Source: Acidobacteriota bacterium (GTDB lineage Bacteria > Acidobacteriota > Vicinamibacteria > Vicinamibacterales > UBA8438). From it: a stretch of 64,000 bases of DNA. The translations under genes and the position numbers were made by a program. The DNA lies in assembly GCA_009861545.1 (NCBI GenBank), contig VXME01000076.1:1-64000 (forward strand), written 5' to 3'. The first letter of the stretch is position 1. Each line of letters starts with the position of its first letter. Under the pieces are notes generated by a model, which saw nothing but the letters and a program-made list of their open reading frames with translations, did not search any database and was not told where the DNA came from. Of this stretch, positions 1 through 64,000 are shown in pieces.

Positions 1-276
1 GCTGGAGGGGTTGGGGAGGCTCGCGAAGGTGACGGGCAGGTCGAGGCTTTGTTCGCGTTCCAGCGGGGGTGTGAGCTGGGGTTCGAGGCGGCGTGCGGGA
101 ACTATCGGGCGGTGCTTGCCGGTGACGGTGCGTTCGAGCGGGGGCCGCCGACTGTCGAGGACTATCCGATTGTGCTGCGGGGCAGCAAGGGAGAGATCAT
201 CGACCAGGAGCCGGCGGCGCTGTACGCTCGGGCTTGTGGACAGGGATGGCCAGGCGCTTGTGGGTCTGCCCGGTAG
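1..276 (+). CDS. C-terminal fragment of a Cys-containing repeat (Sel1-like) protein
   Basis: The frame is open from the first base of the window to the stop at 274-276, so only the last 91 residues are visible and the start lies upstream. Two Cys-bearing stretches, RGCELGFEAACGNY and ARACGQGWPGACG, resemble the paired-cysteine helices of Sel1-like repeats in secreted bacterial proteins, where cysteines in neighbouring helices form disulfides. No catalytic motif is visible. If the family call is right it is a binding or scaffold protein outside the cytoplasm; that is inference from two short repeats. It could also be an unrelated Cys-rich tail. Codon use is high-GC like the chromosomal genes, unlike the reverse transcriptase that follows. 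Confidence 0.45.
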   Translation, partial: AGGVGEAREGDGQVEALFAFQRGCELGFEAACGNYRAVLAGDGAFERGPPTVEDYPIVLRGSKGEIIDQEPAALYARACGQGWPGACGSAR

Positions 277-561
277 TAATCAGGAGCTGCTTGGGAAGGC
301 TTTCCTCGCTCTTGGGGCCTGCCCCGGTCGCCTTGGCCGGGGCATTTCGGTCCGTACGAGGTGTCGCCAGCTCCTGAGCCAACAACTGCATGGTATCCTG
401 GGGCCCACTGAGTGCGGACCAGCCCCATCTGATGATGAACTTCGACGTCCACTCCACGCAGACGCTCACCATCTCGCACAGCCAATCGCTTCGAGGTGTC
501 GGCTACAGGTGCCACCGGCGCCACCCGTTTCTGCGATAATGGGCAATTCTTGCAGGCTGCC
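277..561. other. Intergenic region upstream of the reverse transcriptase
   Basis: These 285 bases contain no convincing coding region on either strand. They hold one strong GC hairpin (321-343) and a weak GATAAT box at 535-540 ahead of the RT start, without a good -35 partner. Several defence-associated RTs need a non-coding RNA encoded just upstream of the RT gene, so this is where such an RNA would lie. Nothing in the sequence proves that one is made. Confidence 0.35.
321..343. terminator. GC-rich hairpin downstream of the partial gene
   Basis: A perfect 7-bp stem, GCCCCGG (321-327) and CCGGGGC (337-343), encloses a 9-nt loop, 45 bases after the stop of the preceding gene. No T-run follows, so an intrinsic terminator is only possible. 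The hairpin could also be part of an upstream structured RNA for the RT gene. Confidence 0.35.
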
Positions 562-2115
562 ATGTTCAAGCTGACGGATACTGAATTGCAGAGCGCCTTC
601 GAAGCCATATCCCATCATGGATACAGTGCCTTGTTTCCACCCCCTCCCGAATGGACAACCGTCACGGACAATTGGCCAGAAATCAGGCAATACCTAGCTG
701 GAATCGATCTTGACGTGTACGTACCGTACAAGCCGCTGCGTGTCTTTGTCCCAAAGAGCAGAGCAAACCTTCGCGTTGCACACTTGCTCCATCCGGAGGA
801 CCTCATCCTTTACACCGCCTTGGTGATAATTGTCAAAGATGACCTGGAAAGCGCCCGTATCTCACGACGCGCCCGCCGGGTCTTTTCGTACAGGACTCAA
901 CCGGGAGTATCTAACCGCCTCTACACTACGCGTGGAGCCTATACGAAGTACCTTGCGGAACTGCAAAGAAAATCGCGCAAACCCACGGTGCGTTTCGTGT
1001 CGATTGCTGATATAGCCGATTTCTATCCTCGCGTAAACCAACACCGCCTTGAGAATGTCATAACGTCTGCTTCCTCCAGCCCTCGTGGCAACGACGTAGC
1101 CAGAGTGCTCGTAAAGAAAATGATCAACCACCTGATGGAAAGTAACAGCTATGGCATTCCGGTAGGTCCACATGCCTCGCGGGTGCTTGGCGAGGCCGTT
1201 CTCATAGATGTTGACGCCCACTTGGAGTCTCAAGGCGTTGACTATGTGCGTTGGGTTGACGACTATCATATATTTTCTCGCACGGAGTACATGGCACAAT
1301 CCGCGGTGTTCCAGCTAGCGGAATGGATATTTGTGAATCATGGGTTGACTCTCCAGTCCGCAAAAACGAAAATTTGGCCAGTTGCGAAATATGTAGATTG
1401 GGTGCTATCCAAACCAGAGGACAGACTGACCGACAGAGACACGCTCCTTGCACTATTCCGTGACTCAGGCTACGTGGAGGAAGAAGCTGACGGTGAAGAA
1501 CTCCAGCGAATGGTTGATCAGATACATGGTTTTGACCTGCAGCAACTATTCCTGGAGTCGATTTCTGATCAAGAGATCGTTGATTACCGGGTTGTACGAT
1601 ACGTCTTGACGCGGCTTCCGAACATTCCTGGAGTGGATGAAGCCCTGAGAATGGGGCTATTGAACATTGTCATTGACCACGCAGAGTTGTTCTATCCGGT
1701 GGTAGAACACATAGCCGAGTACGTCATTTCCTTTCAGAATCTTTCGACGGAAGAGAAACGAAGAATCGGAGGGAAGTTGGCGCGTCCCCTAAAGAGAAGG
1801 CAGAATCCTCCGCCGGCGCACTATGCAATGTGGATTCTATACGTCTTTTCCACGTCCCCGGGGTGGATCAACGCGAGGGAAATCGTCAGCCTTTATACTC
1901 AATCTGCGTCTGAGGTCATAAGGAGGTATGCGGCGCTCGCAATTTCCGTTTGCGGAACTAGGGCTGAGGCTCTTGCTATTCGTCGGGATCTGCCAGCTGC
2001 ATCGAGTTTGCTTCGATTGGCGATTCTGGCCGCCTCCACGAAGTTAGGACAAGACGAACGAAAACATTGGAAACGGGCAAACCCAACTCGCGGCGTAGTC
2101 GAAAAATGCGTGTAG
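562..2115 (+). CDS. Reverse transcriptase of the Abi / unknown-group (defence RT) type
   Basis: A 517-residue RNA-directed DNA polymerase. The palm motifs are clear: motif A ADIADFYPRV with catalytic Asp about 150, the GIPVGPHAS motif at about 198-206, and the YxDD-equivalent RWVDDYHIF with Asp 233-234. The first residue of that box is Trp-Val rather than Tyr-Ala, as in many non-retron, non-group II RTs. Residues from about 290 to the end form a long helical region with no maturase or endonuclease domain, matching the architecture of abortive-infection and defence-associated RTs. The ATG at 562 is preferred over one 66 bases upstream because MFKLTDTELQSAFEAI looks like a natural N-terminus. 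The stop lies 23 bases before res, so the two may be co-transcribed. Base composition is visibly lower in GC than everything around it, pointing to recent transfer. The exact RT subgroup cannot be assigned by eye. Confidence 0.85.
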   Translation: MFKLTDTELQSAFEAISHHGYSALFPPPPEWTTVTDNWPEIRQYLAGIDLDVYVPYKPLRVFVPKSRANLRVAHLLHPEDLILYTALVIIVKDDLESARISRRARRVFSYRTQPGVSNRLYTTRGAYTKYLAELQRKSRKPTVRFVSIADIADFYPRVNQHRLENVITSASSSPRGNDVARVLVKKMINHLMESNSYGIPVGPHASRVLGEAVLIDVDAHLESQGVDYVRWVDDYHIFSRTEYMAQSAVFQLAEWIFVNHGLTLQSAKTKIWPVAKYVDWVLSKPEDRLTDRDTLLALFRDSGYVEEEADGEELQRMVDQIHGFDLQQLFLESISDQEIVDYRVVRYVLTRLPNIPGVDEALRMGLLNIVIDHAELFYPVVEHIAEYVISFQNLSTEEKRRIGGKLARPLKRRQNPPPAHYAMWILYVFSTSPGWINAREIVSLYTQSASEVIRRYAALAISVCGTRAEALAIRRDLPAASSLLRLAILAASTKLGQDERKHWKRANPTRGVVEKCV

Positions 2116-2138
2116 CCAATAGATCGACCTGACGCAAG

Positions 2139-5100
2139 ATGGATCCCACATTTTTCGAACAACCCATCCTGAACTCGCCGTACGAGTACCCATCCCGCCA
2201 CTGGGAGCTCGACGCCGGCGGCCAGCCGACGAACAGGATCCTGTCCGAGCGGCGCAAGGTCGCGTTCATCACGCCGATCCCGAAGCCGAAGAAGCAGAAG
2301 GGCGTCCAGCAGGAGAAGATCCTCTTCGACGTGGCCGCGCAGGCGCTCGGGACCGAGGCGCAGCAGTACGACCTGACGGCGTTCATCGGCGGCGTCCGCC
2401 ATCAGGTGGATCGCTGGCGGGAGCTGCCGGATCCGAACGCCTGGAGCGTGACGCCGGAGACCGCACGGCTCCTGCGCCACTGGCGCAGCCATCGGTTCAC
2501 CGACCTCCGTCCCTTCTTCTGCCAGGTTGAGGCGGTCGAAACCGCGATTTGGCTGACCGAGGTGGCGCCGACCCTCGGCAAGGAGGGCCGCGGGTTTCTC
2601 GATCAGATCGACGCCGCCAGCGAAGGCGCCAATCCGGGCCTCGCGAGGTTGGCTCTGAAGCTCGCCACCGGGGCCGGCAAGACCACCGTCATGGCGATGA
2701 TCATCGCCTGGCAGACGGTCAACGCGGTGCGCCGGCCGGGCAGCCGGCGGTTCACGCGCGGCTTCCTGGTGGTGACGCCCGGCGTGACCATCCGCGACCG
2801 GCTGCGGGTGCTTCAGCCGAACGATCCGGACAGCTACTACGCGAGCCGCGAGCTGGTGCCGAGCGACATGCTCCGCGACCTGGAGCGGGCGAAGATCGTC
2901 GTCACCAACTACCACGCGTTCCTGCGGCGCGAGACGCTGCCGCTGTCGAAGGGCGGCCGCGCCCTGCTGCAGGGGCCGGGGCCCGAGCTGCGGACGAAGG
3001 AGACCGAAGGGCAGATGCTGCAGCGCGTCATGCCGGGACTGATGGGCATGAAGCGCATCCTGGCCCTGAACGACGAGGCGCACCACTGCTACCGCGAGAA
3101 GTCGGCCGGCGAGGACGACGAAGGCCCGCTGAAGGGCGACGACCGCAAGGAGGCCGAGCGGAACCGGGAAGCAGCGCGGGTCTGGATCTCGGGGCTTGAA
3201 GCCGTCCAGCGGAAGCTCGGCCTGCAGCGCGTGATCGACCTGTCGGCGACGCCCTTCTTCCTGCGCGGCTCCGGCTACGCGGAGGGGACGCTGTTCCCGT
3301 GGACGGCGAGCGACTTCTCGCTGATGGACGCCATCGAGTGCGGCATCGTGAAGCTGCCGCGCGTGCCGGTGGCCGACAACATCCCCGGCGGCGAGATGCC
3401 GAAGTTCCGGAACCTGTGGGAGCACATCCGCCCGAAGATGCCGAAGCGGGGCCGCGGCAAGGCTGGCGGGCTGGATCCGCTGAGCCTGCCGGTGGAGTTG
3501 CAGACCGCGCTCCAGGCCCTCTACGGCCACTACGAGCAGACGTTCCAGTTGTGGGAGCAGGCCGGCATCGCGGCGCCGCCCTGCTTCATCATCGTCTGCA
3601 ACAACACCTCGACCTCGAAGCTCGTCTACGACTTCGTCTCCGGCTTCTTCCGCGAGAACGAGTACGGCGCCACGACGCTGGTCAACGGCCGCCTGCCGCT
3701 GTTTCGCAACTTCGACGAGCACGGCAACCCGCACCCCCGCCCGCGCACGCTGCTCATCGACAGCGAGCAGCTCGACTCGGGCGAGGCGCTCGACAAGAAC
3801 TTCCGCGCCGCGGCCGGCGACGAGATCGAGCGCTTCCGTCGGGAGATCGTCGCCCGGACGGGTGATCGGAAGCAGGCCGAGCACCTGTCGGACCAGGATC
3901 TGCTCCGCGAAGTGATGAACACGGTCGGCAAGCCGGACACCCTCGGCGGATCCGTCCGCTGCGTCGTCTCCGTCTCGATGCTGACCGAGGGTTGGGACGC
4001 CCGGACGGTCACGCACATCCTGGGCGTCCGCGCTTTCGGCACGCAGCTCCTCTGCGAGCAGGTCGTCGGGCGCGCGCTGCGTCGCCAGTCCTACGATCCC
4101 AACGAGGACGGCCTCTTCGACGTCGAGTACGCCGATGTCCTCGGCATCCCGTTCGATTTCACCGCCAAGCCGGTGCCGGTCAAGCCGCCGCCGCCGCGCG
4201 AGACGGTGCTGGTGCGGGCGATCACGCCGGAACGCGACGCCTGCGAGATCCGCTTCCCGCGGGTGGCTGGCTACCGCGTCGAGCTCCCCGAAGAGCGGCT
4301 GACGGCCCGCTTCAACGACGACTCGACGCTGGAGCTCACCCCCGCGCTGGTCGGCCCGTCCAACACGCGCGTCGAGGGCATCATCGGCGAAGGGGTCGAT
4401 CTGAACCTGATCCATACCCGCGACCTGCGGAAGTCGACCCTGCTGTTTCACCTTACGAAGCGGCTGCTGGAGACCAAGTGGCGGGATCCCGGCGAGGAGC
4501 CGAAGCTGCACCTGTTCGGCCAGCTCAAGCGGATCACCCGGCAGTGGCTCGACGACCACCTCGACTGCAAGGGCGGGACGTATCCGGCGCAGCTCATGTA
4601 CCAGGAACTTGCGGACATGGCGTGCGAACGGATCACGGCCGGGATCGTCTCCAATCTACTGGGCGAGCGTCCGATCAAGGCGATGCTGGATCCCTATAAC
4701 CCCGTCGGGTCGACGCTCCACGTGCGCTTCACGACCTCGAAGAAGCTCCGTTGGGAGACCGACCCCGGCCGCTGCCACATCAACTGGGTCGTGTGCGACA
4801 GCGACTGGGAGGCCCAGTTCTGTCTCGTCGTCGAATCGCATCCGCGGGTGCGCGCCTACGTCAAGAACCACGCCCTCGGCCTCGAGGTGCCCTATCGCTA
4901 CGGTTCCCGGACGCGCCGCTACCTCCCCGATTTCGTCGTGCTCGTCGACGATGGCCGCGGCGACGACGACCTGCTCCGTCTCGTGGTCGAGGTGAAGGGC
5001 TACCGGGGCGAAGACGCCAAGGACAAGAAGACGACGATGGACACCTACTGGGTCCCCGGCGTCAACAACCTCGGCGCCTACGGCCGCTGGGCCTTCGCCG

Positions 5101-5189
5101 AGCTGACGGATGTCTACACGATGGAGGAGGACTTCGAAAGCGCGCTGAAGGGGCAGTTCCAGGCGCTCGTCGAGCGGGCGTTGCCTTGA
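2139..5189 (+). CDS. Type III-like restriction enzyme, Res subunit
   Basis: A 1016-residue SF2 helicase-nuclease that would cut DNA lacking the methylation made by the downstream methyltransferase. Visible motifs are Walker A GAGKT (178-182), a DEAHH box (312-316), the helicase segment SVSMLTEGWDARTVTHILG with the following QLLCEQVVGRALRR, and a C-terminal PD-(D/E)xK nuclease site (PD 930-931, then ExK 951-953 in VVEVKGYRG). Size and order match the large Res proteins paired with beta-class Mod proteins. The gene order here is res, hicB, hicA, mod, all on one strand. GC content is high and uniform, unlike the RT gene just upstream. The ribosome binding site before ATG 2139 is weak, which is compatible with coupling to the RT transcript. 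Confidence 0.9.
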   Translation: MDPTFFEQPILNSPYEYPSRHWELDAGGQPTNRILSERRKVAFITPIPKPKKQKGVQQEKILFDVAAQALGTEAQQYDLTAFIGGVRHQVDRWRELPDPNAWSVTPETARLLRHWRSHRFTDLRPFFCQVEAVETAIWLTEVAPTLGKEGRGFLDQIDAASEGANPGLARLALKLATGAGKTTVMAMIIAWQTVNAVRRPGSRRFTRGFLVVTPGVTIRDRLRVLQPNDPDSYYASRELVPSDMLRDLERAKIVVTNYHAFLRRETLPLSKGGRALLQGPGPELRTKETEGQMLQRVMPGLMGMKRILALNDEAHHCYREKSAGEDDEGPLKGDDRKEAERNREAARVWISGLEAVQRKLGLQRVIDLSATPFFLRGSGYAEGTLFPWTASDFSLMDAIECGIVKLPRVPVADNIPGGEMPKFRNLWEHIRPKMPKRGRGKAGGLDPLSLPVELQTALQALYGHYEQTFQLWEQAGIAAPPCFIIVCNNTSTSKLVYDFVSGFFRENEYGATTLVNGRLPLFRNFDEHGNPHPRPRTLLIDSEQLDSGEALDKNFRAAAGDEIERFRREIVARTGDRKQAEHLSDQDLLREVMNTVGKPDTLGGSVRCVVSVSMLTEGWDARTVTHILGVRAFGTQLLCEQVVGRALRRQSYDPNEDGLFDVEYADVLGIPFDFTAKPVPVKPPPPRETVLVRAITPERDACEIRFPRVAGYRVELPEERLTARFNDDSTLELTPALVGPSNTRVEGIIGEGVDLNLIHTRDLRKSTLLFHLTKRLLETKWRDPGEEPKLHLFGQLKRITRQWLDDHLDCKGGTYPAQLMYQELADMACERITAGIVSNLLGERPIKAMLDPYNPVGSTLHVRFTTSKKLRWETDPGRCHINWVVCDSDWEAQFCLVVESHPRVRAYVKNHALGLEVPYRYGSRTRRYLPDFVVLVDDGRGDDDLLRLVVEVKGYRGEDAKDKKTTMDTYWVPGVNNLGAYGRWAFAELTDVYTMEEDFESALKGQFQALVERALP

Positions 5190-5273
5190 CGAGCGGCAGC
5201 GACGGGGCTACGTTGGCGGCTCCTGTCGGCGGCGGGTGGAGAGATTCGCGACAGGACGAACGAGGGAATGCAC

Positions 5274-5483
5274 ATGGAGTACACCGCGGTCGTGAAGCAT
5301 TGCGGCGAATGGTGGATCGGCTGGATTGAGGAAGTGCCGGGCGTCAACTGCCAGGAACGCACGCACGAGGAGTTGCGGCAGAGCCTCGCCGATGCACTTG
5401 CGGAAGCGCTCGAGTTCAATCGGCGGGACGCTCTGGCCGCGGCCGGTGACGACTATCGGGAAGAGAAGGTCGTCGTTGCATGA
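5274..5483 (+). CDS. hicB: HicB-family antitoxin
   Basis: A small protein of 69 residues with the HicB partial RNase H-like fold signature: MEYTAVVKHCGEWWIGWIEE, then PGVNCQERTHEELRQSL. It should neutralise HicA and repress its own operon. An in-frame ATG lies at 5268, but GAGGG at 5262-5266 is almost touching that codon and sits 7 bases from the ATG at 5274, so 5274 is taken as the start. Its last bases overlap hicA. The antitoxin-first order (hicB then hicA) is one of the two arrangements known for this family. It lies between the restriction and methyltransferase genes. There is no obvious separate C-terminal DNA-binding domain, so autoregulation may be weak. Confidence 0.85.
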   Translation: MEYTAVVKHCGEWWIGWIEEVPGVNCQERTHEELRQSLADALAEALEFNRRDALAAAGDDYREEKVVVA

Positions 5484-5677
5484 AGCGGAGCGAGCTGTTG
5501 CGATACCTGCAGGGCCAAGGGTGCGCACTGGTCCGCGAAGGATCGCGGCATTCCTGGTGGCGCAACCGGTCCGGAGACCGGCGTTCCGCCGTGCCGAGAC
5601 ACCGGGAGATCAACGATACCCTGGCTCGCAAGATCTGTCGTGACCTCGGCGTCGATCCAATCGGACGGGACAAGTAG
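5480..5677 (+). CDS. hicA: HicA-family mRNA interferase toxin
   Basis: A 65-residue HicA toxin, a dsRBD-fold RNase that cleaves translated mRNAs. The key catalytic His is in GSRHSWWRN near residue 25. The N-terminus MKRSELLRYLQGQGCALVREG and the C-terminal INDTLARKICRDLGV are typical of the family, and the length is normal. The start overlaps the hicB stop by 4 bases (ATGA), so translation is coupled. Its stop is 13 bases before the mod start codon, placing the toxin inside the restriction-modification transcription unit. No disruption is seen; the pair should be functional. Confidence 0.85.
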   Translation: MKRSELLRYLQGQGCALVREGSRHSWWRNRSGDRRSAVPRHREINDTLARKICRDLGVDPIGRDK

Positions 5678-5690
5678 ACGGAGGAGCCGC

Positions 5691-8513
5691 ATGGGGCGAG
5701 CCAAAGCGAATCCGCGGACCGTCGCGACCCTCAGGCATGAGGAGGCGTCGCGCAAGAACATCCCCACGGTCGAGTTCCGGTCCGTGATGGAGCGCGCCGA
5801 GCAGAGCCCCGTCCAGGTCGCCTACCAGCGCCGCAACCGCGACCTCGACCCGCAGCTCGTCTGGCGCGGCAAGGACGCGCAGGACTGGTCCGACCTCGTG
5901 GTGCAGGCCCCGCCGCTCTTCATCCAGGAGAAGGTCCACCCGAAGGTGCTCGTCGACGACCTGCGCCGGCAGCGCGGGAACGGGCAGGTCGGGCAAGGCG
6001 GCGACCGCACGGAAGTCCAGCCGGATCTGTTCGCCGACTTCAACGGGCTGCCGAACGATGATGCCCGGACCGAGTTCTACCAGCACGACGCGAACTGGTC
6101 GAACCGGATGATCCTCGGCGACAGCTTGCAGGTGATGGCCTCGCTCGCCGAGCGCGAGGGGCTGCGCGGCAAGGTGCAGTGCATCTACCTCGACCCGCCC
6201 TACGGCATCAAGTTCAACTCGAACTTCCAGTGGTCGACGACCAGCCGCAATGTCAAGGACGGCAAGGCGGAGCACATCAGCCGGGAGCCGGAGCAGGTCA
6301 AGGCGTTTCGGGACACATGGCGAGACGGCATTCATTCGTATCTGACGTACCTGCGCGATCGGTTGATCGTAGCGCGAGAGCTGTTGGCCGAGAGCGGTTC
6401 GATCTTCGTGCAGATCGGCGATGAAAATGTCCATCGGGTGCGGGCGTTGATGGACGAAGTGTTCGGCGAAGGACACTTCGTCGGCGAAATCGTGTTCCAG
6501 AAGACTTCGTCAACTTCGTCAGACTCTCTATCAGGAGTTTTCGATTCTCTCTTGTGGTTCAGTAAGTCTGAATCAACCAAATACCGGGCGCTCTTTCAGC
6601 AGAAGGAACCTGGTTCTGCCGGTGCGAGTCAATACGGATTCGCAGAGAACCCAAGCGGAGAGAGGCGTACCTTGACGGAATGGAGGCAAGGCAGCGTAGA
6701 TGTCAAATCGTTGAAGGTGTTCGCCCACGGTGACATTACCAGCCAGAGGCCAGCACAGGGAGAAGATGTTCGGGAGTTCATCTATGAGGGCAAGCCGTTT
6801 GAGGTCAAGAAGGGTACCTTCAAGACGGATGCGCATGGACTGCGACGGATTTCGCTCGCGAAGCGCATGATATTCGTCGGCAAGACACTGCGTTACGTTC
6901 GGTTTCTGAACGACTTCTCCGTATTCCCGCATTCCAATCTGTGGACTGATACAACTACGTCGGGATTTGATGACCCCAAGGTTTTCGTCGTACAGACGAA
7001 CCGTACCGTTGTCGAGCGTTGCATCCTCATGACCACCGACCCCGGCGACTTGGTGCTCGATCCTACCTGCGGTTCCGGTACAACCGCGTATGTCGCCGAG
7101 CAATGGGGCCGCCGCTGGATCACCATCGATACCTCCCGAGTAGCGCTGGCACTCGCCCGTGCCCGCGTCATGGGTGCGCGCTACCCGTACTACCTTCTCG
7201 CTGACAGTCCGGAAGGGCAGCGCAAGGAGGCCGAGATCACGCGCAAGGCACCCTCGGAGACACCGACGCACGGTGACGTCCGGCAGGGGTTCGTCTACGA
7301 GCGGGTGCCGCACATCACGCTCAAGTCGATTGCCAACAACGCCGAGATCGACGTCATCTGGGAGCGCTGGCAGGAGACGCTGGAGCCGTTACGCGACGAC
7401 CTGAACGCCAAGCTCGATGGCGACTGGGAGGAGTGGCAGATTCCCCGCGAGGCGTCCGAGGACTGGCCGGCGGAGGCGGTCGAGGCGCATCGCCTCTGGT
7501 GGGAGGCGCGCATCGCCCGGCAACAGGAGATCGACGCCTCCATCGCGGCCCGGGCCGACTACGAGTACCTCTACGACAAGCCCTACGAGGACAACCGGAA
7601 GGTCCGGGTGGCGGGACCGTTCACGGTGGAGAGCCTGTCGCCGCACCGCGTGTTGGCGGTCGATGAGGACGACGAGCTCATCGACCGCGCCGCCGAGCCG
7701 AGGGCCGACTACGGGCTGCAGCAGGACTTCGCGGCCATGATCCTGGAGCAGCTCGCGGCCGCCGGCGTGCAGCAGGCGCACAAGGAGGATCGCATCGCCT
7801 TCGCCGCCGTCACGCCCTGGCCGGGCGAGTACATCTGCGCGGAGGGACGCTACCGCGAGAGCGATGGCGATGCCGGCCCGGAGAAGCGCGCCGGGATCTT
7901 CGTCGGCCCCGAGTTCGGCACCGTGGCCCGACCGGACCTGGTGGCGGCCGCGCGCGAGGCGGGCGACGCCGGCTTCGACGTCCTGATCGGCTGCGCGTTC
8001 AACTACGAGGCGCACGCGTCCGAGTTCAACCGCCTCGGCCGCATCCCGGTGCTGAAGGCGCGCATGAACGCCGACCTCCACATGGCCGACGAGCTGAAGA
8101 ACACCGGCAAGGGCAACCTGTTCGTCATCTTCGGCGAGCCGGACATAGACATCCTCCCGGTCGGCGACGAAGGCGACGGCGGCACGCGCATCCAGGTGCG
8201 GATCAACGGCGTGGACGTCTTCCACCCGACCACCGGCGAGGTCCGCAGCGACGGCGCCGACGGCATCGCCTGCTGGTTCATCGACACCGACTACAACGAG
8301 GAGAGCTTCTTCGTCCGGCACGCCTACTTCCTCGGCGCGAACGACCCCTACAAGGCGCTGAAGACGACGCTGAAGGCCGAGATCGACGCCCACGCGTGGG
8401 CGTCGCTCCACAGCGACGTCTCGCGCCCGTTCGACCGCCCGGAGTCGGGCCGCATCGCCGTCAAGGTCATCAACCACCTCGGCGACGAGGTGATGAAGGT
8501 GTTCCGGGTGTGA
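5691..8513 (+). CDS. Beta-class (type III Mod-like) DNA methyltransferase
   Basis: A 940-residue site-specific DNA methyltransferase that would protect the host from the Res protein. DPPY (168-171) precedes the AdoMet motif DPTCGSG (457-463); this motif order defines the beta class used by type III Mod proteins for N6-adenine or N4-cytosine. A long C-terminal region of about 400 residues follows, as in the large Mod proteins that pair with this Res type. The ATG at 5691 is chosen because GGAGGAG at 5680-5686 sits 4 bases upstream; an in-frame ATG at 5640 would lie inside hicA. The segment 6490-7020, between the two motifs and expected to hold the target recognition domain, is much lower in GC than the flanks. 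The last 95 bases are duplicated at 9253-9347. Confidence 0.9.
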   Translation: MGRAKANPRTVATLRHEEASRKNIPTVEFRSVMERAEQSPVQVAYQRRNRDLDPQLVWRGKDAQDWSDLVVQAPPLFIQEKVHPKVLVDDLRRQRGNGQVGQGGDRTEVQPDLFADFNGLPNDDARTEFYQHDANWSNRMILGDSLQVMASLAEREGLRGKVQCIYLDPPYGIKFNSNFQWSTTSRNVKDGKAEHISREPEQVKAFRDTWRDGIHSYLTYLRDRLIVARELLAESGSIFVQIGDENVHRVRALMDEVFGEGHFVGEIVFQKTSSTSSDSLSGVFDSLLWFSKSESTKYRALFQQKEPGSAGASQYGFAENPSGERRTLTEWRQGSVDVKSLKVFAHGDITSQRPAQGEDVREFIYEGKPFEVKKGTFKTDAHGLRRISLAKRMIFVGKTLRYVRFLNDFSVFPHSNLWTDTTTSGFDDPKVFVVQTNRTVVERCILMTTDPGDLVLDPTCGSGTTAYVAEQWGRRWITIDTSRVALALARARVMGARYPYYLLADSPEGQRKEAEITRKAPSETPTHGDVRQGFVYERVPHITLKSIANNAEIDVIWERWQETLEPLRDDLNAKLDGDWEEWQIPREASEDWPAEAVEAHRLWWEARIARQQEIDASIAARADYEYLYDKPYEDNRKVRVAGPFTVESLSPHRVLAVDEDDELIDRAAEPRADYGLQQDFAAMILEQLAAAGVQQAHKEDRIAFAAVTPWPGEYICAEGRYRESDGDAGPEKRAGIFVGPEFGTVARPDLVAAAREAGDAGFDVLIGCAFNYEAHASEFNRLGRIPVLKARMNADLHMADELKNTGKGNLFVIFGEPDIDILPVGDEGDGGTRIQVRINGVDVFHPTTGEVRSDGADGIACWFIDTDYNEESFFVRHAYFLGANDPYKALKTTLKAEIDAHAWASLHSDVSRPFDRPESGRIAVKVINHLGDEVMKVFRV
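8419..8513 (+). repeat. 95-bp direct repeat, copy 1 (3' end of mod)
   Basis: This stretch encodes the last 31 residues of the methyltransferase and its stop codon. It recurs at 9253-9347 with two mismatches in 95 bases. The two copies bracket the PIN/antitoxin cassette at 8514-9252. Confidence 0.9.
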
Positions 8514-8526
8514 GCAGGAGTCGCCC

Positions 8527-9020
8527 ATGAAGCCGCGCGTCTACGTCGAGACAAGCGTCGTCAGCTATCTGACGGCACGGCCGGCCCGTGACATAGTGAT
8601 TGCAGGGCGGCAGCAGGGCACGCGGGACTGGTGGTGACAGCCTCAAGCAGATTCGAGCTGGTGATTTCGCAGTTGGTCCGCGAGGAAGCCGGTGTCGGCG
8701 ATCCAGATGCTGCGGCCGCCCGGCTCGCCGCGCTTGCGCCGCTCGCCAGGCTCGCCTTCCCCAAGGAAGCGCTTGCGTTGGCGCAGCGGCTGGTAGATGC
8801 GGGGGCGGTACCGCGACGGGCTGCGCCGGACGCCGCGCACGTCGCGATTGCTGCCGTGCACAATGTCGAGTTCCTCGCTACCTGGAACCTCCGCCACATC
8901 GCCAACGCGACGGCACGCCGGCGGATCGAAACCGTTTGTCGCGATAGCGGCGTCGAGCCGCCCGTTCTGTGCACACCCGAGGAGCTCACGGAGCCCGAGG
9001 AGGTGGATGATGGTGGATGA
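8527..9020 (+). pseudogene. PIN-domain toxin, disrupted by a 1-base frameshift
   Basis: The gene begins MKPRVYVETSVVSYLTARPA, the acidic PIN-domain N-terminus, and reads to a TGA at 8636-8638, after 36 residues. It resumes one frame over with RFELVISQLVREEAGVGD and runs to 9020. Comparison with the intact copy at 13256-13747 places one missing base just after the shared GACTGGTGG, about 8636. PIN proteins are Mg-dependent RNases, and this one should be inactive unless the missing base is a sequencing error. It starts 13 bases after the mod stop. Its 3' end overlaps a small gene that is intact, so the antitoxin survives without a working toxin. Confidence 0.85.
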
Positions 9021-9228
9021 TCCGATCGTAGCCGAGGTGCGCGCGGCGAGGGACCGGCTCGCAGCAAGGTTCGACTATGACCTGGAGGCGATTTTCCGGC
9101 ACATCCAGGCAGAGGAAGCAAGATCGGGCCTGACGTACGTACCTTCTCCGCCCCGCGAACCCGCGCTCGCAGATGGCGCGCACGAGGCTGAGCCGCGCGC
9201 AGATGGACACGATGTTCATGGAGCCTGA
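9010..9228 (+). CDS. Small antitoxin-like partner of the broken PIN protein
   Basis: A 72-residue protein starting MVDDPIVAEVRAARDRLAARFDYD. It is a paralogue of the gene at 13737-13952; both overlap the end of a PIN gene, so an antitoxin role is inferred from position. The shared core ends near a conserved SGxTxV segment, and the tail beyond it differs between copies. ATG codons also occur at 9007 and a GTG at 9013; 9010 fits the purine-rich site just before it. No DNA-binding motif can be recognised by eye. Confidence 0.6.
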   Translation: MVDDPIVAEVRAARDRLAARFDYDLEAIFRHIQAEEARSGLTYVPSPPREPALADGAHEAEPRADGHDVHGA

Positions 9229-9252
9229 GATCACCAGCAGGGTGCGGTTCGA

Positions 9253-9347
9253 TCTCGCGTCCGTTCGACCGCCCCGAGTCGGGCCGCATCGCCGTCAAGG
9301 TCATCAACCACCTCGGCGACGAGGTGATGAAGGTGTTCCGGGTGTGA
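9253..9347 (+). repeat. 95-bp direct repeat, copy 2 (detached mod tail)
   Basis: A second copy of the mod 3' end (93 of 95 bases match 8419-8513). It still encodes the methyltransferase C-terminus in frame through a TGA at 9345-9347, but is separated from any methyltransferase body. It probably marks the insertion or duplication event that placed the PIN cassette here. Confidence 0.9.
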
Positions 9348-9378
9348 CTCGTCGCGTCCCGACGATGGAGAATGCCTG

Positions 9379-10368
9379 ATGGCCAGCGGTGAACAGCTCA
9401 AGGCGCTGCTGAAGTCGCACGCGGATGGCGATGACGACCGGTTCTTCTCCGTCGCCATGCAGGTGGCTGCCCACGAGGCGCGGCGCGGGCATGGGAGACT
9501 CGCGGAGGAGCTGCGCACCCTGATCGATCGCGCCAAGAGCAAGCCAGGAACCGTGGCGCCGGTCCCGATCGGGCGACCGCGCGGCGAGTTGGCGAACCTG
9601 CTGGGAGCGTCCTATCCGAGCGAGCGGTTGGGACAGATGGTGCTGGGCAAGGAGCTCGGGGATCAGATTCAACGTGTGATTCGGGAGCAGCGCCATGCGG
9701 GGCGCATCGTGGAGCGGGGACTCGCACCGCGCCGGAAGTTGTTGTTGACGGGACCGCCCGGCACCGGCAAGACGCTGACGGCGGCCGTTCTGGCCGGCGA
9801 GCTGGGGCTTCCACTTCTGCAGGTGCGCCTCGACGGGCTCATCACCAAGTACATGGGGGAGACGGCGGCCAAGCTGCGTCAGATCTTCGAGGCGACAGGC
9901 CGAACGCGGGGGGTCTACTTCTTCGACGAGTTCGACGCGATTGGCTCGCAGCGCGGGCTCGCGAACGATGTCGGCGAGATCCGACGTGTCCTCAATAGTT
10001 TTCTCCAGATGATCGAGCAGGATCGCTCCCACAGCCTCGTCATTGCCGCGACCAACCATCCAGGCATTCTCGATCCGGCGCTCTTCCGTCGCTTCGACGA
10101 CATCCTGCACTACGAGTTGCCCGACACGGCGCAGATTGCACGACTCCTCAGGACGCGGCTCGCTTCGGGGGCCGTGAAGCGGATCCGCTGGCGCAGCCTC
10201 GCCGCCCTCGCCGCGGGCCTGAGCTACGCGGAGGTGGTTCGCGCCGCCGACGAGGCGCTGAAGGATGCCCTGATTCAACAGCGGGCTCTGGTTCGCGAAG
10301 CGGACATCCGGGTGATGCTGAAGGAGCGCCTGGCCATCGCCGATAAGCTGGCTGCGAGAGGAGTGTAG
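9379..10368 (+). CDS. AAA+ ATPase (partner type of S8 peptidase)
   Basis: A 329-residue classical AAA+ protein. Walker A is GPPGTGKT (125-132) and Walker B is VYFFDEFD (Asp-Glu 183-184). The pore-loop-like segment LITKYMGETAAKL and the FRRFDD arginine-finger segment are present. Residues 1-90 form a helical N-terminal domain without a recognisable fold. It should act as an oligomeric remodelling ATPase. In many genomes this type of ATPase is followed immediately by a subtilisin-like S8 peptidase with which it presumably works; here only the tail of such a peptidase remains directly downstream. The gene itself is intact. A specific role in defence is inferred from neighbours. Confidence 0.85.
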   Translation: MASGEQLKALLKSHADGDDDRFFSVAMQVAAHEARRGHGRLAEELRTLIDRAKSKPGTVAPVPIGRPRGELANLLGASYPSERLGQMVLGKELGDQIQRVIREQRHAGRIVERGLAPRRKLLLTGPPGTGKTLTAAVLAGELGLPLLQVRLDGLITKYMGETAAKLRQIFEATGRTRGVYFFDEFDAIGSQRGLANDVGEIRRVLNSFLQMIEQDRSHSLVIAATNHPGILDPALFRRFDDILHYELPDTAQIARLLRTRLASGAVKRIRWRSLAALAAGLSYAEVVRAADEALKDALIQQRALVREADIRVMLKERLAIADKLAARGV

Positions 10369-10863
10369 CGACAAGGCGCAGCATGGCCCCGGTACCGATA
10401 CGAGTCCCACGGTCTCCGTTTCGACGTGAAGCGACCCCTTGAGTCGGTGGATGAGTTTCGCAGCAGGATCAACGTAGCGGCGCGAGACGAAGAGGAAGGG
10501 ACCCGTCGCGCGCAGGGCAGCGATCCCGAGTGGTTGATTGATCGTGGGCCACAACGGAGTCTCGCGCGAAGTCTTCGTCGCGCGCAGGGCAGCGATCCCG
10601 AGTGGTTGATTGGGAAGCAGACTCGTCACAGAGGTTCACTGCATGCGGACATCTGGCGCGGCAGCGCGGCTGATCTCGCAAGCCGGGGGAGCCTCGCCGT
10701 CTACCCTGCGGTAGGTTGGTGGAAGACCCGTCAAGCTCTCGAGAGATACGACCAAACCGCGCGATACGCGCTCGTCGTCAGCATCAAGGCGCCGGAGGTC
10801 GACGTGGATCTCCGGACGGAAGTCGCGAACCAGATCGGTGTGCCGGTCGAGATAGAGACCTGA
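10369..10863 (+). pseudogene. C-terminal remnant of an S8 (subtilisin-like) peptidase
   Basis: The frame is open straight after the ATPase stop and encodes ESHGLRFDVKRPLESVDEFR and, later, HRGSLHADIWRGSAADLA, YPAVGWWKTRQALERY and NQIGVPVEIET. These are recalled as the conserved C-terminus of the S8 peptidases that accompany this ATPase. No start codon with a ribosome site and no Asp/His/Ser catalytic region is present, so the N-terminal catalytic part (normally several hundred residues) has been lost by deletion. Two perfect 37-bp repeats lie within it. The stop overlaps the start of the next gene (TGATG). Confidence 0.7.
10504..10612. repeat. Two identical 37-bp repeats separated by 35 bp
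   Basis: Copies at 10504-10540 and 10576-10612 match in all 37 positions, with a unique 35-base segment between them (period 72 bases, 24 codons). Both are read in the same frame inside the S8 remnant and encode RRAQGSDPEWLI. The second copy runs smoothly into conserved peptidase sequence. The spacing resembles one CRISPR unit, but the coding context argues for an in-frame duplication or insertion. Confidence 0.8.
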
Positions 10864-12973
10864 TGCAGTTCCGCATCGCCGACACCTTCACCGACAGCTT
10901 GGCGAAGCTGACGGGCGACGAGCAGAAGGCGGTCAAGACGGCGGCGTTCGACCTGCAGATGAATCCGGCGCATCCGGGCCTGAAGCTGCACCAGGTCGAC
11001 CGGGCGAAGGATAAGGACTTCTGGTCCGTGCGGGTCAGTCGCGACATCCGGCTGATCGTCCACCGGACCGCTTCCAGCTTCCTGCTCTGCTACGTCGATC
11101 ATCACGACGCGGCGTACCACTGGGCCGAGCGCCGGCGACTGGAGCGGCATCCCAGGACAGGAGCGGCGCAGCTCGTCGAGATCCGCGAAACGGTCCGCGA
11201 GATCCAGGTGCCGCGGTATGTGGAGGTCGATGTCCCCACGTCCACTCAGGGCGTCGCGGCTGGCAGACCGGCGGCGTCGCGGATGGCTTTCTTCGCCGAC
11301 GCGTCGGACGACGATCTGCTGGGCTACGGCGTGCCCGTCGAGTGGCTGAACGACGTACGGGCCGCGACCGAGGACACGCTGCTCGACCTCGCCGATCACC
11401 TGCCGGGCGAGGCCGCCGAGGCGCTGCTGCACTTGCGACCGGCGGTGCACCTGATCGCCCGGCGCCTGCCGTGGCGGGCGCCGATCCGTTCGCGCATCCG
11501 GACGCGCAGCGCCGCTTCCGGGTAGTGGCGGACGTGGAGGCGCTGGAACGGGCCCTCGACTATCCCTGGGAGAAATGGACCGTCTTCCTGCATCCGGCCC
11601 AGCGACAGCTCGTCGAACGCGAGTACACGGGACCGGCGCGTGTCGCGGGCTCGGCCGGCACCGGCAAGACCATCGTCGCGCTCCACAGGGCGGTGCATCT
11701 GGCGCGCGCACATCCGGAGAGCCGCGTGCTGCTGGCCACCTTCTCCGATGCGCTGGCCACCGCGCTGCAAACGCGCCTCAGACGCCTCATCGGGAACGAG
11801 CCGAAGATCGCCGAGCGCCTCGAGGTGCATTCGATGAGCGCCATCGGGCGGCGCCTCTACACGGCGAAGGTCGGCCGCCTCCACTTGGCCACGGACGAAG
11901 ATATCCGGGAACTGCTCCGGCAGGCGGCTGCCGATATCAAGGGTCACCGTTTCGGTGCGCACTTCCTCCGGACGGAATGGAGCACGGTGGTCGACGCCTG
12001 GCAGCTCGCGAGCTGGGAGGACTACCGCGACGTGCAGCGGCTCGGCCGCAAGACCCGGTTGGCCGAGAAGCAGCGGGCGCTGCTGTGGTCGATCTTCTCG
12101 CGGGTCCGGTCTGCGCTCGTCGAACAGCGGAGGTTGACCGAGCCCGGCATGTTCGCGCGGGTGGCGGCGACGATGGCGGAGGCTGCGCATCCGCCGTTCG
12201 ACTTCTCCGTGATCGACGAGGCCCAGGACATCGGCGTCGCGGAGCTGCGGTTTCTGGCGGCCCTGGGCGGGAGCCGGCCGAACGGCTTGTTCTTCGCCGG
12301 GGATCTCGGACAGCGGATCTTCCAGACGCCTTTCTCGTGGCGGGCGCTCGGCGTCGACGTGCGCGGGCGATCCCAGACGCTGCGCATCAACTACCGCACG
12401 TCGCATCAGATCCGGCGACAGGCGGACCGCCTCCTGCCGCCCGAGCTGGCCGACGTCGACGGCAACGCCGAGCGGCGAGGCGCAACGGTGTCGGTGTTCA
12501 ACGGTCCGGCGCCCGAGGTGAGGACGTTCGATTCACCGGACGACGAGACCGAGGCTATCGCGGACTGGCTTCGAGCTCGACAGCGCGAGGGCTACGCGCC
12601 GCAGGCAATCGGCGTGTTCGTCAGGTCATTGGAGCAGATCGAACGGGCGCTGTCGGCGGTGCGGGCGGCGGGTATGCGCGCCGTGCAGCTCGACGACGGG
12701 TCCGGCGGCGTGCCCGGGTCGGTCGCGGTCGGCACGATGCACCTCGCCAAGGGGCTGGAGTTTCGGGCGGTCGCGGTCGCCGCCTGCGACGACGAGGTCA
12801 TTCCGCTGCTGGCCCGGATGGAACGCGTGGGCGATGACGCCGACCTGGAGGAGGTCTACGGCACCGAGCGGCATCTGCTCTATGTCGCCTGCACCCGCGC
12901 GCGCGACCGGCTGCTGGTGACCGGCGTGGAGCCGGGCTCGGAGTTCCTCGACGACCTGCGGGCGGGGGAGTGA
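10863..12973 (+). pseudogene. RelE-like domain fused to UvrD-type helicase, frameshifted
   Basis: The first part (10863 to about 11430) encodes a RelE/ParE-like N-terminus (MQFRIADTFTDSLAKLTGDE, then FWSVRVSRDIRLIVHR). The second part, in another frame to 12973, carries the SF1 helicase: Walker A GSAGTGKT near 11650, DEAQD near 12220, and the late motif GTMHLAKGLEF near 12735. The frames join at EAAEALL / ALATGG around 11430, where one missing base explains the break. Intact relatives encode both parts as one protein of about 700 residues. As written, translation ends at 11525, so the helicase would not be made from this start. Either a natural one-base deletion or an assembly error is possible; the rest of both frames is free of damage. 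It would act on nucleic acid in the cytoplasm. Confidence 0.8.
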
Positions 12974-13041
12974 CCGTACACGCGCATCCAAGCCGCGGTT
13001 GAACAAGCTGACCGGTGTTTTCCGGGCCCGCAACGGAACGC

Positions 13042-13143
13042 CTGGCCGCGACCGCCCGTGTGCACGACATGACCGTCGTCCCCCGCAACACGCCGGACAT
13101 CGCAGGTCTCGGCGTCCCCGTGCTGAATCCCTTCGACGCGTGA
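13042..13143 (+). pseudogene. Detached vapC 3' fragment
   Basis: Thirty-three codons and a stop (LAATARVHDMTVVPRNTPDI and onward to NPFDA) nearly identical to the last part of the VapC gene at 14932-15033, including the bases just after the stop. The N-terminal PIN half is absent. It is a leftover of recombination, not a gene. Confidence 0.85.
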
Positions 13144-13156
13144 CGCGCAAGATGGT

Positions 13157-13234
13157 GGCGATCCCTACAGCGCGCTCAAGGCGCTGAAGGCCGAGATGGA
13201 CACCGACGCGGTACAGTTGTGGAGGCGTCCTTGA
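13157..13234 (+). pseudogene. Detached fragment of a mod-type methyltransferase C-terminus
   Basis: Encodes GDPYSALKALKAEMDTDAVQ and a short tail to TGA, matching the NDPYKALKTTLKAEIDAH region near the end of the mod gene (8341-8400). It lies 21 bases before the second PIN gene, just as the complete mod gene lies just before the first PIN gene. It is probably what is left of a second methyltransferase. Confidence 0.65.
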
Positions 13235-13255
13235 GATTCCGGACGCACGTTCATG

Positions 13256-13747
13256 ATGAAGCCGCGTGTCTACGTCGAAACCAGCGTCGTCAGCTATCTG
13301 ACGGCCCGGCCCGCGCGTGACATAGTGATTGCAGGGCGGCAGCAGAGCACGCGAGACTGGTGGGCCGGTACGAAGGAGCGGTTCGAGTTGGTGATTTCGG
13401 AACTGGTTCGGGAAGAAGCGGCGGTGGGAGATCGCGATGCCGCGCAATCGCGGCTGGCGGCGATCTCGCCGCTTCCCGTGATCGGCGCCACGCCGGAAGT
13501 CGCACGACTGGCGCGAGCGCTGGTCGACGCCAAGGCCGTGCCCGAGCGGGCTGCGCAGGATGCCGTGCACATCGCGATCGCCGCCGTGCACCGGGTGCCG
13601 TTCCTCGTGACATGGAATTTCCGGCACATCGCGAACGCCGCGGCGCGGCCACGGATCGAGGCCGTGTGTCGAGACGCCGGCATCGACCCGCCGCTCCTGT
13701 GCACGCCGGAGCAGCTTGTCGTAGCGGAGGACGACGATGAAACCTGA
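13256..13747 (+). CDS. PIN-domain toxin (intact copy)
   Basis: A 163-residue PIN protein, MKPRVYVETSVVSYLTARPA, with later acidic residues expected for the metal site in RAAQDAVHIAIAAVH and a LVTWNFRHIANAAARPRIEA segment near the C-terminus. PIN toxins cut RNA. It is the undamaged paralogue of the frameshifted gene at 8527-9020. The first ATG at 13253 gives one extra Met; 13256 is taken because the other copy has only this one. The stop lies inside the next gene, so the pair is translationally coupled, with the toxin first. This order is less common than antitoxin-first. Confidence 0.8.
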   Translation: MKPRVYVETSVVSYLTARPARDIVIAGRQQSTRDWWAGTKERFELVISELVREEAAVGDRDAAQSRLAAISPLPVIGATPEVARLARALVDAKAVPERAAQDAVHIAIAAVHRVPFLVTWNFRHIANAAARPRIEAVCRDAGIDPPLLCTPEQLVVAEDDDET

Positions 13748-13952
13748 TCCGATTGTGGCCGAGGTGCGCGCCGTGCGCGACAGGCTCGCAGCGCGTTTCA
13801 ACTATGACATCGACGCCATTGTCCGGCACATCCGGAGCATGGAAGCCGCATCGGGCCGCACCTTCGTGCAGCCTCCGCAGAGCAGCATCGCCGCAATGAA
13901 TGCCGCGACGGATAATGCACCGGGCGAGGGACGCGGTGCAAATGAGTCATGA
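13737..13952 (+). CDS. Small antitoxin-like partner of the intact PIN protein
   Basis: A 71-residue protein beginning MKPDPIVAEVRAVRDRLAARFNYDIDAIV, preceded by GGAGG inside the PIN gene. It is similar over its first 45 residues to the gene at 9010-9228 and then diverges. An antitoxin role is inferred from the conserved overlap with a PIN gene in both copies; no DNA-binding fold can be recognised. Confidence 0.6.
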   Translation: MKPDPIVAEVRAVRDRLAARFNYDIDAIVRHIRSMEAASGRTFVQPPQSSIAAMNAATDNAPGEGRGANES

Positions 13953-14037
13953 GGCGCGCGCAGATGGACACGAGCCCGATTTCGATCCCTCTCCTGACTC
14001 GGCCGCGACATCGATCTCAGTCTCCGAGGCCCGGAAG

Positions 14038-14080
14038 GGCCGCGTTCATCACGCCGATCACGGAGCCGAGGAAGCGCCGG
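14038..14080 (+). pseudogene. Scrap of a res N-terminus
   Basis: Encodes GRAAFITPITEPRKRR, closely matching RRKVAFITPIPKPKKQK near residue 40 of the Res protein (2251-2301). No further Res sequence follows. It is a recombination leftover within the 13953-14309 gap, which holds no complete gene. Confidence 0.55.
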
Positions 14081-14230
14081 GCGGGACAGCCGCGTGCGGG
14101 TGGATGGGCTCGCGCATCGGCCTGTGCCTCCTCATCGATGGTAGTCGACGATCTCGACCCCGGCTGGACCGGGGTTCCCCTCGGGCCATACGAAGCAGAT
14201 CCGCCACTGATCGCATTCCGCGCGTGCTCG
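14058..14230 (-). pseudogene. higBA toxin-antitoxin remnant
   Basis: On the minus strand, the end of a HigB/RelE-type toxin is readable (ECDQWRICFVWPEG, then GVEIVDYHR and TGA at 14132-14134). After GAGGAGG comes the start of a HigA-type antitoxin (MREPIHP, ATG at 14117), which runs into unrelated sequence and stops at 14058. The toxin N-terminus and almost all of the antitoxin are gone. The antitoxin stub overlaps the res scrap on the other strand. Confidence 0.65.
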
Positions 14231-14309
14231 CGGTGAGCTGCTCCGAGCTGGGCACCTCGGGCACCCGGCGCACGATGGGCGGTCGTTGAGCGGGCGGCGC
14301 CTCGATCGA

Positions 14310-14331
14310 TTTCCGGTATCATTACCGGAAA
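14310..14331. promoter_or_regulatory. Perfect dyad operator of the vapBC pair
   Basis: TTTCCGGTA (14310-14318) and its exact reverse complement TACCGGAAA (14323-14331) flank a 4-base centre. The right arm merges with the AGGAGGG ribosome site and lies 11 bases before the start codon. A dimeric VapB antitoxin bound here would block both promoter and translation start; that role is inferred. Confidence 0.65.
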
Positions 14332-14341
14332 GGAGGGAGCC

Positions 14342-14623
14342 TTGGCGAACAAGCAGACGCTGGCCGTGCGCGGCTATCGGGACCGGCTGAAGCGAGGCGG
14401 TTGGGTACGTTGCGAGGTCAAGGTGCGCCGCGATGACGTCGAGCTCATCCGCACCGTAGCCACCGCGTTGCGCGACCCGGATCGCCATGCCGCCACGCGT
14501 GCGCTGCTGCGCGACCGTCTGGGCGCCCGTCGTCCGCGCGGCTTCAAGGAGCTGCTCGCCTCGTGCCCGGTCGACCTCGACATCAATCGGTCCCGTGACC
14601 TCGGCCGGGATATCGAGTTCTGA
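14342..14623 (+). CDS. vapB: VapB-like antitoxin
   Basis: A 93-residue protein starting at a TTG codon behind a strong AAAGGAGGG site. It reads ANKQTLAVRGYRDRLKRGGW and ends GFKELLASCPVDLDINRSRD, a C-terminal segment common in antitoxins of PIN proteins that would wrap around the toxin. The N-terminal half probably forms the DNA-binding part and would recognise the dyad at 14310-14331. The stop overlaps the vapC start by one base (TGATG). The exact antitoxin family is not certain. Confidence 0.7.
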   Translation: MANKQTLAVRGYRDRLKRGGWVRCEVKVRRDDVELIRTVATALRDPDRHAATRALLRDRLGARRPRGFKELLASCPVDLDINRSRDLGRDIEF

Positions 14624-15033
14624 TGTTCCTCCTCGACACCAACGTCATCTCGGAGGTGCGCAAGGCGCACCGATGCAACGCCGGCGTGGCCAGTTGGTTC
14701 GCCGGCGTGAGCGATGCCGACCTGTTCGTCAGCGTCGTCGTGACGGGCGAGATTCGGCAAGGTATCGAGCGCCTCCGCCGGCGCGACTCCCGCCAGGCGG
14801 AGATCCTCGAACGCTGGCTGGAAGACGTCGTGACCTCGTACGCCGACCGCATCCTCCCGATTGACGGCCGCGTCGCCGACGCCTGGGGCCGCCTGAGCGC
14901 GGTGCGCCCGATTCCCGTCATCGACGGGCTTCTGGCCGCGACCGCCCGTGTGCACGACATGACCCTCGTCACCCGCAACACTCCGGACGTCGAAGGTCTC
15001 GGCGTCCCCGTGCTGAATCCCTTCGACGCGTGA
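14623..15033 (+). CDS. vapC: VapC PIN-domain RNase toxin
   Basis: A 136-residue VapC, MFLLDTNVISEVRKAHRCN, with the first acidic residue in LDTN, a conserved Glu in VVVTGEIRQGIE, and late acidic residues in IPVIDGLLAATARVHDMTLV. The length and motif spacing are typical. It would cleave RNA when freed from VapB. The gene is complete, and its 3' end was copied to 13042-13143. Confidence 0.88.
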   Translation: MFLLDTNVISEVRKAHRCNAGVASWFAGVSDADLFVSVVVTGEIRQGIERLRRRDSRQAEILERWLEDVVTSYADRILPIDGRVADAWGRLSAVRPIPVIDGLLAATARVHDMTLVTRNTPDVEGLGVPVLNPFDA

Positions 15034-15118
15034 TACGCAAGATGGCCGGACGCAAGACGCCCAGGACGCCGCGCGTCACCACCGCGCATCCGCCGAGGAG
15101 GCGGGATGCTGGAAGACC

Positions 15119-15727
15119 ATGATCGAACCCGTCGCGCGCCTCAGGATTGAACTGCAGGAGATCGAACCCAAGGTGTTTCGTCGGGTCGACGTGCCGTTGA
15201 CCTCGACGCTGCTGACCCTGCACGAGATCATCCAGATCACGTTCGACTGGTGGGGCTACCACCTGTTCGAGTTCGAGGTCCGCGACCGCGTCTATGGCGA
15301 GCCCATGGCGGACGATTTCTCCGACCGCCGCGTGTACAGGGCGGCGGGCATCCGCCTGAAGACGCTCATCGACCGCGGGGTCGAGAGGTTCCTCTACACG
15401 TACGACTTCGGGGACGACTGGCGGCACGACATCCTCATCGAATCGGTCGGTGACGGCAAGGCCGGCGTCGAGTACCCGGCGCTCGTCGACGGGGAGCGGC
15501 GCAGTCCACCGGAGGATGTCGGTGGCGTGACGGGCTTCATGGAGTTCCTGGAAGCCGTGCTGGATCCGCTCCACGAGGATCACGAACAGATGGTCACCTG
15601 GTACGGGAAACCGTTCGATCCGCACGACATCGACGAACGGTGGACGCGGCTCAGGCTCTCCACGTTGGCCGCCCGCCGCCGGGGCGCGCTGCGCAGGCAT
15701 CGCGGCGCGGCGCGACGCTCCACGTGA
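15119..15727 (+). CDS. Plasmid pRiA4b ORF-3 family protein
   Basis: A 202-residue member of the pRiA4b ORF-3 (IS1096 TnpR-like) family. Recognisable segments are LRIELQEIEPKVFRRVDVPL, LHEIIQITFDWWGYHLFEFE and LYTYDFGDDWRHDILIE. Members are often carried on plasmids and mobile islands and their activity is unknown. The last 25 residues are Arg/Ala-rich and may be an extension. A GAGGAGG site lies about 14 bases before the ATG. The 198 bases after it hold no recognisable gene. Confidence 0.8.
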   Translation: MIEPVARLRIELQEIEPKVFRRVDVPLTSTLLTLHEIIQITFDWWGYHLFEFEVRDRVYGEPMADDFSDRRVYRAAGIRLKTLIDRGVERFLYTYDFGDDWRHDILIESVGDGKAGVEYPALVDGERRSPPEDVGGVTGFMEFLEAVLDPLHEDHEQMVTWYGKPFDPHDIDERWTRLRLSTLAARRRGALRRHRGAARRST

Positions 15728-15909
15728 CTTCCGTGGAGCATGGCGCGGCTCTGTCGGTCGGCCCGAGCTCGACGAGTTGCTCCGGTCGATAGCCCAAGGA
15801 ATCCGATCGCGTACAGGCAGCAACAGCGCCGCCCCGGCCCACAAGTCGATGCAGGAGTTCTGCAGGGTCGCCTGCACGTGGGGCGGAGGTTGACCGGGGG
15901 AAGCATGCG

Positions 15910-15929
15910 GCATATGGTGGAGCATATGC
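15910..15929. promoter_or_regulatory. Inverted repeat over the second vapB start
   Basis: GCATATG (15910-15916) and CATATGC (15923-15929) form a 7-bp dyad with a 6-base centre, and the right arm includes the proposed ATG at 15926. It is a plausible operator for the VapB encoded just downstream. Confidence 0.5.
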
Positions 15930-16186
15930 TTTCTTCATCCGCCAAGCGGTCCGCGGTCCGTCACGTGCGCCTGTTCCGGAACGGACGCAATCAGGCGGTG
16001 CGCATCCCGCGCGACTTCGAGTTCGATGGAGCGGAAGCCATCATGCGGCGGGAGGGCGATTGCCTGATCCTCGAACCGGTCCGGAAGGGGCGATTGCTCG
16101 GCCTGCTTGCACGCCTGGAGCCCCTGCCGGAAGCGTTCCCGGACGTCGACGCCAGGCTCGAGCCGCTTGACGACGTGGATCTGTGA
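15926..16186 (+). CDS. vapB: VapB-type AbrB-fold antitoxin
   Basis: An 86-residue protein with the swapped-hairpin AbrB signature of VapB antitoxins: VRLFRNGRNQAVRIPRDFEF, then AEAIMRREGDCLILEPV, followed by an acidic toxin-binding tail PDVDARLEPLDDVDL. In-frame ATGs also occur at 15905 and 15914; 15926 is preferred because GGTGG lies 4 bases upstream and the shorter form matches the usual N-terminus. It should bind its own promoter. The stop overlaps the toxin start. Confidence 0.85.
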   Translation: MLSSSAKRSAVRHVRLFRNGRNQAVRIPRDFEFDGAEAIMRREGDCLILEPVRKGRLLGLLARLEPLPEAFPDVDARLEPLDDVDL

Positions 16187-16602
16187 AAGTGGCGGTCCGG
16201 TTCCTGCTCGACACGAACATCGTGTCGCATGTCGCGCGGTTTCCGCAGGGGGAGGTTGCGACTCGCATCGCCGAAGTCGGCGAGTCGCACGTGTGCACCA
16301 GCATCGTAGTGGCGTCCGAGTTGCGCTACGGTGCGGTGCGAAAGGGGTCCGAGCGCCTGAGCCGACGCATCGAGGCCGTTCTCTCGGCGCTGGAGGTGCT
16401 GGCGTTCGAGGAGCCGGCCGACCGGCGCTACGCCGAGTTGAGAGTTGACCTCGAACGTCGCGGTACGCCGATCGGACCCAACGACATGCTGATTGCCGCC
16501 CAGGCGCTGGCCGCGGACCTGACCGTCGTCACGGCGAATGTCGACGAATTCCGGCGGGTTCCCGCGCTCCTCGTCGAGAACTGGCTCGGGGCCGACGGAT
16601 GA
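16183..16602 (+). CDS. vapC: VapC PIN-domain RNase toxin (second pair)
   Basis: A 139-residue VapC starting with GTG and overlapping the vapB stop. It contains FLLDTNIVSHVARFPQGE, a conserved Glu in IVVASELRYGAVRKG, and GTPIGPNDMLIAAQALAADL with the late Asp. Length, order and motifs are standard for VapBC, so function is likely intact. A second GTG at 16189 is an alternative start. It ends the toxin-antitoxin block of the left-hand island. Confidence 0.88.
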   Translation: MKVAVRFLLDTNIVSHVARFPQGEVATRIAEVGESHVCTSIVVASELRYGAVRKGSERLSRRIEAVLSALEVLAFEEPADRRYAELRVDLERRGTPIGPNDMLIAAQALAADLTVVTANVDEFRRVPALLVENWLGADG

Positions 16603-16745
16603 TCTCGCTGCGGGAAGAGCGGGGCCGAGCCTTCCGGCCGGCAACCGGGCGGTCATCCTGCTGGTTTCCGGCAGGGCGGCGCGCTCGTCGTCGCGGGCGA
16701 AGGCATGGGTCTGCCCGCGCCTCCCTGCCGGTCGAAAGGGCGCGG

Positions 16746-17051
16746 TCACTCGACCTCGATGAAGATCGGGTTCGAGTAGAACCAGAGGTCGAGCCAGGGG
16801 TTCTCCCCGGCGTCGTCCACGGAAGGCTCGAGATCCGCGGTGTTCGTGCCGTGCACGCGGACGTAGAGGTCGCGATCGACCACGGGCAGCGCCGCCTCGA
16901 CGGTGTAGCCGGTGCTCCAGTGGCTGTGGATGTGCGAGTCGCCGGCCAGCCATTCGCGCTCGTCGGCGGGGGCGGCCAGTGCAAGGGCGGCCGCCGCGCA
17001 CAGCACGCAGAACCAGACGAAGCGGGGAGCGGCGGCAGCCTGTAAGGACAT
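16746..17051 (-). CDS. Shrunken PHP/DUF3604-like secreted protein
   Basis: A 101-residue protein with a signal peptide (FVWFCVLCAAAALALAAPA). Next comes WLAGDSHIHSHWSTGYTVEA, which looks like the first metal-binding motif of PHP phosphoesterases, then DNPWLDLWFYSNPIF-like text at the end, which resembles the C-terminus of the same family. The several hundred residues normally between these ends are missing, so an internal deletion is inferred and catalytic activity is unlikely. ATG codons lie at 17060 and 17051; 17051 has TAGGA about 8 bases upstream. It is the last gene of the hydrolase-P450 unit, 50 bases after the P450 stop. Confidence 0.6.
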   Translation of the reverse strand: MSLQAAAAPRFVWFCVLCAAAALALAAPADEREWLAGDSHIHSHWSTGYTVEAALPVVDRDLYVRVHGTNTADLEPSVDDAGENPWLDLWFYSNPIFIEVE

Positions 17052-17101
17052 GGCGGCCATCCTACCACCGCCTTCCGTCCGCTCCCGGACGGCGTGACCG
17101 A

Positions 17102-18517
17102 TTACGTGCCGTCTGAAGCCGCCGTGGTCGGTCGCTCCCGCGGCGACTCTTCCATTTCGGGAGTCGCTTCCGCGGCCCGCCGGCGCCGGCGCTTCATGCG
17201 GATCCGGAAGCGGTCGTCGGGACTGGGGGTGGGGACCGGACTGATCTTCAGAACGTAGTCCGGAGGATCCAGGGCCAGCTCGACTTCGTGGACGATGGTG
17301 GCCATCGTCGCGGCGATGGACACCTCGGCGAACCCGGCCCCGAGGCAGACGTGCGGGCCGGCGCCGAACGGGACGAACACCCCCGGCTGACGGTGCTCCT
17401 GCCGTTCGGGCGTGTAGCGCTCGATATCGAAGCGTTCGGGCTCGGGAAAGTACTCCGGCAGATGGTGCGGCACGGTCGTCGCCACGATGACCTTCTCTCC
17501 GGCCGGGATGGTGTAGCCGGCGAACTCGAACGTGTTCGACACGGTGCGCGTGATGGCCGGCGCGATCGGATACATCCGCAACGTCTCGAGCGCGACCCGG
17601 TGCGTGACATCGAGACGGCGCACGGCTGCCGCGGTCAGCGTGCCGTGCGCGAAGCTCGCATCCGCCTCGGCGGTCATCCGCTCTAGCAGGTCGGGGTGCT
17701 TCAGCAGCGCGTAGAGCATGAACGCGCACGTGCTCCCCACCGTGTCGAGCCCGGCGATGAACGGTCCCAGCACCGCCGGCATCAGATCGGTCTCGGGCAG
17801 GAACTGCGGGTCGCCATGGTGGAGCGCCATCAGCTCGTCCACGAGGTCGGGCCCGGCGCCGGATCGACGGTCCGGGTCGTGGGCCGCCCGCACCGTCGCG
17901 TAGAGCTCTTCGACCCGCTGGCGGGCGCGCCGGAAGCGCGGGGTCCGCGTCAGCACGGCCGGCCGCTGGCGCGTGACGCGCGCCGCGAGAAGGGTGCGCA
18001 CGAAGACGATCATGTCGTCCAGATAGTCGCGGGGCGACACGCCCGCGGCGATGGTGCCGAGCTGCTCGGTGATGATGCGCTGCAACGCGTACAGGCCGGG
18101 AATGGGCTCGTCGAGGGGCCACTCGGCAACCTCGCGCCTCGTGATGGCAATCACGTCGTCCAGGTGCTCGTGGATGAACGAGCGCGAGTAGCCGGGCTGC
18201 TGCGCCTTGCGCATCCGGGCGTGCTCGGCCCCGTCCATGCTCACCATCGAGCGCGCGGCGCCCAGCTCCTTGTCGAAATCCATCCAGAACTCGCGCGAGC
18301 GGAGGTGCCTGCTGCCCTCGCGCGTGACGAACAGGTTGGCCTCGGGTCCCGCCAGCACCGTGAACCGGCGGTGGAGCGCGCGGACGCGGAAGACGGGACC
18401 GAGTTGCAGGTACTGCCGGGTGAAGAACGCACCGACATCGCCGGCCATGGCGAATGCATCCCCGACCAGGGGCAGACTGGGGGCGCTCGGCGGTGCGTGC
18501 GCGGGGGCGGCGTTCAT
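17102..18517 (-). CDS. Cytochrome P450
   Basis: A 471-residue P450 monooxygenase. The I-helix FIAGLDTVGSTCAFML, the ExxR motif in ETLRMYPIAP, and the haem-binding loop FGAGPHVCLG with Cys about 391 as the thiolate ligand are all present. There is no membrane anchor, as usual for bacterial enzymes. It would hydroxylate an unknown substrate using external ferredoxin or reductase partners, none of which is nearby. An upstream in-frame start at 18553 would overlap the preceding gene; the ATG at 18517 leaves a 19-base gap and is preferred. It follows the serine hydrolase on the same strand, suggesting co-expression. Confidence 0.93.
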   Translation of the reverse strand: MNAAPAHAPPSAPSLPLVGDAFAMAGDVGAFFTRQYLQLGPVFRVRALHRRFTVLAGPEANLFVTREGSRHLRSREFWMDFDKELGAARSMVSMDGAEHARMRKAQQPGYSRSFIHEHLDDVIAITRREVAEWPLDEPIPGLYALQRIITEQLGTIAAGVSPRDYLDDMIVFVRTLLAARVTRQRPAVLTRTPRFRRARQRVEELYATVRAAHDPDRRSGAGPDLVDELMALHHGDPQFLPETDLMPAVLGPFIAGLDTVGSTCAFMLYALLKHPDLLERMTAEADASFAHGTLTAAAVRRLDVTHRVALETLRMYPIAPAITRTVSNTFEFAGYTIPAGEKVIVATTVPHHLPEYFPEPERFDIERYTPERQEHRQPGVFVPFGAGPHVCLGAGFAEVSIAATMATIVHEVELALDPPDYVLKISPVPTPSPDDRFRIRMKRRRRRAAEATPEMEESPRERPTTAASDGT

Positions 18518-18536
18518 CAGCCGATGCCTCGCCGGG

Positions 18537-20066
18537 TCACATGCCCGCCGCACGTACGCTGTAGTTGTCGTTGCGCCACATCAGCATCCGTCCGTCGGGC
18601 AGCGCTTCGAAGCGGAACTCCTCGCCGAGGTCGCCGTTGTCGCGCACCCGCCGGAACGTGCCGTCCTCGATGTGGCGGAGCCGGGTCAGCGCGTCCAGCG
18701 GATCGTCGGTGGGGAGCGGCAGCACGTGCAGATCGCCTTCCCGGATGAGCACCGCGCTCTCGCCCCCGAGCGGCCGCTGGTAGGCGCCCGTGAAACGCAT
18801 GAGGGTCTCCCGGTCCGCCGCGGCGCCGCCCGAGGAGCCGTCGGCGGTCCCGTCGGCGGGCGTGCCGCCGTCGGGCTTCCCGGCCGCTTTGCGCAGGGCG
18901 GGCGCGACGATGTCGTAGGCGGTCTGCGCGAACCGGCGGGAGTTCACGCCCTGGCCGTTGGCCATGAACGCCGTGGCCACCTTGTCCTGCGGGCGCAGCA
19001 GCAGGTGGCTGCGATAGCCCGGGCAGGAGCCGCCGTGGCCCGCGAAGGTATCGCCGTCCGACTGCCACACCGAGAAGCCCAGCCCGTAGGTGGTGTCGCC
19101 GTCGGGCTCGAGCCAGTGCACCCGGTGCATCTCGCGCAGCGTGTTGCGGTCGAGCAGCGCGTCGTCTCCCGCGAGCACGCGGAACTGCCACGAGGCGAAG
19201 CGCCCCAGGTCCTCCACCGTGGATATGAACCCGGCCGCGGGGCTGATGCCGCGCACCCGATAGTCGGGCACGGGCTGGCGCTTGCCGTCCCGCCCGCGCG
19301 CGGTGTAGCCGCTCGCCAGCCGGTTGTCCCGGAAGCGGTCCTCGTGGTCAGTGAAGGTGCTCGTCATCCCCAGCGGGTCCAGGATGTTCGCGCGGATGTA
19401 GTCGTCGTAGGGCTGCCCGGACGCCGCCGCCACGATCTCGCCGGCCAGGGTGAGTCCCAGGTTGGAGTACTGGTAGTAGGTGCGCGGGGGGTAGAGCATC
19501 GACTGGGTGGGCAGCGTGCCGACGATCTGCTCGTGGGTCGGGAAGGGATAGTCGGGGCCGGTCCAGTACGGCGCGCCCGCCTCGCGCGGGAGCCCCGAGG
19601 TATGGGTGAGCAGCCCTTCGACGGTGACCGCGCCCGCCGCCGGGTCGTCGTCCTGGATGTCGAACCAGTCCAGATGCTTCGCCACCGGATCGTCGAGGTC
19701 CACCTTGCCCTGGTCGCGCAACTGCAGCACGCCGACCGCGGTGAAGAGCTTGGAGATCGAGCAGATGGAGTACATCGTCGACGGGGTCGCCCGCTCCTCC
19801 CGCTCCACGTGCGCATACCCGTAGCCCTTCGCCCACACGAGCTCCTGATCGTGCACCACCGAGAGGGAGGCGCCGGGGATGCCGCCGTAGGCCTGCGCCG
19901 CATCCATCCAGACGTCCAGAAGGTGCAGGGCTTCGGCGACGCCCGGATCCCCGGTGATCGATTGCTGCGCGCGCAGCGACGGCGCGGCGAGCAGGAAGAG
20001 CGCAAGCGCGGCGGCGCCGGCGCGGATACGGGACGCCGGCCGAAGCGGAATGGGCGTTGTCTTCAT
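18537..20066 (-). CDS. Secreted beta-lactamase-family serine hydrolase
   Basis: A 509-residue class C beta-lactamase-like hydrolase, with a signal peptide ending near PSLRAQ. The catalytic SxxK is SISK (103-106), the YxN motif is in YYQYSNLG, and the third motif is HGGS. A C-terminal domain of about 120 residues (MRFTGAYQRPL and onward) is the usual accessory barrel. The family includes DD-peptidases and esterases, so the substrate is open; location is the periplasm. ATG 20066 is chosen because it places the signal peptide at the N-terminus. The gene starts the minus-strand unit with P450 and diverges from the pyruvate dehydrogenase operon. Confidence 0.9.
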   Translation of the reverse strand: MKTTPIPLRPASRIRAGAAALALFLLAAPSLRAQQSITGDPGVAEALHLLDVWMDAAQAYGGIPGASLSVVHDQELVWAKGYGYAHVEREERATPSTMYSICSISKLFTAVGVLQLRDQGKVDLDDPVAKHLDWFDIQDDDPAAGAVTVEGLLTHTSGLPREAGAPYWTGPDYPFPTHEQIVGTLPTQSMLYPPRTYYQYSNLGLTLAGEIVAAASGQPYDDYIRANILDPLGMTSTFTDHEDRFRDNRLASGYTARGRDGKRQPVPDYRVRGISPAAGFISTVEDLGRFASWQFRVLAGDDALLDRNTLREMHRVHWLEPDGDTTYGLGFSVWQSDGDTFAGHGGSCPGYRSHLLLRPQDKVATAFMANGQGVNSRRFAQTAYDIVAPALRKAAGKPDGGTPADGTADGSSGGAAADRETLMRFTGAYQRPLGGESAVLIREGDLHVLPLPTDDPLDALTRLRHIEDGTFRRVRDNGDLGEEFRFEALPDGRMLMWRNDNYSVRAAGM

Positions 20067-20143
20067 CAGCGTAGTGTACCGATGGGCCGCGGGCAGGTCC
20101 ATGAGATGGCCGGGATGGTTGTTGCCGCGCTGCGAGTCGTGGC

Positions 20144-21247
20144 ATGGTGGTAGTAGTGACTGCCGTCGCGTCGTTCGAGATCGAGTACCGGCGATACCTC
20201 GATCCGGCCGGTCGTCCGGAACGGCCGCTGCCCGCCTTCGCCCGCGACCGTGACGCGCTCGTGTCGCTGTATCGCGCGATGGTGCTGACGCGCGCCTTCG
20301 ACGCGAAGGCGATCGCCCTGCAGCGCACCGGCCGGCTCGGCACGTACCCGTCCTGCCTGGGCCAAGAGGCGGTGGCGGTGGGGCTCGGGGCGGCCATGGC
20401 CGCGGACGACGTGCTGCTGCCCTACGCGCGGGAGCAGGGCGCGCAGTTCCTCCGCGGGGTCACGCCGACCGAGTTGTTCCTCTACTGGGGCGGCGACGAG
20501 CGGGGCAGCGACTTCGGCCGCGCCCGCGAAGACTTCCCGATCTGCGTGCCGGTCGCCAGCCACGCCCCGCACGCCGTCGGGGTCGCCCTCGCGTTTCAGC
20601 TTCGGAACGAGCGCCGGGCCGCGGTCTGCGTGGCGGGCGACGGCGCCACCTCGAAGGGCGACTACTACGAGGCGCTGAACGTCGCGGGCGCCTGGCGGCT
20701 GCCGGTGGTGTTCGTCGTGACCAACAACCAGTGGGCCATCTCGCTGCCGCGTTCGGCCCAGACGGCGGCGGCCACGCTGGCCCAGAAGGCGATCGCCGCC
20801 GGGTTCGCCGGCGAGCAAGTCGACGGGAACGACGTCGTCGCCGTGCGCGACGCCGTGCACCGCGCGCTGTCGCACGCCCGCGACGGCGCCGGTCCGCACC
20901 TGATCGAGGCGATCACCTACCGGCTGTCCGACCACACCACGGCGGACAACGCGAGCCGCTACCGCGACGACGAGTCGGTCGGAGGCCATTGGCGGGAGGA
21001 CCCGATCGCGCGGCTGCGCGTTCACCTGACCGCCGCGCACGGCTGGTCGAAGGACGAGGAGGAAGCGACGCTGGCGTCGTGCGCCGCCGAGGTGGATCGC
21101 GCCGCGGAGGAGTACCTGGCGACGCCGCCCCAGCCGCCCGAGGCGGTCTTCGACTACATGTACGAGCGGCTCCCGGCCGACCTGGCCGAGCAGCGCGCGG
21201 CGGCCGCCGAGGCGCGGGCGGCGGCGGCGCGATCCGACGATGGCTGA
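20144..21247 (+). CDS. pdhA: Pyruvate (or branched 2-oxoacid) dehydrogenase E1 alpha
   Basis: A 367-residue thiamine-diphosphate enzyme subunit. The TPP motif runs from GDGATSKGDYYEALNVAG to NNQWA. TYPSCLGQEAVAVGLG and HAPHAVGVALAFQLR are typical of the heterotetrameric E1 alpha type. With E1 beta it decarboxylates a 2-oxoacid and acetylates the E2 lipoyl group. The 77-base gap to the divergent hydrolase gene should contain the promoter. The last codons overlap pdhB by 8 bases. Pyruvate and branched-chain substrates cannot be told apart from the sequence alone. Confidence 0.92.
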   Translation: MVVVVTAVASFEIEYRRYLDPAGRPERPLPAFARDRDALVSLYRAMVLTRAFDAKAIALQRTGRLGTYPSCLGQEAVAVGLGAAMAADDVLLPYAREQGAQFLRGVTPTELFLYWGGDERGSDFGRAREDFPICVPVASHAPHAVGVALAFQLRNERRAAVCVAGDGATSKGDYYEALNVAGAWRLPVVFVVTNNQWAISLPRSAQTAAATLAQKAIAAGFAGEQVDGNDVVAVRDAVHRALSHARDGAGPHLIEAITYRLSDHTTADNASRYRDDESVGGHWREDPIARLRVHLTAAHGWSKDEEEATLASCAAEVDRAAEEYLATPPQPPEAVFDYMYERLPADLAEQRAAAAEARAAAARSDDG

Positions 21248-22229
21248 GCGGGTCGAGCGGACGATGGTGCAGGCGCTCAACGCCGCGCTCGCGCGGGCGC
21301 TGGCGGAGGACGAGCGCGTGCTCGTGCTCGGCGAGGACGTTGGGATCGACGGCGGCGTCTTCCGGGTGACCGACGGCCTGCTGGATCGCTTCGGGGCCGG
21401 CCGCGTGCGGGACACGCCGCTCGCCGAGACCGCCATCGCGGGGTTGTCGGTGGGCGTCGCGGCGCAGGGGTTTCGGCCGGTCGCCGAGATCCAGTTCATG
21501 GGGTTCATCCAATCCACGGTCGACCAGCTCGTCTGCCACGCGTCGCGGCTGCGGTGGCGCACGCGGGGGCGGCTGACCTGCCCGCTGGTGGTTCGCGCGC
21601 CGTACGGCGGCGGCATTCATGCCATCGAGCACCATTCCGAGAGCACCGAGGCGATGTTCGCCCACGTCCCGGGCCTGCGCGTCGTCATCCCGTCGTCGCC
21701 CGCCCGCGCGTACGGGCTGCTGCTTGCGGCGATCCGCGATCCGGACCCCGTGCTCTTCCTCGAGCCGAAGCGGATCTACCGCGCGTCCAGGGAAGGGGTG
21801 CCGGACGACGGCGCGGCCGCGCCCCTCGATTCCTGCTTCCAGCTTCGCGACGGGGACGACCTGACGCTGGTGACCTGGGGCGCCATGATCGTGGAGACGC
21901 TGGCCGCCGCCGACCGGTTGGCGACCGAAGGCGTGACCGCCGACGTGCTCGACGTCGCCACGCTGTCGCCGCTCGACATGGGGACGATTCTGCGCTCGGT
22001 GGAGAAGACGGGTCGCTGCGTCATCGTCCACGAGGCGCCGTTGACCGCCGGTTTCGGCGCAGAGATCGCCGCGCGGCTGGCCGAGCACGGACTGCTGTCG
22101 CTGCGGGCGCCGGTCAGGCGGGTCACCGGCTACGACACCGTGCCGCCCCTGCCGCGCCTGGAGCACCTCTACCTGCCGTCGACCGGACGCGTGCTGGCGG
22201 CGGCGCGGGAAACACTCGCATTCTCTTGA
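21240..22229 (+). CDS. pdhB: 2-oxoacid dehydrogenase E1 beta
   Basis: A 329-residue transketolase-like subunit. VLVLGEDVGIDGGVFRVTDG, DTPLAETAIAGLSVG and EIQFMGFIQSTVDQLVCHAS are hallmark segments, and the C-terminal transketolase domain has GRCVIVHEAPLTAGFGAEIA. It forms the alpha2-beta2 E1 with the upstream gene. The ATG overlaps the pdhA stop, and E2 follows after 16 bases. Nothing is unusual in length or motifs. Confidence 0.93.
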   Translation: MAERVERTMVQALNAALARALAEDERVLVLGEDVGIDGGVFRVTDGLLDRFGAGRVRDTPLAETAIAGLSVGVAAQGFRPVAEIQFMGFIQSTVDQLVCHASRLRWRTRGRLTCPLVVRAPYGGGIHAIEHHSESTEAMFAHVPGLRVVIPSSPARAYGLLLAAIRDPDPVLFLEPKRIYRASREGVPDDGAAAPLDSCFQLRDGDDLTLVTWGAMIVETLAAADRLATEGVTADVLDVATLSPLDMGTILRSVEKTGRCVIVHEAPLTAGFGAEIAARLAEHGLLSLRAPVRRVTGYDTVPPLPRLEHLYLPSTGRVLAAARETLAFS

Positions 22230-22245
22230 TCGAGGGAGTCTGGGG

Positions 22246-23391
22246 TTGGGTGGAAACACGACGGACACGTTCACGCTTCCCGACCTCGGCGAGGGACTGC
22301 AGGAAGCGGAGATCGTCTCGTGGCACGTGACGGAGGGCGACCACGTGGTCACGGATCAGCCGCTCGTGGCGGTCGAGACGGACAAGGCCGTGGTCGAGAT
22401 CCCGTCGCCGCGGTCGGCGCGCGTCGTCAGGCTGCACGGCGCCACGGGCGGCCGGGTCGCGGTGGGCGAGCCGCTGGTGGAGTTCGAGTCCGCCGACGCG
22501 CAGGCGGACGCGGGGACCGTCGTCGGGACCATCGACGCGACCGCGCCCGCCGAGACGTCGCGCGCCGCCGCGCCTCGGGCCGCCGGTGGGAGGATGACGC
22601 CGGCCGTACGCGCGCTGGCCCGCAAGCTGGGCATCGATCCGGCGCTGGTGCAGGGGACCGGACCGGCGGGTGCGATCACGACGGCGGACGTGGAGCGCGC
22701 GGCCCAGGCGTTCGCTGCGGCGGCGCCCGCCGAGCCGCTACGCGGCCCCCGGCGCGCGATGGCCGAGCGGATGGCGAAGGCCCACGCCGAGGTCGTGCCG
22801 GCAACGGTGACCGACCAGGCCGACGTCGAGGCGTGGCCGGCGGGGGCGGACGTGACCCTGCGCCTGATCCGCGCGGTGGCCGCCGGCTGCGCCGCCGCGC
22901 CGGCCCTGAATGCCTGGTTCGAGCCGGAGACGATGTCGCGCCGGTTGCACGAGCGGATCGATCTCGGCATCGCCGTGGATCTGGACGACGACGGCCTGTT
23001 CGTCCCGGTGCTCCGCGACGTCGGCCGGCGAAATGCGGTGGCGCTGAAACGCGGCCTCGAACGGCTCAAGGCGGACGTTCGGCAGCGCACGATCCCGCTC
23101 GGCGAGCTGCGCGGACAGACGATCACCCTGTCGAACTTCGGGACCGTCGGCGGGCAGCACGCCGAGCTGGTGGTGGTGCCGCCGCAGGTCGCCATACTCG
23201 GCGTGGGCCGGATGACGGAGCAGGTCGTCGCCACGGATGGCGCGCCGGCCGTCCACCGCGTGCTTCCGCTGTCGCTGACCTTCGATCACCGGGCGGTGAC
23301 CGGCGCCGAGGCGGCGCGGTTTCTCCGTGCCGTGGTCGAAGAGCTCGAAGGGGCGGAGCCGTCGGCAGCGTCGCGACTTCGAGACCCGTGA
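22246..23391 (+). CDS. pdhC: 2-oxoacid dehydrogenase E2 (dihydrolipoyl acyltransferase)
   Basis: A 381-residue E2 with one N-terminal lipoyl domain (lipoylated Lys about 47 in VETDKAVVEI), a peripheral-subunit binding domain near TPAVRALARKLGIDP, and a catalytic domain ending TFDHRAVTGAEAARFL with the active His. It starts with TTG, preceded by GAGGGAG at 22231-22237. Only one lipoyl domain is present. No dihydrolipoamide dehydrogenase (E3) gene follows, so E3 must come from elsewhere in the genome. It closes the three-gene operon, and a minus-strand gene converges on it. Confidence 0.93.
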   Translation: MGGNTTDTFTLPDLGEGLQEAEIVSWHVTEGDHVVTDQPLVAVETDKAVVEIPSPRSARVVRLHGATGGRVAVGEPLVEFESADAQADAGTVVGTIDATAPAETSRAAAPRAAGGRMTPAVRALARKLGIDPALVQGTGPAGAITTADVERAAQAFAAAAPAEPLRGPRRAMAERMAKAHAEVVPATVTDQADVEAWPAGADVTLRLIRAVAAGCAAAPALNAWFEPETMSRRLHERIDLGIAVDLDDDGLFVPVLRDVGRRNAVALKRGLERLKADVRQRTIPLGELRGQTITLSNFGTVGGQHAELVVVPPQVAILGVGRMTEQVVATDGAPAVHRVLPLSLTFDHRAVTGAEAARFLRAVVEELEGAEPSAASRLRDP

Positions 23392-23415
23392 GCCGCGAGG
23401 CGCTCCCGCGTCGGG

Positions 23416-23802
23416 TTACGAGTTGGAATCCTGTCGCACCCTCTTCAGTCGCACGGCCGGCAGCTTCTTCAGGCGTTGACTCTGCGGATCGACTTCCACC
23501 CCCACGGACTCCAGCGCCGTCACCCCGAGCAGCGGCTCGGCGTCGGCGTCGCCGAAGATGATGAGGCCGGCGGTCAGCTCTCCCATGAACTCGATCCGTG
23601 CGCCCGCGACGTCCATGCTGACTTCGCTGCCGTCGGCCAGCTCGTAGACGCGCTGTCCCTCCGGTCGGATGCCGATCGCTTCCAATCGGGATCGCGGCAC
23701 GAGCGAGTCGATGGCGCCCGTGTCTACGAGGAAGCTGCCCTCCCAGCTCCGGGTTGGGTCGGCCGGGTTTCGCACCGTGACATCGACGTGAGTGACACCC
23801 AT
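23416..23802 (-). CDS. Clan AA (retropepsin-like) aspartic protease
   Basis: A 128-residue protein with the single-chain half-pepsin active site FLVDTGAIDSLVP (Asp 27, Thr, Gly) and a second family motif in LLGVTALESVGVEVDPQ. Such short proteins act as homodimers. There is no signal peptide or membrane segment, so it is probably cytoplasmic. The target is unknown. It converges with pdhC and is divergent from the secreted protein at 24005; the 202-base gap between 23802 and 24005 holds no other gene. Confidence 0.8.
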   Translation of the reverse strand: MGVTHVDVTVRNPADPTRSWEGSFLVDTGAIDSLVPRSRLEAIGIRPEGQRVYELADGSEVSMDVAGARIEFMGELTAGLIIFGDADAEPLLGVTALESVGVEVDPQSQRLKKLPAVRLKRVRQDSNS

Positions 23803-24004
23803 GGCGACGTTTACAACTATACCGCGAAACGTTGCACGGTCGATGCGCGACCTCCTGCTTCGCTGGGCCGGTGGTCGAGAACCCTTGACATGCGGGCACT
23901 CTTGGGGTGTACCTGAACCGTACTGAAATGGAGCACCGTCGCGGCGGTTGCCGGTCGATCGGGGACGGGCAGCGACGAGACGACGTGTCCGCTTGGGGGC
24001 TGCC

Positions 24005-24571
24005 ATGACTCTCCACTGCCGCATCGTCTCGGTGGCCGCGGGTCTGTCACTGCTGGCCGTGCCGGCGCAGGCGCAGTGGCGGCAGTGCGCCGACGGACTC
24101 GAAGCGCTCCGGGCGGCCGCCGCGGAAGCGAACGGGACGAGCGGCGCCATCGCCTCGCTGGAGGCTGCGCTGGTCGAGAACCGGGACGACCACACGCGCT
24201 GCATGCAGGATCTCGAGGTGTTCCGGATCGATCGCGAAACCAGCCCGATCCGTGAAGCCGTGCTGCGGGACGGGTGCAACCAGCAGGTGCAGACCTACCG
24301 GACGACCGAGCGGCGGCTGACCTCGGAGGTGGAGCGAGCCGGCTCGGTCTTCCGCGCGCTGGCTGCGGCCGTGCAGGCCGTAGAGCTGAGCTGTCAGTAC
24401 CCGCTCGCGGCCTATGCGCCGGCAGAGCCGCCGGTCGGGTCCGCGAGCCCGGCTTGCGAGCGCTTCCTCGGTAGCCGGCCGGGGGTGCCGATCGAGTCGT
24501 TGCGCGTGCTCTGCACCGCGGAGATGTCCGCCGAGGAGTGCGCAGCTTGCCTCGGCGAGCCACGGAACTAG
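24005..24571 (+). CDS. Secreted Cys-containing protein of unknown function
   Basis: A 188-residue protein with a clear signal peptide (IVSVAAGLSLLAVPAQA). The mature part begins QWRQCADGLEALRAAAAEAN and is rich in helices. It has paired cysteines, including a C-terminal CTAEMSAEECAACLGE, so disulfides in the periplasm are likely. Residues 30-130 have a helical, partly heptad-like pattern. I do not recognise the family. ATG 24005 places the signal peptide at the N-terminus. It converges with the gene at 24669, with a strong hairpin between them. Confidence 0.65.
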   Translation: MTLHCRIVSVAAGLSLLAVPAQAQWRQCADGLEALRAAAAEANGTSGAIASLEAALVENRDDHTRCMQDLEVFRIDRETSPIREAVLRDGCNQQVQTYRTTERRLTSEVERAGSVFRALAAAVQAVELSCQYPLAAYAPAEPPVGSASPACERFLGSRPGVPIESLRVLCTAEMSAEECAACLGEPRN

Positions 24572-24584
24572 CCCGACAATCCTG

Positions 24585-24619
24585 CCGCAGTGCAACCGCA
24601 GGCAGCGGTCGCACTGCGG
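24585..24619. terminator. Bidirectional terminator hairpin between convergent genes
   Basis: The arms CCGCAGTGC (24585-24593) and GCACTGCGG (24611-24619) pair perfectly, and inside them ACCGC (24595-24599) pairs with GCGGT (24605-24609), leaving one mismatch and a 5-base loop. It sits between the stops at 24571 (+) and 24669 (-). No long T-run is present. Confidence 0.7.
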
Positions 24620-24620
24620 A

Positions 24621-24646
24621 CTCCGATTGCCGCCCAACCGGGCCTG
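24621..24646 (-). repeat. 26-bp dispersed repeat, copy 1
   Basis: These 26 bases are the exact reverse complement of 39614-39639. Both copies are intergenic, lie just past a gene end, and adjoin a hairpin. Key sequence: CCGATTGCCGCCCAACCGGG on the plus strand. Confidence 0.85.
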
Positions 24647-24668
24647 CGACGGTGCTTCGCCCGCGCCG

Positions 24669-25577
24669 TCAGCGAACCGTGATCGCGACGTCGTGCTCGG
24701 TGGTCAGCAGGTTGTCGTTGGCCTCCGCCCTGAGCACGTAGTCGCCGGGGACGGTGAACGTCGCCTGCACGACCGCCTGCCCGTCCTCTACCGCGACGGT
24801 CGCGGCCGGATCGAACGACACGTTGGCGGGGCCCCGCCAGACGATCCACGACACCCGCAGGCCGCGGACGCGCGGTTCCTGCCGGCCCGTGCCGCGGCGA
24901 TCCGGGACGGACGGGACGTTGCGCGGCGGTTCCGGATCGTCGGGATCGGGCTGCAGCGTCGGGGGATCGTTGTTGCCCGGCGCGCGATCGGCGGGGTCGA
25001 TGTCGCGGACGACCGGCAGCCCGTCATCCGTCACCCGCGCGCTCAACGTCACCTCGCTCTGCACGGTGGCTTCCGGCAGCGTGTCGACCGCGATGGCCGG
25101 GGCCCGGTTTCTCGCCGCCTCCTCGCTGAGCCGCCGGCCGCCGGCCGAGCGGGCGGCCGTCTGCCACGTCGCTTCGAGCCAGCCGATTGCCCGCAGCGTC
25201 TGACCCTGCGTGGTGAGGTTCCAGACCAGGCGCCGGTCCCCGAAGTCGCTCGGCACGCGGACGCTGAACACCCGGCGCTGGGCGCGCGGGTGGAAGAACG
25301 TCGGCTGGCCGGAGTCCAACTCGCCGGGATCGAAGTGGTTGTCCGGTCCGACCGGGACGTGGACCTCCTCGACGAAGTTGCGGTTGAAGTACCCGAAGTG
25401 CATGGTGAAGCTGCCGTCGGGGTTTCTCGACCAGCCCTCGAAGACCGGCTGCACCGTCTGGCCCGTGCTGTACTTCAGGTTGTAGGCCGTCGGCTGGGCG
25501 TCCGCGGCAGGCGGCGCGGCGAGCAGGAGGAAGCCGAGCGGAACCGCTGTCAGAAGCCGTCGGACGTTCATCGACAT
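24669..25577 (-). CDS. Secreted protein, partner of the haem/copper monooxygenase-like gene
   Basis: A 302-residue exported protein with signal peptide LLTAVPLGFLLLAAPPAADA. Its first half has beta-rich text such as SFTMHFGYFNRNFVEEVHVP and FFHPRAQRRVFSVRVPSDFG. The C-terminal part (SWIVWRGPANVSFDPAATVA, then VPGDYVLRAEANDNL) resembles an Ig/PKD-like domain, with a Pro/Asp-rich linker between. I do not recognise a named family or active site. It follows the cytochrome/monooxygenase gene on the same strand with a gap of 179 bases. Being downstream of a secreted redox protein, it may be a structural partner; that is inference. Confidence 0.65.
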   Translation of the reverse strand: MSMNVRRLLTAVPLGFLLLAAPPAADAQPTAYNLKYSTGQTVQPVFEGWSRNPDGSFTMHFGYFNRNFVEEVHVPVGPDNHFDPGELDSGQPTFFHPRAQRRVFSVRVPSDFGDRRLVWNLTTQGQTLRAIGWLEATWQTAARSAGGRRLSEEAARNRAPAIAVDTLPEATVQSEVTLSARVTDDGLPVVRDIDPADRAPGNNDPPTLQPDPDDPEPPRNVPSVPDRRGTGRQEPRVRGLRVSWIVWRGPANVSFDPAATVAVEDGQAVVQATFTVPGDYVLRAEANDNLLTTEHDVAITVR

Positions 25578-25756
25578 GCCATACCTTTCCCGCTGGCGAT
25601 TTCCGCCTGCGACCGCCGCCTCCGGGGGAGGCCGTGGTGAAGCCGGTTCGGCACGGCGCGCGGCGCGGCGCCCGCGTGCCGGGGACCGAGCTCCGCCGGG
25701 CCGCCGCCCGGCAGCGCTCGCGCCGACTCCCCGCGCCCGGACTACCGATGTGCGAC

Positions 25757-27112
25757 TCAATCGTCGTCGTTGTCGGTCGCCGCCTGCCGTCGCGCCTTGC
25801 GTGCCGACAGCTCCTGCTCGTACTCCTCCTGCGTCAGGTCGTACCAGCCGATCCACGCGAAGCCCATCTCGTCGATCGTGCGCCCGCCGTTGCCGGTCCA
25901 GTTGGTCGGATCCGGATTGGCGCGGTTGGACTCCGTGTTGTCGTGCCAGCTTATGGTGTGCAGGATGGTGCCCGCCGGCACCAGCGGGGCGGCATCGTCC
26001 GTGTAGTTGTAGACGAGGTGCCAGTTGTAGTCGAAGTTGGCGCAACTGACGACCTCGCTCGTGATCGGCGTGGTCGGATAGATCAGCTCCAGGCACTGGT
26101 ACCTGCCGAGGATGTGCATGTGCGGCTGGAACGCCGTGAGCTTCGCCGGGTACTTCAGCCGCTCGTAACCGTCCTGGCGAACGACCGCGCCGGCCGGGAT
26201 GTCGAGGTCGGTGTTGTGTCGGGCGAGCTGCTTCGACCAGCGGATGTACTTGGGCACCTCGCCTTCGGGATGAAACACGATGCCGAGCTCGATCCCGGCC
26301 TCCACCGGCTCGCCGATGGAGTGCAGGTGATAGCTGGCGCGCGCCTTCCTGTCCGCCGGCAAGAGCTTGCCGGAGTCTTCCGGGTAGATCTCGGCGCCCT
26401 TGCCCGAGGCGTACTCCACCAGGAACACGCCCTGGTCCTGCGTGCCGTCGTTCGCCAGGTCGTCGTAGTCGTGGTCCACGGCGTAGGACAGCGCGTGATG
26501 GACGACCTTCCGCGACTGCTCGTCCACGGGCCGCGTCTGGATCGCCTTGATGTAGCGATCCTCCTCCAGGCCGAACGGGGCGTAGAGCGAGCCGAACAGG
26601 TCGGGTCCTTCCGCCGGCACCAGGTAGTCCGGATAGCGCACGACCAGATCCGGCTCGCCGATCTGCCACTCGGACCAGTCCGGGAACTCGGGCATCTCCG
26701 GCAGGTCGGCCGGGTTGCCCATCGGCGCCCCCGCGTCCACCCAGGCCGCGATCGTGGCGATCTGCTCGTCTTGCAGCGAGATGTCTTCCTTGAACTCCTG
26801 GATGCCGATGTTCTTGTCGATGTGCCAGGGCGGCATCTCCCGCGCGACCACGCGGTTCCTGATCGACCGGGCCCAGGGCCGCACCTCGGCGTAGGTCGTC
26901 AGCGCCATCGGCGCCATCTCGCCGGCCCGGTGGCAGACCACGCACGAGTCGTAGAGGATAGGGGCGACATCCCTGGTGAACGTGATCTCGTCCGCCGCGC
27001 CGCCCTGCGCCGCCGCCGCGCCGGGCATCATCGCCAGCGCCACGATCCCGGCCGCGAAGACCGCGCCCGAAGATGCCGTCCACCGCCGCCGGGCTGCTCT
27101 TCCGTCTCTCAT
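25757..27112 (-). CDS. Secreted cytochrome c / copper monooxygenase-like protein
   Basis: A 451-residue protein with a signal peptide ending near GAAAAQG. A haem c site CVVCH (57-61) is followed by a planctomycete-type cytochrome segment (REMPPWHID, LQDEQIATIAAWVDAGAP). The rest resembles the two-domain copper type II monooxygenase fold related to peptidylglycine hydroxylase: HHALSYAVD, SYHLHSIGEPVEAGIELG, FQPHMHILGRYQ and NWHLVYNY supply His and Met ligands. A haem-to-copper electron path in one chain is suggested. The ATG at 27112, preceded by GAGGGCGG, is chosen. The tail is Asp-rich. The substrate is unknown. Confidence 0.8.
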   Translation of the reverse strand: MRDGRAARRRWTASSGAVFAAGIVALAMMPGAAAAQGGAADEITFTRDVAPILYDSCVVCHRAGEMAPMALTTYAEVRPWARSIRNRVVAREMPPWHIDKNIGIQEFKEDISLQDEQIATIAAWVDAGAPMGNPADLPEMPEFPDWSEWQIGEPDLVVRYPDYLVPAEGPDLFGSLYAPFGLEEDRYIKAIQTRPVDEQSRKVVHHALSYAVDHDYDDLANDGTQDQGVFLVEYASGKGAEIYPEDSGKLLPADRKARASYHLHSIGEPVEAGIELGIVFHPEGEVPKYIRWSKQLARHNTDLDIPAGAVVRQDGYERLKYPAKLTAFQPHMHILGRYQCLELIYPTTPITSEVVSCANFDYNWHLVYNYTDDAAPLVPAGTILHTISWHDNTESNRANPDPTNWTGNGGRTIDEMGFAWIGWYDLTQEEYEQELSARKARRQAATDNDDD

Positions 27113-27137
27113 GGTTCCGCCCTCTTCCAACTGCCGG

Positions 27138-27289
27138 TTACTGGTCCGTGGCGCTCTGCTGCGCCGGCCACGCCTCGTCGATCGGCATCGAGTCGTTCGC
27201 CGTAATCTTCACGTGCGCGCAGTGGTGGTAGCTGTAGGCGCCCGGGTTGCTGCATGCCAAGGCTCTCTTGTCGACAGGTGAACTCGGGG
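27138..27289 (-). pseudogene. Possible C-terminal remnant of a lost upstream gene
   Basis: A short open frame on the minus strand ends RALACSNPGAYSYHHCAHV, KITANDSMPIDEAWPAQQ and a few more residues, at a TAA at 27138-27140, 25 bases before the monooxygenase start. The Cys and His text looks like a real protein end, but the frame is blocked upstream by a stop near 27290. No start is evident. The rest of the 27113-27447 gap holds only the probable divergent promoters. Confidence 0.35.
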
Positions 27290-27447
27290 TTCAACGGCAA
27301 CGGCTCACACTATCACCTTGCCGCGGGGCGTTCAACGGGATCCCGCGGTTGCATCGCGGGGCTGCATGTGCTGGAGTTGACGAGCGACGCGAGCGAGCGG
27401 TCGCACCACTCGGCACGTGTCTCGGAGTTCTGGCGAGGGAGGCACCG

Positions 27448-28575
27448 ATGCAGCGGAGACATCAGGCGTGGATGGCGGCGTTCGTAGTCGCGTGCGGCAT
27501 CGCGTTCGGCCTTGGCCACAGTGCGCTCGACGGCGCCACGACGCAGGAAGAGGCGCCGGGGGCCATGCTCCAGGTGGACCCGTTCTGGCCGCAGCCGCTG
27601 CCCGACAAGTGGCTGCTCGGGCATGTCATCGGCGTGGCGGTCGACTCGCGCGACCACATCTGGGTGCTGCACCGGCCCCGGTCGCTGACCGAGAGCGAGC
27701 GCGGCGCCGCGGCCGATCCACCGACCTCGGAGTGCTGCGTGCCCGCCCCGGCGGTGATCGAGTTCGACCAGGAAGGTGACGTCGTGCAGGCCTGGGGCGG
27801 ACCGGGCGACGGCTACGAGTGGCCCAACGAGGAGCACGGCCTCTTCGTCGACCACCTGGACAACGTCTGGGTCGGCGGCAACGGCAACGGCGACGGGCAG
27901 GTCTTGAAGTTCTCCCGCGACGGCACGTTCCTGCTGCAGATCGGCAGCGCCGGCCCGCTCAGCGGCAGCCACGACACGACGCGGCTGGGCCGCGCGGCCG
28001 ACATCGGGGTCGACCCCGAGGCCAACGAGGTCTACGTGGCCGACGGCTACGGCAACCGCCGCGTCATCGTCTTCGACGCCGACACGGGCGAGTACAAGCG
28101 GCACTGGGGTGCGTACGGCCGGCCGCCGGTGGACGGCGAGCTCGCGTCCTACGACCAGCAGGCGGACCCGTCGCCCATCTTCGGCGACACGGTCCACTGC
28201 GTGCAGCTATCCGACGAGGGGCTCGTCTACGTCTGCGACCGGATGAACCACCGGCTCCAGATCTTCGAGAAGGACGGCACGTTCGTCCGCGAGGGGTTCA
28301 TCGGCAAGGAGACGGCCGGCGCCTCGACGTGGGACATCGCCTTCTCGCCCGACCCCGACCAGACGTACATCTACAACGCCGACGGCGGCAACCACCTGCT
28401 CTGGACCGTGCGGCACTCCTCGCTGGAGACGCTCGGGACCACCGGCCGCCGCGGGCGGATGGCGGGCCAGTTCGAGGCGACGCACTCGGTGGCGGTCGAC
28501 TCGCACGGGAACGTGTACGTCGGCGAGACGCTGAACGGCCGCCGCGTGCAGAAGTTCACGCCGGCGGGGATGTGA
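27448..28575 (+). CDS. Secreted NHL-repeat beta-propeller protein
   Basis: A 375-residue exported protein with signal peptide AWMAAFVVACGIAFGLGHSA and a six-bladed propeller of NHL type. Repeats read VIGVAVDSRDHIWVLHRP, DHLDNVWVGGNGNGDGQVLK, VYVADGYGNRRVIVFDADTG, VYVCDRMNHRLQIFEKDG and ATHSVAVDSHGNVYVGETLN. Such propellers bind ligands or partners, and a few are lyases. An in-frame start at 27247 would add a long tail; the ATG at 27448 is preceded by GAGGGAGG at 5 bases and puts the signal peptide first. The next gene follows after 19 bases. Confidence 0.88.
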   Translation: MQRRHQAWMAAFVVACGIAFGLGHSALDGATTQEEAPGAMLQVDPFWPQPLPDKWLLGHVIGVAVDSRDHIWVLHRPRSLTESERGAAADPPTSECCVPAPAVIEFDQEGDVVQAWGGPGDGYEWPNEEHGLFVDHLDNVWVGGNGNGDGQVLKFSRDGTFLLQIGSAGPLSGSHDTTRLGRAADIGVDPEANEVYVADGYGNRRVIVFDADTGEYKRHWGAYGRPPVDGELASYDQQADPSPIFGDTVHCVQLSDEGLVYVCDRMNHRLQIFEKDGTFVREGFIGKETAGASTWDIAFSPDPDQTYIYNADGGNHLLWTVRHSSLETLGTTGRRGRMAGQFEATHSVAVDSHGNVYVGETLNGRRVQKFTPAGM

Positions 28576-28594
28576 CGGAGGGGAGAGTCGACCG

Positions 28595-29776
28595 ATGCAT
28601 GCGTTCACGAGACCGCCGTTCGTTCTGATACTCGGCACCGTCCTCTGTTTGGCGGTCACGCCGTTCCCGGCGAGCGCATCGCCCGCCTCCGGCGCACCCG
28701 GCACGCAGTCCTCGCTCCCCGCGGACGTCAACGCGGAGTCCCGCAACCGGCTCTCGACGCCCGCACCGGACCCCGCCGGCGGCCCAGCCGCCGCGGCTGC
28801 CGCGATACGCGGCGCGGGAACGGGCTTGAATGCCCGCTGGGAATCCCCGGTCGGCCGTCCCCTGCTGGAGCTCGCCATCCTGATCACCGCGCGCGAGCAC
28901 GACGCGCCCTTCGAGTGGTCGCTGCACGAGATGGAGGCGGTGGCGGTGGGCCTCGACCCGGACGTCATCGACGTCGTGCGCAACCGTGAAAGCCTGTCCG
29001 GGCTCGGCGACCGGGATGCGGTTATCATCCAGGCGGGCCGCGAGATCTACGGCGAGCACCACCTCAGCGCGGAGACCTACCGGCGCGCCGTCGATCTGTT
29101 CGGCGAGGCCAACTTCGTCGACGTCGTCGACCTGATGGCGCGCTACGCCGGCACCGCGGGGCGGCTGGCCGCGTTCAACCAGCACATGCCGCCCGGCTGG
29201 CCGCAGTTCCTGCCGTTGCCGTTCACGCAGCCGGACGACGTGGATCCGCAGTCGCAGAGCCGCCTGCCGCTGCTGCCCGCCCCGGCCCAGACGCTGCGTT
29301 CCACCCCCAGCCTCTACGGCCGGACGCTCTCTCCGCAGGGGACGGGACCGGGACAGATTCGCGGCCACGGCGCGGGGCGCGAGTCGCTGGAGGCGAACGT
29401 GGCGCGTCCGCTGCTCGATCTGGCGATCCTGGTCACCGCCCGCGCGTACGACGACCAGTACACGTGGACCCTCACCGAGCCCGCCGCGGTCGAGAACGGC
29501 CTCGACCCCGCTGTCGTCGAGGTCGTGCGCAGCGGCGGATCGATCGCGGGACTCGGAGACAAGGAGGCGGCGCTCATCGACTTCGGCCGCCAGCTCTTCG
29601 GTCCGCACACCGTGACCCCGGAGACCTACGCCAGCGCCCTGGAGGCGGTCGGTGGCTCGACCAACCTGGTCGACCTAGTGGACCTGATGGCGCAGCACGT
29701 CTCCGATGCCGTCCTGCTGATCGCGTTCGACCAGCACCTGCCGGCGGGGGTGGAGGCGCTGCTGCCGATGCCGTAG
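28595..29776 (+). CDS. Secreted protein with two CMD-like (AhpD-fold) domains
   Basis: A 393-residue exported protein with signal peptide FVLILGTVLCLAVTPFPASA. It is an internal duplication of a carboxymuconolactone decarboxylase-like helical domain. The first copy has RPLLELAILITAREHDAPFE and NFVDVVDLMARYAGTAGRLA, the second RPLLDLAILVTARAYDDQYT and NLVDLVDLMAQHVSDAVLLI. Each copy has GLDPxVxxVVR and a late His. Neither has the CxxC of AhpD peroxidases, so redox activity is unlikely and a lyase-like or binding role is more probable. An Ala/Pro-rich linker follows the signal. It is probably co-transcribed with the NHL propeller. Confidence 0.8.
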   Translation: MHAFTRPPFVLILGTVLCLAVTPFPASASPASGAPGTQSSLPADVNAESRNRLSTPAPDPAGGPAAAAAAIRGAGTGLNARWESPVGRPLLELAILITAREHDAPFEWSLHEMEAVAVGLDPDVIDVVRNRESLSGLGDRDAVIIQAGREIYGEHHLSAETYRRAVDLFGEANFVDVVDLMARYAGTAGRLAAFNQHMPPGWPQFLPLPFTQPDDVDPQSQSRLPLLPAPAQTLRSTPSLYGRTLSPQGTGPGQIRGHGAGRESLEANVARPLLDLAILVTARAYDDQYTWTLTEPAAVENGLDPAVVEVVRSGGSIAGLGDKEAALIDFGRQLFGPHTVTPETYASALEAVGGSTNLVDLVDLMAQHVSDAVLLIAFDQHLPAGVEALLPMP

Positions 29777-29803
29777 CGTGGGGAGGGCTCGCGGCGCCCT
29801 CCG

Positions 29804-31042
29804 TCAATCCGTCACTCGTCGGCGCAACGTCAGCCGCAGATAGTCCTCGGTCGCCTCGAACTCGGGGTCGAGGCCGTTGTGCGCCCGCATCGACGGAATG
29901 ATCTTGTTGCGGACGCCCATGCCGCGCGCGTCGGAGTAGCGGTAGTCGCGCAGTGTCTCGGAGATGAGCAGATTGCGGGGCACGCGCTGGCCGGCAATCA
30001 TCTTTTCGATGGTCATGCCGTTCTGCAGCGCACCGGGGCTGGTGATCTCGATCCGGTCCTTGTAGCGGATCACCTCGATTTCCTCGTACCGTGTCCAGTC
30101 CCGATGCGTCAGCGCGTTGACGATGCCCTCGCGAAGCGCGTCCAGCGGGTAGTGCCAGCGCCGTTCCCGGCGCAGGGACTCGTCCACGTCGTGGGCCTCC
30201 TCGGACACGAACGGGCGCATCGCATCGGCAAGACGTTCGATGAGACCCTTCTCCACTCGCTCACGGCCTCCCGACAGTACGCGCCAGAGATCGACGAGCG
30301 GCCCTTCGAGCACCTGGTCGTCGAGGGCGTCGTAGGCTTTTGCGGCGCCCTTGAAGCAGATCCAGCGGACGCCGGCATGGCGCAGCAGACGGCGAGGCCG
30401 ATACCCGAACAGGACGAGCCCGGCGATCGTGCACACGGGCGGTCCGTCTTCCCGCTCGACCATGAATCCGAGCGCGCACAGCCGCGCATGCCACGCTTCG
30501 TCCGTCGCCGGCGCGTTCCGATCGCCGACGATGGCGGTGAGGTAGTCCGCCAGCCGGTCCCGGCTCAGGTCGCGCAGGCCGCTGCCGGAGACCGGCAACA
30601 GCTCGGTATGAATCAGTCCACCGACCGCGAACAGACGCGCCTGCTGCTCGCGGGACGCCAGGCGCGACGTGCTGCCGACGCGGACGTAGATGTCCTCCCG
30701 GCCGCGATACCGGACGACGTACGGCTTGGTTGCGCCCTGCGTCACGGTGATGACGGCAACGCGCCGTTCATCGTCGACCGGAACCTCCTCGTAGAACGGC
30801 AGGATCATGGGGTGGACGATCTGCCCGAAGACAGAGTCCATCACCCACCGTTCGAGATGCTCGCGCCGGATGCCGGTTACGGCGCCGTCGTCTTCCACGC
30901 CGAGCAGGATGCGGCCACCCTGGAAGTTGGCCAGGGCCGCCACTTCCTTGGCGAGTTGCTCCGGACGAACGTCGTCCCGCTTGAACTCCAGCCCGGAGTT
31001 CTCGCCGCCGGCGATCAGTTCGAGGAGATTCGAGCGTTTCAT
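29804..31042 (-). CDS. AlbA_2 (Schlafen-like) DNA-binding and ATP-binding protein
   Basis: A 412-residue cytoplasmic protein. The N-terminus carries the AlbA_2 / Schlafen-like domain: LIAGGENSGLEFKRDDVRPE, AALANFQGGRILLGVEDDG and YVRVGSTSRLASREQ. The C-terminal half has a GHKL-type ATPase segment, YPLDALREGIVNALTHRDW, then DRIEITSPGALQNGMTIEKM. Proteins of this form are predicted regulators or DNA-associated ATPases; some lie in defence regions. The gene is convergent with the CMD-like gene (27-base gap). A GC-rich gap of 237 bases after its start holds no gene. Confidence 0.85.
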   Translation of the reverse strand: MKRSNLLELIAGGENSGLEFKRDDVRPEQLAKEVAALANFQGGRILLGVEDDGAVTGIRREHLERWVMDSVFGQIVHPMILPFYEEVPVDDERRVAVITVTQGATKPYVVRYRGREDIYVRVGSTSRLASREQQARLFAVGGLIHTELLPVSGSGLRDLSRDRLADYLTAIVGDRNAPATDEAWHARLCALGFMVEREDGPPVCTIAGLVLFGYRPRRLLRHAGVRWICFKGAAKAYDALDDQVLEGPLVDLWRVLSGGRERVEKGLIERLADAMRPFVSEEAHDVDESLRRERRWHYPLDALREGIVNALTHRDWTRYEEIEVIRYKDRIEITSPGALQNGMTIEKMIAGQRVPRNLLISETLRDYRYSDARGMGVRNKIIPSMRAHNGLDPEFEATEDYLRLTLRRRVTD

Positions 31043-31231
31043 GGTTCCCGGTCCGCCGCGCTGCGAACCGGATTATCGGCCGGTCGTTGCACGTGCTTCA
31101 AGGCGCTCGACGAGGCAGCGCGAGCCGACGACGGGTGAGATTCGGGTGCGCGAGCGAAGCGGGTAGCAGGGGAGGAAAGAAACGAACGGCGGCGCCGGGC
31201 CATCCGGTACCGCCGTTTTCGAGAACGGCCG

Positions 31232-31268
31232 CCGGGAGTCTGCGCCGTAGAACGACACAGGCTCCCGG
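31232..31268. terminator. Hairpin downstream of the DUF1501 gene
   Basis: CCGGGAGTCTG (31232-31242) pairs with CAGGCTCCCGG (31258-31268) with one wobble, 12 bases beyond the stop of the minus-strand gene at 31280. The loop contains CGCCGTAGAACG, which also occurs in the fumarase terminator at 39587-39598. Confidence 0.6.
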
Positions 31269-31279
31269 TGACGATGGGT

Positions 31280-32734
31280 CTACGCCACGACGCCGTCGAC
31301 GATCTTCCCGTGGACGTCCGTCAGCCGGAAGTTCCGGCCCTGGTACGGGTAGGTCAGCCGCGTGTGGTCGATGCCGAGCAGGTGCAGCATCGTGGCGTGC
31401 AGATCGTGGATGTGCACCGGGTCCTTGACGATGTTGAAGGCGAAGTCGTCGGTCTCGCCGTAGGTCGTGCCCGCCTTGGACCCGCCGCCCGCCATCCAGA
31501 TGGTGAACGCGCGCGGATGGTGGTCGCGGCCGTAGGTCTCCTCGGTGAGGCGGCCCTGGCAGAAGACGGTGCGCCCGAACTCGCCGCCCCAGACGACCAG
31601 CGTGTCGTCCAGCATCCCGCGCTCCTTCAGGTCCTGGATCAGCGCCGCCTGCGGCTGGTCGACGTCCTTGGCCTGGGTCTCGATCCGCCGCGGGAGCTGG
31701 GTGTGCATGTCCCAACCCCGGTGGAAGACCTCGACGAAGCGCACGTCGCGCTCCGCCAAGCGCCGGGCGAGCAGGCAGTTGGCCGCGAAGGTCCCCGGCG
31801 TCCTCGAGTCGGGCCCGTAGCGTTCGAAGGTCGACTCCGGCTCGTCCGAGAGGTCGGTCAGCTCCGGCACGGAGGCCTGCATGCGGTAGGCCATCTCGTA
31901 CTGGGAGATGCGCGTGGCCGTCTCCGGATCGCCGAACTCCTCCTGGTCCTGCCGGTTGAGCTTGCCCAGTGCGTCGAGGAAGCGGCGCCGCGCACTGCGG
32001 TCGACGCCCGCGGGATTCGACAGGTACAGGACCGGATCGCCGGTGGAGAGGAACTTGACCCCCTGGTACTCGGAGGGCAGGAACCCGTTGCCCCACAGCC
32101 GGTCGTACACCTGGTTGCCGCCGCGGCTCGAGACCATGACGACGAAGGTGGGCAGGTCCTGGTTCATGCTGCCGAGGCCGTACGACAGCCACGCGCCGAC
32201 GCTGGGCCGGCCCGCCAACGGGTTGCCGGTCTGCAGGAAGGTCATGCCCGGGTCGTGGTTGATCGCCTCGGTGTGCATCGTCTTGATGAAGCAGAGCTCA
32301 TCGGCCACCTTGGCGGTATGCGGCATCAGCTCGCTGATCCACGCCCCCGACTCGCCGTGCCGGGCGAACTTGAACTTGGACGGGACGATGGGGAAGCCCG
32401 CCTGCGACGCCGTCATCGGCGTCAGGCGCTGGCCCTGCCGCACCGAATCGGGCAGGTCCGTGCCGTACAGATCGGCCAGCTTCGGCTTGTAGTCCCACAG
32501 CTCGTGCTGCGACGGCGCGCCGCCCTGGAACAGGTAGATGACGCGCTTGGCCTTGGGCGCGAAGTGGGGCAACCCCGGCAGCCCGCCGACCGCCTCGGCG
32601 GGGGCGCCGGCCCCCATCGCGAGCAGGTCGTCGCGGAACAGCGTCGCGACCGCGGCCGCACCGAGCCCGGTGCTCGATCGCTTGAGAAACCGCCGGCGAG
32701 AGAGCAGCGTCTGCATGTCGGTTTGCGGTTTCAT
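31280..32734 (-). CDS. DUF1501 Tat-exported protein
   Basis: A 484-residue protein with a twin-arginine signal [20 protein letters not shown]. The DUF1501 (alkaline phosphatase-superfamily-like) core is visible in [55 protein letters not shown] and [15 protein letters not shown]. The fold is related to sulfatases, but the enzymatic activity is not established. It starts 4 bases after the PSD1 gene ends, the usual planctomycete-type gene pair. Export in folded form suggests a cofactor or a metal. The gene is complete. Confidence 0.9.
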
Positions 32735-32738
32735 CGGT

Positions 32739-35700
32739 CTAGTCCTTTGTGATCGTCCGGTCGAGGTTCAGGATCATGCTGGCCACCATCTGGTAGGAAG
32801 CCAGCTCCGCAACGTCCAGCGTCTCGTCGCGGGGCGTCGCGCCCACGTCGACGAACTCCAGCGCCGCCGACCGATCGGCCTGGTACTCGCCCAGGAAGTC
32901 GTCGAAGGTCTCGCGCAGGACCGCCCTGGCGTCCGGCGAAGGCCGATGCCCCGTCGACAGGCGGTAGGCGTAGGCGATCCGCTCGTCCGGCGTCGCGCCG
33001 CCCTCGACGATCATCCGCTCGCCCAGCCTGCGCGCCGCCTCCACGTAGGTGACGTCGTTCATCAGGTTCAGGGCCTGCAGCGGGGTATTCGTCCGGCTGA
33101 GGCGGACGACGCAGGTCTCGCGCGTCGAGGAATCGAACGCCAGCATCGACGGCGGCGCGAGCGTCCGCTTCCAGTAGGTGTACAGGCTGCGGCGGTACAG
33201 GTCGTCGCCCGTGGACTGCCGGTACTCCTGGCTGCTCTGCTCTTCCCACAGGCCCTCGGGCTGGTACGGCCTGACCGACGGTCCGCCGAGCCGGGGGGCG
33301 AGCAGATCGGCGATCGAGAGCGCTTGGTCGCGGACCATGTGCGCCGTCATGCGCTGGCGCGGTCCGCGCGCCAGGAGGCGGTTCTCCGGGTCCTCCTCGA
33401 TCGCCTCCGGCGTCAGATTCGACGCCTGGCGGTAGGTGGAGCTGGTCACGATGGCCCGCTGCAGCGCCTTGACGTCCCAGCCGGAGTCGATGAAGGTCGT
33501 CGCCAGCCAGTCGAGCAGCTCGGGATGGCTGGGGTACTCCCCCTGCAGCCCGAAGTTCTCCGACGTCTTGACCAGACCGGTCCCGAAGTACATCTGCCAG
33601 AAGCGGTTCACGGCCACGCGGGCGGTGAGCGGGTGGTCGGGCTGGACGAGCCACTGGGCGAACCCCAGTCGGTCGTTCGACGCATCGTCCGGCATCGGCG
33701 GCAGCACCGCCGGCACGCCGGGATCCACCCGCTCGCCCGGCACGTCGTAGGCGCCGCGGATCAGCCGGAAGGTGTCGCGCCGGGGCTCCATCTCTTCCAT
33801 CACCATGACGGTGGGGAAGCTGTCCCAGAGCGCCGCGCGCTCGCGCTCGAGGTCCTTGACGTTCTGCCACGCGTCCCGCACCTCCGGCGCCGCGTACTGG
33901 TCGAGGAAGGCGAGCCGCAGCTTCTCGGCCTGCCCGGCCGTCCGGCCGGCCGGCGCGATGCGGGCGATCTCGGTCAGCGTCTCGCCGGTCGCCACGACGG
34001 CCGCCTGCTCCGGCGTCAGGGCCTCCATGTAGATGCGGACGTCATCGATCATCCCCTGGAACCGGGGCCTCGAATCGGTGGCGCCGGAGTTCTCCGGCGG
34101 GCTTCCGCTGGCCCCGATGCGCAGCGGCTCGCGCGTCCGCATCGGGTTGTTGATGCCGTCGAGGAGCGGGTTGATCTCCCGCGACTCGCCGTTGACGTAG
34201 ATCCGGAAGCTCTCCGGCACGCGCTTGCCGTCGTAGGTCACCAGCACGTGCTGCCATTCGTTGAGCGGCAGCGTGTCCACGGACTCGATCCGCAGCCCGT
34301 CGTCGGCGTAGCGCTGCGACAGGTTGACCTGCAGCTTGCCTTCCAGCAGATACAGGCCCCATCCCTGCTCGCCCTGGTCGCCGGCCAGCGCGCGCGAGAC
34401 GATCACGCCGTCGGCCGCGGTGGGATAGATCCAGACGGCGAGGGTGAACGGCTCGGCGTAGGTGAAGTTCGCGACGTCGCCGGCGTTGATGAACCGCTTG
34501 CCGTCGAAGCTCATCGCCTCGCCCACCCGGCCGGGGGCGAAGCGCGGCAGACCGTCCTCCAGCGTCACGTTGATCGGGAACTGGTAGCTCACCGGCGCCC
34601 GCGGCGTCCGCAAGTGGGAGGTCACGCCCTGGTGGGGGATCACCGACTCGCCGCTGTAGGCGCCGCCGATGTCGCCGTCGAGCGGGTGATGGACCAGGAG
34701 CTTGTCGCGCAGGACCCAGTCGATCGGCCAGGCGCCCGCCAGCGAGCTCTCCCACTCGGCCCGCGCGTCGGCCGCCTCGGTCTCGATGCTCGCGAACTCC
34801 TCCCGCGCCTTCTCGAGCGTCTCGTCGAGCTCGGCCAGTCGGGCGAAGTCCGCCTCGGTCGGCGCGGTGACGAGCGGCGGCGAGTTGAAGTACTTGAACG
34901 CCTTCGCGCCCAGGCCGCGCAGGTTGCCGCGCTCGGGGATGTTGTTGAAGTAGGCGTAGATCTCGTAGAACTCCTTCTGCGAGATCGGGTCGAACTTGTG
35001 GTCGTGGCAGCGCGCGCACCCCAGCGTCAGCCCCATCCACACCGTGCCCGTCGTCGACACGCGGTCGACCACGTTCTCGACCAGGAACTCCTCGGGGACG
35101 ATGCCCCCCTCGCCGTTCTGGCTGTGGTTGCGGTTGAAGGCGGTGGCGATCCGCTGCTCGAGGGTGGCGTCGGGGAGCATGTCGCCGGCGATCTGCTCGA
35201 TGGTGAACTGATCGAACGGCATGTTGTCGTTGTAGGCGTCGATCACCCAGTCGCGGTAGCGCCACATCTGGCGCGGGGCGTCGGTCTGATACCCGCTGGA
35301 GTCGGCGTAGCGGGCCCCGTCGAGCCACTCGGCGGCCATCCGCTCGCCGTAACCGTCCGATTCGAGCATGCGGTCGACGTGCCGCTCGAAGGCGTCGGGC
35401 GAGTCGTCGCTGAGGACGGCGGCGATATCGCCCTCCGTCGGCGGCAGCCCGGTCAGATCGAACGTGACGCGGCGGAGCAGGGTGAGGATGTCGGCCTCGG
35501 GAGACGGTTCCCTGCCTTCCCGCTCGAGCCGCGCCTTGACGAAGTTGTCGATCGGGTTGCGGACCCATTCGGCGCCGGCCACCGGCGGCACCGACTGCCG
35601 CTCGGGCGGGATGAACGCCCAGTGCGACTGCCACTCGGCGCCCTGATCGATCCACAGCCGCAGGGTCTCGATCTCGCCGGGGTCGAGGGCGTCCTCGTCG

Positions 35701-36377
35701 GTGCCCGGCATGACGGGCGTGTTCAGGCCCAGCCGGTAGGGCATCCGGACCCGGGCGTCTTCGGCGCTGACCCGGTGGATCAGCAGGCTCTCGTCGGCGT
35801 TGCCGGGAGTGATGACCGGCCCGCCGAACTCGCCGCGATCCGAGAAGGGCCCTTCCGCCACGTCCAGCCGCAGGCCGCGCTGCCGCGCCTCCGCGTCCGG
35901 CCCGTGGCACGTGAAGCAGTTCTCGGAAAGGATCGGCCGGACCTCGCGGGCGAAGTCGACGGTCCGTTCCGGAATGGCCGGCACGTCCGCGTCGGCCAGC
36001 GCCGTCCCCATTTCCGCGCCGCCGTCGATCCACTGGCGGACGAGGTCGATCTGCTCGTCGCTCAGCGACATGCCGGCCGGCGGCATCTTCCTGATCGGGT
36101 CCTCGGTGGTCAGCCGCTCGTACAGCGCGCTGGCTTCCGCGTCGCCCGGCACGACGACCCTGTCGAGGAAGTCGTCGGTGTCGAACCGCAGGTCGGCCTG
36201 CCGGATGGCTTCGTTGGGCCCGTGGCAGAGCAGGCACGACTCGGCGAGAATCGGCCGGATGTCACGGTGGAACTCGAGCTGCGACGGCTCCTGCGCCACC
36301 GCGGTCCCGAGATTTCCGCCGAGCCCGATCGCGAGCACGGCGAGCGGAATCAGAGCGCCGAATCTTGGTTTCCTCAT
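32739..36377 (-). CDS. PSD1 cytochrome c / DUF1549 / LamG / DUF1553 protein
   Basis: A 1212-residue exported protein with signal peptide [20 protein letters not shown]. Two planctomycete-type cytochrome sites come first, CLLCH (48-52) and CFTCH (154-158). DUF1549 follows ([41 protein letters not shown]), with a third CxxCH, CARCH, inside it. A concanavalin-like LamG domain ([20 protein letters not shown]) precedes DUF1553 at the end ([40 protein letters not shown]). Proteins of this layout are thought to act in sugar or sulfated polysaccharide use, but activity is unproven. ATG 36377 is chosen because GAGGGA lies 6 bases before it; longer starts place the ribosome site inside the coding region. 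Confidence 0.92.
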
Positions 36378-36617
36378 GGACATTCCCTCAAACATCGCAT
36401 GGTAGGACTCCGGCCGGTCCTGTGCAAGGAAAACCTGCGGATCGGGGGCAGGCCGAGCGGAACGAGAACGGAGCCGCGCTTTCGGGTCGCGGCGAAGCCG
36501 ATGCATCTCCGGTCGGGCCTCGACCCGTCCCGGATGCACGATCTCGACGCCGCGCTGGAAATCGAAGCCTACAACCCGCTCACCGGCCGGCGGGGGTTGA
36601 CGTCTTGCCCGCCGCCC

Positions 36618-37859
36618 TCACCCCGCCGCCGTCTGCCGCAGCGCCGCGATCCGCTGCAGCACCGGCGGGTGCGAGTAGTCGAGGAATACCGCCAGGGGGT
36701 GCGGCGTCAGGTTCGACAAGTTGTCGGCCGAGAGCTTCTTGAGCGCCGCGATCAGCGGCTCGCCGCTGCCGGTGGTCTCGGCGGCGAAGCGGTCGGCCTC
36801 GAACTCGTTCCGGCGGGAGAAGAGGTTGACGAGGATCGAAAGCACGAGCTCGACCGGCGTGAAGAGCAGGCCGAAGAAGAGCAGGCCGGCGTAGACCGAC
36901 GGCTCGCTGACGTAGAAGGCCGCGAACAGCCCCTCCTGTCCGAGGAAGAGCGACAGGATCCAGAGCATCGCCCCGAGATGGCCGATGGAGAGCGCCATCC
37001 GCTGCCAGATGTGCCGCTTCTTGTAGTGGCCGACCTCGTGGGCCACGACCGCGACCAACTCCGGAACGGTGTAGTCGTCGACCAGCGTGTCGAACAGCCC
37101 GATGCGCTTGTTCTTGCCGAAGCCGGTGAAGAAGGCGTTGGCCTTCGACGAGCGGCGCGAGCCGTCGACGACGAAGAGGCCGCGCAGCGGGAAGTCGGCC
37201 TTGCGGGCGTAGCCCAGGATGGCGTCGTGCAGGTCGCCGCTGTCGAGCGGGGTGAACTTGTTGAAGAGCGGCATGATCCAGGTGGGCGCGATGAACTGGA
37301 CGGCCAGCATGAAGACGGTGGCGGCGATCCAGCACCAGAGCCAGGCCAGCGGTCCGGCCCACTCGAAGAAGGCGAGGACGACGGCCAGCAGCAGGCCGCC
37401 GAGCAGGGCGGCGAGGACCAGGCTCTTCAGGGTGTCGGCGACGAACGTGCCCACGGTGGTGCGGTTGAAGCCGTAGCGCGCCTCGATGACGAACGTCGAG
37501 TACGCCCGGAACGGCAGGCCGAGCAGGATCGAGGCGAGCCCGATCGCGCCGATGTAGAGCAGACCGGTGGCGACCGGGCCGTGGCCGAGCCCGCGCAGCA
37601 GGGTGTCGAGCCACGCGAAGCCGCCGGCGAACCAGAACGCGAGGACGACGGCCAGGTCGAACGCCCCGCGGAGCAGTCCGAAGCGGGTGCGCGTCGCGGT
37701 GTAGCGCTGCGCCCGGGCGTACTTCTCGTCGTCGAAGACGCCCGCGAACTCGGCCGGTAGGGTCGGGCTGAACGCGCGCACGTTGAGCGCGCCGGACGCG
37801 AGATGGAGCAGGTACTCCCCGACGAGCGCGACGAGAATGATGAGAGCGAACGTGTTCAT
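36618..37859 (-). CDS. M48-family membrane metallopeptidase (Ste24-like)
   Basis: A 413-residue integral membrane zinc protease. Several hydrophobic segments (LIILVALVGEYLLHLASGA, YIGAIGLASILLGLPF, AALLGGLLLAVVLAFFEWA) precede the active site HEVGHYKK with His 274, Glu 275 and His 278; the third ligand is in RRNEFEADRFAAETTG. The layout is that of CAAX-protease 1 (Ste24), which in bacteria serves membrane-protein quality control rather than prenyl processing. There is a full set of motifs. The 240-base gap towards PSD1 holds no gene. Confidence 0.92.
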   Translation of the reverse strand: MNTFALIILVALVGEYLLHLASGALNVRAFSPTLPAEFAGVFDDEKYARAQRYTATRTRFGLLRGAFDLAVVLAFWFAGGFAWLDTLLRGLGHGPVATGLLYIGAIGLASILLGLPFRAYSTFVIEARYGFNRTTVGTFVADTLKSLVLAALLGGLLLAVVLAFFEWAGPLAWLWCWIAATVFMLAVQFIAPTWIMPLFNKFTPLDSGDLHDAILGYARKADFPLRGLFVVDGSRRSSKANAFFTGFGKNKRIGLFDTLVDDYTVPELVAVVAHEVGHYKKRHIWQRMALSIGHLGAMLWILSLFLGQEGLFAAFYVSEPSVYAGLLFFGLLFTPVELVLSILVNLFSRRNEFEADRFAAETTGSGEPLIAALKKLSADNLSNLTPHPLAVFLDYSHPPVLQRIAALRQTAAG

Positions 37860-37923
37860 GGGCGTTCTCGGACTCCGAATCCAGGCCGGCGTTCCGGGGC
37901 GTTCCGGGTAAGATCCCCCCGCG

Positions 37924-39594
37924 ATGGCTGACTTCCATTATCAACCGATTTTCGAGTTCGGACCGGACGAGACCCCCTACCGGAAGCTGACCTCGGACGG
38001 CGTGTCGACGATCCGCGTCGATGGGGCCGAGATGCTGAAGGTCGAGCCCGAGGCGCTGCGCGCGGTGGCGCGCGTCGCGTTCGACGACGTGGCGCACCTG
38101 CTGCGGCCCGGCCACCTGGCCCAGCTCCGCAAGGTCATCGACGACCCGGAGTCGTCGCAGAACGACCGCTTCGTGGCGCTCGAGCTGCTGCGCAACGCCT
38201 GCATCGCGGCCGACAGGGTTCTGCCGGGGTGTCAGGACACCGGCACTGCCATCGTCATGGGCCACAAGGGAGAGCGCGTCCTGACCTTCGGGGACGACCA
38301 AGTGGCGTTGTCGCAGGGGGTCTTCGACGCCTACGAGCAGCGCAACCTGCGCTACTCGCAGATGGCCCCGCTCGACATGTACACGGAGAAGAACACCGGC
38401 TCGAACCTGCCGGCGCAGATCGAGATCTACGCCGAGCCGGGCGAGGAGTACGAGCTGCTGTTCATCGCCAAGGGCGGCGGGTCGGCCAACAAGAGCTTCC
38501 TCTATCAGGAGACGAAGGCGCTGCTGAATCCGGCCTCGCTGCTCGGCTTCGTCGTGGAGAAGCTGAAGACCATCGGGACGGCGGCGTGTCCGCCTTACCA
38601 TCTCGCGCTGGTGGTCGGCGGCACCTCGGCCGAGTTCACCCTGAAGACGCTGAAGCTGGCTACGACGAAGTACCTCGATCGGCTGCCGTCGAGCGGCAAC
38701 GAGCACGGCCGCGCGTTCCGCGATCACGACCTGGAGGCGGAGATCTTCGAGCTCGCGCGGCAGATCGGGGTCGGCGCGCAGTTCGGCGGGAAGTACTTCG
38801 CGCACGACGTCCGCGTCGTCCGCCTGCCCCGGCACGGCGCGTCGTGTCCGGTCGGCCTGGGCGTCTCGTGCTCGGCAGACCGGCAGGCCCTGGCGAAGAT
38901 CACGCGCGACGGAATATTCCTGGAGCAGCTCGAGGAGAACCCGGCCCGTTTCCTGCCCGACGTCACCGAAGGGGAGCTGCCGGGCGACGTCGTCCGCATC
39001 GACCTCAATCGGCCGATGCCGGACATCCTCGCCGAGCTGACGAAGTACCCCGTCGCGACGCGGCTGTCGCTGTCGGGGCCGATGATCGTGGCGCGCGACA
39101 TCGCGCACGCGAAGCTGAAGGAGCGGCTCGACGCAGGCGAGGAGCTTCCCGCCTACGCGCGGGATCACATGGTCTACTACGCCGGCCCGGCCAAGCGGCC
39201 GGAGGGCCGCGCGTCGGGGTCGTTCGGTCCGACGACCGCGGGGCGGATGGACTCCTACGTCGATCTCTTCCAGTCGCACGGCGGCAGCATGGTGATGCTG
39301 GCCAAGGGGAACCGCTCGGGGCAGGTGACCGAGGCGTGCAAGCGGCACGGCGGCTTCTACCTGGGATCCATCGGCGGGCCGGCGGCGCGGCTCGCCGACC
39401 ACAGCATCCGGAAGGTCGACGTACTGGAGTACCCCGAGCTGGGGATGGAGGCGATCTGGAAGATCGAGGTCGAGGACTTCCCGGCGTTCATCGTCGTCGA
39501 CGACAAGGGGAACGACTTCTTCGCCCGGTTGCTGGCCGCGAAGCCGGCCACGTTGATCCGCCGGGAGACCGCGCCCTGGAAGTCTGCGCCGTAG
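37924..39594 (+). CDS. Class I (iron-sulfur) fumarate hydratase
   Basis: A 556-residue fumarase of the single-chain FumA/FumB type, converting fumarate to malate in the TCA cycle. Cluster cysteines are Cys 103 in [10 protein letters not shown] and Cys 308 / 316 in [17 protein letters not shown]. The N-terminal domain motif [15 protein letters not shown] and the C-terminal beta domain [19 protein letters not shown] with [15 protein letters not shown] are present. Oxygen-sensitive [4Fe-4S] enzyme, cytoplasmic. It is divergent from the M48 protease gene (64-base gap). Its stop codon lies in the loop of a terminator hairpin. Confidence 0.95.
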
Positions 39595-39609
39595 AACGGC
39601 GTAGACTTC
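39579..39609 (+). terminator. Terminator hairpin spanning the fumarase stop codon
   Basis: GAAGTCTGCGCCG (39579-39591) pairs with CGGCGTAGACTTC (39597-39609) with one wobble, and the loop TAGAA contains the stop codon TAG. The T-tail is weak (TGGTC). It shares the loop-proximal motif with the hairpin at 31232-31268. Confidence 0.7.
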
Positions 39610-39613
39610 TGGT

Positions 39614-39639
39614 CAGGCCCGGTTGGGCGGCAATCGGAG
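39614..39639 (+). repeat. 26-bp dispersed repeat, copy 2
   Basis: Exact reverse complement of 24621-24646. It lies directly after the fumarase terminator hairpin. The remaining bases up to 39794 hold no gene. Confidence 0.85.
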
Positions 39640-39794
39640 CCGGCGGCGACTTGCCGCGCCGGCGCGGTTCGATCCATCCTGGAAGGTCGGACGGTCGCCG
39701 GCTTCGCCATCCACGGCAGCCGGAGGTCTCCGGCGCACCCGAACAACCTCGGCAACGGACGGACGGCGGTTCGAACCACTCAAGGAGGACAGGC

Positions 39795-40430
39795 ATGCGT
39801 TCGGTATTGAAGATTGTGGGCATCGCCGCGGTGGTCGCGGTGGCAGGCATCATCGTGAACGAGGCCGCGGCGCAGAGCCGCCCGCTCAGCACCCGCGGCC
39901 ACACGGCGACGCAGATCGGCGGGAGCTACAACGAAGAGGGCCGCTACGAGGGCGGCTACTGGATCGACATCCACTACGGTCGTCCGATCCTGCGCGGACG
40001 GCAGGGCATCTTCGGCGAGGGCGAGCAGTTCGGTCAGCGCATCTACGCCGGGGCGCCGCTGTGGCGCGTCGGGGCGGACCAGACGACCACCTTCACGACC
40101 GAGGTGGATCTGCTCATCGGCGGGCAGCGGCTGAACGCCGGCGAGTACACCATGTTCGCCGACCTCGCGGATCCGACGGCGTGGACGCTGATCTTCAGCA
40201 CCTGGGGCGTCAAGCAGACCTTCACGGAAGACAACCCGAACGCCCTGTGGGGCGCCTACGGCTACGACGACAGCAAGGACGTCATGCGGACGACGATGTC
40301 GGTGGAGACCGTCGACTACTCGATGGATCAGTTGCAGATCGGTTTCGTCGGCATGACCTCCCCCGGCGGCGCGATGTACTTCCTCTGGGACAACCAGTTG
40401 GCGAGCGTTCCCGTCCAGCTGGCGAACTAG
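39795..40430 (+). CDS. Secreted DUF2911 protein
   Basis: A 211-residue exported protein with signal peptide IVGIAAVVAVAGIIVNEAAA and a DUF2911 domain: YWIDIHYGRPILRGRQGIFG, WRVGADQTTTFTTEVDLLIG, LNAGEYTMFADLADPTAWTL, and NPNALWGAYGYDDSKDVMR. The family is common in Acidobacteriota and Bacteroidota and its function is unknown. AAGGAGG at 39782-39788 supports the ATG at 39795. No partner gene is evident; the transporter gene downstream is 200 bases away. Confidence 0.88.
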   Translation: MRSVLKIVGIAAVVAVAGIIVNEAAAQSRPLSTRGHTATQIGGSYNEEGRYEGGYWIDIHYGRPILRGRQGIFGEGEQFGQRIYAGAPLWRVGADQTTTFTTEVDLLIGGQRLNAGEYTMFADLADPTAWTLIFSTWGVKQTFTEDNPNALWGAYGYDDSKDVMRTTMSVETVDYSMDQLQIGFVGMTSPGGAMYFLWDNQLASVPVQLAN

Positions 40431-40630
40431 CGGTCCGCACGGCGCGGCGGACGCCGGCGCAGACGACGTCGACAAGCCGTCCGCGCGGCGGAAGCGGCGC
40501 CGATGCCCACCACCACGCCTCGACGACACATCGAACACCGGGCCGGGCGCCGGAGCTGAGGCTTCGGTCCCCGGTCTTCCTTTCCACCCTTCCCGGCGGC
40601 CTCCCTGTCGATGACCATGGACCGTCCCCG

Positions 40631-42187
40631 GTGACGCCGGCGCCTGCGCCCGAGCCGTTCACGCACCGGCAGGTCGTCATCATCCTCTCCGGCCTGATGG
40701 CCGGGCTCTTTCTCGCGGCGCTCGATCAGACCATCGTCGCCACGGCGCTCCCGACGATCGTCGGCGAGCTCGGCGGGCTCGACTACTACTCGTGGGTGGT
40801 GACCGCCTACCTGCTGTGCACGACGGTCTGCACCCCGCTCTACGGCAAGCTCAGCGACATCTACGGGCGGCGCATCACGTTCCAGGCCGCCATCCTGATC
40901 TTCCTGGTCGGATCGATCCTCGCGGGGCTTGCGCCCGACATGCTGACGCTGGTGCTGGCGCGCGGCGTGCAGGGCGTCGGCGCCGGCGGGGTGATGGGCC
41001 TGACGTTCGCCGTGATCGGGGACATCGTCTCGCCCCGGCAGCGCGGCCGCTACATCGGCTACCTGGCCGGCGTGTGGATGTTCGCCAGCGTCATCGGACC
41101 CTTGCTGGGCGGTTTCATCGTCGACCATACGACCTGGCGCTGGGTGTTCCTCATCAACCTGCCGGTGGGGGGCGCGGCGCTCGCGGTGATCTGGGCCGTG
41201 TTGCGGCTCCCGCCGGTCCATCGGCCGGCGCGGATCGACTTTGCCGGCGCGGCGCTGTTGACGGCCGGGGTCAGCCTGCTGCTGCTGGCCCTCGTGAACG
41301 TGCAGGAAGGCGTGGCGCAGGCGCGGGATCCGGCGGCCGCCGGGCTGACCGCCGCCGGCGTGCTCCTGGTCGGTCTGTTCATCCGCTGGGAGGCGTACGT
41401 CGAGCATCCGCTGCTGCCGTTGCGGCTGTTTCGCAACCGCATCTTCTCGACCGGGTCGGGTCTTGGACTCCTCATCGGCTGCGCGCTGTTCGGGGCCGTC
41501 GTCTTCCTGCCTCTGTACCTGCAGGTCGTCGCCGGGCTGTCGGCCACCAACTCCGGCCTGCTGCTGCTGCCGTTGACGGCCGGAGTCCTCGTCGGCTCCG
41601 TGGGGTCCGGCCGGCTGACGGTTCAGACCGGGCGCTACCGCATCTACCCGATCGTCGGCAGCGCCTGCGCGGTCGCGGGCATGTTCCTCCTGAGCCGCCT
41701 GCACGCCGAGAGTCCTCATCTGGTGGTCTCGGCGTTCATGGTGCTGCTGGGCTTCGGGGTCGGCATGGTCATGCAGGTGTCGCTGCTCGCCGTGCAGAAC
41801 GCGGCCGAGCACCGGGACCTGGGCATCGCCACCGCGTCGGCGCAGTTCTTCCGATCGATGGGCGGGTCGTTCGGCGTGGCCTTCTTCGGGGCGATCATGA
41901 ACGCGCGCATCGGGTCCGAGCTGCCGGCGCGGCTGTCCCCGGAGGCGTTCGCGTCGGTCGGCGGCCAGGTCTCCGAGCTGCTGAACAGCCCCGCCGCAAT
42001 CCGGGCCTTGCCCGCCGACACCGCCGCGGCGGTGACCGGATCGGTCGAGGTCGCCCTCCAGGCGGTGTTCCTCTCGGCCGTGCCGATTCTGGTGCTCGGC
42101 TTCGCTCTCTCCTGGTTCCTGCAGGAGATTCCTCTTCGCGAGACGGTCGGCCCGCCGATGGATGGAATCGAGGAAGCCGGCGCGTGA
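40631..42187 (+). CDS. DHA2-family (EmrB/QacA) multidrug efflux transporter
   Basis: A 518-residue inner-membrane proton antiporter with 14 predicted helices. Family motifs include LDQTIVATALPTIVGEL (motif D1), GKLSDIYGRRITFQAAILIF (motif A) and GVQGVGAGGVMGLTFAVIGD (motif B), then PLLGGFIVDHTTWRWVFLIN (motif C). It would export drugs or other hydrophobic compounds. No periplasmic adaptor gene is adjacent. The proposed start is the GTG at 40631, the best in-frame choice just before the first helix; no clear ribosome site is seen, so the true start is uncertain. The C-terminus ends with a short polar tail. Confidence 0.9.
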   Translation: MTPAPAPEPFTHRQVVIILSGLMAGLFLAALDQTIVATALPTIVGELGGLDYYSWVVTAYLLCTTVCTPLYGKLSDIYGRRITFQAAILIFLVGSILAGLAPDMLTLVLARGVQGVGAGGVMGLTFAVIGDIVSPRQRGRYIGYLAGVWMFASVIGPLLGGFIVDHTTWRWVFLINLPVGGAALAVIWAVLRLPPVHRPARIDFAGAALLTAGVSLLLLALVNVQEGVAQARDPAAAGLTAAGVLLVGLFIRWEAYVEHPLLPLRLFRNRIFSTGSGLGLLIGCALFGAVVFLPLYLQVVAGLSATNSGLLLLPLTAGVLVGSVGSGRLTVQTGRYRIYPIVGSACAVAGMFLLSRLHAESPHLVVSAFMVLLGFGVGMVMQVSLLAVQNAAEHRDLGIATASAQFFRSMGGSFGVAFFGAIMNARIGSELPARLSPEAFASVGGQVSELLNSPAAIRALPADTAAAVTGSVEVALQAVFLSAVPILVLGFALSWFLQEIPLRETVGPPMDGIEEAGA

Positions 42188-42237
42188 GGCTCCAGTCCGG
42201 TGCTGTCCGCTCGCGGACAGCTTTCAGCGGTTGACGG

Positions 42238-42251
42238 CATGCATGCATGCA
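42238..42251. promoter_or_regulatory. Alternating GCAT palindrome upstream of fitAB/vapBC
   Basis: GCATGCATGCATGC, a 14-base perfect palindrome, 17 bases before the antitoxin start. Ribbon-helix-helix antitoxins bind such dyads next to their promoters, so this is a candidate operator. Confidence 0.5.
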
Positions 42252-42268
42252 GGTAGAGTCGCCATGTC

Positions 42269-42514
42269 ATGCCTTCCACTCAATTGACGCTTCGCAACGT
42301 CGATCCCGAGCTCTCGAGACGGCTGCGAGCGATCAGTGAAGAACGGGGTGACAGCGTGAACAGTACGGTGTTGCGCCTGTTGCGCGACGCCGTCGGGTTG
42401 AACGCACGCCGTGAACGCCTGCGTCGCTATGCGGGCTGGACGGCCGACGATCTGGAAGAGTTCGATGCCGCGTTGCGAACCCAGCGAGTCATCGACGCAC
42501 GGTCCTGGGAATGA
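42269..42514 (+). CDS. Ribbon-helix-helix antitoxin (FitA/VapB-like)
   Basis: An 81-residue protein whose first half, QLTLRNVDPELSRRLRAISE and the following SVNSTVLRLLRDAVGL, matches the ribbon-helix-helix DNA-binding fold of FitA-type antitoxins. The acidic C-terminus (WTADDLEEFDAALRTQRVID) would cover the toxin active site. ATG 42265 is out of frame; 42269 is used. It overlaps the toxin start by 4 bases (ATGA). Confidence 0.82.
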   Translation: MPSTQLTLRNVDPELSRRLRAISEERGDSVNSTVLRLLRDAVGLNARRERLRRYAGWTADDLEEFDAALRTQRVIDARSWE

Positions 42515-42921
42515 CAGGCGGCGCGAAGATCGTCCTGGACACCAGCGCGTACTCTCGTCTCCGCGGCGGGCATGCCGAAGTGCTCGAGCGGATGGCTGCG
42601 GCACGTGTGGTTGTCGTGCCGGTGACCGTGCTCGGGGAGCTCGATGCCGGGTTCGAGCTGGGCCGGCGCGCAATCGAGAACCGACGCGTTCTGGCCGAGT
42701 TTCTCGAAGAACCTTTCGTCAACGTGCTCGATGTGACCGTCACGACGGTTCGGCACTATGCGAGGATCTTTGCGGCCCTGCGCCGAGCGGGTACTCCCAT
42801 CCCCATCAACGACGTGTGGATCGCAGCTGCAACGGTGGAGTGCAACGGGCACCTGCTGACCTTCGACCGCGATTTTTCCCGCATTCCGGATTTCGAGCAC
42901 ACCCTTCTGGCCGCGTCCTGA
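42511..42921 (+). CDS. PIN-domain toxin (FitB/VapC-like)
   Basis: A 136-residue PIN RNase, MTGGAKIVLDTSAYSRLRGG, with Asp in LDTS, Glu in VTVLGELDAGFELG, and Asp in PIPINDVWIAAATVECN and LLTFDRDFSRIP. Spacing is normal and the frame is intact. It would cleave RNA when unbound. It lies just before the first DUF1592 triad but is separated from it by a 270-base gap with its own promoter. Confidence 0.88.
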   Translation: MTGGAKIVLDTSAYSRLRGGHAEVLERMAAARVVVVPVTVLGELDAGFELGRRAIENRRVLAEFLEEPFVNVLDVTVTTVRHYARIFAALRRAGTPIPINDVWIAAATVECNGHLLTFDRDFSRIPDFEHTLLAAS

Positions 42922-42965
42922 GCGGAGAGTCGGGCCCCCGCGTGGGGCCAACTCGGGCCGCACGG

Positions 42966-42994
42966 TTGACAATTGCCGCGGCTCGGCGTAGGTT
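42966..42994 (+). promoter_or_regulatory. Promoter of triad 1
   Basis: A perfect -35 box TTGACA (42966-42971) and TAGGTT (42989-42994) are 17 bases apart. The 13-mer CAATTGCCGCGGC between and across the boxes is also found in the promoter of triad 2 (50315-50327). The rest of the gap to 43191 contains no gene. Confidence 0.6.
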
Positions 42995-43191
42995 GCGGGT
43001 TTAAAGCTGACACAAGTCCAGGTTCGTGTTTCTTTCGCCTTCGTCGCCTCGCGAAGCGGGTCGGAAGACACGGCGTCCGCGATCTCGCCGGCCTGCATCT
43101 CTCCGTCCGTTCGCGTCGGAGCCTCGCCCCCGGTCGTCCGTCATATGCCTCGTTCGTCCGGCACGCTCTTGAGGAGGGGAGGGTGGTGACC

Positions 43192-45654
43192 ATGTCGTGG
43201 CTGTTCAAGGTGGCGACCGCAGCGGCGGTCGTGGTGGCGCTGGGCGCCCTGGCACCCCCCGCGAGCCATGCCCAGGCCGTGTCCGACGGGGCATCGGCGC
43301 GCGCCTTCGTGAATCAGTACTGCCTCGCCTGCCACAGCGACCGCGGCTTCGAGCGCGGCACGGTGCCGATATCGCTGCAGGGGCTCGACACGGACGATCT
43401 CGGCGCCCACGCCGACGACTGGGAACGGGTACTGCGGAAGGTGCGCAGCGGCATGATGCCGCCGCCGACGGCGCGGCGGCCGGACGAAGCCGCGATGCGC
43501 AGCCTGGTTAGCTGGCTGGAGACGGAGCTCGACCGCACCGCGGCCGCCAGTCCCCCGCTGGGGCGGCCGATGACGGTGCACCGCCTCAACCGCTCCGAGT
43601 ACCGCAACGCGGTGCGCGACCTGATCGGGCTCGACGTGGACATCGAGGAGCTGCTGCCGCCGGACGACGCCGACGCCGAGGGCTTCGACAACAACGCGGA
43701 GGTCCTGACGGTCTCGACGACGCTGATGGAGCGCTACCTGACCGCGGCGCGGCGGATCAGCCAGCTCGCGGTGGGCGACCCGGCGCTGAGCTCGCGGTCC
43801 CAGTCCTATCCGGTGGCGCAGCTCGAGGTGCAGGACGACCGCACCAGCGACGATCTGCCGTTCGGGTCGCGCGGCGGCGTGTCGGCGGAGCACTATTTCC
43901 CGCTCGACGGGGAGTACGAGTTCAAGGTCGATCTGCACCGCAACTTCTACAACTACATCCGCGGCCTCGGGAACGCGCGCCACCGGCTCGATCTGCGGAT
44001 CGACAAGGCCCTCGCCAAGACGTTCCTGGTCGGCGGGTCGTTCGAGGGCGAGCGCTGCGCGTGGAGCTACTGCGGCTCCGGCAGCGGCGGCTTCCCGGAG
44101 TGGGGCGCGTATTCCGTCCACGCGGACGAGTACCTGCGGTTCCGAATGCCGGTGAAGGCCGGGACGCGGCTGGTCGGCGTGTCGTTCCTGCGGCGGCCGG
44201 CGCTGGATGAAGGCGTCCTGCAGCCGCGGCCGAGCCCGGCGACGTTCGGCTGGAGCACCAACGACCGGCAGGACGGCAATCCGGACGTGGCCAGGCTGAC
44301 CGTCACCGGGCCGTTCAACGGCAACCGGCCGACAGAGACCACGAGCCGCGGCAGGATCTTCTCGTGCCGCCCGGAGAACCCCGGTGCGGAGGCAGGCTGC
44401 GCGGAGGAGATCCTCGGCGATCTGGCGCGCCGCGCCTACCGGCGCCCGGTGACGGATAGGGACGTCACGGCGCTGATGAGCTTCTACGAAGCGGGACGGC
44501 GTGAGGGCGGCTTCGAGAGTGGGATCCAGGCGGCGCTCGAGTTCCTGCTGACGGACCCCGAGTTCGTGTTCCGCACCGAGCGCGCGCCGGTGGACGCCGA
44601 ACCGGGGATCGCCTATCCGATCGGCGACCTGGAGCTCGCCTCGCGGCTGTCGTTCTTCCTCTGGGGGAGCATCCCGGACAATGAGCTGCTCGACCTGGCC
44701 GTCGAGGGGAGGCTGTCGGAGCCGGACGTGCTGGAGCGGCAGGTGCGCCGGATGCTGGCCCAGCCCCGCGCGCGGAGCGCGCTGGCCGAGAGCTTCGCCG
44801 CGCAGTGGCTCGGGCTCAACCTGTTGCGCAACGCGTTGCCGGACCCGACCGCGTTCCCCGAGTTCGACGAGAACCTGCGGGTCGCCATGCAGCGGGAGAC
44901 GCAACTGTTCCTGGAGTCGCAGCTTCGCGAGGATCGCCCGCTGACGGAGCTGGTGACGGCCGACTACACCTTCGTGAACGAGCGCCTGGCCGAGCACTAC
45001 GGGATCCCCGACATCCACGGGAACCACTTCCGGCGGGTGACGTGGGCCGACGACCGGCGCGCGGGCATCCTGGGCCAGGCGGGCATCCTGACGCTGACGT
45101 CCTACGCGAACCGCACATCACCGGTGTCGCGCGGCAAGTGGGTGCTGGAGAACCTGCTCGGGGCGCCGCCGGCGGAGCCGCCCGCCGATGTGCCCGACCT
45201 GGGGACCCGCGAGGAGGGGGCGCCGCCGACGTCGGTGCGCGAGCTGATGGAGGTCCACCGGAGAAACCCGGCCTGCGCCACGTGCCACCGCAACATGGAT
45301 CCGCTGGGGTTCTCGCTGGAGAACTTCGACGCGATCGGGCGCTGGCGCACCACCGAGGACACCGGGGTGCCGGGCGAGGTGGGACCGCGCATCGACTCGT
45401 CGGGCGTGGCGCCGGACGGCAGCGCATTCGAGGGGGCGAGCGGCTTCCGGCACATCCTGGCGACCCAGGGCGAGTTCCTCTCGACGGCGACCGAGAGACT
45501 GCTGACGTATGCCGTGGGGCGCCGGCTGGAAGCGGCCGACATGCCCGCGGTTCGACGGATCCTGCGGGAGGCCGCGGCGGACGAGACCCGCTGGTCGGCC
45601 CTGGTTCTCGCAATCGTGAAGAGCGCACCGTTTCAGACGAGGAGGGTAGGCTGA
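43192..45654 (+). CDS. Exported DUF1592-type protein with two CxxCH sites, triad 1
   Basis: An 820-residue exported protein with signal peptide ATAAAVVVALGALAPPASHA. Haem-type sites are CLACH (44-48) and CATCH (695-699). Between them lie the DUF1587 region (HRLNRSEYRNAVRDLIGLD), DUF1595 (LARRAYRRPVTDRDV), DUF1592 (DLELASRLSFFLWGSIPDNE, with YTFVNERLAEHYGI), DUF1588 (RGKWVLENLLGAPPAEPPA) and DUF1585 at the end (ERLLTYAVGRRLEAADMPAV). The function of this family is unknown. Cys pairs in ERCAWSYCGSG may form an extra disulfide. The ATG at 43192 follows a GAGGAGGGGAGGG run by 8 bases; a GTG at 43186 is possible. It overlaps the next gene. Confidence 0.92.
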   Translation: MSWLFKVATAAAVVVALGALAPPASHAQAVSDGASARAFVNQYCLACHSDRGFERGTVPISLQGLDTDDLGAHADDWERVLRKVRSGMMPPPTARRPDEAAMRSLVSWLETELDRTAAASPPLGRPMTVHRLNRSEYRNAVRDLIGLDVDIEELLPPDDADAEGFDNNAEVLTVSTTLMERYLTAARRISQLAVGDPALSSRSQSYPVAQLEVQDDRTSDDLPFGSRGGVSAEHYFPLDGEYEFKVDLHRNFYNYIRGLGNARHRLDLRIDKALAKTFLVGGSFEGERCAWSYCGSGSGGFPEWGAYSVHADEYLRFRMPVKAGTRLVGVSFLRRPALDEGVLQPRPSPATFGWSTNDRQDGNPDVARLTVTGPFNGNRPTETTSRGRIFSCRPENPGAEAGCAEEILGDLARRAYRRPVTDRDVTALMSFYEAGRREGGFESGIQAALEFLLTDPEFVFRTERAPVDAEPGIAYPIGDLELASRLSFFLWGSIPDNELLDLAVEGRLSEPDVLERQVRRMLAQPRARSALAESFAAQWLGLNLLRNALPDPTAFPEFDENLRVAMQRETQLFLESQLREDRPLTELVTADYTFVNERLAEHYGIPDIHGNHFRRVTWADDRRAGILGQAGILTLTSYANRTSPVSRGKWVLENLLGAPPAEPPADVPDLGTREEGAPPTSVRELMEVHRRNPACATCHRNMDPLGFSLENFDAIGRWRTTEDTGVPGEVGPRIDSSGVAPDGSAFEGASGFRHILATQGEFLSTATERLLTYAVGRRLEAADMPAVRRILREAAADETRWSALVLAIVKSAPFQTRRVG

Positions 45655-47015
45655 TGATCGTGACCAAGACGGTGATCCCGCGTCGTACCGTGCTGCGTGG
45701 CGTTGGAGCGGCGCTGGCGCTGCCGCTCCTCGACGGAATGGTGCCGGCGCTGACGGCACTGAGCAAGACGGCGGCGGCCCCGGCCAGACGCCTCGGCGTC
45801 GTCACCATCCCGAACGGCGCGCCCGTGGAGTTCTGGCAGCCGTTGAAGGCGGGGGCCGAGTTCGAGTGGACCCCGACCCTGAAGCCGCTGGCGCCGGTGC
45901 GCGAGCACCTGCTGGTGATGACGAACCTCGACAGCGTGGGGGCGGAGCGGGGCCGCGGCACGACCCATTCCCAGGCGGCGTCCGCGTTGCTGACCGGCGC
46001 GCGTCCGAAGCGCACCACCGGGGCGCAGCTCGAGCTGGGCATCTCGATGGACCAGGTCGCGGCCAATGCGCCGGGCGTGGGGCGCGAGACGCAGCTTCCC
46101 TCGCTGGAGCTGTCGATCGAGGGGGGCGACACCGTCTACGGGGTGGCCACCTGCGACGGCGGCTTCAGTTGCGCCTACCTGAACAACTCGTGGGCCAACC
46201 GCACGACGCCGATGCCGCGCGAGACGAACCCGCGCCTCGTCTTCGAGCGCCTGTTCGGCGACGTGGGGAACACGAGCGCCGATGCGCGCCGGGCGAACGT
46301 GAAGCGGCAGAAGAGCATTCTCGACCGGGTGATGGACAAGGCCGCCGACCTCAAGGTGGGCTTGGCGCCGTACGACGTGCAGAAGCTCGACGAGTACCTG
46401 GAGGCCGTCCGCGGCATCGAGCGGCGCATCCAGCTCGCCGAGCAGCAGGCCGACCGGCAGTTGCCGGAAGTGTCGTCCCCGGCCGGGATTCCGGTGTCCT
46501 ACGAAGAGCACGTGCGGCTGATGTTCGACCTGATGGTGCTGGCCTATCAGACCGACATGACGCGCGTGATCTCGATGATGATGGCCCGCGAGGAGAGCGG
46601 CGCGACCTATCCGCAGATCGGGGTCACCGAGCCGCACCACCCCCTCAGCCACCACCGGGACATCCCGGAGAAGATCGAGAAGCTGGGGAAGATCAACGCG
46701 TATCACATGAAGCTGTTCAGCGAGTTCCTGGTCAAGATGCGGGAGACCCCGGACGGCGAGGGGTCGTTGCTGGACCACGCCATGATCATGTACGGCGGGG
46801 CGTTGCGGAACTCGAACCGGCACACGACCGAGAACCTGCCGATCCTGGTCGTCGGCGGCGGTTGCGGCGAGATCAAGGGCGGACGCCACGTGGTCTGTCC
46901 CGAGCACACGCCGCTGACCGATCTGCAGTACACGATGCTGCGCAAGCTGGGCGTCCCGGCTGAGAGCTTCAGCGGGAGCACGGACCAGATCCACGAGCTC
47001 TCCGGGCTGACCTAG
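45654..47015 (+). CDS. DUF1552 Tat-type exported protein, triad 1
   Basis: A 453-residue protein beginning MIVTKTVIPRRTVLRGVGAA, a twin-arginine-like signal, followed by ALPLLDGMVPALTALSKTAA. The DUF1552 body includes RLGVVTIPNGAPVEFWQPLK, CDGGFSCAYLNNSWANRTTP, VFERLFGDVGN, HHPLSHHRDIPEKIEKLGK and LDHAMIMYGGALRNSNRH. The fold is related to the DUF1501/sulfatase group, but its active-site residues are unproven. The ATG overlaps the DUF1592 stop by one base (TGATG). The start is short and without spare sequence, as in the two paralogues. Confidence 0.92.
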   Translation: MIVTKTVIPRRTVLRGVGAALALPLLDGMVPALTALSKTAAAPARRLGVVTIPNGAPVEFWQPLKAGAEFEWTPTLKPLAPVREHLLVMTNLDSVGAERGRGTTHSQAASALLTGARPKRTTGAQLELGISMDQVAANAPGVGRETQLPSLELSIEGGDTVYGVATCDGGFSCAYLNNSWANRTTPMPRETNPRLVFERLFGDVGNTSADARRANVKRQKSILDRVMDKAADLKVGLAPYDVQKLDEYLEAVRGIERRIQLAEQQADRQLPEVSSPAGIPVSYEEHVRLMFDLMVLAYQTDMTRVISMMMAREESGATYPQIGVTEPHHPLSHHRDIPEKIEKLGKINAYHMKLFSEFLVKMRETPDGEGSLLDHAMIMYGGALRNSNRHTTENLPILVVGGGCGEIKGGRHVVCPEHTPLTDLQYTMLRKLGVPAESFSGSTDQIHELSGLT

Positions 47016-47026
47016 GAGCTTGCGGC

Positions 47027-47058
47027 GTTGGAAGTTTCGCGCCGGCGAGACTTCCAAC
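47027..47058 (+). terminator. Hairpin after the triad 1 DUF1552 gene
   Basis: GTTGGAAGT (47027-47035) and ACTTCCAAC (47050-47058) pair perfectly around a 14-base loop, 12 bases after the stop. A related but imperfect sequence follows at about 47098-47127. Lack of a T-run leaves termination only partly supported. Confidence 0.55.
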
Positions 47059-47130
47059 ACACCCGTAAGGGCGGTCCGTCAGGAGCTGCGCTGAGGGGTT
47101 TCGCGGCAGCGAGACTCCCAACGCGCCTGA

Positions 47131-47159
47131 AGGGGCGCCGTCGGCATGGCGGCGCCTCT
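47131..47159 (+). other. GC hairpin before the triad 1 ankyrin gene
   Basis: AGGGGCGCCG (47131-47140) pairs with CGGCGCCTCT (47150-47159) with one mismatch. It lies in the leader of the ankyrin gene, 68 bases before its start, and could attenuate or stabilise that transcript. Confidence 0.4.
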
Positions 47160-47226
47160 CGTGTCGGAGGCCCCGCCATGGGCGGGCTGGCGCGTACGGA
47201 AGATGCGGGACGGAGGGAGGTTCGGC

Positions 47227-48681
47227 ATGCGGCTGAGCAGCAAGTGGATGGCCGTGGCGGCGGTGGCGTGGCTCGGGGTCGCGGTCGTCGCGGCGGGGAA
47301 CGCCGACCTCCGGCTGATCGAGGCGATCCAGGACCAGGACCACGAGGCCGTGCGCGCGTTGCTGGCGGACAAGGTCGACGTCAATGCCGCCGAGGGTGAC
47401 GGGGCGACGGCGCTGCACTGGGCGGTGGTGCGCGACGACAGTGAGGTGGTCGAGGCGCTGCTCGGCGCCGGCGCCGACGCGAACGCCGCCAACGACTACG
47501 GCGTGACGCCGCTCCTGCTGGCCTGCACCAACCGCAACGCCGTGGTGGTCGGCAAGCTCCTCGACGCGGGAGCCGATCCGAACGCGGCGACCGAGATGGG
47601 CGAGACGGCGCTCATGACGTGCGCGAAGACCGGCACCGCCGAGGCGCTGGAGGCGCTGCTCGACCACGGCGCGAAGGTCGACGCCCGGGAAGCGTCCCAC
47701 GGGCAGACGGCGCTGATGTGGGCCGCGACCCAGGAGAACCCGGACGCGGTGCGGGTGCTGCTGGCCCGCGGCGCCGACGTGGACGCCCGGTCGGACACCC
47801 ATCTGCTGCCCGTCAACCTGGGCGTCGGAAACCCCTTCGAGGACTTCGTGCTGCAACCGCAGCGCGGGTCCACGCCGCTGATGTTCGCGGCGCGGAACGG
47901 CCGCGTCGACAACGCCCGGCTCCTGCTCGACGCGGGGGCGGACGTGAACGTGAAGGCCCCGAACGGCGAGTCCGCGCTGGTGCTGGCCAGCTTCAGCGAC
48001 CAGGGCAAGGTGGCGGCGTTGCTCCTCGAGCGCGGCGCCGACGCGATGGCTGCCGACGCGGGCTACACCGCCCTGCATACGGCGGTGTCGCGGGGCGATG
48101 CGGAGCTGGTGAAGGCGCTGTGCGCGCACGACGCGGATCCGAACGCGCGCCTCACGAACGGCAGCCTGCAGCAGCGCAACCTCAACTTCTACAGCCTGTC
48201 CGCACAATTGGCCGGGGCGACGCCGTTCTGGCTCGCCGCCAAGTACGCCGAGGTCGACATCATGCGCGCGCTGGCCGACTGCGGCGCCGATCCGTTGCTG
48301 ATGCCGGACAACGGGATAACCCCGCTGATGGCGGCCGCCGGCCAGGGGTGGGCGACGAGAGCGAGCAACCGCCGCGGCCAGGGCATCGGCGTCGACGCGG
48401 CGCTGCTGCTGGTGCAGGCCGGTGAGCACTCGACACTCGAGGCGACCCGGATCGCGCTCGATCTGGGCGGCGACGTCAACGCGACGGATCCCGACGGGAA
48501 CACCGCGCTGCACGCGGCGGTGCGGCTCGGGTACCAGGCGGTCGTCGACCTTCTGATCGAGCACGGGGCCAGGCTGGACGCCAAGAACAACAACGACCAG
48601 TCGCCGCAGGATCTGATGTGCATCGACGCGGAGGGCAGGCTGGTTCGCGGCCAGGGCCGCCGCGGCTCGTGCTCGGGCTGA
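47227..48681 (+). CDS. Exported ankyrin-repeat protein, triad 1
   Basis: A 484-residue protein with an N-terminal signal (WMAVAAVAWLGVAVVAAGNA) and about ten ankyrin repeats such as GDGATALHWAVVRDDSEVVE, GVTPLLLACTNRNAVVVGKL and GNTALHAAVRLGYQAVVDLL. One insertion, DTHLLPVNLGVGNPFEDFVL, is absent from the other two paralogues. Ankyrin stacks bind proteins, so a scaffold for the two upstream gene products in the periplasm is a reasonable inference. ATG 47227 is chosen because GGGAGG lies about 8 bases upstream and the signal begins there. The gene is 211 bases after the DUF1552 gene. Confidence 0.9.
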   Translation: MRLSSKWMAVAAVAWLGVAVVAAGNADLRLIEAIQDQDHEAVRALLADKVDVNAAEGDGATALHWAVVRDDSEVVEALLGAGADANAANDYGVTPLLLACTNRNAVVVGKLLDAGADPNAATEMGETALMTCAKTGTAEALEALLDHGAKVDAREASHGQTALMWAATQENPDAVRVLLARGADVDARSDTHLLPVNLGVGNPFEDFVLQPQRGSTPLMFAARNGRVDNARLLLDAGADVNVKAPNGESALVLASFSDQGKVAALLLERGADAMAADAGYTALHTAVSRGDAELVKALCAHDADPNARLTNGSLQQRNLNFYSLSAQLAGATPFWLAAKYAEVDIMRALADCGADPLLMPDNGITPLMAAAGQGWATRASNRRGQGIGVDAALLLVQAGEHSTLEATRIALDLGGDVNATDPDGNTALHAAVRLGYQAVVDLLIEHGARLDAKNNNDQSPQDLMCIDAEGRLVRGQGRRGSCSG

Positions 48682-48714
48682 GCCGGGAGAGCGACCCGCC
48701 GTCGGCATGCATTC

Positions 48715-48738
48715 GAGCGGGCCTGTTCAGGCCCGCTC
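48715..48738 (+). terminator. Intrinsic-type terminator after the triad 1 ankyrin gene
   Basis: A perfect 10-bp stem, GAGCGGGCCT (48715-48724) and AGGCCCGCTC (48729-48738), has a 4-base loop and a short pyrimidine tail (TCTC). It closes triad 1. Confidence 0.75.
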
Positions 48739-48788
48739 TCTCATGTACGGGCCCTCTGTCAGCCACTCCGGACCCACGGTGTGTTAGC

Positions 48789-48798
48789 TTGTATACAA
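48789..48798. promoter_or_regulatory. Palindromic operator TTGTATACAA
   Basis: A 10-base perfect palindrome 20 bases before the antitoxin start. It overlaps a plausible promoter and is the kind of site ribbon-helix-helix antitoxins bind. Confidence 0.55.
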
Positions 48799-48818
48799 CG
48801 TCACACAGGGATTCTGTC

Positions 48819-49079
48819 ATGAGCACGACGCTCTCGCTGCGCATCGACGAAGACACGAAGGGCCGGCTCGAGGCCCTTGCAAAGCGGTCGCGACGGTCGA
48901 AGTCCTTCCTCGCCGCGGAGGCCATCGCCTCGTATGTGGAGGCCGAGAGCTGGCAGCTCGACGAGACTGCCGCCGGGCTGGACGACCTCGAACAGCGGCG
49001 TACGGTCGATCACGACGCCGTGGCGGAGTGGCTGCGATCGTGGGGCGCTCCGGATGAGCGAGAGCCGCCGGGCTCGTGA
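48819..49079 (+). CDS. Ribbon-helix-helix antitoxin (ParD/CopG-like)
   Basis: An 86-residue protein, MSTTLSLRIDEDTKGRLEAL followed by KSFLAAEAIASYVEAESWQL, the typical ribbon-helix-helix N-terminus. The C-terminal part, ETAAGLDDLEQRRTVDHDAV and a further tail, would bind the RelE/ParE toxin encoded next. It should repress from TTGTATACAA. The stop overlaps the toxin GTG start (GTGA). Confidence 0.85.
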   Translation: MSTTLSLRIDEDTKGRLEALAKRSRRSKSFLAAEAIASYVEAESWQLDETAAGLDDLEQRRTVDHDAVAEWLRSWGAPDEREPPGS

Positions 49080-49360
49080 CCATCGTCTGGTCCGCCCGGG
49101 CCGTTCGTCACTTGTCGCAGCTCCGCGCGCTCATCGCCAGGGACCGGCCAAATGCGGCACGGGAGACCGCTCTCGCCATCCTCTCCAGCGTGGATCTCCT
49201 CGCGGAGCACCCGGGGCTGGGAAGACCAGGGCGACTGCCGGGCACGCGCGAGCTCGTGGTGTCGGAAACCCCTTACCTGGTGCCGTATCGCGTCCGCGAT
49301 GACCGCCTCGAAATCCTGGGGGTCTTCAAGGGCCGGCAGCGATGGCCGACCAGACTGTAA
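49076..49360 (+). CDS. RelE/ParE-family toxin
   Basis: A 94-residue toxin starting with GTG, TIVWSARAVRHLSQLRALIA, ending ILGVFKGRQRWPTRL. The fold is that of RelE/ParE; the basic C-terminus holds the residues that would act on RNA or gyrase, and which of the two it targets cannot be told. It is coupled to the antitoxin. Segment LPGTRELVVSETPYLVPYRV is typical of the family. The 207 bases after it hold no gene. Confidence 0.85.
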   Translation: MTIVWSARAVRHLSQLRALIARDRPNAARETALAILSSVDLLAEHPGLGRPGRLPGTRELVVSETPYLVPYRVRDDRLEILGVFKGRQRWPTRL

Positions 49361-49567
49361 CCGGCGCTCTTCCGGCGTTTGCGTCCTGAAGCGCAGGTGG
49401 TCAGCGGCTTCGCTTGCGTGGTGGTTATGGGCCGTCGTGTTGCTGGCGGTTGGCACGACACGTGCTTTGGTTTCCCTGCGACACCTCGACGTGGTGGCGG
49501 CGCCGCGGCGTGTGGTAGCGTGGGGAAGGTCGCGCGCCCCTTTGCGCCGCCCCGAGGAAACCTCGCG

Positions 49568-50296
49568 ATGATCCGACCTGCGCCCGCCGTCGCTCCTATC
49601 GAGTACCCGAGTTCGGACGGCAAGCCGATGGCGGAGAACGACGCCCAGCGCAGCGCGATCATGTACGGGATCGGTGCGCTGAGCCGCCATTTCAGGGACC
49701 GCCGGGACGTGTACGTGTCGGGAGACCTGCTGATCTACTACGAGGAAGGCAATCCGCGGGTGTCGATCGCCCCGGACGTCTTCGTGGTGTTCGGCGTGGA
49801 GAAGCGCCGGCGGCCGAACTACAAGTTGTGGGAGGAAAGGCACGCGCCGGACTTCGTGCTGGAGGTTGCCTCGCCGAGCACGTGGCGCGACGACCTCGGG
49901 CGCAAGCGGTCGGTGTATGCCCGCCTCGGGGTGCGCGAGTACTGGCAGTACGACCCGTCGGGGGAGTTTCTGCCCGCGCGTCTGCAGGGCGAGCGGTTGA
50001 CTCGGTCCGGCTACGTTCGTCAACCCGTGGCGACGGCGATCGACGGTACGCTGACGCTGCGCAGCGAGACATTGGGCCTGGAGCTCCGGGCGGCGCCGGA
50101 GCGGGAGATGCGCTTCAGGGACCCGGCGACCGGTGACGACTTGCGAAGTCACGACGAGGAAGCCGAGGGCCGCCTCGCGGCCGAGACCCGCGCCGCAGCC
50201 GCCGCAACCCGCGTTGCGGCCGCCGAGACGCGCGCCGCGGCCGCCGAAGCGCGGGCGGCCGAGCTGGAAGCGCTCCTCGGCGAGCGGTCCCGCTGA
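49568..50296 (+). CDS. Uma2-family (DUF820) putative nuclease
   Basis: A 242-residue protein of the Uma2 restriction-endonuclease-like fold. Segments DVYVSGDLLIYYEEGNPRVS, IAPDVFVVFG, PDFVLEVASPSTWRDDLGRK and REYWQYDP supply the PD-(D/E)xK core (Asp in PDV, Glu in LEVAS). The tail from about residue 200 (AAETRAAAAATRVAAAETRA) is an Ala-rich coiled coil. Uma2 proteins are abundant in cyanobacteria and Acidobacteriota, and their role is unknown. The ATG is supported by GAGGAAA at 49554-49560. Confidence 0.88.
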   Translation: MIRPAPAVAPIEYPSSDGKPMAENDAQRSAIMYGIGALSRHFRDRRDVYVSGDLLIYYEEGNPRVSIAPDVFVVFGVEKRRRPNYKLWEERHAPDFVLEVASPSTWRDDLGRKRSVYARLGVREYWQYDPSGEFLPARLQGERLTRSGYVRQPVATAIDGTLTLRSETLGLELRAAPEREMRFRDPATGDDLRSHDEEAEGRLAAETRAAAAATRVAAAETRAAAAEARAAELEALLGERSR

Positions 50297-50309
50297 CGGT
50301 AAATCGGTG

Positions 50310-50338
50310 TTGTGCAATTGCCGCGGCCGGGCAATAAT
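50310..50338 (+). promoter_or_regulatory. Promoter of triad 2
   Basis: TTGTGC (50310-50315) and AATAAT (50333-50338) are 17 bases apart. The enclosed CAATTGCCGCGGC 13-mer matches the triad 1 promoter, and GCGTTTA follows as in triad 1 (GCGGGTTTA), so the two share an origin. Confidence 0.55.
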
Positions 50339-50394
50339 GCGCGTTTACGGTTGGGTACAGTGTCCTGCCGCCTCGACGGACGAGGGTGCCGTTC

Positions 50395-52824
50395 ATGACG
50401 AAGCGCAGTGTTCTTCTGTTGCGGGCCGGCGTCGTGCTCGTGATGCTGGTGGCGACCACCGGAACGGTGAGCGCCGGCCAGGCGGCGTCGGCGAACGCCA
50501 CGCCGGAGCGGGCGCTCCTCGACCGGTACTGCGTCGCCTGCCACAACGATCGCCTGCAGACCGCGGGGCTGGAGCTCGACACGGCGGACGTCACCGACGT
50601 GGCGGCTGATCCCGCTCTGTGGGAGAAGGTCGTCCGCAAGCTGCGGGCGGGGGCCATGCCGCCGGCGCCGCGGCCGCGGCCGGACGAGGCGACCTATGCC
50701 CGGTTCATCGCGCGGCTCGAGAGCGAGCTGGACGCGGTTGCCGAGGCCGATCCGAACCCCGGGCGCACCGAAGCATTCCACCGCCTCAACCGCGCCGAGT
50801 ACCGCAGCGTCGTCCGCGACCTGCTGGCCCTCGACGTCGACGTGGCGGAGTTGCTGCCGGCCGACGACGGCAGCTACGGCTTCGACAACATCGCCGGTGT
50901 TCTCGGCGTCTCGCCGACGCTTCTGGATCGCTATCTCTCGGCCGCGAAGAAGGTGAGCCGGCTGGCCGTCGGCAGTCCCGATCTGCCGCCCACCGCGCTG
51001 ACGTTTCGCCGCTCGGCCGACGACGCGCAGGACGCCCGGCTCGCGGGCCTGCCGTTCGGTACCCGCGGCGGGATGGCGATTCCCTACAACTTCCCGGTGG
51101 ACGCGGAGTACCGGATCCGGGTGCGGCTGAGCCGCGACACCGCCGACAACCTGGCGCCGTTCACCGACCGGCACGAGCTGGACGTCAGCCTGGACGGCGA
51201 GCACCTGCAGACGTTCACGGTCGGCGAGCCGGCGCCGGCGGGCGCGCCCCGAAACAGTCCCGAGTACCTCGAGTGGCGTACCCGGCAGCGGCGCGTCGAC
51301 GACAACTGGGTGCTGCGCGTGCCGGTGCCGGCCGGTCCCCGGACGTTGCGCGTGGCGTTCCGCCAGAAGACTGCCGCCTACCCCGAGACGCTGCGGCAGC
51401 CGTACCTGCGGCCGTACACGAACACCACCGGTGGCGACACGCGCTACCAGCCGTACCTGGAGAGCGTCGTCGTCACCGGGCCGTACGAGGCGAGCGGGGC
51501 CCCGCCGGCCGTCGAGACGCCCAGCCGCGCGCGTATCTTCACCTGTCGTCCCGAGACGGGCGACGCGGCCGGCGCGCGGGAGTGCGCGAGCGACATCCTG
51601 TCGACGCTGGCCCGGCGCGCCTACCGCCGCCCGGTTACCGGGCGCGATCTCGACGTGTTGCTGGCGTTCTACGACGACGGCCTGCGGGACGGCGGATTCG
51701 AGGGCGGCATCGAGCTGGCGCTGCGGCGGCTGCTGGCCGGTCCCGAGTTCCTGTTCCGCGTGGTGCGCGACCCGGCCGCTGCCGCGCCGGGCACGAACTA
51801 CCGATTGACCGACCTGGAGCTGGCGTCGCGGCTGTCGTTCTTCCTGTGGAGCAGCATCCCCGACGACGAGCTGCTCGACGTGGCGGTGTCCGGCCGGCTG
51901 CACGAGCCGGCGGTGCTCGAGGGGCAGGTCCGGCGCATGCTCGCCGACGAGCGCGCCTCGGCGCTGGTCGAGAACTTCGCGGGTCAGTGGCTCTATCTGC
52001 GCAACGTCCCGGCCCTGACCCCGGACGAGAACCGCTTTCCCGATTTCGGCGAGGCGTTGCGGCGGTCGATGCGGCGCGAGACCGAGCTGTTCGTCGAGAG
52101 CGTGCTGCGCGAGGACCGGAGCGTCCTCGATCTGCTGACCGCCGACTACACCTTCGTCAACGAGCGGCTGGCGCGGCACTACGACATCCCGAACGTCTAC
52201 GGCAGCCATTTCCGCCGCGTCGCGCTGCCGGACGCCACGCGCCGCGGGTTGCTCGGCCACGGGAGCATCCTGGCCGCCACCGCGTATCCGACCCGCACGT
52301 CGCCGGTGCTGCGGGGTAAATGGGTGCTGGAGAACCTGTTGGGCACGCCGCCGCCGCTGCCGCCGCCCGACGTTCCGTCGCTCGAGGAGACGACCGGCGA
52401 GGGCCGGCCGCTCTCGATGCGCGAGGCGATGGAGCAGCACCGCGGCAACCCGGTCTGCTCGAGCTGCCACCGGCTGATGGACCCGCCCGGCTTCGCGCTC
52501 GAGCAGTTCGACGCGGTCGGCAAGTACCGGACGCACAACGAGGCCAACGCGCCGATAGACGCCTCCGGCATCCTGCCCGACGGCACCGTGTTCGAGGGGG
52601 CGGCCGGTCTGCGCGACGCGCTCCTGCAGCGGCCCGACCTGTTCGTGACGACGCTTACCGAGAAGCTGCTGACCTATGCGCTCGGCCGGGGCGTCGAGCA
52701 CTACGACTCGCCGGCCATTCGCGCCATCGTCCGCGACGCCGAACGGGACGACTCCCGGTTCTCGTCGATCATTCTGGGCATCGTCGAGAGCGTGCCCTTC
52801 CAGATGAGGAGATCCGCATCATGA
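50395..52824 (+). CDS. Exported DUF1592-type protein with two CxxCH sites, triad 2
   Basis: An 809-residue paralogue of the triad 1 protein. Signal peptide LLRAGVVLVMLVATTGTVSA; CVACH at 46-50 and CSSCH at 688-692; DUF1587 (HRLNRAEYRSVVRDLLALD), DUF1595 (LARRAYRRPVTGRDLD), DUF1592 (DLELASRLSFFLWSSIPDDE), DUF1588 (RGKWVLENLLGTPPPLPPPD) and DUF1585 (KLLTYALGRGVEHYDSPAIR) follow in the same order. It lacks the Cys pair found in the middle of copy 1. The GTG at 50386 touches the GAGGG site; ATG 50395 is preferred. The stop overlaps the DUF1552 start by 4 bases. Confidence 0.92.
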   Translation: MTKRSVLLLRAGVVLVMLVATTGTVSAGQAASANATPERALLDRYCVACHNDRLQTAGLELDTADVTDVAADPALWEKVVRKLRAGAMPPAPRPRPDEATYARFIARLESELDAVAEADPNPGRTEAFHRLNRAEYRSVVRDLLALDVDVAELLPADDGSYGFDNIAGVLGVSPTLLDRYLSAAKKVSRLAVGSPDLPPTALTFRRSADDAQDARLAGLPFGTRGGMAIPYNFPVDAEYRIRVRLSRDTADNLAPFTDRHELDVSLDGEHLQTFTVGEPAPAGAPRNSPEYLEWRTRQRRVDDNWVLRVPVPAGPRTLRVAFRQKTAAYPETLRQPYLRPYTNTTGGDTRYQPYLESVVVTGPYEASGAPPAVETPSRARIFTCRPETGDAAGARECASDILSTLARRAYRRPVTGRDLDVLLAFYDDGLRDGGFEGGIELALRRLLAGPEFLFRVVRDPAAAAPGTNYRLTDLELASRLSFFLWSSIPDDELLDVAVSGRLHEPAVLEGQVRRMLADERASALVENFAGQWLYLRNVPALTPDENRFPDFGEALRRSMRRETELFVESVLREDRSVLDLLTADYTFVNERLARHYDIPNVYGSHFRRVALPDATRRGLLGHGSILAATAYPTRTSPVLRGKWVLENLLGTPPPLPPPDVPSLEETTGEGRPLSMREAMEQHRGNPVCSSCHRLMDPPGFALEQFDAVGKYRTHNEANAPIDASGILPDGTVFEGAAGLRDALLQRPDLFVTTLTEKLLTYALGRGVEHYDSPAIRAIVRDAERDDSRFSSIILGIVESVPFQMRRSAS

Positions 52825-54173
52825 TCATCACGAAGATGGCGCTGCCGCGCCGCACGTTCCTCCGCGGGCTCGGCGCCACCGTGGCGCTGCCGCTCCTCGA
52901 CGCGATGGTGCCGGCGCTGTCGGCGATCTCGAAGACCGCCGCCGCGCCGGTCAAGCGCCTCGGCTTCATCTACCTGCCCAACGGGGCGGTGCTGCAGACG
53001 TGGACGCCGAAGGGCGCGGGGAGCGACCTGAAGCTGTCGCCGACGCTGAGCCCGCTGGCGCCCTTCCACGATCAGACGCTGGTCTACTCGCGCCTCGCCC
53101 ACGGGCAGGCCGAGCCGCTCGGCGACGGCAACGGCGAGCACTCGCGGGCCAGCTCGGTCTGGCTGAACGGGGTGCATCCGAAGCACACCGAGGGCGCCGA
53201 CGTGCGGGCCGGGATAACCGCCGACCAGGTGGCCGCGGCCAGCATTGGCGGCGACACGCCGCTGCCGTCGCTGGAGCTCGCCATCGACCTCGACTTCCTG
53301 GTGGGCAACTGCGAGAACGGCTATAGCTGCGTCTACATGAACACGGTGGCGTGGCGGACCGCCACGACGCCGCTGCCGATGGAGAACAATCCGCGCGTCG
53401 TCTTCGAGCGGCTCTTCGGCGACGGCGGTACGCGCGACGAGCGGCTGGCGGAGCTGCGCAAGGATCGCAGCATCCTCGATTCGGTCACCGACGACCTTGC
53501 GTACCTGGAGCGCGACCTCGGGAGCGCCGACCGGCAGCGGCTCGACCAGTATCTCGACGCGGTGCGTGCGGTGGAGCGGCGGATCCAGTTGTCGGAGGCG
53601 CAGGGCGCCGATGCCGCGCTGCCGGACGATCTGGACCGGCCCGCCGGCATCCCGGATTCCTACGAGGACCACGTCAAGCTGATGTACGACCTGATCTCGC
53701 TGTCGTTCCAGGCCGACATCACGCGGGTCTTCACCTTCATGGTGGGCCGCGAGCTCGGCGGCCGCCCCTACCCGCAGATCGGCGTGCCCGATCCGCACCA
53801 CGGGCTGTCGCACCACCGCAACGATCCGGAGAAGCTGGCCAAGCTGTCGAAGATCAACCGCCACCACGTGGAGCTGTTCACCTATCTGCTCGGGCGGCTG
53901 CAGGACGCGCCGGACGGCGACAACACGCTGCTCGACAGCTCGATGGTGCTCTACGGGGCCGGCCTCGGCGACAGCAACGATCACCTGCACTACGACCTGC
54001 CGGTGCTGACGGTGGGCGGCAAGGCGGCCGGGATGCGGGGCGGACGGCACCTGCAGTACCCGAAGGACACGCCGATGACCAACCTGCTCATCAGCATGCT
54101 CTACAAGGCGGGCGTGCCGGCCGAGCAGCTCGGCGACAGCACCGGGCGGCTGACGGCGCTGACGGACGTGTAG
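52821..54173 (+). CDS. DUF1552 Tat-type exported protein, triad 2
   Basis: A 450-residue protein, MIITKMALPRRTFLRGLGAT, with the twin-arginine-like signal, then VALPLLDAMVPALSAISKTA. DUF1552 segments are RLGFIYLPNGAVLQTWTPKG, NGEHSRASSVWLNGVHPK, CENGYSCVYMNTVAWRT, VFERLFGDGG and PQIGVPDPHHGLSHHRNDPE. It is closer to the triad 3 copy than to triad 1, since both have NGEHSRAS and TEGADV text that triad 1 lacks. The conserved CxxGxSC motif may coordinate a metal or form a disulfide. Start overlap is ATGA. Confidence 0.92.
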   Translation: MIITKMALPRRTFLRGLGATVALPLLDAMVPALSAISKTAAAPVKRLGFIYLPNGAVLQTWTPKGAGSDLKLSPTLSPLAPFHDQTLVYSRLAHGQAEPLGDGNGEHSRASSVWLNGVHPKHTEGADVRAGITADQVAAASIGGDTPLPSLELAIDLDFLVGNCENGYSCVYMNTVAWRTATTPLPMENNPRVVFERLFGDGGTRDERLAELRKDRSILDSVTDDLAYLERDLGSADRQRLDQYLDAVRAVERRIQLSEAQGADAALPDDLDRPAGIPDSYEDHVKLMYDLISLSFQADITRVFTFMVGRELGGRPYPQIGVPDPHHGLSHHRNDPEKLAKLSKINRHHVELFTYLLGRLQDAPDGDNTLLDSSMVLYGAGLGDSNDHLHYDLPVLTVGGKAAGMRGGRHLQYPKDTPMTNLLISMLYKAGVPAEQLGDSTGRLTALTDV

Positions 54174-54193
54174 GGGCGGCAGTCGAGGCGGTC

Positions 54194-55687
54194 ATGACGA
54201 GTGCAGCATTACGGCGCCGTGCGAGCGTGGCGATCGCGGTTGCGGCCACGGTAGCGTTCATTGCCGGGACGGGCGTGGTCGCCGCGGCGGTCGACCTGCC
54301 GCTGATCGAGGCGGTGCGCGCGGGCAACGTCGAGCGCGCCCGGACGCTGATAACGAACGGCGTCGACGTAGACACGACTGACGGCGACGGCACGACGGCG
54401 CTGCACTGGGCGGCGCTGAGCGACGACGTCGGTACGGCGCAGGCGCTGATCGGGGCAGGCGCCGGGGTCGAGGCCGCCAATCGCTTCGACGCGACGCCGC
54501 TGGCGCTGGCCGCCGAGAACGGCAGCGTTGCCTTCATCGAGCTGCTGCTGGACGCCGGTGCGGACCCCGACGCGGCGAGCCCGGAGGGCGAGACCGCCCT
54601 GATGACCGTGTCCCGGACCGGTCGGGCCGACGCCGTGCGGCTGCTTCTCGATCGTGGGGCCGACCCGAACCGCGCGGAAGGCTGGCGCGGGCAGACGGCG
54701 CTGATGTGGGCGTCGGCCGAGAACAACCTGGCCGCCGCGGAGGCGCTTCTCGCCGGCGGGGCCAACGTTCACCAGCGTTCCACCGGCGGCTTCAGCCCGC
54801 TGATGTTCGCGGTGCGGGCCGGCTATCGCGCCATGACGCGGCTGCTCGTGGAGGCTGGCGCGAGCCCGGAGGAGACGCTCTTCGACGGGACCAGCGCGCT
54901 GGTCCTGGCGACCAAGAACGGCCACTACGAGCTGGGCGCGTATCTCCTGGACGCCGGCGCCGATCCGGACGCGGACGACCAGGGCTGGACCGCGCTCCAC
55001 GAAGTCAAGTGGACGCGCCGGCCGAACCTCGGCTTCAACAACCCGCCGCCGATCGTGACCGGCTCGATGTCCGACCTGGAGTTCATCCGCAAGCTGGCCG
55101 AGCACGGCGCGGATCTCGACGCCCGGATGACGAAGGAGCCGCAGAACCGCTACCGGAACGTCCTGAACCGCATCGGCTCCACGCCGTTCCTGCTGGCCGC
55201 GAAGGCGGCCGACGTCGAGATGATGCGCGTGCTCGTCGAGCTGGGCGCCGATCCGCTGCTGCCCAACGAGGACGGCACCACGCCGCTGATGGTGGCGGCC
55301 GGGGTCGGCATCTGGGCGGTGGGGGAGAGCCCCGGCACCAACGAGGAGGCGCTCGAAGCCGTCCAGTACGCGCTGGATCTCGGCGGGGACGTCACGACCA
55401 TCGACGACAACGGCGACACCGCGCTGCACGGCGCCATCATCCGCGGCTCCGAGCCGCTGGTCCGCTTTCTGCTCGACCGGGGCGCCGACATCGAGGCGAC
55501 CAACGAGAAGGGCTGGACGCCGTACCGCATCGCCAAGGGCGTCTTCTACTCCAACACCGGCAAGCGCTGGGCCGAGATGGAGGTGCTGCTCCTGGAGCTG
55601 GGCGCCGACCCGTCCAGCGCCACCGGCGCCGACAACACCATCTCGGACTGGACCATCGACGACCCGGTTGTCCCCGACGTGCGCTGA
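54194..55687 (+). CDS. Exported ankyrin-repeat protein, triad 2
   Basis: A 497-residue protein with signal VAIAVAATVAFIAGTGVVAA and ankyrin repeats throughout: DGTTALHWAALSDDVGTAQA, DATPLALAAENGSVAFIELL, GQTALMWASAENNLAAAEAL, GFSPLMFAVRAGYRAMTRLL. A non-repeat insert, WTRRPNLGFNNPPPIVTG, lies between repeats and is shared with triad 3. The stop of the upstream gene is 20 bases away, tighter than in triad 1, so the three genes form one operon. The C-terminus, NTISDWTIDDPVVPDVR, is acidic. Role as a binding scaffold is inferred. Confidence 0.9.
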   Translation: MTSAALRRRASVAIAVAATVAFIAGTGVVAAAVDLPLIEAVRAGNVERARTLITNGVDVDTTDGDGTTALHWAALSDDVGTAQALIGAGAGVEAANRFDATPLALAAENGSVAFIELLLDAGADPDAASPEGETALMTVSRTGRADAVRLLLDRGADPNRAEGWRGQTALMWASAENNLAAAEALLAGGANVHQRSTGGFSPLMFAVRAGYRAMTRLLVEAGASPEETLFDGTSALVLATKNGHYELGAYLLDAGADPDADDQGWTALHEVKWTRRPNLGFNNPPPIVTGSMSDLEFIRKLAEHGADLDARMTKEPQNRYRNVLNRIGSTPFLLAAKAADVEMMRVLVELGADPLLPNEDGTTPLMVAAGVGIWAVGESPGTNEEALEAVQYALDLGGDVTTIDDNGDTALHGAIIRGSEPLVRFLLDRGADIEATNEKGWTPYRIAKGVFYSNTGKRWAEMEVLLLELGADPSSATGADNTISDWTIDDPVVPDVR

Positions 55688-55828
55688 CCGGGGTCACCGC
55701 CGGACCCCACGAGCCAACCGTCGCCTGCCTTCGCTGGCTACGCTGCCTTCGCTATCATCATGCGATGGGTGGTGAAGCGGCGGATCGGCGTTTCACGAAG
55801 CGGTGGAACGCGATGCGGTGGCCGTGTT

Positions 55829-56058
55829 GTGAAGCGGCAGATGGTGGTCGCCGAGTGGCGACGCGCGTCCGAGTCGTTGAGCGCGGCCGAAGTCTTGATG
55901 CGTGAGGGCTGTCATGCCGATGCCGTATCAAGGGCGTACTACGCGCGCTCGAACGGAAGGGAATCATCGTGCATTCCGGTCAGCCGAAGGCGCCACGCGC
56001 GCCATTGGGGAAGAGGCCGGGCGCCCTGAAGCGGTTCCTCGACGATCGGAACGAGTGA
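55829..56058 (+). pseudogene. HEPN-domain start joined to an antitoxin-like tail
   Basis: From a GTG at 55829 the reading VVAEWRRASESLSAAEVLMR, then DAVSRAYYA, matches the beginning of a HEPN domain. At about 55945 the frame changes, and ALERKGIIVHSGQPKAPRAP, then LGKRPGALKRFLDDRNE, runs to a TGA at 56056-56058, which looks like the end of a Phd-type antitoxin. Neither gene is complete. It is a scar in the 55688-56185 gap; the rest of that gap holds no gene. Confidence 0.5.
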
Positions 56059-56132
56059 GCGCTTGCCTTCGCCGCCATTGCCTGCCCGATGCCGCGGCTC
56101 TTCTCGATTCCGTGGCTCAACCAGCGCGACGT

Positions 56133-56162
56133 GCTCCCGCCCCGGTCGCCCGGGGCGGGAGC
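56133..56162. terminator. Strong 13-bp terminator hairpin
   Basis: GCTCCCGCCCCGG (56133-56145) pairs perfectly with CCGGGGCGGGAGC (56150-56162) around TCGC. It lies 23 bases beyond the stop of the minus-strand tannase gene and would end that transcript. No T-run follows on the minus strand beyond a few bases. Confidence 0.75.
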
Positions 56163-56185
56163 GTCCATCCCTCCGAAGGACTAGT

Positions 56186-57754
56186 CTAGTCGCCGGACGG
56201 CATGCGGCAGGCGAAGTTCTCCGCCTCGTCCGTATTGCCGCTGCCGGTGTAGACCGCCTGTGCCGGATACGGGCAGAGCGGCCGGGTTCGATCCACCTCG
56301 CCGTCCCGCACGCGGGAAGCGACGATCTGGTCGGGCGCCTCGCCCTCCTCGACCCAGCGCTCGAGCGCGGCCAGCATGTCGAAGCGGCTCGGCCCGGCGC
56401 CGCCGCCGCAGTGGCCCATGCCCGGCGCCATGAAGAGGCGGAACGAGTCGTGGACCTCGTTGCGGCTGCCGACCGTATCGATGACGCGGTTGTAGTACTG
56501 CGTCACGTTGGCCGGCGAGATCTGCGGGTCGCTCCAGCCGTGGTAGGAGAGGAGCTTGCCGCCGCTCTCGAAGAACGGCTTCAGGTTCGGGTCGAGCGCG
56601 TTGAGGGTGTCGTTGTCCCGATCCTCGGCGAGCACGATGTCCGTCTCGAAGTTGAACTGGTCGACGGTCCACTCCGGATCGGCGAACGTGAGATAGCGGA
56701 ACTGCTCGACCCCGGTCGACCGTGCGGAGTTGGTCCAGCCGAAGTCGGTCCAGCCGAGCTCGCTGCCCGGGAGCAGACCGGTAATGGGACGCCCCGTCTT
56801 CGGGTTTTCGGGGGACGAGTAGAGCATCCGTACCGTGCTGACCTGGGCCGCGGACAGACACGACTCGTCGCCGGCGTCCTCGCAGAGCAGCGTGCCCGGA
56901 TCGAAGTCGCAGCGCTCGGGGTCGCCCACCACGCCGTCCTCGACGCCGTCACTGGCGTCGCAGGCGGCGAGCACCGCGTCGTGCACGAGCTGCCGGTCGG
57001 CAGCGAGGAGCCGCATCGACTCGTCGGCTTCCAGCGGCTTCGCCACGCGGAGCGAGCCTCCCGCGCGGCCGGTCCAGTCGAGGCCCGGCGCGCCGGCGAT
57101 GATGCCGTCGAAGACCTCCGGGAAGCGCTGCGCCGCCTTCATCGCCTGCCGTCCGCCGGCCGAGCAGCCGTTCCAGTAGGAGTAGCGCGGCGCCTCGTTG
57201 TAGTGCGCCTCGATGGCGGCCTTGGAGACGACGGTCATCTCGTGGATCGAGCGGTAGCCGAAGTCGATGACCTTCTCGGGGTGGCCGAGGCCGAAGCTGG
57301 CCGTGTTGCCGACGTGGCCGGTGTCGGTGGAGCTGCTGGCGTAGCCGAGCGCGACCGCCGCGGCCATGTTGCCGTGGCGGATGGAGCCGGTGAACGCGCC
57401 GTTGCCCACCGCCTGGTACTTGCCGTTCCAGCCCTCGGCCGGCAGCCAGACCTCGACCTTGATGTCCGAGTCGTCGGACGGCGTCAGCGTGGCCGACACG
57501 CGGCAGAAGGCCGGCAGACCGGCGTAGACAGCCATCTGCGCGGGGCGCCCGCCGCCCGGCGGGGTGAACCCGCCCGCCCCGACCAGCTCCGCGCCGGTGA
57601 TGGTGGTGTTGGGCAGCGAAAGGGCCATCACGCGGTCGCACGCGGCGGCCTGCGCGGCCTGGGCCGCGACGAGCTCCTGGCTGTCGCCGTGGGTGAGGAC
57701 GATGCCGACTACGGCTATGCCGACGCCGACGGTAGCGGCGATCACGCGTTTCAT
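56186..57754 (-). CDS. Secreted tannase / feruloyl esterase-family protein
   Basis: A 522-residue exported alpha/beta hydrolase. The nucleophile Ser 198 is in NGCSAGGRQAM, next to Cys 197, the CS-D-HC arrangement of this family. The late His-Cys is in APGMGHCGGG. A calcium-binding loop, DASDGVEDGVVGDPERCDFD, is present. Substrates are gallate, ferulate or other aromatic esters in known members. Signal region AATVGVGIAVVGIVLTHG. It follows the cyclase on the same strand by 95 bases, so joint expression and joint action on aromatic or other plant-type compounds are plausible but unproven. Confidence 0.9.
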   Translation of the reverse strand: MKRVIAATVGVGIAVVGIVLTHGDSQELVAAQAAQAAACDRVMALSLPNTTITGAELVGAGGFTPPGGGRPAQMAVYAGLPAFCRVSATLTPSDDSDIKVEVWLPAEGWNGKYQAVGNGAFTGSIRHGNMAAAVALGYASSSTDTGHVGNTASFGLGHPEKVIDFGYRSIHEMTVVSKAAIEAHYNEAPRYSYWNGCSAGGRQAMKAAQRFPEVFDGIIAGAPGLDWTGRAGGSLRVAKPLEADESMRLLAADRQLVHDAVLAACDASDGVEDGVVGDPERCDFDPGTLLCEDAGDESCLSAAQVSTVRMLYSSPENPKTGRPITGLLPGSELGWTDFGWTNSARSTGVEQFRYLTFADPEWTVDQFNFETDIVLAEDRDNDTLNALDPNLKPFFESGGKLLSYHGWSDPQISPANVTQYYNRVIDTVGSRNEVHDSFRLFMAPGMGHCGGGAGPSRFDMLAALERWVEEGEAPDQIVASRVRDGEVDRTRPLCPYPAQAVYTGSGNTDEAENFACRMPSGD

Positions 57755-57849
57755 GTTTGCCTTCCTTTCCTGGTCCGTGTGTCCGACTGGCTCGCTGGAG
57801 GTCGCGTGACACTACGGAAAGAACGCGAGCCTGATCAGGTCTTCCGAGT

Positions 57850-58953
57850 CTAGAACATCGCGATCGGGTTCACGGGGCTTCCGGTGCCGCGGGCGACGTT
57901 CAGCGGCAGCCCCATGAACATGAACTCGTAGCGGCCCTCCTCGGCGCACGCGGCGGCCAGCGGCTCGAGCAGCGCGTTGTCGAGCAGCGCGACGCCGAAG
58001 TTGAACAGCACGCCATGCATCGGGAACGCGAGGTTGTAGGGGTCGGGACGCGCGTCCATCATGTCCCAGCCGAGGAGCGCGACGTCGTGGTCGCGTACGA
58101 ACTTCGCGCAGGTGGCGCTGAGACCGGGGCGGTCGCCGCCGCCGTACTCGCCGCCGGCGCGTACGTAGGCATCCTTGCCGCTGTAGACGAGCAGCGCGTC
58201 GCCGGGCTCCACGGTCACCCCGTGCGCCTCGGCGATCGCTTCCAGCTCCCAACCCTGCACCGGCCGGTCCGGCGTGACGTGCGGCTCGCCGCGGTGGCGC
58301 GGCACGTCGAGCAGGACGCCCTTCGTGACGATGCCGTCGCTCCAGGCGTCGATGGCGCCCCAGGCGGCGCCCTGCGTGGTCACCCCGGTGTCCGGGTCGT
58401 GGCCCTGCCACATCCCGTCGACGTCCCACATGTGACAGAGGGCGTCGATGTGCGTGACGGTCTGACCGTGGTAGATGAAGCCGAGATAGTCGACGCAGAC
58501 GCCCGCGCCGTTCGGACGCGGACTCTTGCGGATGAAGTGCTGCTCCGGCTCGAACACCCGGCTCATCGAGACCCTGCGGCCGTTGCGGACCAGACGGGCC
58601 GCCGCGGCGCTCTTTTCCGGCGTGATGAGGTTGACCGCGCCCTTCTGGTCGTCGTCGCCCCAGCGCCCCCAGTTGCGGAGGTCGCGATACCACGACTCCA
58701 CCTCGGCCTGCGAAGGCATCGGCCGGTCCGACTGCCCGGCGACCGGCGCGATCCTGGCCGCTGGCGTCCCGGCAGCGGCCGTCTGCCGTGTGTGGCGTTC
58801 GAGGAGTTCCGAAGGGGAGAAGGCCCCGCCGGGCACCGCGTTGCCGGGATGGGCTCCGCCCGGGGTGGTTCCGCGCGCGGCGGTAGCGACTCCCGCTCCG
58901 GCTGCTGCCGCGCCGATGGTCGTCAGGAACCGTCGTCGTGAAGAGGCCATCAT
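57850..58953 (-). CDS. Secreted cyclase-family (kynurenine formamidase-like) hydrolase
   Basis: A 367-residue protein with a twin-arginine signal, SSRRRFLTTIGAAAAGAG. The cyclase-family metal site is in GQTVTHIDALCHMWDVDG, close to the HxGTHxDxPxH consensus but lacking its first His-Gly spacing. Other family segments are GVLLDVPRHRGEPH and LEAIAEAHGVTVEPGDALLV. Known relatives are metal-dependent amide or lactone hydrolases. Two ATGs are adjacent (58953 and 58950); the first follows AAGGA by 6 bases. It is the first gene of the cyclase-tannase unit, and diverges from triad 3. Confidence 0.85.
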   Translation of the reverse strand: MMASSRRRFLTTIGAAAAGAGVATAARGTTPGGAHPGNAVPGGAFSPSELLERHTRQTAAAGTPAARIAPVAGQSDRPMPSQAEVESWYRDLRNWGRWGDDDQKGAVNLITPEKSAAAARLVRNGRRVSMSRVFEPEQHFIRKSPRPNGAGVCVDYLGFIYHGQTVTHIDALCHMWDVDGMWQGHDPDTGVTTQGAAWGAIDAWSDGIVTKGVLLDVPRHRGEPHVTPDRPVQGWELEAIAEAHGVTVEPGDALLVYSGKDAYVRAGGEYGGGDRPGLSATCAKFVRDHDVALLGWDMMDARPDPYNLAFPMHGVLFNFGVALLDNALLEPLAAACAEEGRYEFMFMGLPLNVARGTGSPVNPIAMF

Positions 58954-59095
58954 CTGCCGTCCTTTCTTGCGCTCGGGCCGGCATCGCCCGCCAGTCGGCG
59001 ACAGGCCTCCGGCGTCGTCCTGCACGGGCGCCGCACGTCCGAGGCGCGGAGTCGCGGAAGACGAGACCGTCAATGCTACCGCAGCCGGATGCCGA

Positions 59096-59124
59096 TTGAC
59101 ACGCTGCGTTTCGTTCGTTCAAAC
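59096..59124 (+). promoter_or_regulatory. Possible promoter of triad 3
   Basis: TTGACA at 59096-59101 is a perfect -35 box. A good -10 is not evident; CAAACT at 59120-59125 is the best candidate. The 13-mer shared by the other two triads is missing. The rest of the gap 58954-59210 holds no gene. Confidence 0.4.
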
Positions 59125-59210
59125 TAGGCTGCTTTCTCGCCGTTTGCGGGGTGTCTTCCGCCCGGCGCCTGGGCTGCCAGCGCCGCCGGACCCCGCCCGA
59201 GGCCACAGAG

Positions 59211-61592
59211 ATGCAGAGAGTCCCGCGTTTCGCGCTCGCTTTGCTGGTGGCTGGTTTCGCCGCCGCCGTGATCGCCGCGCCCGCGGCCGGACAGCAGGCG
59301 GCCGACGGCGTCGACGGTCAGGCGCTCGTCGACCGCTACTGCGTCACCTGCCACAACGACCGCCTGGAGACCGGCGGCTTCTCTTTCGATCCGCTCGACG
59401 CCGCCGACGTGGCGGCGCATCCGGAGGCGTGGGAGAAGGTGGTGCGCAAGCTGCGCGCCGGGGCCATGCCGCCCCGCCCCCGCCCGCGTCCCGACCAGGA
59501 GGCCTACGACGGCTTTCGCACGTGGCTCGAAGGGGAGCTCGACGCCGCGGCGGCGGCGAGCCTGGACCCGGGCCGGACGGAGACGTTCCACCGGCTCAGC
59601 CGGACCGAGTACCGCAACGCCGTCCGTGACCTGCTCGCCCTCGATGTCGATGTCCAGGATCTGCTTCCGGCCGACGACACGAGCTACGGCTTCGACAACA
59701 TCGCCGGCGTGCTCGGCGTGTCGCCGACCCTGATGGAGCGGTATCTGTCGGCCGCGCGCAAGATCAGCCGCCTCGCCGTCGCCTCGCCGGTGCCCTCGCC
59801 GACCGCGGAGACGTTTCGGATTGCTTCCGATCTGGGGCAGGACCGCCGCATGGATCGGCTGCCTTTCGGCACCCGCGGCGGCATGGTCGTCGACTACAAC
59901 TTTCCCGAAGACGCGGAGTACGTCTTCGAGGTTCTTCCGGACGGACCGCTGCGCATCGAGCCGCACGACCTGGAGGTCACCATCGACGGCGAGCGGATCG
60001 CGCTGCTCACCGTCGGCAAGGCGCCCGACCCCGACGATCCGCGCGGTCTCTACACGCCGCAGATCGAGACGCTCGAGGTGCGCACGCCGGTCACCGCCGG
60101 GCCGCACGCGGTCGGCGTCGCCTTCCTGCGCAAGACGTCGGCGGAGCCGGAGGGGATCCGCAAGCTCTACCTGCGGCCGTTCACCGGCGAGGGTTCGGGG
60201 GGCGACTCGCGCTTCCAGCCCTACGTCGAGAGCCTGACGATTGCCGGGCCGTACGAATCCAGCGGCGCCCGGCCGGTCGAAGGGACGCCGAGCCGCGACC
60301 GCATCTTCACGTGCCGTCCCGGGCCGGGAGCGGGCACGGCAGAAGAAGCCGCGTGCGCGCGGGGGATCCTGTCGGCAATCGCGCGGCGTGCGTACCGCCG
60401 GCCCGTGGCCGACGATGACGTCGAGCGGCTTCTGACCTTCTACGAGCGGGGACGCGCAGGAGGCAGCTTCGACACCGGCGTCGAGATGGCGCTGCGGCGG
60501 CTGCTGGTCAGCCCCGAGTTCCTGTTCCGCGTCGAGCGCGATCCGGAGGGTGTCGAGGCCGGCGAGAGCTACCGGGTCAGCGACCTGGAGCTGGCGTCCC
60601 GGCTGTCGTTCTTCCTCTGGAGCAGCATTCCGGACGACGAGCTTCTGGACGTGGCTGAACGCCGGGAGCTGAGCGTCCCGGCGGTCTTCGAGGCGCAGGT
60701 CGAGCGCATGCTCGCCGACCCGCGGTCCGAGGCCCTGGTCGGCAACTTCGCAGGTCAGTGGCTGACGCTGCGCAACGCCGCCGCCGTGCAGCCGGACGAG
60801 GACGAGTTTCCCGATTTCGGCGAGAGACTGCGGCAAGGCTTCCGGCGCGAGACGGAGCTGCTGTTCTCCAGCGTGCTTCGCGAGGACCGCAGCGCCCTCG
60901 ACCTGCTGAACGCCGACTACACCTTCGTCGACGAGCGGCTCGCCCGGCATTACGGCATTCCGAACGTGCGCGGCAGCCACTTCCGCCGCGTGGCGCTGGA
61001 GGACGGCGCACGGGGCGGCCTGCTCGGCCACGGCAGCATCCTGACCGTGACGTCCTACGCCAATCGGACGTCGCCGGTGAACCGCGGCAAGTGGGTTCTG
61101 GAGAACATCCTCGGGACGCCGCCGCCGCCGCCGCCGCCGGACGTGCCCGACCTGGAGACGGCCGAGGGCGGTCAGGCATTGTCCATGCGCGAGGCGATGG
61201 AGCAGCACCGTGCGAACCCGGTCTGCGCGAGCTGTCACCGCTTGATGGATCCGCTCGGGCTGGCGCTGGAGAACTTCGACGCGATCGGCCGCTGGCGCGA
61301 CCGCGGCGAGACGCGCGGCGCGATAGACGCGACCGGAGCGCTGCCGGACGGGACGCCGTTCGACGGGCCGGCGGGTCTCAAGGATGCGCTGCTGCGCCAC
61401 CCGGAACGGTTCGTCACGACCGTGACCGAGAAGTTGATGACCTACGCCCTCGGGCGGGGCATCGAGTATTACGATGCACCGGCGGTGCGCGCTATCGTTC
61501 GCGGCGCCGCCGAAGACGGGTACCGACTGTCATCGCTCGTCAAGGGCGTCGTCCGGAGCGCACCGTTTCAGATGAGGAGATCGCCGTCATGA
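59211..61592 (+). CDS. Exported DUF1592-type protein with two CxxCH sites, triad 3
   Basis: A 793-residue paralogue. Signal peptide FALALLVAGFAAAVIAAPAA; CVTCH at 44-48 and CASCH at 672-676. DUF1587 (HRLSRTEYRNAVRDLLALD), DUF1595 (IARRAYRRPVADDDVERL), DUF1592 (DLELASRLSFFLWSSIPDDE), DUF1588 (RGKWVLENILGTPPPPPPPD) and DUF1585 (KLMTYALGRGIEYYDAPAVR) follow. The Pro run before DUF1588 is longer than in the other copies. An upstream in-frame start at 59151 lacks a signal peptide at its N-terminus, so ATG 59211 is used; the ribosome site is weak. It overlaps the next gene by 4 bases. Confidence 0.92.
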   Translation: MQRVPRFALALLVAGFAAAVIAAPAAGQQAADGVDGQALVDRYCVTCHNDRLETGGFSFDPLDAADVAAHPEAWEKVVRKLRAGAMPPRPRPRPDQEAYDGFRTWLEGELDAAAAASLDPGRTETFHRLSRTEYRNAVRDLLALDVDVQDLLPADDTSYGFDNIAGVLGVSPTLMERYLSAARKISRLAVASPVPSPTAETFRIASDLGQDRRMDRLPFGTRGGMVVDYNFPEDAEYVFEVLPDGPLRIEPHDLEVTIDGERIALLTVGKAPDPDDPRGLYTPQIETLEVRTPVTAGPHAVGVAFLRKTSAEPEGIRKLYLRPFTGEGSGGDSRFQPYVESLTIAGPYESSGARPVEGTPSRDRIFTCRPGPGAGTAEEAACARGILSAIARRAYRRPVADDDVERLLTFYERGRAGGSFDTGVEMALRRLLVSPEFLFRVERDPEGVEAGESYRVSDLELASRLSFFLWSSIPDDELLDVAERRELSVPAVFEAQVERMLADPRSEALVGNFAGQWLTLRNAAAVQPDEDEFPDFGERLRQGFRRETELLFSSVLREDRSALDLLNADYTFVDERLARHYGIPNVRGSHFRRVALEDGARGGLLGHGSILTVTSYANRTSPVNRGKWVLENILGTPPPPPPPDVPDLETAEGGQALSMREAMEQHRANPVCASCHRLMDPLGLALENFDAIGRWRDRGETRGAIDATGALPDGTPFDGPAGLKDALLRHPERFVTTVTEKLMTYALGRGIEYYDAPAVRAIVRGAAEDGYRLSSLVKGVVRSAPFQMRRSPS

Positions 61593-62944
61593 TCATCACC
61601 AGAACGTCACTGCCCCGGCGGACCTTCCTGCGCGGGATGGGCGCCACCCTGGCGCTGCCGCTGCTCGACGCGATGGTGCCCGCCGCGACCGCGCTGGCGA
61701 AGACCGCCGCGCGGCCGTCGCCGCGGCTCGGCTTCATCTACATCCCGAACGGCGCGAACATGGCGCAGTGGACGCCGGCCGGCGACGGCGGGACGCTGTC
61801 GCTGTCGCGGAGCCTGAAGCCGCTCGAGAAGGTGCGCAGCCACGTGGTGATCCCGACCGGCCTGGATCACCGGCAGGCCGAGGCGTGGGGCGACGGCAAC
61901 GGCGAGCACTCGCGGGCGAGCGCGGTCTGGCTGAACGGCATTCACCCGAAGCGGACCGAGGGCGCCGACGTGCAGGCGGGGACCACCGCCGACCAGATCG
62001 CCGCCGCCGCGCTCGGACAGGAGACGCCGCTGCCGTCGCTCGAGCTGGCGTTGGAGAACAGCTTCGTCGTCGGCAACTGCGACAACGGCTATAGCTGCGT
62101 CTACACGAACACGTTCTCGTGGCGCACGCCGACGACGCCGCTGCCGATGGAGCACAACCCGCGCGTCGTCTTCGAGCGGCTGTTCGGCGAGGGCGGCACC
62201 GAGGAGCAGCGTGTCGCCCGGCTGCAGGACGACCGCAGCATCCTCGACGCCGTGCGCGAGGACATGGCGCGCCTGGAGCGGACTCTCGGCGCCGCCGACC
62301 GCTCGCGCGTGACGCAGTACCTGGACGCGGTGCGCGAGATCGAACGCCGCATCCGGCGCTCGGAGGCGCAGTCCGACGCGGCGCTGCCCGAGGTGCTGGA
62401 GCGGCCGGTCGGCATTCCCGAGTCGTTCGACGAGCATGCCCGGCTGATGTTCGACCTGCAGGCGCTGGCCTTCCAGGCCGACATCACCCGCGTTTTCACG
62501 TTCCTCATCGGGCGCGAGCAGACCGCGCAGAGCTTCCCCGAGATCGGCGTTCCCGACCCGCACCACGCCATGTCGCATCACCAGATGGACGCGGAGCGGC
62601 TCGAGAAGTACGCCATGATCAACACCTACGAGGTGAGCCTGCTCGCGGGCTTCCTCGAGAAGCTGCAGGCGACGCCGGACGGCGACGGCACGCTGCTCGA
62701 CCAGTCGATGATCCTCTACGGCGGCGGCATCAGCGACGGCGACCAGCATTCGCACCTGGATCTGCCGTTGATCCTGGCCGGCGGCGGCGCCGGCACGCTG
62801 AAGGGCGGACGCCACCTGAAGTACGAAGGCGAGACGCCGATGACCAACCTGCTCGTCAGCATGCTCGACAAGGCGGGCGTGGCCATCGACGAGTTGGGCG
62901 ACAGCACCGGCCGGCTGCCGATGGAGACGCTGAGCGGCGTGTAG
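61589..62944 (+). CDS. DUF1552 Tat-type exported protein, triad 3
   Basis: A 451-residue protein, MIITRTSLPRRTFLRGMGAT, with a twin-arginine-like signal, then LALPLLDAMVPAATALAKTA. DUF1552 text: RLGFIYIPNGANMAQWTPAG, NGEHSRASAVWLNGIHPK, CDNGYSCVYTNTFSWRT, VFERLFGEGG, EIGVPDPHHAMSHHQMDAER. All residues conserved across the three copies are present. The start overlaps the DUF1592 stop (ATGA), as in triad 2. A GC-rich gap of 80 bases separates it from the ankyrin gene; a GAGCCTGCGCCGCAGAA sequence there resembles the loop motif of the hairpins at 31232 and 39579. Confidence 0.92.
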   Translation: MIITRTSLPRRTFLRGMGATLALPLLDAMVPAATALAKTAARPSPRLGFIYIPNGANMAQWTPAGDGGTLSLSRSLKPLEKVRSHVVIPTGLDHRQAEAWGDGNGEHSRASAVWLNGIHPKRTEGADVQAGTTADQIAAAALGQETPLPSLELALENSFVVGNCDNGYSCVYTNTFSWRTPTTPLPMEHNPRVVFERLFGEGGTEEQRVARLQDDRSILDAVREDMARLERTLGAADRSRVTQYLDAVREIERRIRRSEAQSDAALPEVLERPVGIPESFDEHARLMFDLQALAFQADITRVFTFLIGREQTAQSFPEIGVPDPHHAMSHHQMDAERLEKYAMINTYEVSLLAGFLEKLQATPDGDGTLLDQSMILYGGGISDGDQHSHLDLPLILAGGGAGTLKGGRHLKYEGETPMTNLLVSMLDKAGVAIDELGDSTGRLPMETLSGV

Positions 62945-63024
62945 GAGCCTGCGCCGCAGAAGATGGTGCCGCCGCGAACGACGCCGGGCCGGCGTGGGTC
63001 GAGACGGCACGAGGAACAGGCGAG

Positions 63025-64000
63025 ATGAAGACCACTTGGCGCATCGCGGCCGGCGTGTCGGCGGTGTTGCTCGCGAGCGCCGCATCGGCTGCGGCCGCGG
63101 ACACGCCTCTTTTCGACGCCGTCAAGGCGGGCGACACGGCCGCGGTGGAGAAGCTGCTGGCCGACGGCGGCGACGTGCGCACGGCGGAGGTCGACGGTGC
63201 CACGGTGCTGCACTGGGCGGCCCACCACGACCGCCTGGAGATTGCCGGGCTCTTGCTGGGCGCCGGCGCGGCGGTGGACGCGGCCAACCGTTACGGCGTG
63301 ACGCCGCTTGCGCTCGCCTCGGTCAACGGCAGCACGCCGATGATCGCGCGGCTGCTCGAAGCCGGGGCCGACCCCAACCTCCCGAATCCCGAGGGCGAGA
63401 CGCCGCTGATGACGGCGGCTCGCACGGGCAACGGCGCGGCCATCGAGAGCCTGCTGGAGCACGGGGCCGAGGTGGACGCGGTCGAGGGGTGGCGCGGACA
63501 GACGGCGCTGATGTGGGCGACCGCGCAGAACCAGACGGCCGCGGTCGAGGCGCTGCTCGCGGCCGGGGCCGACCCGAACGCCCGCTCCGCGCGAGGCTTC
63601 ACGCCGGTTCTGTTCGCGGCGCGCGAGGGGCACGTCGACGTGCTGGAACCGCTCGTCCGCGCCGGGGCCGACGCTGACGACGCGCTGCCGTCCAACGGCA
63701 TGAGCGCGCTCGTCCTGGCCGTCTACAACGCGCAGTACGACTTCGCGAAGGCGCTGCTGGACCTGGGGGCCGACCCCGACGCGGCCGGCAACGGCTGGAA
63801 CGCGCTGCACCAGGTGGTGTGGACGAACCGGCCCAACCTCGGCCGGAACCCGCCGTTCCCGGTGCCGCTCGGCGAGCTCGACGCGTTCGATCTCGTGCGC
63901 GCCCTGGCCGGGGCCGGGGCGGACCTCGACGCCCGCCAGACCGGGGAGCCGCGCGACGGCAACCGCAACATGCTCAACCGCATCGGTTCGACGCCGTTCC
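63025..64000 (+). CDS. Exported ankyrin-repeat protein, triad 3 (runs off the window)
   Basis: Open from ATG 63025 to the end of the window, 325 codons seen. Signal peptide WRIAAGVSAVLLASAASAAA. Ankyrin repeats: DGATVLHWAAHHDRLEIAGL, GVTPLALASVNGSTPMIARL, GQTALMWATAQNQTAAVEAL and GFTPVLFAAREGHVDVLEPL. The insert VVWTNRPNLGRNPPFPVPLG matches that of the triad 2 protein, so the two are closest relatives. The missing part should be about 160-175 residues if the length is similar. It is third in the triad, as in the other two copies. Confidence 0.9.
   Translation, partial: MKTTWRIAAGVSAVLLASAASAAAADTPLFDAVKAGDTAAVEKLLADGGDVRTAEVDGATVLHWAAHHDRLEIAGLLLGAGAAVDAANRYGVTPLALASVNGSTPMIARLLEAGADPNLPNPEGETPLMTAARTGNGAAIESLLEHGAEVDAVEGWRGQTALMWATAQNQTAAVEALLAAGADPNARSARGFTPVLFAAREGHVDVLEPLVRAGADADDALPSNGMSALVLAVYNAQYDFAKALLDLGADPDAAGNGWNALHQVVWTNRPNLGRNPPFPVPLGELDAFDLVRALAGAGADLDARQTGEPRDGNRNMLNRIGSTPF

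Follow-up and report, generated by a model that had tools for sequence, protein, structure and literature searches.

A gene for a reverse transcriptase (RT) ends directly ahead of a restriction endonuclease gene, res, in a genome assigned to Acidobacteriota. The arrangement raises the question of whether the RT belongs with the downstream Res-HicBA-Mod genes to one composite system or is a recent insertion in front of them, both of which had been proposed in an initial annotation. We analysed a window of 64,000 nucleotides (contig VXME01000076.1, positions 1 to 64,000), in which the locus is laid out as follows.

2 to 276, + strand: left anchor gene, 3′ end only, encoding an NQR2/RnfD-like membrane protein of ~528 aa (82-85% identical at the DNA level to its counterparts in G003 and G001, two congeneric species)
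264 to 561, + strand: unshared sequence, forming the left end of the inserted interval (no unusual folding, Rfam match or sigma-70-like promoter)
562 to 2115, + strand: defence RT, DRT8-type (UG7-type), 517 aa (PADLOC Drt8, 405 bits over residues 3-510; tree)
562 to 1416, + strand: RT domain, residues ~1-285 (Pfam RVT_1; 260 residues aligned with a group II intron RT, VIA-align Z 24.2)
1009 to 1026, + strand: motif A, DIADFY, with catalytic Asp150 (sequence; invariant in the alignment)
1252 to 1263, + strand: WVDD box, with Asp233 and Asp234 (sequence; subclade comparison)
1492 to 2112, + strand: predicted C-terminal helical-repeat domain, residues 311-517 (structure model; end-to-end alignment with DRT6, DRT4 and AbiK)
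2116 to 2138, + strand: RT-res gap of 23 nt, whose last 12 nt, ACCTGACGCAAG, are also present in G003 and delimit the variable interval on the right
2139 to 5189, + strand: res, the right anchor, encoding a BPTD_3080-family restriction endonuclease of 1016 aa (NCBIfam NF046055, 1321.6 bits, cut-off 800)
5268 to 5483, + strand: weak HicB-like antitoxin (UPF0150-like, 19.9 bits, below the cut-off of 27.3)
5480 to 5677, + strand: HicA toxin (Pfam HicA_toxin, 38 bits, cut-off 27)
5691 to 8513, + strand: mod, type III DNA methyltransferase (PADLOC MTase_III PDLC03632, 1384 bits; Pfam N6_N4_Mtase)

We consider it likely that the RT is a self-contained, single-gene defence RT of the DRT8 type, carried as exchangeable cargo ahead of res and forming no system with Res-Mod.

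Family placement and the WVDD subclade

The RT gene is intact and retains its catalytic residues. The open reading frame runs from an ATG at 562 to a stop at 2115, and relatives begin at the same Met-Phe. Pfam RVT_1 matches the protein at 36.1 bits (cut-off 29.6), and D150, D233 and D234 are invariant in an alignment of 11 sequences. The initial annotation had read the gene as a low-GC RT with catalytic motifs, WVDD in place of YADD, a helical C-terminal region and an end 23 bases ahead of res on the same strand. This description holds throughout. R-W-V-D-D is encoded at 1249-1263, the predicted model is helical from residues 311 to 516, and the distance from the RT stop to the res ATG at 2139 is exactly 23 nt. 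The GC content of the gene is 0.514 (GC3 0.55), against 0.679 (GC3 0.925) for res and a mean of 0.694 (sd 0.022, minimum 0.604) for 200 other 1554-bp windows of the contig.

Profile scores assign the RT to DRT8. The PADLOC Drt8 profile (PDLC03783), with UG21 as a distant runner-up at 146 bits, also matches all 11 members of the alignment and heads the table. The group assignment rests on these scores; the tree covers the Drt8 members, with five more distant RTs as the sole outgroup. Within this tree of 23 RTs, the 18 Drt8 rows group together (98/98), and the window RT falls in a subclade of seven (99/98) beside the 11 other Drt8 members. By profile and tree, it is a member of a divergent subclade of the known DRT8 defence family, which we take to correspond to UG7. 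UG7 RTs are listed in the myRT paper, one of them with a HicB neighbour (PMC8934634).

The subclade is taxonomically scattered and has its own catalytic box. Its six other members come from Cyanobacteriota, Myxococcota, Pseudomonadota, an endosymbiont and another genome of the window's own phylum. The window RT is like DRT8 in its full-length profile match, single-gene organisation, RT plus helical repeats and catalytic aspartates. It is unlike other DRT8 members in its motif, since WVDD is fixed in all seven subclade members whereas the others in the tree have [YF]xDD, and in its sequence, with 23-29% identity between the subclade and the other aligned Drt8 members. Because seven intact genes from several phyla all keep WVDD, the motif is best read as a maintained subclade signature and not as decay. 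This weighs against the view that the RT is an inert passenger, acquired horizontally and inactive either through the W for Y replacement in YxDD or through lack of expression. W is unusual at this position, and no sigma-70-like promoter was found upstream, although the scan may suit this organism poorly; with the catalytic aspartates all kept and the frame open, we nevertheless regard an inert RT as improbable.

Two other loci with Drt8 relatives carry adjacent genes of potential interest. A 332-aa gene (L036, 3094-4092) lies ~37 nt after a canonical Drt8 RT (G242); it is SLOG-like by eye, has hydrophobic helices and is a possible accessory gene. In a Myxococcota MAG (L009, 8001-13492), the closest relative of the window RT is followed by genes for an OLD-type ATPase and a UvrD-type helicase, which appear Gabija-like by eye.

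Predicted fold, chemistry and single-gene organisation

The predicted structure of the RT resembles that of class 1 enzymes. In an AlphaFold2 model (pLDDT 84.6, pTM 0.85), the RT domain ends near residue 285 and is connected by a low-confidence linker to a helical-repeat domain. Matches to solved structures extend along the whole chain for DRT6 (454 residues, Z 21.9), DRT4 (447 residues, Z 19.5) and AbiK (446 residues, Z 18.4); the ncRNA-using DRT9 and DRT2 align mainly across the RT domain. The model thus matches the class 1 UG/Abi architecture, an RT fused to helical HEAT-like repeats, described in PMC13174585. DRT4 (UG15) and DRT6 share with the window RT this whole-chain fold and a single-gene organisation (PMC13213688), but they belong to different families and their PADLOC profiles score much more weakly, at 74 and 66 bits, respectively. 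The abortive-infection polymerases AbiK and Abi-P2 likewise have the RT plus helical-repeat fold, but show only 12-18% identity along the aligned chains.

Class 1 chemistry offers a possible mechanism. Template-independent, often protein-primed DNA synthesis by class 1 enzymes is reported (PMC13174585, PMC13275509); a 2026 overview lists the mechanism of DRT8 as not established (PMC13213688). For this reason, the mechanism proposed here rests on fold and family. Like DRT4, DRT6 and AbiK, the RT would assemble as a homo-oligomer; it would make protein-primed DNA without a nucleic-acid template; and, upon a phage trigger, it would stop or kill the infected cell. We lean slightly towards this class 1-like mechanism, although the divergent WVDD subclade could behave differently from other Drt8 members.

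The RT appears to make up a module by itself, with no ncRNA or partner in evidence. No conserved partner gene was seen across the Drt8 locus contexts compared, and neighbour genes vary from one locus to the next. The initial call of a defence-type RT is supported, and the subgroup, which that call had left open, is one that occurs as a lone gene. Between two cyanobacterial RT copies (90.5% protein identity), DNA similarity extends from 49 nt before the ATG to the stop, with short scattered matches in addition; in two further pairs of relatives, it is confined to the RT open reading frame. Class 2 UG RTs (DRT2, DRT9) have a conserved ncRNA beside the RT, whereas none was detected here, a result that rests on non-conservation in these three pairs (beyond the 49 nt and short matches) and on an Rfam search upstream of the RT that returned no match. 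The 298 nt of unshared upstream sequence might be taken to favour a class 2-like RT that copies a cis-encoded ncRNA, as in DRT2 and DRT9. However, the folding energy of the 285 nt ahead of the RT is scarcely better than that of shuffled sequences (z -1.26), and the full-length fold matches are to class 1 enzymes. We therefore judge a class 2-like RT to be very unlikely.

The restriction operon and the genes behind it

Of the Res-HicBA-Mod genes that had been described downstream of the RT, profiles confirm a BPTD_3080-family Res, HicA and a type III Mod; HicB is represented by a HicB-like ORF whose match lies below the cut-off. In the window, HicBA lies between res and mod, while in two genomes of the same family (G013 and G019) it lies ahead of res. 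More distant relatives have small modules, comprising a DUF5131 gene or HicA/HicB, between res and mod or behind res (L048, 9700-11300; L049, 13696-14171), so this gap recurrently houses small genes.

The operon itself shows signs of change. A low-GC stretch in the middle of mod (window 6467-6987) has no DNA similarity to the mod of G003, with ~90% identity or more on both sides. It is a probable target-recognition region, and the difference probably reflects a swap of specificity. In G003, an in-frame TAG interrupts res (L042, 6525-9623), and broken res frames also occur in several other relatives. Thus, restriction seems to be decaying in this group.

Behind mod, the window departs from its relatives. 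The last 95 nt of mod (8419-8513) recur with 98% identity at 9253-9347, after a PIN-domain gene, and the PIN region has a second copy (72-93%) at 13256-13878; in G001 and G003, mod runs directly into IetA. The repeat and the second PIN copy look like the product of cassette insertion or unequal recombination at the 3′ end of mod. Further on, window 9379-10860 encodes IetA (238 bits) and only a C-terminal remnant of IetS (18 bits), while G001 and G003 retain an 834-aa ORF behind IetA. The IetA of the window may be an orphan.

The same two flanks enclose different defence systems

The stretch bounded by one pair of flanking genes holds DRT8, Gabija and a RADAR-like operon, respectively, in three related species. 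The flanks are the same because both the left gene and res-mod match G001 and G003. Window 2-263 matches the 3′ end of the membrane-protein gene in these genomes, and res and mod are 90-95% identical to theirs at the DNA level (91-95% for the right flank, res). On this side, the match sets in at the start of res or no more than ~12 nt away from it. The left gene, whose Pfam NQR2_RnfD_RnfE match is slightly below cut-off, is split between contigs: its first 436 codons terminate contig C126 of the same genome, and the C126 end and the window start, aligned to G003, are ~5 bp apart. The contents of the interval are as follows.

Window genome: 1.86 kb, with the RT alone
G001: ~7.5 kb, a Gabija system (GajA, 734 bits; GajB, 613 bits) plus a DUF3800 gene
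G003: ~13.7 kb, RADAR-like, encoding an AAA ATPase, an RdrB-type protein that has an adenosine deaminase domain (126 bits) and a UvrA-like ABC protein

At this position, the RT is allelically replaced by Gabija or a RADAR-like operon in the other two species. The proposal of a fresh insertion ahead of res is supported. The congeners keep the left gene and res-mod without the RT. The scattered taxonomy of the subclade, together with low GC, points to horizontal acquisition of the RT. We propose that it entered a variable interval bounded by res and a conserved membrane-protein gene, the same interval that other defence systems occupy in the two other species. No flanking direct repeats of note were found in 230-2200, and no transposase profile matched within 11-608. 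Searches of viral contigs found no relative, and those of plasmids found only distant ones (28-32% identity).

Possibly, this genus maintains a dedicated exchange site, in which res-mod serves as a fixed anchor and whole defence systems are swapped in front of it, perhaps via recombination between the left gene and res. We put this forward tentatively, and for this genus only, because the upstream genes at 29 other Res loci of the phylum are mostly ordinary chromosomal ones, as judged by eye. On the same grounds, we rejected the idea that BPTD_3080 res is generally preceded by a defence slot. In E. coli, defence islands and hotspots are similar in that one locus holds different defence systems in related genomes (PMC10121019). 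Here, by contrast, a res-mod operon itself serves as the right anchor, and the comparison covers three genomes.

The adjacency of RT and res appears, as far as sampled, to be particular to this genome. The pairing was sought in genomes of the same genus, the same family and the phylum, and at all other Drt8 loci, and was not found; many of these loci extend ~1.5 kb on each side. Among 66 overlapping Res locus records, a Drt8-type RT occurs only in the window's own, and none of the 18 other Drt8 loci has Res within the stretch compared. The BPTD_3080 Res family is absent from 10 of the 11 other Drt8 genomes, and the eleventh has Res on a different contig. Although the shared strand, the 23-nt gap and a possibly shared transcript would suit an RT that acts with restriction or is regulated by it (e.g., when Res is inhibited), the proposed RT and Res-HicBA-Mod composite is not supported and is very unlikely, given congeners with res-mod but no RT, unrelated systems in the interval of sister genomes and no conserved tie to Res in either direction of the search. 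Both grounds on which the initial annotation would have given up the composite apply: the RT belongs to a group that occurs as a lone gene, and in no other sampled genome does it adjoin this res.

A self-contained DRT8-type RT could still be co-transcribed with res. With the shared res leader cut down to ~12 nt by the insertion, read-through of res from the RT transcript is probable, and it would be a by-product of position.

These results prevent the naming of a false RT-Res composite system, and illustrate that same-strand closeness inside a defence island is weak evidence for joint function. The RT itself is ordinary in kind, and what is useful here is the three-way swap in front of res: with DRT8, Gabija and a RADAR-like system exchanged across three related species at one position between two shared genes, the locus provides a clean natural example of defence-system turnover. 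Furthermore, the intact WVDD subclade of DRT8, present in several phyla, offers a compact single-gene candidate for learning what DRT8 produces.
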